The notes under the pieces are model-generated. The model did not search any database, had not been told where the DNA came from, and saw nothing but the letters and a program-made list of their open reading frames with translations. Source: Mycoplasmataceae bacterium (GTDB taxonomy: Bacteria > Bacillota_I > Bacilli_A > Mycoplasmatales > Mycoplasmoidaceae). From it: DNA of 38,695 nt. The translations under genes and the position numbers were made by a program. The DNA is taken from assembly GCA_031258945.1 (NCBI GenBank), contig JAIRME010000010.1, forward strand, positions 1-38,695, read 5' to 3'. This document shows positions 1-38,695 of the stretch, one piece after another (within the stretch, counting starts at the first letter, position 1; each line of letters begins with the position of its first letter).

Positions 1-1743
1 TCATTCATTCATTTTATCAAGAAACATATTCTCCCTTCCAAATTCTGAATTGCTGGAATACATATTAGCAAAATATATTTCTCCTCTATTTCAAGTGTAA
101 GGATAATTATCGTAATCGGAAATTGGTGTTGATCATGTATTAAAGTTTCCAATTCCATGGATTGAAAAACTTGTGCATATACCTGCTCTAGCTACTCCTT
201 GCCCATCATCAATGCTTCCTATCAATGATTCTCCTAGACTGTTAGGTGTATTTTTCAATCAATAACATAATCCTAATACTATGTCTCAATAATATAGTTC
301 ATTAGTAATATCCACATCATCATTTTCTAGAGTATATAAAAGACCGGCATTATCATTGTTAATATTACTTGTAATATCAAATCAATCTGCCATAGTCATA
401 ACACCATCTGCTCACCCAATTTTGCTATTCAAATCAACATTTAAACTTTCAAGTTTATTTCGAGCTTCTGCAATAACAACATCAACATTGCTTGAGTCTA
501 CGTATAGATCATTTTCTTGCTTATCATCATAAGGTAGATTTACTCAATTTACATCTACTGACGAATCTTCATAAAAAAGTCCACCTTGTGGATTAGTAAT
601 CGTGCAAGTACGATGTTCTTGATCTATGTCAAAAGTAGCTCCATCAAGAATGGAACTTCATACTCAAGAAATTGTTAGTGGGATTTGTGTTTCATTTTCA
701 GGATCATTTAATCTGATTCCATCAATAATATCTTGTTTGGTTACATTGCCATCGTCTCAATCAATGCTTGAGGTATTAGCAGTTTTTAAATTATGAAAAT
801 CAATGGCTTCATCTAATGAATATTCACCGATGGGAATTAAAAAATAAAATTTGATGCTACCTTTATATTTTGAATCACCAATATTTGCTTCAATCACTCC
901 TCCATAGACATTAGTCAATTTAATACTGCAAGCTGCTTTTAATTCAGTTTGAGCATCAGCATCTATTTGTGGGTTAGCAATAAAAAACTTAGTCCAAAGC
1001 GCTTCAGTTTCATGCTCATTATGTAGTAAATTACCGATATACGGATTACCATAAGTCATAAAAGAATTTATATCAATTTTGAACGTATAGGATATTGTAA
1101 TGTCATTGCTATTAAATCATCCATAATCATTGGATTTCATTGAAATATGTGCAATTTTATGTTGATTGTCTGGCCCAGGATCTGTTGAAGTATTAGAATT
1201 ATGTTGTATATATTGCACTGTGGTTAGATTCTTAATGGTGTTTGGATTAGAATTCATGATTTCTTCAAAAAGTTCTGTTAGATCATTGTCTTCCAAACTA
1301 TCGTTTAATGAAGTATTTAAAATAAGAGTATTAATATCCACATTCAGTACTATAAAAGTTACATGCAATGGATTTTTAAATGTTTTATCGTCTTGATTGA
1401 GAACTAATCTAACACCAGTTACATCCTTAGTATTTACATCAAAGTGACAATGACTCTTAATTTTATTTTGTAATTTTTTTGATACTTTATTTAGTTCAAA
1501 TAATTTATTGAATAATGTATCATCATTGTTGTTTGGTACACCTTTTAAATCAGTAATTTTAAATATGTAAGATAAATCAGTTTCATTATCTAAAGTATTG
1601 TCATGATTATTTGCTCAAATCGCATATCCTATGCTCACTCCCGTACCGCAAGTTAATGTGGCTATAGAAGCAACAATTAATGCCCTTTTAGATTTACGTT
1701 TCTTTTTTCATGCTTGGTATTCTTTATTATTTACATTTATCAT
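1..1743 (-). CDS. Large signal-anchored surface protein, 3' end outside window
   Basis: At least 581 codons read from ATG at 1743 to the window edge with no TAA or TAG; several in-frame TGA codons are read as Trp, which is why the frame looks broken under the standard code. Residues 13-20 are strongly basic (KKKRKSKR), followed by one hydrophobic segment at about 21-42, then a long Asn/Asp/Ser-rich region. This predicts an uncleaved N-terminal anchor with the bulk outside the cell. A Cys lies in the hydrophobic segment (LTCGTG), but the lipobox fit is weak. A GGAGTGGAG Shine-Dalgarno sequence precedes the ATG. The N-terminus resembles that of the protein at 28258-29448. I recognise no catalytic domain. 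Function unknown; surface exposure is inferred from topology. Likely expressed from the poly-C promoter at 1885-1905. Confidence 0.85.
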
Positions 1744-1773
1744 ATTCTCCACTCCGGTTTATAAAGTAATAAA

Positions 1774-1807
1774 AACAAGTCCTTTAGCTAAAGCATAAGG
1801 TCTTGTT
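1774..1807 (-). terminator. Terminator-like hairpin in the leader of the surface gene
   Basis: Inverted repeat AACAAG(T)CCTT at 1774-1784 and AAGG(T)CTTGTT at 1797-1807: a 10-bp stem with one mismatch and a 12-nt loop. Read on the minus strand, the 3' arm runs into GTTTTTATT, as in an intrinsic terminator. It lies between the predicted promoter (1885-1890) and the ATG at 1743, so it could act as an attenuator. It could instead end a short transcript, with a second promoter nearer the gene; TATAAA at about 1758-1763 is a weak candidate. Confidence 0.5.
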
Positions 1808-1829
1808 ATGGTTAGAGACAAACGATATT

Positions 1830-1846
1830 TAGTACTTACCGTACTA
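1830..1846 (-). other. Leader hairpin, perfect 6-bp stem
   Basis: TAGTAC at 1830-1835 pairs with GTACTA at 1841-1846 around a 5-nt loop. It lies in the predicted 5' leader of the surface gene, between the G8 tract and the terminator-like hairpin. Possible first element of an attenuator. No known riboswitch class recognised. Confidence 0.35.
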
Positions 1847-1856
1847 TTACATTTAT

Positions 1857-1905
1857 CCCCCCCCTATTTATCTTCATATGCTTCATTATACAATAGGGGG
1901 GGGGG
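1857..1905. repeat. C8/G10 homopolymer inverted repeat around a promoter
   Basis: C8 at 1857-1864 followed by TATT, and AATA followed by G10 at 1896-1905, form a 12-bp inverted repeat. The minus-strand TATAAT (1890-1885) lies in the loop. Runs this long are exceptional in this AT-rich sequence. Both tracts are prone to replication slippage, and together they could extrude a cruciform. Confidence 0.8.
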
Positions 1906-1917
1906 TATCTTAGTCAT
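1885..1917 (-). promoter_or_regulatory. Promoter with C10 spacer tract, surface gene
   Basis: On the minus strand TTGTATAAT has its -10 hexamer at 1890-1885 and is preceded by TA and C10 (1905-1896). The best -35 candidate, ATGACT at 1917-1912, matches TTGACA at 4 of 6 positions but is 21 nt away. About four fewer C residues would give the preferred 17-nt spacing. Tract length should therefore set promoter strength. The same layout recurs at 29519-29552. Confidence 0.65.
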
Positions 1918-1963
1918 AAAATATTTTTTAATAGGACATTTAATATCCTACTTTAACTACCGT

Positions 1964-1969
1964 TATAAT
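1964..1969 (+). promoter_or_regulatory. -10 box of mnmG, leaderless
   Basis: A perfect TATAAT ends 8 nt before the ATG at 1978, so transcription should start about at the start codon. No good -35 is seen. An imperfect dyad, TAGGA at 1932-1936 and TCCTA at 1946-1950, lies in the upstream half of the promoter and could be an operator. Confidence 0.7.
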
Positions 1970-1977
1970 CTTTGTCT

Positions 1978-3807
1978 ATGTTTGATTTTGATATTATTGT
2001 TGTCGGTGCTGGGCACGCTGGATTAGAAGCAGCATTTGCTTGTAGCCATAAAGGTTATAAGGTAGCTTTAATCACATTATCAAAAGAATCGATCGCTCTT
2101 GTTCCATGTAGCCCATCTATTGGTGGGCCAGCCAAAGGAATTGTAACACGTGAAATTGATGTACTAGGCGGTATGCAAGCTAAAGCAACTAATGCTTGTC
2201 AGTTGCAAATTAAATTATTGAATGGTTCGAAAGGTGCTGGTGTATGAGCGTTAAGAGCACAGATTGATAAATTGAAATACCAAGAATGATTTAATAGTGA
2301 AATAAAAAAAGATAAAAACATCACATTAATCGTTGATGAAGTAGAGTCTTTAATTATCAATAATAATAGAGTTCTAGGAATCAGAACTCAAACAAATAAA
2401 AATATTAAAGCACGAAAAACTATTATTACTAGTGGAACTTATTTAAATGCAATAACACATATTGGTAACCAAGTTAAAAAAGAAGGCCCACAGTCATTGA
2501 AACGAAGCGAAAAATTATCCTCTTATTTAAATTCAATTGGATTTGAATTAATTCGTTTAAAAACCGGTACACCACCAAGAATTGATTCAACTTCCGTAAA
2601 TTTTAAAAAAATTAAAATAGAAACAGGTAGTAAGCAAAAATTGAATTTTGTTCATTTTAATCCATCATATTTGCCTTTTTGCAAACAAGTTTTATGTCAC
2701 TTAACATATACAAATAAAAAAACTCATCAAATTATTAATAAAAATATTCATTTATCTGCTATGTATTCAGGGCAAATCAAAGGAATTGGTCCAAGATATT
2801 GCCCTAGCATTGAAGATAAAATCATTAGATTTAATGATAAGCCACGACACCAAGTTTTTATAGAACCAGAATCATTAAAACTAAATACCATGTATTTGCA
2901 AGGTTTATCTACATCACTTCCAGAAAATGTGCAAGAGAAATTCATTAGATCAATTAAGGGTTTAGAAAAAGCTAAAATAATTAAATATGGCTATGCCATA
3001 GAATACGATGCTATTAATCCTATTCAATTATGACCAACATTGGAATCTAAATCTTTACATAATTTATATTTTGCAGGCCAAGTTAATGGAACTAGCGGTT
3101 ACGAAGAAGCCGCATGTCAAGGATTAATGGCAGGAATTAATGCTGCTTTATCAATCGAAAGAAAAACACCACTAATCCTTAAACGAAACGAAGCTTACAT
3201 TGGTGTATTGATTGATGACTTAGTCACAAAGGGTATCACCGATCCTTACCGTTTATTAACAAGTCGTGCAGAATATCGTTTATTGCTTAGAAATGATAAT
3301 GCTGATGACCGTTTGATTAAATACGGATACGATATAGGTTTAATTAAAAAAGAATATTATCGAAAATATTTACAACAGCATAAATTAATTAATCGTACAA
3401 TTCAATATTTAAAAAATACTACATTGAAAACGCAATCCAAATCAAGAATGAAGTATGATAGCTCTACTCATAATCTTTACGATTTATTAAAAAGACCTAA
3501 TGTCAAAATACAACAATTACTAAAAACAAGTAAATTAACAAATGAATCTTTAAATAAAATTGAAATATTAATAAAATTTGATGGTTACATTAAACACCAA
3601 CAAAAGTCCATTGAGCGTTTCCAAAAATATGATGATGTTTGTTTGAAAAAGATTAATGACTATCATCAACTTAAAAATTTATCTTTAGAGGCCAAAGATA
3701 AATTAAATAAAATCAAACCATTAACACTAGGCCAAGCAAAAAGAATTAGTGGTATTAATTTAACAGATTTAATGATAATTAAATACTATATTGATAATCA
3801 TGAATAA
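1978..3807 (+). CDS. mnmG: tRNA uridine-5-carboxymethylaminomethyl modification enzyme MnmG (GidA)
   Basis: 609 aa, normal family length. FAD/NAD-dependent enzyme that works with MnmE to install the carboxymethylaminomethyl group on wobble U34 of certain tRNAs in the cytoplasm. Visible features: the N-terminal dinucleotide-binding GAGHAG at residues 9-14, the family signature [11 protein letters not shown] near residue 45, GTPPRIDS, the late FAD motif [21 protein letters not shown] near 365, and [14 protein letters not shown]. The Trp of GVWALRAQ and the Trp of QLWPTL are TGA codons. I chose ATG 1978 over TTG 1972 because it matches the family N-terminus ([12 protein letters not shown]) and lies 8 nt after the TATAAT. 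Overlaps rsmG by 8 nt; the mnmG-rsmG order is the usual one in Firmicutes-derived genomes. Confidence 0.97.
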
Positions 3808-4501
3808 TATTGACTTTGCTATAAATTTAAAAAAAATATTTCCCAAAATTCCCGATGATTTTTTTGCACAAATAAATAGATACAAACTTTTTTTACAAAA
3901 ATACAATCAGAAAACCAATTTGACTCGTTTAGCAGATGAAAATAAAATCTACAGCGAATATTTTTATGAATCTATCGTACCTTACAAAGACTTTGATTTC
4001 GTCAAAATTCAATCATTATTAGACATTGGCAGTGGTTCCGGTATTCCCGGCATAGTATTAAAATTGTTGTATCCATATATTCAATTAACCATCATTGAAT
4101 CAAATAATAAAAAAGTTACCTTTCTAAAAGAGTTGTGCTATCATTTGAAAATTAAAGCTACTGTTCTCAATCAGCGTGCTGAAAATATTCAAAATAAACA
4201 ACGCGAGCAATTTGACATAGTGACTTGTAGGGCGGTTGCGTCTTTACCTATTATTGTTGAACTTTCTTTACCATACTTAAAAGTAAATGGTTTATTGATT
4301 GCTCCAAAATCTCAAAAATGAATAGATGAAATGAGTGCATCAAAAAATATTATTCCAGCTGTAGGTGGAAAAGCTTTACCAACTTATCAATTCACATCAA
4401 TTAATCATAAATTTCATGCAGTTATTTTTATCCAAAAGTCTAAAAAAACTAATCATTATTACCCTAGATCATGAAATTTAATTGTAAAGGATGGAAAATA
4501 A
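3800..4501 (+). CDS. rsmG: 16S rRNA (guanine-527-N7)-methyltransferase RsmG (GidB)
   Basis: 233 aa. SAM-dependent methylation of G527 (E. coli numbering) in the 530 loop of 16S rRNA. The SAM-binding motif LDIGSGSGIPG is at about residues 74-84, followed by the acidic strand TIIESNNKK and, near residue 145, VTCRAVASL, which matches the family. One Trp (PKSQKW) and the Trp of RSWNLIVK near the C-terminus are TGA. Translationally coupled: its ATG overlaps the end of mnmG, and its TAA shares one base with the next ATG (TAATG). The upstream TTG 3791 is an alternative start, but ATG 3800 fits better. Confidence 0.95.
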
Positions 4502-5211
4502 TGGCTTGTATCATTTCGCTTATTGGTAATGATATTAAAACTGGTAAAACTACCATTTCATTCAACTTATCCATTCTTCTATCTAAAAAAAACAAAAAAA
4601 TATTATTAATTCACCAAGAACATACACCACCATACCTAAATCCCTTGATTAATCAGGTTAAAACTACTAATAAAAATATTATTTCACCATTTGTTCTCTT
4701 AGAATATGACAAACATTTAAGTATTTTACTTTTTTCTAATGGTAAAGTTAACACGTCTAAATATGACTATGCAAAATTATTTCCCAAACAACTAGAATTA
4801 TTAAACTCCAAATTTGATTACATTATCATTGACACTAATTATGTTTGAAATTTTTTAACTAGTTTAGCTTTAGCAAATTCCAAGAAAATAATTGGTATTT
4901 ATGATAGCAATAATTTTAATGCTTCTCAATTGCAAAAAATGTTATCACTTGTCCGTAAAAACCAAACAAATAATCAAAATTTAAAATTATCAATGTTCAT
5001 CCTAAATAGTTATGATCCTACTATTCACATGAATTCTTTATTAGATATTACTAAAATGATTGGCGATAACTATTTGTTCATTACTTTACCATATCGTGAA
5101 GAATTGCAGAAAATTAATAATCAATCCATTAAATTTATAAAAAATAACAAATGAGATGATTATGTTTTAATGTTAAATAGAATCGTTAATCAAATATTAA
5201 AAAATGTCTAA
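4501..5211 (+). CDS. Divergent ParA/Soj-like P-loop ATPase
   Basis: 236 aa. Begins MACIISLIGNDIKTGKTT, in the style of ParA/MinD N-termini. The Walker A region is DIKTGKTT where the family has KGGVGKTT, so the signature lysine of the deviant Walker A is replaced by Asp while the core GKTT is kept. FDYIIID near residue 105 fits Walker B. Its place directly after mnmG-rsmG matches Soj/ParA in Bacillus-type origin regions, which supports a role in chromosome partition, but no parB follows; tyrS comes next with its own promoter. The start at 4501 overlaps the rsmG stop codon. Function inferred from position and fold; nucleotide switching may differ from standard ParA. Confidence 0.75.
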
Positions 5212-5216
5212 ACTCA

Positions 5217-5222
5217 TATAAT
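5217..5222 (+). promoter_or_regulatory. -10 box of tyrS, leaderless
   Basis: A perfect TATAAT ends 7 nt before ATG 5230 and begins 5 nt after the preceding stop codon. No Shine-Dalgarno sequence is present, so a leaderless tyrS (tyrS-ffh) transcript is predicted. Confidence 0.65.
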
Positions 5223-5229
5223 TACTCAT

Positions 5230-6465
5230 ATGTCTTTTATTGCAGAACTAAAATGGCGTGGTTTATTAAACAACATTACTAACCAAACTAAAATTCAATA
5301 TTTTGAAGAACAACATGGTGGAACTTACATCGGATTTGATCCATCTAGTGATTCACTTCATTTGGGTAATTACATTATGATTCTCATTCTTCGCTGATTA
5401 AAGAAATTTGGTCATAAACCCATTGCTGTTATTGGTGGAGCAACAGGTCAAATTGGTGATCCTTCTGGTAAAAAAACTGAACGAACCATGCTTGATATTG
5501 AAAAAGCCAAAAAAAATGTTTTGGCTATCCAAGAACAATTAAAAAAATATGCAGATGTAGAAATTTTTGATAATGCTGCAATTTATAAAAATACTACTCT
5601 TTTTGATTTTTTACGCAATGTAGGTAAATTAATTAATGTGAATTACTTATTAGAAAAAGATATTATCAAATCTAGATTAGAATCAGGTATATCATATAGT
5701 GAATTTTCTTATAACCTAATCCAAGGATATGATTTTGCATGATTGTATCACCACAAATCCATAGTTTTGCAAATTGGTGGTAGTGATCAATGGGGGAATA
5801 TTACAACCGGAATAGAAATTATTCGTAAAATGTATGGTGATAATAACCATGCATGCGGATTGACTATTTCTTTATTAACTAAAGCTGATGGTTCTAAATT
5901 TGGTAAAACTGAAAACGGTGCCATTTTTTTAGACAAAAAATATACATCCCCTTTTATGATGTATCAATTTTTATATAACCAGTCAGACGCAGATGTAGAT
6001 AAATTATTGAAATGTTTAACTATGCTAGAGCAAAAAGACATAAAAGATATTATCCAAAAACATAATAACGCACCTTTTAAACGGATTGCACAAACTAGAT
6101 TAACTCAATCTGTTCTGACTGACATTCATGGTGAGCATGAATATCAGCGTTGTTTAAAAATTTCTAATGCATTATTTAAGGGCAATATTGAGCAGCTTGA
6201 AGTAAATGAACTTTACGACGCTTTAACTAGTCTTCCATCATTTGTAGCAACTGAACATTCATATAACATAACTGATTTGCTTGTGCTATGCGGTGCATGT
6301 ATTTCTAAAAGCGAAAGTCGTAAATTAATTCAAACTAATTCTATTTATGTAAATAATAAATTAATTAATTCATTTGACACCAACATTAATCAATCAGACA
6401 GTATCAATAATAAATTTTCTTACATTAAAAAAGGCAAAAAAAATTATTTTTTAATCAAATGGTAA
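5230..6465 (+). CDS. tyrS: Tyrosyl-tRNA synthetase
   Basis: 411 aa class I synthetase charging tRNA-Tyr. Features in order: YIGFDPSSDSLHLGN near residues 34-48 (HIGH-type HLGN), GGATGQIGDPSGKK, the tyrosine-site segment LIQGYDFAWL, QIGGSDQWGNI, the KMSKS-type loop KFGKT near 233, and a C-terminal S4-like RNA-binding domain at about 345-411 (LCGACISKSESRKLIQTNSI). The in-frame TGA codons at about 5398 (RW) and 5740 (FAW) are Trp. Separated from ffh by only 4 nt, so probably cotranscribed with it. Confidence 0.97.
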
Positions 6466-6469
6466 TTTT

Positions 6470-7807
6470 ATGTTTAAAACATTATTAAGTTCTATCGTTG
6501 CTAAGCATTTTCGTAAAAAATTAGATAACTGAACCATCAAAGAAGAAGACGTATCCGAAGTATTAAAACAAATTCGCATAGCTTTATTAGACGCGGATGT
6601 AAATCTACTAGTCGTAAAAGATTTTATTAAAAATATTCGGCGAAAAGCGATTGGTCGAGTTATTAATCAAGGGGAGGACCCTGAACAAGTATTAATTACA
6701 ATCATTAAAGATGAATTAATTAATATATTAGGTAAAAATACCTCTCTTGTTGATACTAATCGTACACAATTACGGATTATGATGGTGGGATTACAAGGCT
6801 CTGGCAAAACCACTACAGCTGCTAAATTGGCTAATTATTTTAAGAATAAATTCAGCAAAAAACCACTACTAGTGGCATTGGATATTTATCGCCCAGCTGC
6901 CATTGATCAATTGGAAACTTTAGCCAAAGAGATACAAGTGGATTTCTATCACAAAGGTGCACAAAATCCTATAACCACTACTGTAGAGGCGCTGGAACAT
7001 GCTGCAACAAATAAAGAAGACGTAGTTATTTTAGATACAGCTGGAAGGCTACAAACTAACACTGAGTTAATGGATGAATTGAATGGCATCCGTAATCGTT
7101 TTCATCCAGATGAAATTTTATTGGTTGTAGATGCTATGAGTGGGCAAGATATTATTAATGTGGCTAATGAATTTAATAAATATCTTAATTTAACTGGTTT
7201 TATCATTACCAAATTAGATTCAGATGCAAGAGCGGGTGCTGCTTTATCACTAACGCATCTACTGAATGTCCCGATTAAATTCACAGGAATTGGCGAACGA
7301 GTTGGTTCTTTAGACATTTTTCATCCCGACCGAATTGCTGATCGTATTTTAGGATTAGGTGATATCGTTACATTGGCTGAGAAAGCTACTGAAGTACTGG
7401 ACCAAGATAAAGCTAAAAAATCATTAGGACGCATGTTGGCAGGTAAAATGGATCTAGAAGATTTACTTGTCCAAATGAAACAAATATCTAAATTAGGTTC
7501 AATGAGTTCTATTGCTAAAATGTTACCAAATGCTCCTAAATTAACTGAAGATAAAATTTTCGAGGCTGAACAAAAAATGAAAATATGGGAAATCTTGATG
7601 ACTTCTATGACTGTCAAAGAACGCCGAAATCCAACTTTATTTAGAAAACATCCTAATCGTAAAATTAGAGTAATTAAGGGCTCTGGTCGTAAACCAGATG
7701 ACTTAAATAAAATGTTGGCAGAGTGAGAAAAGGCAAGAAAGAAAATGGCAGAAATGGGGAACTTAATTCGAAATGGTCGTAATCCATTTGGTCAATTTGG
7801 AATGTAA
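6470..7807 (+). CDS. ffh: Signal recognition particle GTPase Ffh
   Basis: 445 aa. The protein part of SRP: binds signal sequences on ribosomes and, with FtsY, delivers them to the Sec/YidC machinery at the membrane. N domain at residues 1-85; G domain with G1 GLQGSGKTTTAAKLA near 106, LVALDIYRPAAIDQL, G3 DTAGRLQ, G4 TKLDSDARAG and the closing IGERVGSLDIFHPDR; Met-rich M domain with RMLAGKMDLEDLL and KMLPNAPK from about 325. TGA codons are at DNW near the N-terminus and AEW near the C-terminus. No Shine-Dalgarno before the ATG; probably read from the tyrS transcript. Confidence 0.97.
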
Positions 7808-7822
7808 AAAAACTACTCCCAA

Positions 7823-7880
7823 TATTAATTAATTTGGCAATTAATAAGACATTCTAGAAAACATACATTTTGCAAATGTA
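7823..7880. other. Two hairpins between ffh and tRNA-Leu
   Basis: TATTAATT (7823-7830) pairs with AATTAATA (7839-7846), and TACATTT (7864-7870) pairs with AAATGTA (7874-7880) around a 3-nt loop. They separate the converging ffh and tRNA-Leu transcripts. Neither has a strong U tract, so a terminator role is tentative. Confidence 0.35.
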
Positions 7881-7895
7881 CGAAACTTATTGATC

Positions 7896-7980
7896 TGGTG
7901 CACTCGAAGGGACTTGAACCCCCACTCTGTAAAGAACTAGATCCTAAGTCTAGCGCGTCTGCCAGTTCCGCCACGAGTGC
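7896..7980 (-). tRNA. tRNA-Leu (anticodon UAG)
   Basis: 85 nt including an encoded CCA. Acceptor arms GCACTCG and CGAGTGC pair perfectly. The anticodon stem CTAGA/TCTAG encloses the loop CTTAGGA, giving anticodon UAG for CUN codons. GTTCAAGTC T loop present, and a long variable arm as expected for a Leu tRNA. The downstream spacer is 7808-7895. Confidence 0.95.
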
Positions 7981-8020
7981 TTATAAAAACAATGAAATTA
8001 TATATTCAACTACCAAATAA

Positions 8021-8047
8021 AAAAGCACTTTATAGTATAGTGCTTTT
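8021..8047 (-). terminator. Intrinsic terminator after tRNA-Lys
   Basis: Stem GCACT (8025-8029) with AGTGC (8039-8043), extended inside past one mismatch and outside by A/T pairs. On the minus strand it is followed by TTTTTTATTT. It begins 4 nt after the CCA of tRNA-Lys. A-rich flanks make it possibly bidirectional. Confidence 0.7.
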
Positions 8048-8050
8048 ATT

Positions 8051-8126
8051 TGGTGCACCGTGAGGGGATCGAACCCACGACCCAATGATTAAGAGTCATT
8101 TGCTCTACCGACTGAGCTAACGGTGC
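8051..8126 (-). tRNA. tRNA-Lys (anticodon CUU)
   Basis: 76 nt with encoded CCA. Acceptor GCACCGT/ACGGTGC, D arm with AGCTCAGTCGGTAGAGC, anticodon loop CTCTTAA giving CUU (AAG codons), T arm with GGTTCGATCC. Lies upstream of tRNA-Leu on the same strand, with the terminator at 8021-8047 between them. Confidence 0.95.
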
Positions 8127-8152
8127 GAATGCATGTAATTATAGGTTTTTAA

Positions 8153-8779
8153 TTAATTCATTCAACTACTGTCAGTAGGATTATTACGAAATTTGCAAAT
8201 TTGTTCAGCCTGTAATTTTGTAATATATTTTTGTCTAACAGCTTCTATTAATAAATCATCTAAATTACATAAGGAATACATTTTACATTTAGCCTGTTTA
8301 AAATTATTAATACAACTCGTCATACCATAATTAAAAATACTCACTACCCCTAATACTTTAATTCTGTTTTTTTTTAAAATTTTCACTACTTCTATGCATG
8401 AATTACCAGTCGACAACAAATCTTCAATTACAACAATAGGTATATTTTTTTGTATTTCTCCTTCAATAACTTTGGCTCTGCCGTGATCTTTAGGCTTACT
8501 ACGTACATATGCCATTGGTATATTTAAAATTTGAGAAACATAAGCAGCATGTGGGATGCCTGCTGTAGCCGTGCCCACAATTCCTTTTACATTTGGATAT
8601 TTTTGCTTAATTAATTTAGCTAAAGTACTTTCAATTAAAATTCTAGTTTTAGGATAAGACATAATTAATCGATTATCCGTATAAATAGGTGATTTTATTC
8701 CGCTCGCCCACATAAAAGGTTTATTTGGTCTTAAAAATACCGCTTTTATTTTCAATAATTCATTAGCAATTTTATTCAT
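8153..8779 (-). CDS. pyrE: Orotate phosphoribosyltransferase
   Basis: 208 aa. Converts orotate and PRPP to OMP, the fifth step of de novo pyrimidine synthesis. MWASGIKSPIYTDNRLIMS near residue 23 is the orotate-site signature, and VVIEDLLSTGNS near 116 is the PRPP-binding loop. The codon at 8164-8162 is TGA and is read as Trp, so the protein ends SSWMN at TAA 8153, not at 8162. Starts 1 nt after the pyrF stop, so the two are cotranscribed and translationally coupled. Confidence 0.95.
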
Positions 8780-8780
8780 A

Positions 8781-9470
8781 TTAACCTTTAGTAAATTCTT
8801 TTTTAAATTGATGATAAGCTTCTAACGGATTGTTTGCTCGAGTAATAGGGCGCCCCACAACAATGAAATTTGATTTATTCATACGTGCACCTCTTGGTGT
8901 GGATGTACGCATTTGATCATTTTTATGATCATCCAATCTAATACCCGGAGTTACACATATTAAATCATTAGATATTTTTTCTTTTATATATTGACATTCT
9001 TGTCCCGAACATACTACACCATGCACACCAGCTTCTAAAGCACTCAATGCATAATGATGAACAACATCAGCAATTTTTCTATCAATTAATAATTCTTTTT
9101 CTAAAATTTCTTGTGAAATAGAGGTTAATTGTGTAACCGCTAATATTTTTGTACGAGTACCCTTTACTCCCTTAACAGCAGCTTCCATCATTTTCATCCC
9201 GCCAGCCGCATGGATAGTAATAAAATCTATTCCTAATGTAACTAAGTGTTTAATCCCTTCTTCTACTGTATTAGGAATATCATGAAGCTTTAAATCAAGA
9301 AAAATACGATAACCGTCATTTATTAATTTTGTAATAAATTCTTTACCAACCGCATAAAATAATTGATAACCAATTTTCAAAAATGGTTTTTCCTTTTTAA
9401 AATGAATAATAAATTGATTAAATTGCTTTTTGCTAGGAAAATCACAAGCAATTATGACATCTCGTTCCAT
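8781..9470 (-). CDS. pyrF: Orotidine 5'-phosphate decarboxylase
   Basis: 229 aa, a normal bacterial length. Converts OMP to UMP. The catalytic motif LDLKLHDIPNT (D-x-K-x-x-D type) is near residue 59, with CDFPSKK at the N-terminus, HAAGG near 96 and the phosphate-site segment VVGRPITRANNP near the C-terminus. First gene of the pyrF-pyrE pair. Its ATG lies 6 nt from a TATAAT box, so it should be translated from a leaderless message. With pyrE it would make UMP from orotate; the earlier pathway genes are not in this window. Confidence 0.96.
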   Translation of the reverse strand: MERDVIIACDFPSKKQFNQFIIHFKKEKPFLKIGYQLFYAVGKEFITKLINDGYRIFLDLKLHDIPNTVEEGIKHLVTLGIDFITIHAAGGMKMMEAAVKGVKGTRTKILAVTQLTSISQEILEKELLIDRKIADVVHHYALSALEAGVHGVVCSGQECQYIKEKISNDLICVTPGIRLDDHKNDQMRTSTPRGARMNKSNFIVVGRPITRANNPLEAYHQFKKEFTKG

Positions 9471-9476
9471 GAATGA

Positions 9477-9482
9477 ATTATA
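9477..9482 (-). promoter_or_regulatory. Extended -10 promoter of pyrF, leaderless
   Basis: On the minus strand TGCTATAAT (extended -10) ends 6 nt before the pyrF ATG at 9470. The start codon itself should be at or next to +1. Confidence 0.65.
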
Positions 9483-9626
9483 GCATTACACATAAACTCA
9501 ACTCGTCTTAAGGAAATTAATAAGAAAATAACTCAAACTTTATATTTAGATAATTCATTAAATTCAGAAAAATAAATAAGTCATTTTTTGGAAAAATGTC
9601 TATTACATAGTATAGAGGTAATCAAA

Positions 9627-11951
9627 ATGACAAATTTAAATAAAATATTTCTTTGAGCTTTGATTTGTATCCCTTCTACCATACCATTTATGGCTAATGC
9701 GAACAAGCATAGTTCAACAATCAAATTAAATAATATAGAACAACCTATTGACTATCTACAAATGATGCATACCACTACTTGTGCAACACAACAATTAATG
9801 ATAACTAAAGGATATGGCGATAAAAAAGATCATAGTAAAATCATTCGGTTTGATAATGTATTTAAAAAAGTCTATTTAAGTCCTGATAATCATAATACAA
9901 ATGTAAAATCATTGCTATCTTCATGTCGTCAATTAACTACACCCACAAATGGTCAAGAAGATTATGGTTATTTCCAATACAGCATTAATGATAATGAAAC
10001 CAAAAAAGATCTAAATGAACGAATTGAAGATTGAAACAGTACATATTTGAACAATTTATCCACTAATTTAAACTCCATTACTAATTTTGGTATGTCCAAT
10101 ATAAATTTAAATCTAATTGATAGCGATATTTGGCCCGTTAATAAGCAACTATCCGAGTTGAATATACCTTGTGGATTTAGAGATGATAAACTTAATCGTT
10201 GCACTTTTGCTAAAGTTAGTGATGCTCCATTTGACAAAAATAATCTTAAGAATACGCATGATAATATTATGGGTTTACCTTTCTTTAATATTAAAGAAGA
10301 AAAAATTATTGATAAAAGAAATAATCCGAGAGAGCATCTAATTGCATATTGATTAAAAGGAACCAAAAATATTTTCGATATTAATGATATTACTATAAAC
10401 GCACCATTAATAGGCTGCTATGATTTATCTAAATTAATTAGTATTAACAGTGCTAGTTTTAATCAAAAAAGCATTCATCTATCGTTTAATCAAAATTTCA
10501 TTGAAAAAGCTAAGCAACTGGATGAATATCATCAAAATATTAAAAAACAATTAGAAAATAAATGAAATGACATTCATAAATTAAAACCAGACTTTAGCAA
10601 ATATGCTTTCAATAGTTTAATAGACATGAATTTATTGTCTCCAAACAATATTGATAATTTGCAATCATTTCTAAAAACTAATCATTTAAATTTAATAGAT
10701 GTTTATACATATATGAAGGCAATTCAATCAAAAACTACAATTAATTTTCTTAATTCATTAGGTTTTAATCGATATGATAATCCTTTAAGGATCATTAATG
10801 ATTTAAAAAATAAAATGAAACTAAGTTTAAATTATGCAATTAGTAATCCGCTACAATCCAATCAATGAATTAAACAAACTAATATTTTCAATTTTTCTGA
10901 TTTGGAAAATGGTGTCGATATTTTAGTAGGCCAAAAAGATAATAACATCTGTAAATTCCGTCTAGATTCATTAGTTAGTAATGAGCTTGATACAAATGAT
11001 TTGTACATAGGCTCACAAATAATTAATAAATTTAATTTAAATACTGACCTTATTAAGAATGATGATAATAATATTTATGAAATAGATAAACCTATTGTAA
11101 CCAAAGTTCAGTTCAAAAATAATGATCCAATTTATAACAGAAATTATTCAGTCAATGAAATAAGTAATAATGAATTATTAAAAGAATATATTATTTTAAA
11201 AACTAACTATGACGAATTAGGAGACTGAACACTTTTAAATAAAGACCAATATAAAATTACGAGAAATCAACACAATGCAACAATTAAAATCTCTGTCTTT
11301 TTAGACGACAACACATTTGAATACACCTATGATGGTTTTAAAACTGCTTCCATAGTAATAAAAGATATCGACGGTTCTATAAGTGTAAATAACTTAATAG
11401 CCGATGATTTAAACAATGAAAAAATTAGAGAGCTCATAAAATTAAATGGTATTCAATCATCTCTAATAGAAAGTATGACTTTTTCAATACAAACCTTGGA
11501 TGATTACAAAGGTACAGCTACAATTTGTATTAAGGAATCACCAGAAGAAGATTATTTGAATAAAACTTTTGAAATTTTTAATTTGAAACCTTATTTTATT
11601 GAACAAAATAAAAAAATTAACAATTTGATTTTAAAAAAGAAACCTAGTGAAATTTCTGAAAACGAATTTAAAAACAATTTTATCAAAATGAGTGATGAAT
11701 TCAATAATAGACATATCAATGATTTAAGTATTTCATTACAAGCAGATGATAACAAAAAAGTTCTAATAGCAAATTTAAGCTATAACGATATCAAGACTAA
11801 TCAAAAAATTGATTTAACATATAGATATGATTTTGATAAAAAGTTTATAAACCTAACATTAATTATCGGTATTATTGGTCTCTCTATAATCGGTTTACTA
11901 ACTGCTAGTATCTTCATCTATAAAAAAATAAGAAAACCTAAATTACAATAA
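9627..11951 (+). CDS. Large exported protein with C-terminal membrane anchor
   Basis: 774 aa, with TGA read as Trp at about 9654 and several later sites. Residues 1-26 look like a cleavable signal peptide (hydrophobic core, then PFMANA, a likely signal peptidase I site). The mature region of about 700 residues is rich in Asn, Asp, Lys and Ile. One membrane helix near residues 742-764 is followed by the basic tail KKIRKPKLQ. This predicts a type I protein, outside the cell but held by its C-terminus. A rare strong Shine-Dalgarno AGAGGT lies 7 nt before the ATG. The few Cys residues, such as those at about 51 and 90 and in GFRDDKLNRC, might form disulfides. No domain recognised; adhesin or surface role possible but unproven. 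Its last 9 nt overlap mtaB tail to tail. Confidence 0.85.
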
Positions 11952-13244
11952 TTCCCCAAATAATTGATTATTTTCTAATTTGATAATTTTAACTAAAACA
12001 AATTCATTAACTAAAGATTTATTAGTTTTTACCTTAACGGTAAAAAAATATTCGCTATGTCCTATTTGAATTTTAGGATCTTTTGATTTTTCAAATAAAA
12101 CACTCAATGTTTTACCAATAAATTTTTTCAAATATTTACACTTAAAAGTTTTCTTAATTTTATCCATAGCAATGAATCTTCGTTTTTTTTCGCAATCATT
12201 GATAGATATTGGTAATTTACTAGCTTGAGTAAACGGTCTAGAAGAAAAAGGAAAAATATGTATGTCGGCAAATTGTATTTTTTTTATATTCTTGCAAGAT
12301 ATCTTAAAATCATCTTTTGTTTCGGTAGGAAACCCTACTATACAATCTGTAGTAATGGAGGCCATTTTATTTCTTTCTCTAATGTAATTGCACAAAGCAA
12401 AAAAATCTTTTATTGTATATTTACGTTTCATTTGCTGAATTGTATTGTCGCTACCTGATTGTAAACATATATGAAAGTGTTGGCATCAACGTTTATCATT
12501 GCTTGTTATTAAATCTACAATATCTTTATTTAGTTGAAAAGGTTCAAGCGATGAAATACGCACACGAAAATTACCAGATAGACCGTTTATATCTTTTAAT
12601 AATTCAATAAAACCGTAATTTAAATTTTCGCGATAACCTGCAGTATTTACACCAGTTAACACAATTTCTTTGTATTCATTCTTAACTAAAGTTTGAATGA
12701 TTTGAATTATTTTATTATGTGGCAATGATCTTTGACGCCCTCTTACAAATGGAATAATGCAATAACTACACATAAAATCACACCCATCTTGGATTTTTAT
12801 GAAAGCTCTAGTTGTGTGTGTTCTCATTAAAAGATCATAATTTTGAAAGATGTCATTTTTTTTGAATCTATCTTTTTGAATAATAGGTTGATGAAATTTA
12901 TAACTTTTAATGTATTCAATTAATTTTGTTTTTTTCTTATTGCCTAAAATAATGCCGATTTTATGGTGTTGTAAAGATGTTATACCTATTTGTGGCATAC
13001 ATCCTATAACAATAATTAACTTGCACTTATTGGCACGAATGGCTTGATTAATATAATATTTAGACTTATTTTCTGCCCTGTTGGTGACACAACAAGTGTT
13101 AACAATGCATATATTTGCATCATTTACTTTGTCAACTTCAACAGCGGATTCCTCTAACAATTGATTTGAAATTACATCCGATTCACAAATATTAGTACGA
13201 CACCCTAATGTAATAAGACAAAATGTTTTATTTTTGATCTGCAT
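11943..13244 (-). CDS. mtaB: tRNA t6A37 methylthiotransferase MtaB
   Basis: 433 aa radical-SAM enzyme that adds a methylthio group to t6A37 of ANN-decoding tRNAs. N-terminal UPF0004 domain with Cys in LITLGCRTN, NTCCVTN and VIGCMPQ; radical-SAM CxxxCxxC as CDFMCSYC near residue 155; VRGRQRS and VLTGVNTAGY; C-terminal TRAM-like region. The GCRTN and VNTAGY motifs favour MtaB over MiaB. The Trp before CQHFHICLQSGSD is TGA. Start ATG 13244 overlaps the upstream membrane-protein gene by 17 nt, and the 3' end overlaps the gene at 9627-11951. Confidence 0.92.
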
Positions 13245-13806
13245 TATTACTTATGCCACTAGTTGGTTTGTCAATGTCTACAAGTTTATTATCTTCAAGC
13301 ATTTGCCCACGTCTTCGTAGATGGATAGATAAATCAATTTTATATCGAGCATAACGATAAATTCCAATAGTAATTAACGATATTAATGCTGTTATGCCAA
13401 ACAAAATACCAAAGGCAGCATTAATCTCAATTGTAGAATCAAATGCCGATTTGATTTTATCAATTAATGCTATATAAGTAAAAACAAATATTAAATTTGT
13501 TATAAAAATGAATCCAGGAACAAAATATAACCTAATGTATTTATGAGGCACGTGTTGCTTCACTAAATATATTTCTTTGGCATCAAAAAAATAAAATAAT
13601 CCTATTATGATTATTGCAACAATGTTGCAAACAATTGTTGATATATATGCTGTATTAGTGCTCACACCTTTACCACAAATTCCTCAAGTAATAGCGACAC
13701 CTATTACCATTAACACATTACCGAATAAAAATAAGTACCACGTTCATATTAAATTAACTGCCTTTTCATTATTGTTATGCGTATTGCTAGATTTCACTTG
13801 TTCCAT
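13228..13806 (-). CDS. Small multi-spanning membrane protein, unknown function
   Basis: 192 aa when TGA is Trp: the true start is ATG 13806, followed by MEQVKSSNTHNNNEKAVN, not an internal start at 13665. Four hydrophobic segments at about residues 20-43, 55-75, 97-118 and 132-155 predict a tetraspan protein with a polar C-terminal tail (RRRGQMLEDNK). No recognised family. Lies 1 nt after the nusB stop and overlaps mtaB, so it belongs to the efp-nusB-mtaB transcript. Confidence 0.8.
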
Positions 13807-13807
13807 A

Positions 13808-14203
13808 CTATCTAATTATCTTATCTAAAATAGCATTAATATATTTAACTGAATGAAGATCTCCAAAATGTTTAATGGTAACTAAAGCTTGATCAATAAT
13901 AATTTTACGATCTAAAGTACTATTTTTGTGTTCAACATAGGCAGTAATTAATATAGCTTTATCAGTCTGAGGAATACGATCTCATGATCAACCTACAACT
14001 AATTTTTGCGAAATAATATTAATAATTTCAGATTGATAATCAGCAAAATATTCAATCATTTGAAGTTGATCTTTATCAAATAAAGTATTTTCAAAGGCTT
14101 GTTGTTTAATTTTATTTGATTCTTTATTATCTAACATGAGCATTGAAAAAATAAAGCGAAATACTTCCACACGCTTTTTTCATTGTTGTTTAATATTTGA
14201 CAT
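13808..14203 (-). CDS. nusB: Transcription antitermination factor NusB
   Basis: 131 aa, a single all-helical NusB fold. In other bacteria NusB with NusE (S10) binds boxA RNA and prevents early termination in rRNA operons. Visible: basic start MSNIKQQWKKRVEVFRFIF, then near the C-terminus WDRIPQTDKAILITAYVE, which matches the family's W-x-R-x-x-x-x-D-x-A-I-L motif, and KYINAILDKI at the end. Two Trp are TGA. Preceded directly by the Asp23-like gene, as yqhY precedes nusB in Bacillus. Ends with TAG. Confidence 0.9.
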
Positions 14204-14204
14204 A

Positions 14205-14489
14205 TTAATTACTAATCTTAACAATCAAAGTTGAACCAAATAATTGTAAATTTTTTTCTATTTGTTTTTGAATATAAGATATGATAGCATTAATGTCATC
14301 AATCATTTTTGTATATTTATTTGTGGCAAATGTTAAAACAAAAAAGAAACGATTAATTTCGTTTTGATGAATTTCTAAATCAATCAGTTTATAACTCGTA
14401 TTAAACCGAGCATAATTCAAAACAGAAAATCTAATAATACCTTCTGTTAACGTAATGCTACCAATTCTATTTTGCGTTACTACTTGCAT
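14205..14489 (-). CDS. Asp23/Gls24 (YqhY-like) family protein
   Basis: 94 aa, short for the family but with its layout: N-terminal beta segments (IGSITLTEGIIRFSVLNYAR), then a helix with a long hydrophilic stretch (DDINAIISYIQKQIEKN) and a final strand. Placement between efp and nusB matches yqhY of Firmicutes. Exact role unknown; Asp23 proteins elsewhere are linked to the membrane or cell-envelope stress. Its ATG overlaps the efp stop by 1 nt. Confidence 0.7.
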   Translation of the reverse strand: MQVVTQNRIGSITLTEGIIRFSVLNYARFNTSYKLIDLEIHQNEINRFFFVLTFATNKYTKMIDDINAIISYIQKQIEKNLQLFGSTLIVKISN

Positions 14490-15055
14490 TAATGTGTCCT
14501 TCCTACATATTCACCATTAGCAGTATTAATTAAAACTTTATCGCCTTTTTTGATAAACTGTGGTACTTGGATTTCTAAACCTGATGTGATTCATGCCTTT
14601 TTTTGAACAGAAGTTACGGTATTGCCTTGAACAGCTTCTTCAGCTTCACTTACAGTAGCTACAATTTGATCTGGTAATGAAACCCCTAAGATTTCATCTT
14701 CATACTTTTGAATAGAAACTTCCGTACCTTCTACAATAAAATTCTTTTCTCATTCCAAACGACTATGTGGAATTTCTATAGTTTCATAACTAACATTGTC
14801 CATAAATACAAAATTATTACCGTCATCATATGAAAATAACATCTTAATGGTAGTAACTTGTGCTTTTTCTAATTTCTCACCAGTTAGCACTTCAATTGTA
14901 ATTGCTCCTGTACGCAGATTTTTCACTTTACACTTTACGATTCCTTCACGCATAGCTGTTTTATTAAATGAATTTTCAATGACTTGATATAAATTACTTT
15001 TAAATAGAAAAGTATTACCGGGGCGTAAATCTTTAGCTCAAATAATGTCAGACAT
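14489..15055 (-). CDS. efp: Translation elongation factor EF-P
   Basis: 188 aa, the normal three-domain length. Relieves ribosome stalling at proline runs. Starts [16 protein letters not shown], domain I loop NKTAMREG at about residues 31-38, then [12 protein letters not shown]; central [19 protein letters not shown]; end [23 protein letters not shown]. The loop tip that is Lys in the B. subtilis and E. coli proteins aligns with Met35 followed by Arg36, so classical lysine modification should not occur. ATG 15055 lies 8 nt after a TATAAT box. Confidence 0.95.
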
Positions 15056-15063
15056 AATTACAA

Positions 15064-15069
15064 ATTATA
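15064..15069 (-). promoter_or_regulatory. -10 box of efp, leaderless
   Basis: TATAAT on the minus strand ends 8 nt before the efp ATG and starts just after the stop of the preceding membrane-protein gene (15074-15076), so efp has its own start of transcription. Confidence 0.6.
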
Positions 15070-15073
15070 ATAC

Positions 15074-16027
15074 CTAACTCACTACTTTGTTGGTTTTACT
15101 ACGTTTAACTAATCTATATATAAAAAATCCAATGATACCAACTAGTACAATGGTACAAAGAAAAATAATTAAATCACGACGATTTTTTTGCTTTTTTATA
15201 AATGTTAATTCTTCTTGCGATACTATTTGAAAATTATAGAAATTTTCAATACGAGAAGCACGAATATAATTAGTTAATAATAAAGTAGCCTGCAACACAA
15301 TCGTTAGTAAAATAGCTACTACAGCTGATCAAAATATTACTTCATAAATAATGTAACTATTCCTTATCTCTTCAGGCACATTATTAATATTTCAGGTCCC
15401 AAACGGAACACGAGTATCAGCTCATGCAACAATGAAATTTATTAAAATTGCAAGTAGACTAACAATGTATGATGTTAAAGACATTCAATTTATATTAATG
15501 TAACCTGTTTTTAGGCGCTTGTAAACTTTTGTAACATTAATGGATAATGTTTTTTCATCTTTAAAATTAATTGTTTTGGATTCACCACGAAAACAATAAA
15601 ATTTATTAATAGCAACAATTCATAGTGATGTTACTAAAATAACAAATGGAGCAAGTAAAATAGAAACATAATTACTACATTGATTATCCATGACGATGAA
15701 ATAAATGGCAGTCCCACTGCTTCCTAACATAATAACTCAAAAAACGGTTCATGTTATAAATGATCAAAATACATTTTTTAATTCCTTTTTATAAAAAACA
15801 GGGAAATAAGAAGCGTAAGGATTAATCTTACTAATTTTACGTGTATCTTTAGCATTATCTTTAAACTCTTGTCATTGTTGTTTGATTGTTTTGGGCGTTT
15901 CTGCTTGTGGTTCTAATTGAATTGTGGATGTTTGATGCCTAGTCAAACTAATAGAAGGTTGCGGATTAGAAAATTGAACCTTATTGGCACTATTTACTAC
16001 AATTGTTTCAGTTTTCAATTCACTCAT
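15074..16027 (-). CDS. Multi-spanning membrane protein, possibly MSC_0882-like
   Basis: 317 aa with many Trp coded by TGA, which is why only its last 74 residues are open under the standard code. About 85 polar residues with QxxxE/QPQ-rich sequence come first, then hydrophobic segments at about 87-115, 122-145, 180-202, 225-250 and 275-300, and a basic tail (VKRSKTNK). This suggests a cytoplasmic N-terminus and four to five helices. Resembles in general plan the mollicute MSC_0882 membrane family, but I cannot confirm this by eye. No transporter motif seen. Confidence 0.7.
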
Positions 16028-16080
16028 AATTAACTATTTATATATACACTAATTACACATATTTTGTAAGAGTTTTTATT

Positions 16081-16107
16081 TTATTTATGGAATAAATAAC
16101 TTTTTTT
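16081..16107 (+). terminator. Hairpin with T tract in the 16028-16132 spacer
   Basis: TTATTTAT (16081-16088) pairs perfectly with ATAAATAA (16092-16099) around GGA and is followed by CTTTTTTT on the plus strand. Both neighbouring genes are on the minus strand, so it would stop antisense transcription. On the minus strand the A/T-rich stem after pncB could also slow polymerase. Confidence 0.35.
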
Positions 16108-16132
16108 GCTAACAATTTGCAAGTTTATTAAT

Positions 16133-17194
16133 TTAGATATAACGAAAATATTTTTCAATTTTTTTTAACGGAATAAATAATTTTCTTCCTGTTTTAGCCT
16201 CATGATGGTAATTTTTTAAAACTAAATCTGCTGTAAAGTGTACATTACGAGTAATTAGATTACTCCCAACACCGTAATAATCAATTGGAGATTTATGTTT
16301 TTTAAAGTTAATAATCTTTTCATTATTAATACCACTTGATACTACAATTTTTGTATTATTCATACCATACCGGTTTAAAGTTTCTCGTGCATATTTAATT
16401 AATTCAGGGCTGACTCCATATGCAGATTGTTTATTGATGCCTAAACGTTTTAACCCTTCATCTAACATATTACTTGATGTGTCAATTCGAATCGCAAAAA
16501 TGTTTTTAAACTTAGTTGATATTATCTTAATCTCATTTCCAATATCATTATGATAATCAACCAAAGCAATAACTTTAGTCATGCCATATTCTTTAGCATA
16601 AGCATTTATAGCTTGATTTAAATTGCCATCAAATTCTTGAATGAGAGCATGAGGCATAGTACCAGTAACTGTTACCTTAGAATCATTAATCAAACTAACT
16701 GAAGCTTGAGTGACGAAATGTTTTGCTCCACCTATATAAGCACTATAACCATCATATGGTTGCAATAAATAATCATCGGTACGATCAGCCATATATATCA
16801 ATTGATTTGGTTTAATTAATTTTAACATTTGATAACAATTGTTACAAACCGATGAACGTCTAGCTAATATACCATCAATTACATTTTCATATTTTCCAAA
16901 ATATTGATATGGACCAATAATTAATAAAACAGGAATTGCGCTCTTTACTAAATCACCATCCTTTGCACCATATATTTTAATTTTTTTGAGTTCAGATTTT
17001 GTCAAAACTGATTTCAATAATAAAACTGATTCATTAATGCCGCAAACCTTAACTGGTAATTTGTTAAAATGCACAAATTGCATACAAACATTTTCATTTG
17101 GTTTATATTTTTCTACAATTTTGGTTGCTTTAATAAAATAAGAAGCAGAATAAAACCCAGTTTTTATTTTTTTATCAAACTTAAATTTAGTCAT
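16133..17194 (-). CDS. pncB: Nicotinate phosphoribosyltransferase
   Basis: 353 aa. Joins nicotinate to PRPP, giving NaMN for NAD salvage. Visible motifs: GTMPHALIQEF near residue 178, DRTDDYLLQPYDGYSAYIGGAKHF-type substrate region just before it (Asp/Arg/Gly-rich), DYHNDIGNEI, IRIDTSSN near 238, VVSSGINNEKI near 285 and YGVGSNL near 307, all in family order. Normal length for the short form. Start ATG 17194 overlaps the plsY stop by 1 nt, and GAGGAAG upstream can serve as Shine-Dalgarno. Confidence 0.9.
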   Translation of the reverse strand: MTKFKFDKKIKTGFYSASYFIKATKIVEKYKPNENVCMQFVHFNKLPVKVCGINESVLLLKSVLTKSELKKIKIYGAKDGDLVKSAIPVLLIIGPYQYFGKYENVIDGILARRSSVCNNCYQMLKLIKPNQLIYMADRTDDYLLQPYDGYSAYIGGAKHFVTQASVSLINDSKVTVTGTMPHALIQEFDGNLNQAINAYAKEYGMTKVIALVDYHNDIGNEIKIISTKFKNIFAIRIDTSSNMLDEGLKRLGINKQSAYGVSPELIKYARETLNRYGMNNTKIVVSSGINNEKIINFKKHKSPIDYYGVGSNLITRNVHFTADLVLKNYHHEAKTGRKLFIPLKKIEKYFRYI

Positions 17195-17937
17195 TAAAAA
17201 ATCTTCCTCTCTTCATGATTTATTAAACGTCGAATATTAGGTACATGTCTTACAATAACCAAAAAAGAATTACATAACATGATGCATAATAAATAGACAT
17301 GAGTGACTCAATCAGGTTTGTAAGAATCTTTGAATAATAAACTATGATCAAATAAATACAAGTAATCAATACCAGGTATAAATATCATAAATGTAGGCAA
17401 AAACATACAAATTATTGACCCTAATGAAACATAGCGAAAAAATAATAAAATGATAACAAAAGTACCAAAAGCAATTAAGCCTAATCATGGTGAAATAGCA
17501 AATAACGTTCCACCAGTACATGCCACACCTTTACCTCCAGATTTTAGTTTAGCTTCTTTAAAATTAAATCTAGTAGTAAAAAGCCTAATAAGATATTGAA
17601 TTGGTCAACAATGACCAAGCACTGCGAATATACCAGTTGCATAAACTATGGGGTAGAATCTTTCAGAATTAGTAAACCAATCGTTAATAGAATAATAAAA
17701 AATAATTCAACTAACAATAATACTCAGATATGCTTTGGCTCCATCTAATAAAGAAACTAATACCCCAAGAGGTCTACCTAATGCTCTTGACACATTAGTC
17801 CCACCAACATTTTGTGACCCTGTTTTACGTAAATTGATTTTAGTAAATTTAGCAATGATCGTTCCAAAAAGCACACTACCGAAAAGATAACCAATTAGCG
17901 CAAACGATATAGCGATTAGAAAAACATATGCAACCAT
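17194..17937 (-). CDS. plsY: Glycerol-3-phosphate acyltransferase PlsY
   Basis: 247 aa integral membrane enzyme that acylates glycerol-3-phosphate from acyl-phosphate, the first step of phospholipid synthesis. Family motifs visible: GYLFGSVLFG near residue 16, RKTGSQNVGGTNVSRALG near 38 (the GSxNxGxTN motif), GHCWPIQY near 108 and KSGGKGVACTGG near 131. Several TGA-coded Trp. Five or more hydrophobic segments. Starts 24 nt after gatB and overlaps pncB by 1 nt. Confidence 0.93.
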
Positions 17938-17961
17938 GACTAAATTATAGATTAATGTGAT

Positions 17962-19371
17962 TTAACTTAAGAGTTTCTTTAATATTTCACTAGCAACAAT
18001 AGGATTGGCTTGACCTTTGGTATCTCGCATTAATAATCCAATAAAAAATTTTGTAACACGTTCAGGACGATTTTTGTATTGTTTTATCATTTCAGGATTT
18101 TTTATTAAATATTCTTTTAAATAATTTCCAATTATCTTATTATCCGTAATTTGGACAAAACCTAATTCTTTAATAAGAATGTCGGGGGTTTTATTAGTTT
18201 CATACATTTTGGCAAAAATTACTTTTCCTTGTTTATTATTGATTTTTTCTTCTAATAGTAGTTTTAATAAACATATAGAATTATTCAAAAAAACTTTATT
18301 TAATGTTTGATAGGTTCCATTATTTTTTTTCAATAAAAAACCCAATTCCACAATAATTCATGTTGTGACCAAATTAGAATTATTAATTTTATCGTTTACA
18401 TATTTGTAAACTTTATAGGCATCATAATTGTCTAACAACTGATTAATTAAATTAGGTTGAATTTTATCTGCCCACATTTTTTGTTTAATAGAACTAGGTA
18501 ACTCTAACATTTGATTCTGTGCATCTTTAATTAAGTGAGAGATATCTAATTGAATAATGTTAGGCTCACGAAAATAATGATAATCAACATTGTCTAATTT
18601 CAAACGCATAAAAATAGTTTTATTCATTTTATCGTCTCATCGTCTAGTTTCTTGAACCACAGGTATATTTTTTAATATTTGTCTTATTTGACGTTGATAT
18701 TCGTATTCGATTGCACTAGCTACATTAGCAAAAGAATTGATGTTTTTAATTTCTACTTTGGTGCCTAGATTTTTAGCACCAATTAAATTAACCGATATAT
18801 TAACATCAGCTCGAAATGATCCTTCTTCCATTTTGCCATCAGAAATATTTAAAAATATAAGAATGCGCTTCAATTCATTAAGATATTCTATCGCTTCTTT
18901 AGAGGTAGTAATATCTGGTTGAGAAACAATTTCAATCAATGGTATACCACAACGATTGTAATCTAAACACAACTCGCCATTAATTATTTGTTGTTTTGCA
19001 GTATCCTCTTCTAAATGAATCCTTTCTATCCGAATATCTTTATTGCTAATAGTAATTGAGCCTTCTTTACCAATAGGATGATATTGCTGTGTGATTTGAA
19101 ATCCTTTCGGCAAATCTGGGTAAAAATAATTTTTACGATCAAAACAAAGAATTGGATCAATTTTCATTTTAAGAGCAGTAGCTAATTGAATAGCTTTAAT
19201 TACAGCCGCTTTATTAGGCGAAGGTAATATACCAGGTAACCCTAAATCAATTTCATTAATATTTGTGTTTGGTTGGTCTATAAAAGAAACTGCAGCAGCT
19301 GAAAACATTTTGCTATTAGTATTAAGTTCAGCATGGACTTCAATACCAATTGTTGCTTGAAAATTATTCAT
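17962..19371 (-). CDS. gatB: Asp/Glu-tRNA amidotransferase subunit B
   Basis: 469 aa. tRNA-binding and kinase-like subunit of GatCAB, which amidates Glu-tRNA-Gln. Begins MNNFQATIGIEVHAELNT; further motifs are DLGLPGILPSPNKAAV, RKNYFYPDLPKGFQITQQ near residue 82, DYNRCGIPLIEIVSQPD near 150 and EEGSFRADVN, with a YqeY-like C-terminal tail at about 330-469. Two TGA-coded Trp link what look like three separate frames. The start at 19371 overlaps the gatA end by 8 nt and matches the family N-terminus; a longer frame upstream lies inside gatA. Confidence 0.95.
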
Positions 19372-20800
19372 GTTGTTCCTTTTTTTGTTCAAATTGAGTC
19401 TCAATGGTATAAGCAATATTAAACAAACTTTGATCAGCAAATTGTTTGCAGTTAAGATTAATCCCCCAAGGAAAATTGTCTATTTTACAATAAGGTATGC
19501 TTATTGATGGTGTGCCTGCGAAATTAGCAATACATAAAAAATCATCGGCAGCAGTTGTCTTAAATTTATTTGTAAGCACATCTGCGATAGTGGGTGTAAC
19601 CGATGATGCGCCTGCTGTCAATATAACATCCACTTGATTTAAACATAAATTCCATTGATCTACCAATAAACGTCTTATTTTTTGAGCTTTAATAAAATAT
19701 TTTTCATAATTTTCTTTTTTAGTAATGTAGGCACCAATTGTAAAACGTCTTTTTACTTGTTCTCCTAATGCTGAGCTACGAGCATTTGTAATAATCTCAC
19801 TATAATCTTTGCCACCAAAATTAACTCCAAAATGAATACCTGTCAAATTTGCCCAACAACTATTAGCTTCAGCATAACTAATAATGTAATATATGGTATG
19901 AATAGCTTTTAAATACTCATCCATAAAATCAACATACTTAAAGATGTGACCTTGTTGTTTTAAATATGTGATACATTCTAAATATGTTTTTAAAACATTC
20001 GGCATTAGATATTTCTCAATATCTTTTACAATACCAATAGTTAATTTGTCAATTTTTTTAAGATTTTTATAAAAATTTTTATCACCTATATGCTGACTGG
20101 TGTAATCTTTCTCATCAAATGACACAATATGTTGTGCAACAATTGCTGTGTCAACAACACTATCAGCAATAATACCTACATGGTCTAAAGAAGGAGCATA
20201 AGGCATGACACCATAACGTGAAATTAATCCATAAGTTGGTTTATATCCTACCACACCTACTAAAGTTGCGGGTCGCCTTGATGAATCCCCTGTATCAGAA
20301 CCAATTGCAAACGGCACCACATTAGCAGACACTAAATTCACAGAGCCAGATGATGAACCTCCAACTATTCTTGTTAAATCAGCAAAATATTTAACAGCTC
20401 CAAAAGCTGAATATATACCATCTCCACCCATTCCAAATTCATCCATATTTGATTTACAAATCATAATGGCATTTTGATGATTTAACTTTTCATAAATAGT
20501 AGCATTATAGGGTGGGACAAAATCTTTTAGAAAAGCACTACCAGATGTGGTGCATATACCTTTAGTACATACATTATCTTTCATTACGTATGGAATACCA
20601 TATAGTAAATCATTAATAGTGAGTTGTACATTCTTTTGTAAATCATTAGCCTGTTGTTTAGCCTTAGTATAAGTGTCGGTAATAATAGAGTTTGTGTCTT
20701 TAAATTTAGTACATTTTTCACAAGCTTCATCGACGATATCGTTAATCGTCTTTTCCCCATTTAAGATTTGCTTTCGTAATGCCAAAATTTGAGATTTCAT
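19364..20800 (-). CDS. gatA: Asp/Glu-tRNA amidotransferase subunit A
   Basis: 478 aa amidase-signature enzyme that releases ammonia from glutamine for GatB. Catalytic Lys in GIPYVMKDNVC near residue 73, nucleophile region GGSSSGS near 147, and cis-Ser segment GSDTGDSSRRPA near 168. The usual form of the last is GSDTGGSxRxPA, so one Gly is Asp here, although the Ser is kept. YKPTYGLISRYG and SLDHVG follow as expected. Order gatC-gatA-gatB with overlaps of 1 and 8 nt shows one operon making a fixed complex. Confidence 0.95.
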   Translation of the reverse strand: MKSQILALRKQILNGEKTINDIVDEACEKCTKFKDTNSIITDTYTKAKQQANDLQKNVQLTINDLLYGIPYVMKDNVCTKGICTTSGSAFLKDFVPPYNATIYEKLNHQNAIMICKSNMDEFGMGGDGIYSAFGAVKYFADLTRIVGGSSSGSVNLVSANVVPFAIGSDTGDSSRRPATLVGVVGYKPTYGLISRYGVMPYAPSLDHVGIIADSVVDTAIVAQHIVSFDEKDYTSQHIGDKNFYKNLKKIDKLTIGIVKDIEKYLMPNVLKTYLECITYLKQQGHIFKYVDFMDEYLKAIHTIYYIISYAEANSCWANLTGIHFGVNFGGKDYSEIITNARSSALGEQVKRRFTIGAYITKKENYEKYFIKAQKIRRLLVDQWNLCLNQVDVILTAGASSVTPTIADVLTNKFKTTAADDFLCIANFAGTPSISIPYCKIDNFPWGINLNCKQFADQSLFNIAYTIETQFEQKKEQHE

Positions 20801-21078
20801 TATTTCACCACAATATATTTACCTTGATGGTGTTTCGCATTTTTTAAGTAATTATCAGTATCATAAATTTTCACGACTTTATCTTCTCTTAAAGCACTAA
20901 ATGAATGACTAAAGGGATAATGCATTGGCGAAACATTGTCAACATTTAAATTATTCAAATTTTCTAAAGATGTAAATAATTGGGTTGACTCTATGTATAA
21001 TCTTTCCAATTGTGGTTCATCTAAAACAAAATATAACGATAAAGCTGCTTCTTGAAAAATTTCTTTATTAATTTTCAT
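20800..21078 (-). CDS. gatC: Asp/Glu-tRNA amidotransferase subunit C
   Basis: 92 aa, the usual size. GatC bridges and stabilises GatA and GatB. MKINKEIFQEAALSLYFVLD at the start and NLNNLNVDNVSPMHYPF, with SALREDKV further on, match the family pattern of two helices then a loop binding GatA. First gene of the gatCAB set; its stop overlaps the gatA ATG by 1 nt. Follows the ECF S-component gene by 4 nt on the same strand. Confidence 0.88.
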   Translation of the reverse strand: MKINKEIFQEAALSLYFVLDEPQLERLYIESTQLFTSLENLNNLNVDNVSPMHYPFSHSFSALREDKVVKIYDTDNYLKNAKHHQGKYIVVK

Positions 21079-21082
21079 AACA

Positions 21083-22240
21083 CTACTCCACCATTAATGG
21101 TATTGTACGACTTTCAATCGTGTCATCCATATAGTTATACTTCATAGCTGGGCAAACAATACGATAAACTGGATAAACTATCGCAATATTGAGCGGGATA
21201 GTAAATAACAGCATGACAGAACGAAGCCCCAATCACATGTTATACATATCTGGACTTGGCACCGAAAACATTACATCAAATTCAGGTAAAATAAAAACAC
21301 TAATTAATGCTTCGCCAAATAAAATCATAATTAATACAGGAGCAAAGAAAGTTAACCAATTCTTTTTTTCTTTCTCATTTTGTTGTTTTCATTGATTTAA
21401 GTCAATCAATGCTTTGTTAGAAACGGTTGCAAAACGAGTACTTCAAATTAAATGTTTATCTACTATTTTTTGTTGATTAGACGATTTCATTAACCGTCAT
21501 CTAAATCATAAAATTCTCGTTCGATATTTCAGTCAGTAGGAGGCACCAGCTAAATTGTAATATATAGTACGACGATAATGGGCAAAAACACAGCATCATA
21601 ATATAGTTAATCCTAAAACATAAATGGCACCAATAACTAAACCTAATTGTCATTGAGGAATAGTAAATTCAATTAAAAATGTAATATGAAATGGATTGGG
21701 TTGCAACACCACAAATAAAATACTAGCAATACCAATTATTCCAATTAATAAAGTAGATCAAAAAGCAAAGCGAACTTGTTTACCTTCCGTAATGTTCAAA
21801 ATAGTTTTTACAACTCCCGATAATAAACCATACATCATTGCAGCTATAAAATAACCATAATGAAACATACCGGCAGTTAAAGCCACACTCAAAAGATCAG
21901 TAGCTGCACCAATAAAAATACCAATAACTGGTCCAAATAGTAAACCACCTACTTTAATAAGAATCCCTTCAATTGTTACTCGCCATCCTGGATATGCTCT
22001 AAATAAAACTCCTAATAATCCAGCAGAAATAAATGTTAATAATAATAAAATAGCAATCGCAATAGAAATAACCATGGCAATGTTAGCAATACCTTTTACA
22101 TTAATGCGTGGAAAAATATAAACTCTTTGATTGAAACGAAAGCGATAGTAAAGTTTTTTAATACTAATCGCTAAAATAGTTGCAACAAAAAAACTTGCAA
22201 ATATTAACAACGCATCAAATGGACCTAATTGATTTGGCAT
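21083..22240 (-). CDS. ECF transporter S component with long C-terminal extension
   Basis: 385 aa with several TGA Trp; ends with TAG at 21083. Hydrophobic N-terminal region of about six helices. The segment VTIEGILIKVGGLLFGPVIG, then GAATDLLS and FIAAMMYGLLSG at about residues 88-150 is typical of vitamin S components of the FolT/RibU type, which bind a vitamin and use the shared EcfA/EcfT module. The C-terminal part (about 235-385) has a basic loop (YRRTIYYNLAGASYW), a Lys/Glu-rich stretch and further helices, so the protein is about twice normal length, as in some mollicute S proteins. Substrate unknown; folate is a guess. Confidence 0.72.
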
Positions 22241-22249
22241 TTGAAGTTA

Positions 22250-22255
22250 ATTATA
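22250..22255 (-). promoter_or_regulatory. -10 box of the ECF S-component gene
   Basis: TATAAT on the minus strand ends 9 nt before ATG 22240, in the short spacer after prmC. Predicts a leader of about 2 nt and drives the ECF-gatCAB-plsY-pncB run. Confidence 0.6.
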
Positions 22256-22265
22256 AAAGACGAAA

Positions 22266-23009
22266 TTAAATAATTAATAACTCTGCATTTTGATTTTCAA
22301 AAAATATTTTACCGTGCTTATTTAATATTTTATTTTTGTTATGTATTAATTTTTTGTAAAAAAATAGAGGATCATTGCTGTTTGTAAAACTAATTTTTGT
22401 CTCATATTTAGTCATTACCCAGTTTATTTTTTTAGGATCTATGTATGGTGGATTACAAACAATAAAATCAAATTTTAATTTTTTATGGATTAATTCTTGA
22501 TAAAAGTCCCCTACAATAGTTTTGACTTTTACATTATTTAATAGAGCATTATGTTGTGTATTATCAATAGCATTAGGATTAATATCTATACAAGTCATAT
22601 GAATATGTGGACAATATTTTTTAATACTAACCCCCATGCAACCAGTTCCGCAACATAAATCTGCTCCTTTTTTAAATTCAGGATGAAGATGTAAATACTG
22701 AATAATTGTATCTGTAATTATTTCCGTTTCAGTACGCGGCTCAAAAATGTTTTTGAAAATATCAATTGTAAGATGACAAAATTTAGTGCTACCCACAATT
22801 TGTCCTAATGGTTTTTGTTTCTCAAAGTAGTCTATAAGTAAGTTAGTAAATCTTGAAAACTTAAAATCTATTCTTTGATTACGTAAATTAACAAAATCCA
22901 ATTTATTTTTTATTTTACGAGATACTTTGTACAAAATAGTGAAAATAACTACATCATTATCGCCATGATATTTTTGTTTAACTTTATTAATTGCTTGTAA
23001 ATAGGTCAT
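22266..23009 (-). CDS. prmC: Release factor glutamine methyltransferase PrmC
   Basis: 247 aa. Methylates the Gln of the GGQ motif in RF1. NPPYIDP near residue 188 is the catalytic motif, and ADLCCGTGCMGVSI near 117 binds SAM; EPRTETEIITD near 91 matches family EPRxETE. Its ATG overlaps the prfA stop by 1 nt, so enzyme and substrate are coupled. The N-terminal helical domain is present but divergent. Confidence 0.93.
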   Translation of the reverse strand: MTYLQAINKVKQKYHGDNDVVIFTILYKVSRKIKNKLDFVNLRNQRIDFKFSRFTNLLIDYFEKQKPLGQIVGSTKFCHLTIDIFKNIFEPRTETEIITDTIIQYLHLHPEFKKGADLCCGTGCMGVSIKKYCPHIHMTCIDINPNAIDNTQHNALLNNVKVKTIVGDFYQELIHKKLKFDFIVCNPPYIDPKKINWVMTKYETKISFTNSNDPLFFYKKLIHNKNKILNKHGKIFFENQNAELLII

Positions 23010-24091
23010 TAAATTTTTAATTCAGACATCAATTTAACTTGTTCGTTTGCGGTTAAGGCATCTATTACTTCATCTAAATTACCTTGCATAATTTGATCTA
23101 GTTTATTTAATGTCAATCCAATACGATGGTCAGTGATACGATTCTGAGGATAATTATAAGTTCTAATTTTTTCAGAACGATCACCTGTACCTACTTGGTT
23201 TTTACGCATACTAGCAATGGCATCTATCCTTTCAGTTTCCAATTTATCTCATATTCGTGATAAGAGTAATTTCATCGCCATTTCACGATTTTCTATTTGA
23301 CTACGTTCTTGTGAACATGCTACTACAACTCCTGTAGGAATATGAGTAATTCGTACAGCTGAATCAGTACGATTAACATGTTGCCCACCGGCACCACCAG
23401 CACGATATTTATCAATACGTAAATCTGTTGGATTAATTTTAAAATCTATTTCATCAAATTCAGGCATGACAGCTACTGTAATTGTGGATGTGTGAACACG
23501 TCCTTTAGATTCGGTTGCTGGTACTCTTTGCACACGATGAACACCAGATTCAAATTTCATTTTGGAATAAACATCTTCCCCAGTGATGTTGAAGAAAACA
23601 TAATCATAACCATGTGCATTAGTAGAAATATCCATAATTTTAATTTTTCATTTTTGTTTGTCAGCATATCTTTTGTATGTGTCAAACAAATCTGCCACAA
23701 AAATACTAGCTTCATCGCCCCCGGCAGCTGGTCGCATCTCAATTATTACATTTTTATCATTATTGGGGTCTACCGGTAATAGCAATAACTTAAAACGTTC
23801 TTCTCATTGAGGAATTTGAGTTTTGATTTCCTCTAATTCTTGCTTAGCCAATTCACTTAATTCACTATCTAATTCATTTCCGCTAAGTGCTTCTTCATTA
23901 GCCTCGGCAGTTTTAATAGCAGTTTTATATAAATGGAATAAATCGACAATTGGTTTGTTTCGTTTCAATTGTTTATTAATATCTTTCAATTGTTCTAGTG
24001 GAATGGTGGCAGTTTCCAATTGACGATTTAAATCATTGAATTTTTGACTAATCGTTTCTAATGATTCATAAAGTCTTTTATTGTATTCCAT
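23009..24091 (-). CDS. prfA: Peptide chain release factor 1
   Basis: 360 aa. Recognises UAA and UAG. GGQ in [18 protein letters not shown] near residue 235, the RF1-type codon-reading tripeptide PAT in [13 protein letters not shown] near 190, and [13 protein letters not shown]. In a code-4 genome RF1 suffices because UGA is not a stop; the gene's own frame is broken under the standard code by TGA (SRIWDKLE, PQWEERF). ATG 24091 follows GGAAAA at Shine-Dalgarno distance; the TTG/ATT codons further up (to 24127) are not needed. Confidence 0.96.
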
Positions 24092-24160
24092 AAGTTTTCC
24101 TTTTTGTAAAATTAAATTAAAAAACAATACCGCTGGGTATTTACTAAATAATCGTTAAAG

Positions 24161-24460
24161 CTACTTTAATTCATCCAATGATTTGATTACTTTTTTATTA
24201 GACTTTCGAACTTTAGTTTCTTTCTTAGGGGCTTTGGTAGAAATAGTCTCCTTACCGGTGGTAAATTTAGCCGATAATTTTTCTGCACGACCTTTCACTT
24301 TTTGTTCACCAATACCACCTTTATAAAATGGATGACAATTGGCACACACATCCAAATTGACTACGTCTTGTTTAATCGTAGATTCAATTTGATAAGTGGC
24401 ACCACAAGAAGCACACTTAAAAGTAACTACATGCAAATTAGGTTGGATTTTCTTGTTCAT
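24161..24460 (-). CDS. rpmE: 50S ribosomal protein L31
   Basis: 99 aa with a zinc-binding set Cys16, Cys19, Cys39 and Cys42 (CASC, CANC), as in the C+ form of L31. HPFYKGG follows the last Cys pair, as in the family. The C-terminal 40 residues form a Lys/Thr/Ser-rich tail, longer than in E. coli L31 (70 aa). Likely transcribed from the TATAAT box at 24472-24477 with a leader of a few nt. Confidence 0.93.
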   Translation of the reverse strand: MNKKIQPNLHVVTFKCASCGATYQIESTIKQDVVNLDVCANCHPFYKGGIGEQKVKGRAEKLSAKFTTGKETISTKAPKKETKVRKSNKKVIKSLDELK

Positions 24461-24471
24461 AAAACTTGTAT

Positions 24472-24477
24472 ATTATA
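24472..24477 (-). promoter_or_regulatory. -10 box of rpmE
   Basis: TATAAT on the minus strand, 11 nt before the rpmE ATG at 24460. It lies just after the stop of the possible small ORF at 24490-24624. Confidence 0.55.
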
Positions 24478-24489
24478 CATTAAGTGTCA

Positions 24490-24624
24490 TTAATGTGTAA
24501 TATCTTGAAAATCAATTTCTAAAAGTTCAGCGACTTTGCCCCAAGCAAAGAATCAGAGAATTGGTGCCAAATTATCATTAGTATAAAATGATAACCATAA
24601 CACAAGAGAAATATGATTATTTAT
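24490..24624 (-). CDS. Possible small hydrophobic protein after purD
   Basis: An open frame of about 44 codons, with TGA as Trp, starts in the last bases of purD and ends at TAA 24490. The C-terminal part reads NLAPILWFFAWGKVAELL followed by EIDFQDITH, rich in Trp, Phe and Leu and poor in the Lys/Asn that dominates noise frames here. No ATG is in frame; an ATA at 24624, overlapping the purD TAA, or an ATT or GTG further on could start it. It may be a one-helix membrane peptide. Otherwise the 163-nt purD-rpmE spacer holds only a small hairpin (TTATCATT near 24571). Uncertain without homologues. Confidence 0.4.
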
Positions 24625-25862
24625 TTTAAACCTATATCTTTCCGATAATGCATATGACTAAAATTTATTTTTTGGACCTCTCGATAAATTTTTTTATAGG
24701 CTTTTTGATGACTTGTGTCTATAACTACCACAGATAAGACGCGGCCGCCATTAGTGAATAATGAATTATTTCTATGAATGGCTCCCGCATAAAATATTAA
24801 CGGTGTATCTTTTATAGCTATTTTATAACCAATATTAAAATGAGCAGGGTATCCTCCTGACACCAATACAACATTAATACAAATTCCTTTTTTTCATTTA
24901 AAGATAAACTTATCTAGTTGGTTACTAATAGTGGCTTGACATAATTTTAATAAATCAAAATCCATTAATGGTAGAATGGATTGACATTCTGGGTCCCCCA
25001 TTCTTACATTGTATTCCAAACATTTACAACCATCTTTGGTAATCATTACCCCAAAGAAAATAAAACCATGATAATCTAATTTACTTTTTTTAATACCGTT
25101 TAACGTTGGAATCATAATATTTTGTTCAAAATCATCCATAACCTCTTTGGTAACATATGGATTTGGGCAAACTGCACCCATTCCTCCCGTGTTAGGTCCT
25201 ATGTTATTTTCATAAAGTGTTTTATGATCTTGTGCCGAAATTAACGGTACCATGGTTTTACCATCAGTAACACAAATGATAGAAGCCTCTATACCTATTA
25301 AGAATTCTTCCACCACAATAGATTTGCTTGCTTCTTTAAATAAACCATTAATCATGTAATTGGTAATGGTATTTTCAGCCGTTTTAAAATTCTTGCAAAT
25401 CTCTACACCTTTACCCGCGGCCAAGCCGTTAGCTTTGATAACTAGTGGATATTTAGCGTTCTTCAAGTATGCCATCGCTGCATAAGGATTAGTAAAAGTT
25501 TTATATTTGGCTGTATTCACATTAAAACGTTCCATGAAATTTTTAGCAAAAATTTTACTGCCTTCTAATTGAGCCGCAACTTTACTAGGACCAAAAATAG
25601 CTAATTTATTCTTTCTAAATAAATCAACGATTCCTTCAACTAACGGTTTCTCTGGGCCTACAATTGTTAAATCGATTTTATTATCTTTTGCAAATAATAA
25701 ATATTCATCATTATTATGTAACTCTACATTGCAACACTTATTAATCAATTGTGTCCCAACATTCCCACAAGCTACATAAATATTATCTACCAATATAGAT
25801 TGAGCTAGTTTTCATGCTAACGCATGCTCACGTCCACCAGAACCAATAAGTAAAACCTTCAT
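24621..25862 (-). CDS. purD: Phosphoribosylamine-glycine ligase
   Basis: 413 aa. Second step of de novo IMP synthesis, joining glycine to phosphoribosylamine with ATP. [20 protein letters not shown] at the start is the family N-terminus (Trp by TGA at 25814). VGPEKPLVEGI near residue 83, ATP-grasp region KYPLVIKANGLAAGKGV near 136, NTGGMGAVCPNP near 218 and FNVRMGDPE-like EYNVRMGDPECQ near 280 are all in place; ends near GGRVLSVV. In this window only purD and purH of the pathway are seen, in separate places. Confidence 0.95.
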
Positions 25863-25958
25863 AGTGTAATTATTTTAATATTAATTCTGATTAGATTGAT
25901 CAATAAGTATTTTAGAATATCTTTATAGTGTGTGATATTTTATAAATAAAACTATATG

Positions 25959-25976
25959 GAGCAGTGCCAACTGCTC
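25959..25976. promoter_or_regulatory. GC-rich perfect dyad between purD and permease
   Basis: GAGCAGT (25959-25965) pairs with ACTGCTC (25970-25976) around GCCA, in the 163-nt spacer of two divergent genes. It is clearly richer in GC than its surroundings and is followed on the plus strand after about 10 nt by a run of seven T. It could be an operator for one or both genes, or an RNA hairpin ahead of the permease. It does not fit the purine riboswitch consensus. Confidence 0.45.
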
Positions 25977-26008
25977 TCAGTAAATCAATTTTTTTAACAT
26001 AATTTTGA

Positions 26009-26014
26009 TATAAA
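26009..26014 (+). promoter_or_regulatory. -10 box of the permease gene
   Basis: TATAAA ends 11 nt before ATG 26026; leader of about 5 nt, without a Shine-Dalgarno sequence. Confidence 0.45.
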
Positions 26015-26025
26015 TACAAGCATTA

Positions 26026-27663
26026 ATGAAGGACCAACCTAATAAGCATCATATTTTACATGATATATCCGAAACATTTCATACGGTCAGTCCTTCCCCT
26101 ATTGATGTAATCCCAACTAAAAAGAAAATTGGTTTTGTTTCTGCTATTAGTTTAGTTATTGGCTCTTCTATAGGAGCAGGTATTTTTATCAAGAATCATG
26201 AAATTTTAAATAATGTTCATGGTTCTATCTTTCTAGCACTTTTAAGCTGAATCATTGCCATTATTGGCATTTTAGCATTGGCTTTGGCTTTGCCTGAAAT
26301 TTGTAGCGGTATTCGCAATAACAATCAAGGTATTATTGGTTGAGTAAGAAAATTTAATAATAAGTTAGTTTATATGAGCAGTAAGAATTTCATGACTTAT
26401 TTACATTTATCAATTTATTACTTTATCATGCCGTTTTATTTAGTGATGACTTTACAAGAAACATTTGGTTTTTCCATTGAATGATATTGACTAATAATTA
26501 TTTCTTTTGCCATTTCTTCTTGATTTATCTGAATTACTGGTTTATCAACCAAAGCGGCTAATTTACAAAATTGAATTGTTACTATCATTAAATTTTTACC
26601 AATTATTTTTGCTGCGATCACTGGTTTTATTATGGTGGGTATTGGCAAAGGTACAGATAATGATTGGTTTACATACCAACCAGTATATGATGGACATCTA
26701 CCTTTATTTGCTGACCATTTCCCCATGCTAGGTATTTTGAGCTCTATCCCTGCTATTTTCTTTGCTTTTGATGGATTCTATTCCACCGCCGGTATACAAG
26801 GCGTAATGAAAGAACCGAGAAAAATTTCCATGGCTATGGGCATTGGTATGGCAATTGTTAGCGCATTGGATATCCTTATTTCTTTGTCATTAATATTAGG
26901 TACTCACAGCGGTAAATTATCTGATTTACATGTACCCACATGACTATTTAAAGTAGCTAACATTTGTGTCGCTATTGGCATCCTTGGTATCATTAATGGG
27001 GTATCTATTTATGCGAGTCACTATTACAAGGATCTCATTCTTCATAATGAAATCCCTTTCGCAAGTAGATTCAAAGCATCTTTTAATATGAAAATCCAAA
27101 CCATGGGTGTATTAACAAGTTATGTGATTACTATTTTTTGATTTTTAATATTTACTATTATTGGTCTACATTTTATGAATACCGGGCATTATGATACAAT
27201 CCCTGGATGAGGCGATAAAATATATGGTAATTCATATATTCAAAATCTATATTCATTTGCCGATTTAATTGGTAATTGGAATGCTACATTAGCTTTTGTA
27301 GTCATCATGTTTGCAGTTATTGGAGTAATTCGTAACCGTAAAACTAAGAAAATTAAAGTTACTCATTCAAAGTATCTAATGCCAGGAGCTATTGTAAGTT
27401 TAATAATTATTGGAACTGGCATTTTATTTGTTCCCATTGAATCTATTGGTAATTTAATCTATATTATTGGTTACTACAATGGTAGTATTATTCCACCCGC
27501 CGGTGTAACAGATCCTCATGTAACATACATAGATGTCCTCGGTGGTTGTTCTCAAATTATAATGTTGTTCATCTTTTTAGGAATTATGTTTATTCCTGGA
27601 ATTGTTCGTCATGTTACTGATCATCGAAAAGGAATTGATAAAATATCACATAAACATTACTAA
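26026..27663 (+). CDS. APC-superfamily amino acid permease
   Basis: 545 aa with many TGA Trp. About 35 cytoplasmic residues, then the first helix with VSAISLVIGSSIGAGIFI near residues 38-55, the unwound GSxIGxGIF signature of the amino acid-polyamine-organocation family, followed by roughly 11 to 13 further helices. AFDGFYSTAG near 243 is the helix-6 segment, and MKEPRKISMAMGIG follows as in APC carriers. A charged HRKGIDKISHKHY tail ends it. Imports amino acids or a related compound; substrate not deducible. Divergent from purD and 21 nt before apt. Confidence 0.88.
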
Positions 27664-27684
27664 ATTTATTACAATCTATAGATT

Positions 27685-28239
27685 ATGAAAACATTACTAA
27701 CTCCTACACAAAAAGCAATTATTAAAGCTATCCCTAATATCCCTAATTTTCCCATTAAGGGTATTCAATTTAAAGATGTTACTCCAATTTTAGCGCAACC
27801 TAAAACCTTACATGTCTTAATTAATGAATTAGCTAAAAAAATTAAAAAATACAAATTTGATTACATTGTAGCACCAGAATCTCGCGGCTTTTTTTTTGCT
27901 ATTCCATTAGCCTATAAACTGGGCGTCCCTTTCGTACCAATACGTAAAAAGGGTAAATTACCTCGTGCTACAATTTCAGTTACTGAAACAATTGAATATA
28001 GTAAAGTATCTTTAGAAATCCATAAACAAGATATTAAACCACATGTTCGTGTTTTATTAATTGATGATTTAATCGCCACTGGTGGTACTATTAAAGCCAT
28101 GTTAAAATTATTGAAGCTATTAAAAGCTAAACCGGTAGCTGCATTATTTGTAGTAGAACTACCGGAATTAAATGGACGCAAAGAATTAATCTCATACAAC
28201 ATTCCGGTTGAGACAATTGTAAAATTACCTGGTGCTTAA
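27685..28239 (+). CDS. apt: Adenine phosphoribosyltransferase
   Basis: 184 aa. Converts adenine and PRPP to AMP (purine salvage). IPNFPIKGIQFKDVTPIL near residue 18 and YIVAPESRGFFF near 62 are family marks; the PRPP loop VLLIDDLIATGGT is near 123. TACAAT and a second box lie just before ATG 27685, so it may have its own near-leaderless promoter besides read-through from the permease. Converges on the surface gene ending at 28258 with 18 nt between stops. Confidence 0.95.
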   Translation: MKTLLTPTQKAIIKAIPNIPNFPIKGIQFKDVTPILAQPKTLHVLINELAKKIKKYKFDYIVAPESRGFFFAIPLAYKLGVPFVPIRKKGKLPRATISVTETIEYSKVSLEIHKQDIKPHVRVLLIDDLIATGGTIKAMLKLLKLLKAKPVAALFVVELPELNGRKELISYNIPVETIVKLPGA

Positions 28240-28257
28240 ATATTAAATTTACCTAGA

Positions 28258-29448
28258 TTACTTTTGCATGAAGCTTGGTCACACTTTAACTATTCCACCA
28301 TAAATTTGTCTTAAAATATCTAATTGGAGATTTCTATATTCACTATCATTCTCATAATTTATTTGGGTTTCTCTATGTAAACCGTTAGCAAATCCTAACT
28401 GGTTATAATTTTGATCTCCGGTTTCGATATCATAGATTTGATCTCACTGAATTGTTCAGTCATTAGTTCAATTTTCATGATCATCAAAAAAATAGGTATC
28501 ATTTAATTCATCGTATGCAGCACCAGCTTTACCACCATCTACTAGAAACGAGATATTAAATAATCTTGGGCCGTTTATTAGTTCTCAACTGGGTTCATGT
28601 TCTATATGAATCAAATGGACTGTAGTTTTCATAAAATTATCCAAGCCCATATTACCGTCCATAAATTCGCAAAAATAGTCAGATAAAATATTAGCCGCTA
28701 ATGATTCAGAATTATCATATTGGTGGAGTTTATCCATCATTTGAAAATAACTTAATGTCGAAAGATCTAATTTATCTTCTTCATCCAATAACGGTAAATT
28801 AGGGAACTCACTTGATAAGAAAGATTTAAAATTTTCTAATGCGTCTTCTGGATCGTCATTTATCATTTCATCACCAGTTATATCTAGCCCTGAAATTTTA
28901 TTAGCATCAATATAGGGAGTGGAATTTTCATTATCCAATATTAATAAAACATTATTTTCATGGGACGTACCGTGAAATCAGGACCTCAAATTTAAATTAA
29001 TATGAAATACTCCTCCTTCTCCTGCATCGTCTGGAATTTGAGAAATTAATTTAGCATTAACAACAAATTCTTTTAGCCCTTTGTTTAAACTTATATGAAT
29101 AGTTCCTCTTGAATCTTCATATGGAATTGTTTTACCATTTTGATCTTGGAAAACTAACAATGAAGAAAATAGTGTACTATATTCAGCATCAGGTGAAATT
29201 AAAATTACTGCTTGAGAATCTAATTTTTCGCTAAATTCAATTTTATAAGATGCTACATCATTAACTTTTTTTAATACTGCATTCCCATTCACTTTAGCTT
29301 TAATTACAAAAGGATTATTTTTATTCATAATAGCATAGGTTACACCTACTGTCACTCCACAAATTAATAGTCCTCCAAAAATACTAGATAAGATAACTTT
29401 TCTCCTATGTTTTCTTACTCATTGAGTATATGTCTGTGTTGTTTTCAT
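28258..29448 (-). CDS. Signal-anchored surface protein, paralogue-like to the gene at 1-1743
   Basis: 396 aa from ATG 29448, which follows a GGAG Shine-Dalgarno sequence, to TAA 28258; eight or so TGA codons are Trp, four of them clustered near residues 315-335. N-terminus MKTTQTYTQWVRKHRRKVIL, then a hydrophobic segment at about 20-42 (SSIFGGLLICGVTVGVTYAI), then an Asp/Glu/Asn-rich outer region of about 350 residues. The anchor resembles that of the protein at 1-1743: Trp, basic run, S-I, L-x-C-G, then G-x-(T)Y-A-I. The middle part is acidic (DEEDKLDLS); the end is aromatic and Gly-rich. No domain recognised. Driven by the poly-C promoter at 29519-29552. Confidence 0.85.
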
Positions 29449-29518
29449 GTTTTTTCTCCGTACCCAAATAGAGATTTTAGTCTCATATAACTTAATCTAT
29501 CTTCAATCGTAGGAAAAG

Positions 29519-29552
29519 ATTATACAACGGAGGGGGGGGGGAATTGAGTGAT
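29519..29552 (-). promoter_or_regulatory. Promoter with C10 spacer tract, second surface gene
   Basis: Minus strand: TTGTATAAT, -10 at 29524-29519, preceded by TCCG and C10 (29541-29532) and then AATT. The -35 match is weak (ATCACT, 29552-29547, 3 of 6, spacer 22). Beside the copy at 1885-1917 it shares AT[GC]ACT, the ten C residues, TTG before TATAAT, and GAAGATA[AG]AT 10 to 14 nt downstream. It lies in the spacer after purH. Confidence 0.65.
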
Positions 29553-29570
29553 AAATTTTAGTTAACAACT

Positions 29571-31067
29571 TTAGTGTTTGAAGTGGCGAACACCTGTAAA
29601 AACCATCACCATTTGATGTTCGTTTGATGCATCAATCGAATCTTGATCTTTTAATGAACCACCTGGTTGAATAATAGCTTGAATACCATATTTAGCTGCT
29701 TCATCTACTACATCACGAAAAGGGAAGAAAGCATCAGAAGCTAACACAGTAGCCCTTTTACCTCGTTTTAAAGCATCTAACGCTGGTCAAATGCGATTAA
29801 CTTGTCCACCACCAATACCGACTGCTACACCATTATGAGCAACAACAATAGCATTAGATTTAACAAATTTTACAACGCGCATGGCGAATAATAAATCTTT
29901 CATCTGTGCATCAGTGGGTTTTAATTTAGTGACAATTTTAAGATCATCAATAAATTTTCGATCTTCAGATTGTACTAATATTCCTCCATCAACGGATACC
30001 AATGTATGCGTGTCTTGTGGTTTATTGTTAAATTTAATTACATGTAATTTTTTCTTAGTTCTAAGAATGTTTAGTGCATCGTTATCATATTCAGGGGCGG
30101 CAATTACTTCTAGAAAAATTTTTATCATTTCTTCAGCCACTTCCTTAGTTACTTTTCGATTAAAGGATACAATCCCTCCAAATATACTAGTTGGATCTAC
30201 TTCGTAAGCTTTAATATATGCATCAAAACTATTTTTGCCAATGGCAAAACCACAAGGAGTATTATGCTTTAACGCACAACAAGCAGGTTCTTCAAAATCA
30301 GATACTGCTTTCCAAGCAATATCTACATCTTTTAAGTTATTGTATGAAAGTTCTTTGCCATTTAAAATATCAAAAGTGTTCATAGCACCATCTACCATTG
30401 TGTTACTATAAAAACTAGCTGATTGATGTGGATTTTCACCATATCTTAGTGTCTTATTTTTCATAAAAGAGGCATTATAAAATGCTGGATATGCTTCATT
30501 AAGCATAAATTGACTAATTGCACCATCATAAGCACTTATTAAATTAAAAACTTTACCTGCTAACCTACGTTTTAAATCTAAAGTAATATCCGTTTGATTC
30601 ATTTGTTCTTGAACAATTTTGTAATCGTTTTTATCACATATTACAACTACATCTTGAAAATTTTTAGCTGCTGCTCTTAGCATGGTAGGCCCACCAATAT
30701 CGATGAATTCTACTTTAGCTTCAAAAGTTAAATTTTCTTTAACTTTCTGGAAGAACGGATATAAATTGACTATCACAAAATCTATTGTATTTATATTGTG
30801 TTCACCAATTTTATTCATATGATGTTGATTATCACGAATAGCCAAAATACCGCCATGAATAACAGGATGTAATGTTTTAACACGACCATCTAGAATTTCT
30901 GGAAATTGAGTGATTTCGCTTACCTCAATTACTGGAATTCTATTATCTCTAAGATAACGATATGTACCACCTGTGGAAATGATCTCAATACCTTTTGTAA
31001 CTAAAAATTGTGCAAATTCTAGAATACCTTCTTTATCGTAAACACTAATTAGGGCACGTTTTTTCAT
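29571..31067 (-). CDS. purH: Bifunctional AICAR formyltransferase / IMP cyclohydrolase
   Basis: 498 aa. Last two steps of IMP synthesis. N-terminal cyclohydrolase domain (about 1-195) starts [20 protein letters not shown], with [25 protein letters not shown] near 65 and [14 protein letters not shown] near 124; C-terminal transformylase domain with [13 protein letters not shown] near 205, [22 protein letters not shown] near 262 and the closing [21 protein letters not shown] chose ATG 31067; the longer reading would overlap the upstream gene. The Trp of NRIWPALDAL is TGA. 8 nt after the small membrane-protein gene. Confidence 0.96.
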
Positions 31068-31075
31068 ACTACTTT

Positions 31076-31396
31076 TTAAGTATTTGTAGTGACTGTTAAT
31101 GCTAATACAATGAATACAATTGCAATAATTACAAATCCGATGCAATTAATAATAGAAAACACATAACCTACTGTTCTTGTAGTCTTATTTCTAATGAGTA
31201 CTAAAATACCGGAAATTAAACTGCCAAATAATATTTGCAATACTCCTAAAGCTATGTGGCTTTGTTGATCTTTTCTAGCTTTACCATCTAAAATGGCAAA
31301 AATAATTTGAATTATCCCCAACACTAAAAATACTATGCCTACGATTAGTAATGTTAGGTTACCTGATGAAAGAGATGCTAATTGAATTAAGGACAT
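31076..31396 (-). CDS. Small membrane protein, unknown function
   Basis: 106 aa with three hydrophobic segments at about residues 14-36, 46-66 and 77-102 and a polar loop [13 protein letters not shown] between the first two. No recognised family; contains no TGA. Sits between rubrerythrin (2 nt) and purH (8 nt) and so is probably cotranscribed with both. Confidence 0.7.
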
Positions 31397-31398
31397 AA

Positions 31399-31956
31399 TT
31401 AATAATTTTTCTTAGGTAATTCTTGGAAGTAAGCTTGCGGGTGAGCACAAACTGGACAAACCATTGGAGCATTAACACCAACATGATGGTGCCCACAATT
31501 TTGACATTGCCAAGTAATAGACTTAGTACGTTTAAATACTTTATGATTTTTTACATCATCTAATAAATCACGATAACGTCTTTCATGAATCGATTCAATC
31601 TTAGCTACACCTTCCATACGATTTGCAATATCAGTAAATCCTTCAGTACGTGCTACTTTGGCCATTTCTTTGTACATTTGTGATCATTCATAATGTTCAC
31701 CACTAGCAGCATCTAATAGATTCACAGTTGTGGTTGGCATACCCCCATGTAATGCTTTGAATCATAATTCAGCATGCTCTTTTTCATTACCAGCAGTTTC
31801 CTCAAATATTTTTTGAATTTGAACATAACCATCTTTTTTAGCCTGAGATGCATAATAACCATATTTCATTCTTGCTTGTGATTCACCAGCGAAAGCAACT
31901 CATAAATTTTTTTCAGTTTGAGTACCCTTTAATGATTTACTTGTATTTTTTTTCAT
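31399..31956 (-). CDS. rbr: Rubrerythrin
   Basis: 185 aa. Diiron peroxidase that reduces H2O2 in anaerobes. N-terminal ferritin-like domain with FAGESQARMKYGYYA near residue 23 and EETAGNEKEHAELW near 52 (the E-x-x-H type metal ligands), a second helix pair with ARTEGFTDIANRMEGVAKIE near 107, and a C-terminal rubredoxin site CQNC (about 149-152) and CPVC (about 167-170). The first 95 residues contain TGA Trp. TATAAT at 31995-31990 gives a leader of about 26 nt with a weak AGGGAA Shine-Dalgarno, unlike the leaderless genes. Unusual in small mollicute genomes. Confidence 0.95.
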
Positions 31957-32085
31957 ATTTTTAAAATTCCCTAATTAAATATTATTATCATTATAACCAT
32001 AACAAACGATATTGTTCGTAGTACTATTTATTTAGTTTATAAGCTTTGCTTTAATTTGGAGTAAGTACAAGTATTTTAAACACTA

Positions 32086-32091
32086 TATAAT
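32086..32091 (+). promoter_or_regulatory. -10 box of the coiled-coil gene, leaderless
   Basis: TATAAT ends 6 nt before ATG 32098. No Shine-Dalgarno sequence in the gap. Confidence 0.6.
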
Positions 32092-32097
32092 ATAAAT

Positions 32098-32436
32098 ATG
32101 AAAAAAGAAGTAAAAATCGTTACCTCAGATCATAATCCAGTACAAGTTGGTGATGGTGTTGTTGTTAGTTGAAAAACCAAAACATCACCCAAATCAAAAC
32201 CTGAACCTGTACCTAAATCGCGAAAAAGTTTAGATGTGCGTATCGCTGAAGTTTTAACAAAAGCTTTAGAACCAGTAATGTCTCGTTTAGATAAAGTTGA
32301 TACACGTTTAGACAAAATGGATGGTCGTTTAGATAAGATGGAAAGCCGTTTAGACAAAATGGATGGTCGTTTAGGTAAGGTGGAGAGTCGTTTAGGAATT
32401 CTCGAAAAGAGAGTTACTAACCTTGAAACTCATTAA
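32098..32436 (+). CDS. Small coiled-coil protein with heptad tandem repeats
   Basis: 112 aa. The first part (KKEVKIVTSDHNPVQVGDGV) is a conserved-looking beta segment; a Pro/Lys-rich linker follows (SPKSKPEPVPKSRKS); then residues 63-107 form five to six heptads of the type RLDKM[DE][GS], and the end is LEKRVTNLETH. The regular Leu and Met spacing predicts an oligomeric coiled coil. Similar heptad proteins, such as the DUF16 type of mycoplasmas, are common in mollicutes, but I cannot confirm homology. No membrane segment, so probably cytoplasmic. Function unknown. Stands alone, convergent with the flavoprotein gene. Confidence 0.8.
32284..32388 (+). repeat. Five tandem 21-bp coding repeats
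   Basis: Five units beginning CGTTTAG at 32284, 32305, 32326, 32347 and 32368; units 2 and 4 are identical. A sixth partial unit follows. Units keep the frame (7 residues each), so copy-number change would lengthen the coiled coil without a frameshift. Confidence 0.85.
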
Positions 32437-32575
32437 TCAGAATTCAAAAATAAATTAGTAAACATTAAATCATTGATTAAATCCTTAAAAGTCTACATTG
32501 CATGATTTCTCTCAAATTTATTCTAACCTTCTTTGTACAACATAAAAACTTTACAGTCTATAAATACTTTGTATT

Positions 32576-33154
32576 CTACTTGTTAAGTGCAAAAAGTAAA
32601 TTAACAATATTTTGACCTAATGTTTTAAATGTTTGCACCCCTTCAACATCGTGTATTAATTCACCATGCTTTCTGGCTTTCCCACCATTTCAATACGAAG
32701 AAGTAGCGATGGGCATTTCATTAATACCAAAAAAGAAATTAATGGCGCTATAAACAAAATTTGCTCCTGCTCGTCGATCTATCACTACCGCTGCCCCAAT
32801 CTTATATTTAAGCAAACCATCATTAGATTTGGATACAAAACCAACACGATCAATAAAAGCTTTTGTTTCGGTGGTAACATTAGAAAAATAAGTGGGAGAC
32901 CCGATTACAATAGCCTTAGTCTCGTCATCATAACATTGTGCCATAATTGGAGTTAAATCATCTTGAATTACACATTGTTTATTCTTATTTCGTCAACAGG
33001 TTTGACATCCCTGACATCCTTTAATGTTGACACCACCCAATTGTATGATTTTTGTTTCAACATTCTTACTAGTTAGTTCTTGTTGGACAACTTTTAAGGC
33101 ATCATAAGTATTTCCTTCAGAATGAGGGCTACCATTAATTAGTAAAACTTTCAT
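32576..33154 (-). CDS. Iron-sulfur flavoprotein (NADPH-dependent FMN reductase family)
   Basis: 192 aa. Starts MKVLLINGSPHSEGNTYDAL, the FMN-phosphate loop of flavodoxin-like reductases. Residues about 47-61 hold GCQGCQTC, seven residues, then C: the compact CX2CX2CX7C pattern of iron-sulfur flavoproteins (Isf type), which bind a 4Fe-4S cluster and in other anaerobes reduce O2 and H2O2. GSPTYFSNVT near 84 is the second flavin loop. One Trp inside the Cys cluster is TGA. Ends with TAG at 32576. Close to rubrerythrin, which fits a role in oxygen defence. It may otherwise be a general quinone or flavin reductase. Confidence 0.85.
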
Positions 33155-33390
33155 AAGTATTCGTATTATATTTTACTTTTATTAAGTAACTAAGATTACC
33201 GCTGAGAGTGTAGACATTCTACAAACATCTAATGTCTCATCCATTTCGCAACAAAGCAATAAACATAAAAATTACGTTAATTTTCTTTATCAACAAAAAT
33301 AGCTTAAGTCTCTATTAATTCGTTCTTTATTGCCTAGTATTTAGTGATTCTTACCTTCCATCTCAAGTCAAAATAATTTCTGTTGTTGAA
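33155..33390. other. 236-nt spacer, no gene seen
   Basis: Between gltX and the flavoprotein gene. It contains a TATAAT at 33170-33165 (minus), 10 nt before the flavoprotein ATG, and a 6-bp hairpin TGTAGA/TCTACA at 33209-33223. No open frame above about 40 codons and no tRNA or known RNA recognised; the stretch may hold the terminator of the gltX operon. Confidence 0.5.
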
Positions 33391-35609
<2,219 letters not shown>

Positions 35610-35611
35610 AA

Positions 35612-36409
35612 TTATCCAGACAATCCCTGATATAGTTGAAATAAAAGGTCTGATGACAATTGTTCGCTTCTAATAGTTAAATCCAGTCCTAATTTATGTA
35701 ATTGCTGTTGAATGTCATCCACGGTATAAATACTTTTGAGATTATTCACTAATGTTTTTCTCTTGAAAGCAAAACATTGGCGAATAAATTTAGCTCAATT
35801 ATCATTAAATGATTTATTCAACTTACTTATTACAATAACATTTGATTGTACTTTGGGAATTGGTGTAAAAGATTGTGGTGGTACATTTAATAATTTACCA
35901 ATAATTGCATAAAATTGTAACAAAACCGAAATACTGCCATAATTCTTAGTAGCAGGTCTAGCAATTAAACGATCTACTAATTCCTGTTGTAACATACAAT
36001 AAAATACTTTGATTTTTTCTTGTTTTAAAAATTTAATAAGCATCGGTGTACTAATAGAATAAGGTAAGTTAGACACCAAAACTATTCTTTTATATGAAGC
36101 AGTTAATTGAGTTAAATCTATATTTAAAATATCATCATTAATTACTTCTAAATTAGCATATAGATTAAATTTATGCTTTAACAAAGCGGCCAAGCGTTTG
36201 TCTAATTCAATTGCTATTACTTTATGATTAAATTGAACTAAATATTGAGTTAATGCGCCAGTGCCCGGGCCTACTTCTATAACTAAATCGTATTGCGCGA
36301 CATCTATTAGATTCACAATAGTCTGTGCTATATTATTATCAGTTAAAAAATTTTGCCCCATTTTTTTAGAAGGAACAAAATTTTTAATGTAATTAAACTG
36401 TTTTTGCAT
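35612..36409 (-). CDS. rsmA: 16S rRNA dimethyladenosine transferase RsmA (KsgA)
   Basis: 265 aa. Dimethylates two adjacent adenosines in helix 45 of 16S rRNA late in 30S assembly. MGQNFLTDNNIAQTIV near residue 16, VIEVGPGTGALTQYL near 43 for SAM, IAIELDKRL, NDDILNIDL and the catalytic VSNLPYSISTPML near 112 are all standard. Continues through a TGA at 35794 to TAA 35612, adding the C-terminal domain; without that reading it would be 60 residues short. ATG overlaps the yidC stop by 1 nt. Confidence 0.96.
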
Positions 36410-37548
36410 TACTCCAAACCCAAAGATTTTAGACGAGATTCTAATTTACCACCTCGTCGTCTATTCCTTAAAATAATGACATGCATTAAATAAGATTGTG
36501 CAATTGAGAATAGAGAGTTCAAAAATCAATATACACCTACACCTACTGCTGAAAAAGCTACAATTAAACCCATTGCTCCAGCAAAAATAGTCTGGAATGT
36601 TTTCATCCGTTTTTGTTGCTTATTACCTTTATCACTAATCGCCGTTGCATTCCGATTACGATGTTTTGCTCAACGTTGTGGCAATTTCATGGATAAGAAT
36701 TGTGCGGGGATAACTAATAATAGAAAGAAAATGAAAGTTCAACCATTATGAGTAAATTCGCTACTAAATATTTGACTCAATGGTGTAACCCCAAAAGATC
36801 AAATCCCAAATAAACTAGTAGCTTTCAATGGACGTAAAATAGTAACTACACGATACACTATCAAAAAGATAGGTAAAGTAATGAACATTTGCTCAAAAGC
36901 AGCAAAAGGTTTGATATTATATTTTTTATAAATTTCCATGGTTTCCTGCTGTTTTTTTTGTTTGGAAGCCATATCTTTCAAATCTTTGTATTTAGCATTG
37001 ATTTCAGAAATTTTACCTTGTACTTCAGTCATCTTTTCGTTTTGCAAAGTAGAACGTAAAGTTACCATAATGGATAAAGCTCGAATAATTAACAATAAAA
37101 CAAAAATAGCCATTAATGCATTAAGACCACCTGCTCAATCACGAGTAGGATACATTAAATTTTGCACCAAAGCTGCCCCAGGATACACAAATATGCCATA
37201 AAACGGCCCATATGCCATAGTTCATTGAGTAAATGTATGGTATTGTTGTCCTGCTGACACAGATAAATCATATCTTCAATCACCAGTTTGGCCAAATGGG
37301 AAACCAAATTCCAAACCTGAACCAATAGTGCTATTAGTAGACACTGAACCATCTCACATGGTTTGGAAACAACCTCAAAGCCCCATAATCATCATAAAAG
37401 CAAATAAAGCTAATTTACTTCATTTTCAAATTTGTTTGCCTATTTTTTTAGCATTACCAGATTTAGAAGTAGGCTTAACTCAAAACGGACTGACGGTTAC
37501 ATTGCCAGAATTAGAAGTAGAAAAAGAAAATGCAGGTTTAGTACTCAT
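36409..37548 (-). CDS. yidC: Membrane protein insertase YidC/Oxa1
   Basis: 379 aa with many TGA Trp, so only a middle piece is open under the standard code. Inserts membrane proteins alone or with Sec. About 45 polar residues come first, then a hydrophobic stretch at about 50-66 with GLWGC, which could be a lipobox as in SpoIIIJ; the conserved Oxa1 core starts near 115 ([20 protein letters not shown]), helix with [16 protein letters not shown], the cytoplasmic coiled loop [16 protein letters not shown], then four further segments. The conserved Arg in IIRAL lies in the hydrophilic groove position. Basic C-terminus (RNRRRGGK) as expected for ribosome contact. Downstream of rnpA by 2 nt. Confidence 0.95.
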
Positions 37549-37550
37549 TT

Positions 37551-37880
37551 TTAGAAATGAATAAGATTATATACTTCGTTAAAGAACTTTGCATTGTTAA
37601 TGTACTTATTGTTAATGTAATTACTTTTTACTATCACAATCATGTCAATTGATTTAGGCTGCACTCTTTGAATAATTTGACGTAGTTGTCTTTTAATTAA
37701 ATTACGTGTAACTGCTTTAGGGAAGTTTTTTTTATTTACAGCTAACCCAAAACGTAATTGATTTAAACAATTAGGTCTTGCTCTAATTTTAAAAATTACA
37801 TTATTAAAAACTTCGTGTTTTTTAATAATAGCAGCAAAATCAGTGGTTTTTTTTAAAGCACAAATTTTGTTATTTTTCAT
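37551..37880 (-). CDS. rnpA: Ribonuclease P protein component
   Basis: 109 aa. Basic protein that helps RNase P RNA cut the 5' leader of tRNAs. [16 protein letters not shown] at the start, [26 protein letters not shown] near residue 43 (the family RNR-like signature KAVxRNxxKRxxR) and [11 protein letters not shown]. Start ATG 37880 lies inside the end of rpmH, with an 11-nt overlap. Order rpmH-rnpA-yidC is the one usual in bacteria. Confidence 0.95.
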
Positions 37881-38016
37881 CAGAAACAGTTAATTTATGT
37901 CTACCTTTTAATCGACGACGAGCAATAGTTTTTTTACCCTTACTAGTTTTAGACCTTGATAAAAATCCATGTTTCTTAGCACGTCTAGATTTATTGGGTT
38001 GGTACGTTCTTTTCAT
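37870..38016 (-). CDS. rpmH: 50S ribosomal protein L34
   Basis: 48 aa. [20 protein letters not shown] then [12 protein letters not shown] is the full L34 signature. Too short for many gene finders. ATG 38016 lies 7 nt after TACAAT. Upstream lies a lipoprotein gene, not dnaA, which is its neighbour in many bacteria. Confidence 0.97.
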
Positions 38017-38023
38017 GCTAATA

Positions 38024-38029
38024 ATTGTA
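38024..38029 (-). promoter_or_regulatory. -10 box of rpmH, leaderless
   Basis: TACAAT on the minus strand ends 7 nt before ATG 38016. Drives the rpmH-rnpA-yidC-rsmA-ispE-gltX run, whose members overlap or are spaced by 2 nt. Confidence 0.55.
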
Positions 38030-38099
38030 ATAAAAATAATTTATAAAAACAACATTATTACTTGTTAAGGGTTAAACAATTACATTGCTCTCAAATAAA

Positions 38100-38695
38100 T
38101 TATTTATCCTCTGGGAAAGTAACATTATTTCAGTCAAAGAATGATATTCAACATACCATATTTGATGTGAATAACTCATCTTTGAACTTTATGCGTCTCA
38201 TATAGTCCATTTCATAAGCTTCTATACTATGACTCGTTGCATCAAATGGCTTGCTAAAATCAAAATTTCATGTGGATTCATCTTTGTCTCCAATAGTAGA
38301 ACATGCAATGTTTTGATTAATATAGCTTACATTCTCCCTAATCTCGTATGTTTCTGAGACTGGATTCATGTTTATTTCATGTGGTTCTTTGTATAACATT
38401 GCAGTTCAATTGAATTCATTATTTGTCACATTCAAATCTATGGATATAACTTGTGATGAATATCATTTAATAAAATATTCTCAAAGAAACGCATTGCAAA
38501 TAAGTTGAATATTAATTTCCTTTTTAACAAAATTGTAATCATCTTCGTTTGAGCTTAAGAAAAATTCATGAACACCACTAGATTCTTGTTTATGATCTAC
38601 CAAATATTGCATAACTTGATCTGGTGAAGTAAACTCCCAATGAGTTTTCTTAGCGCACGAGGTGAGAGAAAAAGTTAGAGTACTAATCCCCCCCC
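38100..38695 (-). CDS. Lipoprotein, 5' end outside window, G tract in signal peptide
   Basis: About 198 codons from the window edge to TAA 38100; no stop with TGA as Trp (five or more TGA). The first visible residues are GGISTLTFSLTSCAKK: the end of a hydrophobic signal with lipobox LTSC, so Cys would be lipidated and the rest displayed outside. The first codons come from a run of at least eight G on the coding strand (38695-38688), which is cut by the window edge. The mature part of about 185 residues is rich in Asn, Glu, Ser and aromatic residues. No domain recognised. Upstream start and promoter unseen, so frame through the whole tract is not proved. Confidence 0.75.

Follow-up and report, generated by a model that had tools for sequence, protein, structure and literature searches.

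Phase variation through promoter spacers, in which a homopolymer lies between the -35 and -10 elements, is known from the porA and opc genes of Neisseria and the vlp genes of Mycoplasma hyorhinis. In attenuators of the trp and his type, whether a terminator acts depends on the translation of a leader peptide. A leader-peptide attenuator that is itself phase-variable has been established experimentally for the pil1 locus of Streptococcus gallolyticus, where expression is low if at least 28 nt separate the leader-peptide stop codon from the terminator that follows, and high if the gap is 4 nt or the stop falls inside or beyond the terminator (PMC3894217). The pil1 and pil3 loci, two loci in one species, use 5-nt GCAGA repeats within an ORF led by a Shine-Dalgarno sequence, as proven by mutants (PMC3894217), and in the literature searched these two pilus loci of one Streptococcus are the only experimentally shown cases of the mechanism. 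In Candidatus Mycoplasma girerdii, in-frame repeats cause phase variation of BspA-like and mod genes (PMC5476646).

The window, which is the whole stretch of DNA analysed (38,695 nt), is contig C33 of an 835-kb assembly of a Mycoplasmataceae bacterium in 46 contigs, with TGA read as tryptophan. A surface gene cut by the contig end is probably controlled by a two-stage phase-variable switch, to judge by the arrangement of its upstream region: a C tract in the promoter, followed by a leader-peptide attenuator (Table 1). As in porA, opc and vlp, a homopolymer lies between the -35 and -10 elements of a surface gene; as in pil1 and pil3, a slippery repeat lies in a short leader-peptide ORF with a surface structure encoded downstream. 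As in pil1, an intrinsic terminator (hairpin P2 with its U run, which covaries) lies between the start of the upstream ORF and the gene. Unlike the two pilus loci, the leaders described here occur at 20-45 loci in each genome of the richer species, use repeats of 1 or 2 nt and are known from sequence evidence; they have a leaderless ATG at the putative transcript start, an extra hairpin (P1) and, often, a second switch in the form of a promoter C tract.

Table 1. Promoter, leader and gene features in the window
Feature	Position	Strand	Remarks
-35-like hexamer ATGACT	1912-1917	-	4/6 match to TTGACA; weak
Promoter spacer, 21 nt	1891-1911	-	Between ATGACT and TATAAT
C10 tract within promoter spacer	1896-1905	-	Run scan and promoter survey
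-10 hexamer TATAAT	1885-1890	-	Exact
ATG of upstream ORF	1875-1877	-	7 nt past TATAAT, at the expected transcription start (leaderless)
G8 tract inside upstream ORF	1857-1864	-	About 30 nt beyond C10, in the transcribed leader; absent from the initial annotation
Upstream ORF as assembled (G8): MKINRGGINVIVR	1836-1877	-	Stop about 28 nt before terminator; predicted OFF
Upstream ORF in open frame (G9 or G6), 39 codons	1759-1877	-	Passes through terminator; predicted ON
Hairpin P1: G tract and following sequence paired with pyrimidine-rich strand	1810-1864	-	Family covariation
Terminator hairpin P2 with U run	1770-1807	-	Family covariation
Downstream gene, 581 codons, start at 1743	1-1743	-	Cut by contig end; N-terminal membrane segment (..KKKRKSKRALIVASIATLTCGTGVSIGYAIW..)
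C10 tract in second promoter, without leader	29532-29541	-	Absent from the initial annotation
TATAAT of second promoter	29519-29524	-	
Gene behind second promoter, 396 aa	28258-29448	-	N-terminal membrane segment
G8 in signal-peptide codons of lipoprotein gene: GGISTLTFSLTSCA	38688-38695	-	Absent from the initial annotation

The promoter spacer

On the minus strand, the promoter reads 5'-TTTTATGACTAAGATA-CCCCCCCCCC-TATTG-TATAAT in the window. The initial annotation had described a C10 tract on this strand between ATGACT and a perfect TATAAT, with a spacer of 21 nt, and re-reading of positions 1885-1917 bore out every detail. It had also proposed that changes in spacer length switch the gene. 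A spacer homopolymer before a surface gene, found at about 20 loci in the genome, strongly suggests a switch of this kind, and a poly-C spacer switch is plausible at this locus. However, the G8 tract and the attenuator had been overlooked; these carry better evidence than the promoter switch, and alone they predict that the downstream gene is off.

The window is AT-rich and contains only four C/G runs of six or more (lengths 8, 10, 10 and 8), so few that the C10 tract in the promoter is not ascribed to chance; each of the four belongs to a putative surface gene, at whose promoter, leader or signal-peptide codons it lies. C runs of at least eight are common in the source genome, where tract counts rest on pattern searches and on regions fetched around the tracts. 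In these regions, an exact TATAAT lies within 30 nt downstream of 21 of 66 distinct oriented tracts of this length, with about one expected (the background is 1.5% per 35-nt window), and within 30 nt upstream of none (0/66). In near-identical paralogous promoters at other places in the genome, the tract is C8, C9 or C12, and a lipoprotein signal or else a membrane segment is found at the start of most of the genes behind C-tract promoters. Unlike in porA, opc and vlp, the -35 elements are weak, the distances implied between -35 and -10 elsewhere in the genome are 14-25 nt or more, with a few loci having no -35 element in range, and the promoter is stacked on an attenuator.

The strong enrichment of spacer C tracts before TATAAT, and their presence at genes that have no leader, such as the one behind the tract at 29532, would also suit a simpler arrangement in which the poly-C spacer is the sole switch and the leader serves as a constitutive 5' UTR whose G tract arose by accident. 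This is unlikely, given that leader G tracts with conserved flanks are found at about 18 loci, many of them without a promoter C tract, and that the pattern formed by ATG, reading frame and terminator is strong. The C and G tracts on either side of TATAAT could alternatively be the inverted arms of an invertible promoter, since several loci of the source genome have C7-N(16-46)-G7 pairs and the reversed order was never found there by pattern search. We give this very little credence: TATAAT points to the leader in every leader inspected, many leaders have a G tract but no C tract, and the arms would be bare homopolymers. With no reversed copies and all inspected leaders facing their gene, an invertible promoter is disfavoured.

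The leader RNA family

The leaders share a fixed order of parts, consisting of a promoter, an ATG 5-7 nt past TATAAT that opens a leaderless upstream ORF, a G or GA repeat, P1, P2 and a surface gene. In an alignment of G-tract members, the leader spans about 100 nt and comprises P1, with a pyrimidine strand opposite the G tract, and P2, which carries a U run and lies about 30 nt upstream of the gene. A covariance model detected about 20 copies in the source genome (20 of them full), with about 95 others spread over six sister species, the richest of which has up to about 45. In many of the sister-species leaders, (GA)n replaces Gn while the order of parts is unchanged. Base pairing in P1 and P2 is supported by 15 pairs that have changed on both sides; none of 500 shuffles scored as well, and slid controls were far lower. 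Folded alone, the window leader has a z-score of -4.95, and its P2 was not reported by a simple terminator scan. No Rfam family matched the leader at the gathering score (tRNAs were the only matches), and nothing convincing turned up outside the genus when 198 genomes of the order were searched. Among the matches outside the genus (in G055, G131, G153 and G171), L225 proved on reading to be a plain terminator.

With few exceptions, the genes downstream of the leaders encode lipoproteins or single-pass membrane proteins. No Pfam match was obtained for the surface genes of the window, including the gene at 1-1743, an ORF that is open only under code 4 (TGA as tryptophan). Leaders or C-tract promoters were also seen before a few genes that do not look like surface genes, namely L199 (G033:C11), L171 (G034:C37) and L082, which by eye from the sequence are alcohol-dehydrogenase-like, coiled and NAD-synthase-like.

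A conserved P1 and terminator, with the purine tract paired to the pyrimidine strand of P1, would also be found in an ordinary cis-acting attenuator or riboswitch that senses a ligand, a protein or a stalled ribosome, with the purine tract playing a structural part. This explanation is quite unlikely in view of the absence of an Rfam match, the variation in tract length among near-identical copies, and the consensus fold, which consists of P1 and P2 only, with no second, mutually exclusive hairpin found. On inspection, the leader peptides also have no obvious common run of regulatory codons. Like the trp and his attenuators, the leader would have its terminator governed by leader-peptide translation; unlike in those systems, no regulatory codons or sensed metabolite are seen, and the state would be written in the DNA.

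A G tract in a leader also recalls Helicobacter pylori, in which RepG binds the G tract of the tlpB leader (PMC8295292). Were a trans-acting small RNA to bind the leader G tract here, tract length could tune the binding. However, many members of the family carry GA rather than G, the G tract already has a pairing partner in cis, and the reading-frame pattern would be left unexplained, all of which makes this highly improbable beside a leader-peptide attenuator.

Reading frames of the upstream ORF

An ATG lies 5-7 nt past an exact TATAAT in 53 of 65 leaders, compared with 23 of 209 other TATAATs in the genome (11%); the remaining 12 of the 65 leaders have no ATG at this spacing. The rate at the other TATAATs is in keeping with the existence of leaderless genes, and about 16% of mRNAs in M. 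pneumoniae are leaderless-like (PMC10568206). The frame set by this ATG is free of stop codons up to the tract. In 30 distinct G-class sequences there are 0 in-frame and 34 out-of-frame stops between ATG and tract (p=1e-6), in 31 dissimilar representatives 0 and 26 (p=8e-5) and in the GA class alone 0 and 9 (p=0.06), although p-values that count leaders separately are too small because the leaders are related by descent. Despite this kinship, the dissimilar representatives give concordant evidence, as do the tract-less leaders and both tract classes.

Beyond the tract, the three frames part ways: typically, the first stop comes within about 20 nt in one and inside P1 in another, and the third is open to the P2 loop or further. 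As in pil1, the repeat number modulo 3 places the stop either before the terminator or in or past it; of 58 G-class leaders, 54 have exactly one frame that reaches P2, while the GA class is mixed, with one frame reaching P2 in 15 of 37 leaders and two reaching the base of P2 in 22 of 37, where the second usually stops. With both classes pooled, 69 of 95 leaders have exactly one frame that reaches P2, where shuffles lead one to expect 41. One of the closed frames in the G class often ends only 10-23 nt before P2, between the two pil1 limits, and the OFF state may therefore be partial, or an intermediate level possible.

Leaders that have no tract appear to be locked in the open frame. By a fixed rule, five of five are open, a sixth (L239) is likewise open on reading of its sequence, and all six retain a start codon. 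One leader without a start codon, L200, has all frames closed and precedes a gene of 44 codons that is probably broken. Of the assembled G-class leaders with a tract, 17 of 56, or about one third, are in the open frame, which is what free drift of the frame predicts, and tract length varies between near-identical paralogous leaders (G9 and G10; GA tracts of 16-42 nt), these assembled lengths being consensus values of a metagenome assembly. A functional upstream peptide was considered and rejected. Since the peptides differ between the G and GA classes, it is openness rather than peptide sequence that seems to be kept.

Proposed mechanism

In the first stage of the proposed switch, slippage in the C10 tract would alter the distance between the -35 and -10 elements and with it the strength of the promoter, independently and upstream of the second stage. 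In the second, better supported stage, the transcript would start at or beside the AUG of the leaderless upstream ORF. Past the G8 tract this ORF enters P1, and one of the three frames continues into P2, which lies directly upstream of the gene. The frame would be picked by slippage in the G tract, or in the GA tract at sister loci, and anti-termination coupled to translation, with tract length making the choice, is the simplest explanation. In two frames, the ribosome would halt before P2, allowing P2 to form and transcription to end (OFF, or possibly an intermediate level if the stop is close). In the third, the ribosome would enter or pass P2, which then could not form, and the gene would be transcribed (ON). 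P1 might conceivably provide a pause during which the ribosome catches up. The leader would work like that of pil1, and homology to pil1 is not implied.

Slippage in the G8 tract of the window would shift the reading frame of the upstream ORF. Because this ORF, as assembled, stops 28 nt before P2, the window copy is predicted to be low or OFF when judged by the pil1 limits. By the same analogy, one more G (G9), or a tract of G6, is predicted to open the frame and give high expression.

On balance, we favour an interpretation of these leaders as a genus-level system of antigenic variation. Every genome would then have dozens of surface genes, each behind its own frame-shifting attenuator with a leaderless start, and many of these genes would also have an independent tract in the promoter spacer. 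The resulting large combinatorial surface repertoire would depend on transcription termination rather than on protein frame or recombination; stops near P2 may add an intermediate third state. The logic of the pilus loci, carried out with different parts (one- or two-base repeats and a leaderless start), would then be a principal means by which uncultured wall-less bacteria gate their surface genes, and transcription-translation coupling would serve as a standing bet-hedging device. If so, the on and off states of dozens of loci would be legible from DNA, which makes the predictions directly testable in metagenomic reads.

Other tracts and loci

The lipoprotein gene at 38100-38693 has its 5' end cut, and the contig ends inside its G8 tract; a copy with a longer 5' sequence is present in L076. 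G tracts in signal-peptide codons were seen at 38688-38695 of the window and at L076:1502-1510, L062:3073 and L063:2969 (for example, ..LVGGGISTLTFSLTSCA). From their position, these tracts would represent classical in-frame phase variation, as a third device beside the other two. Repeat-length frame switching in a mollicute would be a feature shared with M. girerdii; unlike in that species, the main repeats here lie in the upstream ORF and would act on transcription, leaving the protein start intact.

A search with MnmG among named genomes gave a single relative, 'Mycoplasmataceae bacterium Pc512_bin88' (62% identity), in which the poly-C promoter is absent at the corresponding place. In the sister genome G009, G7-N-C7 is present, in the reversed order, and the forward order is absent. 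Another sister genome has a C run of about 46 bases (G011:C4:17758-17803). A GA-class leader at a contig start of the source genome, L235 (G000:C16:1-93), is identical over the aligned stretch to L247 (G032:C25) of another species, the result of either recent transfer or cross-binning. Many contigs of G000 (C4, C7, C14, C18, C24, C33, C35, C36, C41 and C42) have an end at a C/G tract or leader copy, or no more than a few hundred bases away from one, much as though the assembly had been broken by repeats or by mixtures of tract lengths. Finally, at L060:8523 a C8 promoter is followed by a leader-type ATG (TATAAT-N6-ATG) in frame with a lipoprotein start, an arrangement resembling a deletion of the hairpins that joined the upstream start to the gene.

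Follow-up and report, generated by a model that had tools for sequence, protein, structure and literature searches.

A poly-C promoter family and a candidate repeat-gated attenuator leader at surface genes of a Mycoplasmataceae bacterium

Many surface genes of the Mycoplasmataceae bacterium studied here appear to carry a second switch beside their promoter, in which a ribosome runs into, or stops short of, a transcription terminator. In the reading that we consider probable, a C10 tract flagged in a preliminary description of this DNA is a promoter contingency locus, that is, a homopolymer prone to slippage that lies next to the -10 box of a gene for a surface protein, and many members of the same poly-C promoter family, including the site at 1740-1905, combine it with a leader that would gate an attenuator by its reading frame.

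Genome, window and tract inventory

The window, i.e., the whole stretch of 38,695 nucleotides that was analysed, is contig 33 of a draft genome (G000) of 835 kb in 46 contigs, which is 86% complete and was compared with other species at one assembly per species. Frames in this genome read TGA as tryptophan. C8 has eight overlapping matches in the window vs 0.04 expected by chance, and a genome-wide pattern scan found 74 tracts of C7 or longer. Most of these are promoter tracts, G tracts of leaders (on the opposite strand), or G tracts in the signal peptides and N-termini of surface genes; the remainder lie partly within other genes and partly at no assigned place. The third class is represented in the window by the tract at its end, which, read on the minus strand, is a run of G in the reading frame of a lipoprotein signal peptide (GGISTLTFSLTSC); a related case in the genome is C25:1502. 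The features discussed below are collected in Table 1.

The window itself terminates inside a tract. By a hand count, a C7+/G7+ tract is no more than 700 bp away from 18 of the 92 contig ends of the genome, vs about 5.5 expected from tract density. The assembly thus seems to break at repeated leaders, so that the number of loci given here would be a lower bound.

Table 1. Coordinates of the features discussed, as window positions except where locus labels are given
Feature	Position	Strand	Remark
C10 promoter tract, first site	1896..1905	-	read in sequence
-10 box TATAAT, first site	1885..1890	-	read in sequence
Leader ORF, present frame, 13 codons and stop	1836..1877	-	ATG 7 nt past -10; predicted leaderless
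G8 tract within leader ORF, putative second switch	1857..1864	-	read in sequence
Intrinsic terminator between leader ORF and gene	1771..1807	-	fold z -3.1; family covariation
Signal-anchored surface gene behind leader, 581 aa visible	1..1743	-	cut by contig start
Flagged gene, 396 aa	28258..29448	-	N-terminal hydrophobic anchor
-10 box TATAAT, 7 nt past C10 tract	29519..29524	-	within TTGTATAAT, 29519-29527
C10 homopolymer tract, flagged promoter	29532..29541	-	read in sequence
-35-like hexamer TTATCA	29549..29554	-	4/6 match, weak; inferred; 24-nt spacer through C tract, unusual
C8 tract, window/contig end	38688..38695	+	third tract class; frame read by eye
Methylase-linked leader-like loci	L252 153-1292, L257 188-1324, L250 175-1341		R2 scores weak, ~41-47 bits

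The flagged promoter

Read on the minus strand, the flagged promoter has the sequence C10-TCCGTTG-TATAAT, followed by 70 nt and the ATG of the gene, with GGAG 7 nt ahead of that ATG. The preliminary description had assigned to this promoter the C10 tract, TTGTATAAT, GAAGATAGAT and ATCACT. All four are present on the minus strand as described, ATCACT at 29547-29552 and GAAGATAGAT at 29495-29504, the latter just outside the start of the range that had been given. From the -10 box to the gene, neither a terminator-like site nor a significant fold (z -0.97) was found, and a leader ORF with repeat and terminator is absent at this site (29532). The promoter here is of a simple poly-C type that lacks a leader switch. 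The length of the C10 tract would most likely tune promoter strength by shifting the distance to the -35-like element.

The flagged protein matched no Pfam family. Homologues were found in four of 35 other genomes of the genus, in one of which the match is short and confined to the N-terminus. The homologous gene has a G8 run abutting the -10 box in G019 and a C8 run within its first codons in G003, so that repeats recur at this gene in differing forms; no tract was seen at the homologue in G008, and the fourth genome is G024.

Poly-C promoters across the genome

The preliminary description had proposed a dispersed family of such surface genes and suggested a genome scan for C runs followed by TATAAT. 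Run as C6-N(0-10)-TATAAT, the scan found 15 distinct places, vs none for a reversed-pattern control. A gene is visible at 14 of them, the fifteenth running off a contig end, and in 13 of these 14 the product is a predicted lipobox, signal-anchored, secreted or membrane protein (the class was assigned with a simple hydropathy and lipobox script plus judgement by eye, and surface location is a prediction). The exception, C39:13055, precedes a degenerate copy of a membrane-protein gene and then a gene that resembles NAD synthase by eye. Surface and membrane genes hence dominate the set, equal frequency of the motif at housekeeping genes was not seen among the 15 places, and a family dispersed genome-wide, as proposed, is supported.

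A hexamer resembling the -35 element matches on average 4.09 of 6 positions before the 23 promoter tracts but 3.41 before the remaining 51, which makes a promoter-spacing model plausible. The apparent -35/-10 spacers over the 23 promoter tracts range from 14 to 34 nt, and the spacing rule is not uniform.

The site at 1.9 kb and the leader family

The two window sites had been taken as copies of one module. Rather, the site at 1.9 kb has a two-tract arrangement of promoter and putative attenuator leader, whereas the flagged site has the promoter tract alone. Its layout (1740-1905) runs from the -10 box over 7 nt to the leader ATG, then through a G8 tract and an intrinsic terminator to the gene; the poly-G tract and the terminator did not figure in the preliminary description. 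The leader is now in an intermediate frame, with a stop 28 nt ahead of the terminator. As for the reported recurrence between the two sites, the poly-C runs and their pairing with TATAAT stand above chance, whereas the GAAGATA[AG]AT and AT[GC]ACT words do not. Both ATGACT and GAAGATAAAT are present at the 1.9-kb site, and GAAGATAAAT is there the start of the leader ORF. Among the tract contexts inspected, the two words co-occur solely at the two window sites, and they were dropped as parts of the module. The shared N-terminal plan of the two gene products is borne out weakly, by an alignment of 42 residues with 38% identity (E = 1e-4).

The same leader recurs across the genome. In 18 first copies the order is the -10 box, 6-7 nt, ATG, 9-16 nt, a tract of G8-10 and a small hairpin, followed by a CU-rich stretch, the intrinsic terminator, a short gap and a surface gene, mostly with a ribosome-binding site. 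A covariance model built on these copies (R1) finds 20 leaders in the genome (21 rows, one of them an antisense partial), and two more leaders have GA repeats. An ATG and a simple G tract are found in 18 of the 20, and in all 18 the ATG stands 6-7 nt past the -10 box. With this spacing, transcription is expected to start at the AUG or close to it, and the leader is therefore predicted to be leaderless. In nine of the 20, a C7+ tract in the promoter is combined with a G7+ tract in the leader.

The terminator and inner hairpin covary: 96.9% of cells are paired, whereas sliding the partners gives no more than 59.2%, and ten pairs are altered on both sides, vs three or fewer after sliding. The leader regions of paralogues within the genome are 85-97% identical, and the paralogues are recent by this measure; tract length differs between near-identical copies, for example, G9 vs G10 in leader regions that are 94% alike. 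This is an indirect sign that the tracts may vary independently, as the preliminary description had suggested. One leader, C36:1818-1958, lacks the ATG, has an interrupted G tract and lies before a lipoprotein start; it is a naturally broken switch. The tract is likewise interrupted in the leader at C44:4533.

Leaders in related genomes

Related species carry leaders with poly-G or (GA)n. Among 39 other genomes searched, R1 found the leader in G024, G021, G019 and G006. A wider draw gave hits in six of 198 genomes, this one included, adding G045 and, beyond the genus, G176 with a weak hit (E 2e-4). A second model for the GA leaders (R2) had hits in 26 of 36 genomes of the genus, yet it also hit 91 of 198 genomes sampled from the order, with a top score of 49.5 bits beyond the genus. 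None of three such R2 loci beyond the genus that were inspected had a leader, and two look like AG repeats within methylase genes. R2 is unspecific at lower scores, and only hits above 50 bits were therefore counted as family members. These occur in the present genome, G021, G019, G042, G024, G045 and G006. A hit of 51.8 bits in G013 looks false and was not counted, and the hits of 37-50 bits in G001, G046, G047, G048 and G043 are doubtful. G042 has 47 R2 matches at E <= 0.001, many of them below 50 bits.

In G047 and G048, GA leader-like elements with a terminator also lie ahead of EcoRI-type methylase genes (PF13651), and G048 has one ahead of an N6-methylase gene; attenuator-controlled restriction-modification is possible at these loci. 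In other members of the order, L264 and L266 (G126, G056) have AG repeats of 28 and 36 nt within genes judged by eye to resemble type III methylases.

The single-open-frame rule

In 50 of 54 leaders exactly one frame is open from the repeat into the terminator, vs 26.6 +- 3.6 expected. A second set, found with a different model, gave 32 of 36 (16.9 +- 2.9 expected). Leaders related by descent are not independent counts, and 28 representatives below 60% identity were hence examined separately; 24 of them follow the rule (13.2 +- 2.6 expected). Expectations come from dinucleotide shuffles of the same spacers, and not one of the observed counts was reached in 1000 simulations. The first set comprises 19 leaders of this genome and 35 from four related genomes. 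The second was drawn from 40 hand-picked R2 hits, 20 from other genomes including this one and 20 of the 47 counted for G042, and still includes the doubtful hits of 37-50 bits (G001, G046, G047, G048, G043) and the one in G013. R1 hits without a simple tract (C44:4533 in this genome and L165 in G024) and four R2 hits without a terminator (L232, L237, L251, L256) were dropped before the counts. A stem with a T run is present in all 54 leaders with a tract of the first set and in 36 of the 40 hits of the second.

At present, five of 18 leaders in this genome are in the open phase, eight have an early stop and five are intermediate; these near equal thirds are as random phase would give. Stops in the closed frames of these leaders lie 11-45 nt ahead of the terminator foot. 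In the GA leaders the nearer closed-frame stop is at most 4 nt from the foot in 31 of 50.

Proposed mechanism and alternative explanations

The anatomy and recurrence of the leaders, the covariation of the terminator, the single-open-frame rule and the bias to surface genes, all of them observed in sequence, suggest the following mechanism. Slippage would change the length of the poly-G tract (poly-GA in relatives) within a leader ORF that would start, without a leader of its own, at or near the 5' end of the transcript, and tract length modulo 3 would set the frame. In the open frame the ribosome would translate into the terminator, the hairpin could not form, and the gene would be transcribed. 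In the other frames the ribosome would stop earlier, the hairpin would form, and transcription would end. Loci with both poly-C and poly-G tracts would have two switches in series.

One alternative is that only the promoter tracts act, via -35/-10 spacing, and that the poly-G tract and terminator are passive or insulate against read-through. The 15 places against a control of zero and the enrichment of -35-like hexamers before promoter tracts agree with this, as does the precedent of Neisseria opc, porA and fetA in the portion of that literature consulted (PMC2791445). However, leaders without a poly-C promoter tract retain the G/GA tract and the frame rule, the single-open-frame counts of both sets are left unexplained, and a terminator this close to the promoter that serves it would be hard to explain unless antitermination occurred; we consider this alternative unlikely. 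Nor is it probable that the tracts have no part in switching and arose by neutral expansion in the intergenic DNA next to duplicated surface genes, even though the paralogues are recent and recurrence is partly by descent. The frame rule holds over divergent species and different repeat units, and the repeat keeps its position between the -10 box/ATG and the terminator; we give neutrality a slim chance.

Two further alternatives give the tracts another function. The purine tract may act as RNA, the G/GA repeat pairing with the CU-rich stretch before the terminator so that length alters the fold. RNAalifold does pair the G tract with this stretch, and GA leaders also have a U/C-rich stretch past their hairpin, but the helix does not overlap the terminator, would be altered little by one extra base, and predicts neither one open and two closed frames nor an ATG 6-7 nt past the -10 box. 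We regard this as improbable, though a little less so than neutral expansion. Least probable of all, and by our estimate very remote, is that the C and G tracts are arms of an inverted repeat and the promoter segment flips. The tracts do face each other some 30-48 bp apart around the -10 box in nine leaders, and promoter inversion is known in mycoplasmas according to the part of the source consulted (PMC11868660); however, the -10 box points into the leader ORF in all leaders of this genome that have one, no flipped copy was seen among them, and leaders without a C tract are equally well kept. The poly-C promoter with a frame-gated leader at many members is the explanation in which we have good, though not full, confidence.

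Comparison with known systems

In E. coli pyrBI, a translating ribosome close behind RNA polymerase prevents the terminator downstream of the leader ORF, and the input of this attenuator is the UTP level. A ribosome would likewise keep the terminator from acting in the leaders described here, but, unlike in pyrBI, the input would be heritable repeat length.

The closest likeness is to the pilus operons of Streptococcus gallolyticus. In the accessible portion of the report on pil1, GCAGA repeats in the leader-peptide gene shift the frame and longer leaders prevent the terminator, and mutations in the terminator or at the start of the leader had the predicted effects (Danne et al., 2014, PMC3894217). 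When every frame carried stops, heterogeneity was lost and expression was slightly above expectation, and the mechanism reportedly works in a closely related species too, again in the part consulted (PMC3894217). For pil1 and pil3 the same portion associates far-upstream stops with low expression and stops within or beyond the terminator with high expression, and a stop 4 bp before the hairpin also went with high expression (PMC3894217). In view of this last case and of the short distance from stop to foot in the 31 GA leaders noted above, GA leaders may be on in two of the three phases by the S. gallolyticus rule.

As in pil1/pil3, to judge by these excerpts, the repeat lies in a 5' leader-peptide ORF, its unit is not a multiple of three, and an intrinsic terminator precedes the gene. 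The excerpts describe GCAGA units, a leader ORF led by a ribosome-binding site, and two pilus operons; here, in contrast, the units are G or GA, the ORF is predicted to be leaderless, about 20 loci occur in one genome, the system is predicted from sequence, and the leader is often stacked on a poly-C promoter tract.

The promoter tracts resemble those of Neisseria opc, porA and fetA, as described in the part of the source consulted, in having a homopolymer beside the -10 box, often just past a -35-like hexamer, at surface genes (PMC2791445). Unlike there, the apparent spacers vary more (14-34), many sites have a putative downstream attenuator, and the effect of length is a prediction. Slippage-type repeats at mollicute lipoprotein genes are likewise on record in the accounts consulted, namely, a poly-A switch at the surface-lipoprotein gene p78 of M. 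fermentans (PMC3711429) and a GAA repeat switch at vlhA of M. gallisepticum. The p78 type is resembled by the intragenic signal-peptide tracts here. The excerpted descriptions of p78 and vlhA give other repeat units and mention neither a leader ORF nor a terminator. In M. pneumoniae, ribosomes coupled to RNA polymerase have been observed, in the portion of that study consulted (PMC8116511).

Novelty and significance

In a literature search made mostly outside subscription journals, repeat-gated attenuation was found only for the two S. gallolyticus pilus operons, and no report of it in mycoplasmas was found. The words 'gallolyticus', 'leader' and 'terminator' are absent from a 2025 review of phase variation. 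What is new here is the scale, the predicted leaderless leader, the mono- and dinucleotide repeats, and the stacking on a poly-C promoter. Whether a mollicute genus uses the repeat-gated attenuator as a general surface-antigen platform we judge to be evenly balanced; such a platform would comprise dozens of loci per genome, interchangeable G and GA units, an ORF free of a ribosome-binding site and leaderless, and, at nine of the 20 loci of this genome, a further slippage-prone tract, this one in the promoter, so that expression would depend on two independent states of spacing and frame together and the pair would make a heritable AND gate.

If the mechanism is true, a gene may be silent despite an intact-looking promoter and coding sequence, and scans for coding repeats would miss it; there would also be a sequence rule that predicts on and off states from the genome, and natural alleles would make ribosome-RNA polymerase coupling in mollicutes testable. 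If the platform is true, it would also cover phase-variable restriction-modification by way of the leader-like elements ahead of EcoRI-type methylase genes in two species. To find this logic at many loci and with different repeats in a small-genome lineage would mark repeat-gated attenuation as a general solution.

Other observations in the window

The 787-aa protein at 9588-11951 has a hydrophobic segment in its N-terminal part and is anchored in the membrane by its C-terminus; it is likely another large surface protein, here without a poly-C tract. Beside the flagged gene, PurH (29571-31067, minus strand) is 49-71% identical to 11 hits, its closest matches being Clostridium and Fusobacteriaceae proteins, and horizontal gain of purine genes in a mollicute is possible. 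At 32098-32436 there is a small protein with repeated RLDKMD/RLGKVE-like units, and about 150 bp of this region are 86% identical to a stretch of contig 8.

Follow-up and report, generated by a model that had tools for sequence, protein, structure and literature searches.

The P48-like gene of M. agalactiae (MAGa1620) carries a G10 tract, and deletion of a single G brings a signal peptide and lipobox into frame (PMC2824730). For P68 of M. bovis, the account cited in PMC2824730 gives a tract that varies between 8 and 10 G, with nine G allowing full translation. The spma family of M. agalactiae comprises surface-lipoprotein genes that share a conserved leader and have poly-G tracts (up to 13) at the 5' end (PMC2824730). 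Frameshifts within a homo-guanine tract of the signal-peptide region switch PilC of N. gonorrhoeae on and off, and the Neisseria Opa proteins, a multigene surface family whose genes switch independently, have CTCTT repeats in the leader-peptide coding region (PMC5354566).

We analyzed a 38,695 bp stretch of DNA (the window) that is the complete contig C33 of a mycoplasma-like metagenome-assembled genome (MAG; G000; 835,014 bp in 46 contigs, 85.8% completeness). TGA is translated as Trp throughout the conserved housekeeping ORFs of this genome, and we therefore used translation table 4. The plus strand of the window ends in CCCCCCCC at 38688-38695, which corresponds to G8 on the coding (minus) strand and is open toward the contig end. 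Read on the minus strand, the window starts with GGGGGGGG followed by ATTAGTACTCTAACTTTTTCTCTCACCTCGTGCGCTAAG, encoding GG-ISTLTFSLTSC-AKK, and the table 4 frame, GG-ISTLTFSLTSCAKKTHWEF..., is a 5'-open ORF of 197 codons plus a stop codon (38100-38693, minus strand; stop at 38100-38102). These observations agree with the original prediction, made from the sequence of the window, that at least eight Gs encode Gly-Gly just ahead of ISTLTFSLTSC and that the window ends inside the tract. Since the end of the contig falls within the G run, the length of the C33 tract is readable only as at least 8 G, and the start codon would lie beyond the window.

The tract (38688-38695, minus strand) codes for Gly-Gly(-Gly) within the hydrophobic stretch of a signal peptide, the C-terminal half of which, ISTLTFSLTSC, spans 38655-38687 on the same strand, with the lipobox Cys codon at 38655-38657. 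The ORF has the features of a bacterial lipoprotein: the lipobox SLTSC-AKK with its +1 Cys in the window, and, in homologues, the basic n-region MKK. Searches of Pfam and NCBIfam gave no match to the protein (E up to 1); homologues were found in the same genome (C7:3646-4209, C44 and C14) and in a congener, G021 (contig C11). Between the tract and the Cys, the window ORF has no in-frame ATG, GTG or TTG and no basic residue, indicating that a functional signal peptide needs a start codon 5' of the tract. The frame that begins at the first of the eight Gs reads GGGLVL followed by a stop codon, and direct reading of the third frame gives a stop two codons past the run (GAT TAG); translation in either wrong phase thus ends immediately.

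Homologues fill in the missing 5' end. Over the final 46 nt of the window, identity to C25:1464-1509, part of a paralogue in the same genome, is 96%. The C25 tract (C25:1502-1510) has nine Gs and is in frame, reading MKKTKIIVTLIPIILV-GGG-ISTLTFSLTSCAKD, with an MKK start 5' of the tract and a mature part unlike that of the C33 protein. Similarly, the G021:C11 homologue (42% identity) has nine Gs in frame, reads MIMKKIKLLINLASVILIG-GGG-ISTLTFSLTSCAKK and has an MKK start 5' of the tract. The 21 nt that follow the tract (ATTAGTACTCTAACTTTTTCT) are identical in C33, C25 and species G021. Because both homologues have an MKK start that is 5' of the tract and in frame with it, the tract lies between the start codon and the lipobox, and we infer that the C33 gene has a 5' end like those of C25 and G021, with an upstream MKK-type start; a start codon downstream of the tract, which the original prediction had named as evidence against a switch, is not what the homologues have. 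The near-identity of C25 and C33 over 46 nt, combined with proteins that differ beyond the lipobox, and the conservation of the 21 nt past the tract even in species G021, also fit an alternative in which the tract and the next 36 nt serve mainly as a recombination joint that gives different lipoprotein bodies one signal peptide, with changes in tract length a side effect. However, within this genome a 5' block shared by different bodies is clear in one case only, and most tract genes have a signal-peptide sequence of their own; we consider such a primary role quite unlikely.

The case for a switch draws on other lipoprotein genes with such a tract; the genome has at least eight, of which we count four as in frame and four as out of frame. 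Those in frame have tracts of 8 G (C10:17672 and C12:2969) or 9 G (C25 and C41:52041). Two of the out-of-frame genes belong to the protein family of the window ORF: C7:4204 has 8 G and needs 9, with a 188-codon ORF after the tract, and C44:635 has 9 G and needs 8, with a 185-codon ORF after the tract. Retention of these ORFs indicates that the two are not decayed genes. The other two are C7:19581, with 7 G where 8 are needed, and C24:4370, with 9 G where 8 are needed; at C24:4370 the tract is just past the lipobox Cys, and the frame was read by hand. Across the out-of-frame tract genes, intact ORFs of 147-322 codons are retained downstream. A further pair lies in a 365-nt dovetail overlap of contig ends: C1:10593 has 8 G and is in frame, and C35:58136 has 9 G and is out of frame. 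In addition to the one-G difference, the overlapping sequences have about five other changes; hence, the pair need not reflect recent slippage and may instead represent two alleles (two strains) at a single locus in the sample, or two copies that are nearly identical. In-frame and out-of-frame forms with an intact remaining ORF are thus present both among the four-plus-four paralogues and at C1/C35. For any single gene, a homopolymer error in the consensus is possible.

The relatives G002, G009 and G024 have more signal-peptide tracts of 7-11 G, in frame and out of frame. Accordingly, tract length is not constant (a constant length being the other observation that would have counted against a switch): lengths of 7-11 occur across homologues and paralogues in both phases, and 8 and 9 G occur at C1/C35. 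A search for a tract followed by 12-42 nt and a lipobox gave 37 match positions in 7 of the 36 genomes of the genus, as compared with 3 in the reversed control. Across the 298 genomes of the order, this pattern was concentrated in the same genus, with one or two matches per genome elsewhere; a match outside the genus, in G249, was read by eye and has a stop codon in the lipobox frame. Most lipoproteins found by a simple signal-peptide scan of the source genome (37 of 42) have no tract. TATAAT is located just 6-9 nt 5' of the start codon in several genes of the signal-peptide class (G002:C1, C12 and C28; G000:C1), which suggests that these lipoproteins may be expressed from leaderless mRNAs. 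A different arrangement was observed near a contig end at G000:C7:24-34, where a lipoprotein gene has 11 Cs on the coding strand directly past the lipobox Cys (TSCNSSPPP).

Both polymerases and ribosomes tend to slip on runs of 8-10 G, a property that would favor an explanation at the level of expression, in which transcriptional slippage or programmed ribosomal frameshifting generates both products from one genotype, such that the gene is tuned rather than genetically switched. Intact ORFs downstream of the out-of-frame tracts are in keeping with this possibility, as is the proposal of ribosomal shifting as an alternative for the P48-like gene of M. agalactiae, from which protein was detected although the gene was out of frame (PMC2824730). 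However, tract lengths and phases differ among paralogues and between overlapping contig ends, indicating length changes at the DNA level over time, and the C25 and G021 homologues are in frame, making a shift unnecessary. We therefore regard slippage or frameshifting during expression as an unlikely basis for the tract.

The abundance of the tracts far exceeds chance expectation. Runs of 8 C or G matched eight times in the window, as compared with 0.04 expected from dinucleotide shuffles. Genome-wide, the numbers of G/C runs fall to a few at lengths of 6-7 and rise again at 8-9, forming a second mode, with 70 runs of at least 8 in 835 kb. On coding strands, 20 G runs of at least 8 were observed, as compared with 0-3 (mean about 1) in 20 shuffles of synonymous codons, an excess of about twenty-fold. 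At a cut-off of at least 9, the genome has 36 G/C runs in 0.84 Mb; in meningococci, the average number of poly-G tracts of this length is 15.4 per genome (PMC5953494). These numbers bear on whether the tract simply codes for a glycine-rich signal peptide, or is an inert relic, and plays no part in switching. The signal peptides at C13:18062 and C19:1023 have Gly-Gly without a G run, which is compatible with such a reading; nonetheless, GGG accounts for just 10.7% of Gly codons, and this, together with the excess over synonymous expectation, the separate run-length mode at 8-9, and the presence of several family members whose reading frame is broken at the tract alone, leaves inert coding disfavored and, in our judgment, most improbable.

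We consider it highly likely, on the strength of the homologues, that the G tract of C33 is an on/off switch operating by translational phase variation through slipped-strand mispairing. The start of the gene would lie 5' of the contig end and encode an n-region of the MKK type, and the G run would encode Gly residues in the core of the signal peptide. Slippage by one G during replication would shift the frame of the lipobox and mature protein. The lipoprotein would be made and exported from a tract of 9 Gs (or 6, or 12), and with 8 or 10 Gs translation would be expected to stop within a few codons past the tract. The original prediction of a translational switch is thus supported by homologues and paralogues; at C33 itself, tract length presumably varies in the population, with slippage the probable cause and surface variation the putative benefit.

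The switch had also been proposed as a second mode of variation beside poly-C promoters, and a promoter class of tracts was indeed found. We identified 27 promoter-type arrangements, made up of a C tract 4-13 nt 5' of TATAAT, which places it in the -35/-10 spacer, a G tract located about 18-29 nt 3' of TATAAT, or both. Three tracts of this class are in the window (1857-1864, 1896-1905 and 29532-29541). Those at 1896-1905 and 1857-1864 form one minus-strand unit, consisting of C10, 5 nt, TATAAT and, 20 nt downstream, G8, so that a promoter-spacer tract is combined with a leader tract, and are flanked by a divergent gene for a membrane-anchored protein (minus strand, 1-1752) and an mnmG-like ORF (plus strand, from 1972). 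The C10 tract at 29532-29541 (minus strand) is a promoter-spacer tract 7 nt 5' of TATAAT, ahead of a membrane protein ORF (28258-29448). Several G tracts of the promoter class (C24:13180, C37:14418, C40:3958 and C16:14473) precede a conserved leader that contains an inverted repeat (ATTAAATGAAATAGTGCTATAAGCACTAATTTAAT). In C14, the homologue of the window protein has no lipobox but a transmembrane N-terminus, and a G9 leader tract lies 5' of it, indicating that the same body occurs under both kinds of tract. It is conceivable, though rather doubtful, that switching of a single lipoprotein-body family in this genus occurs at two levels (promoter/leader at C14; signal peptide at C33, C7 and C44) while the conserved tract-lipobox block moves signal peptides between bodies, which together would amount to combinatorial surface variation.

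The original prediction further suggested that the window ends in the tract because the assembly broke at a slippery run. In a de Bruijn model with k = 119 (contigs of the congener G021 are named in the form k119), tracts of 8 and 9 Gs, or of 8, 9 and 10, gave a shared unitig that ended exactly past the eighth C, as C33 does, and C33 is the sole contig end in the bin that stops within a run of more than six bases. The break is therefore consistent with a tract present in two lengths (8 G, and 9 or more); loss of coverage at the G run would produce the same end. The missing 5' half of C33 was absent from the bin among the contigs checked, which were those starting with CC (C13, C21, C24 and C38): the first three show overlaps of about 119 nt with other contigs, and C38 shows one of about 50 nt with C5. 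Genome-wide, 18 of the 70 tracts are within 400 bp of a contig end, as compared with 2.9 expected; as evidence for slippage this enrichment is confounded, because many of these tracts are repeated promoter-class elements. Contigs of such MAGs may break at G/C runs.

The lipoprotein gene is immediately 5' of rpmH-rnpA-yidC on the same strand (37551-38693 from rnpA to the lipoprotein). The next gene downstream is rpmH, encoding ribosomal protein L34 (37870-38016, minus strand), followed by rnpA (37551-37880) and yidC (36409-37548), all three named from gene order and translation rather than from a family search. In mycoplasmas, the position immediately 5' of rpmH-rnpA-yidC is usually that of the dnaA/oriC region; in this genome, dnaA-domain matches are on other contigs (C41 and C22).

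Dense contingency tracts in an uncultured mycoplasma-like genus suggest that reduced genomes can cheaply keep a large on/off surface repertoire, and annotation of such MAGs will miss lipoproteins whose tract is out of frame. Given the precedents of P68/P48-like and PilC, the switch proposed for C33 is of an already known kind. P68 and P48-like, as described in the source cited above, are like the window protein in being mollicute lipoproteins whose coding sequence has a G8-G10 tract at its 5' end; they are basic membrane proteins P48/P68, whereas the window protein matches no Pfam or NCBIfam family, the families here being set apart by name, and the source genome repeats the tract in at least nine further lipoprotein genes, with recurrence in relatives as well. 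PilC shares with the window gene a homo-guanine tract in the signal-peptide region, but is a Gram-negative pilus-tip protein from an unrelated organism rather than a mollicute lipoprotein. Opa likewise has its repeat within the leader-peptide coding region, although that repeat is a CTCTT pentamer and the window tract is a homopolymer. The spma genes resemble the source genome in having poly-G at the 5' end of surface-lipoprotein genes; their tracts are described as 5' untranslated, and hence nearer to the promoter/leader class than to the signal-peptide class. What is new here is the genus that carries the tracts, their unusually high density, and the second, promoter-type class alongside.
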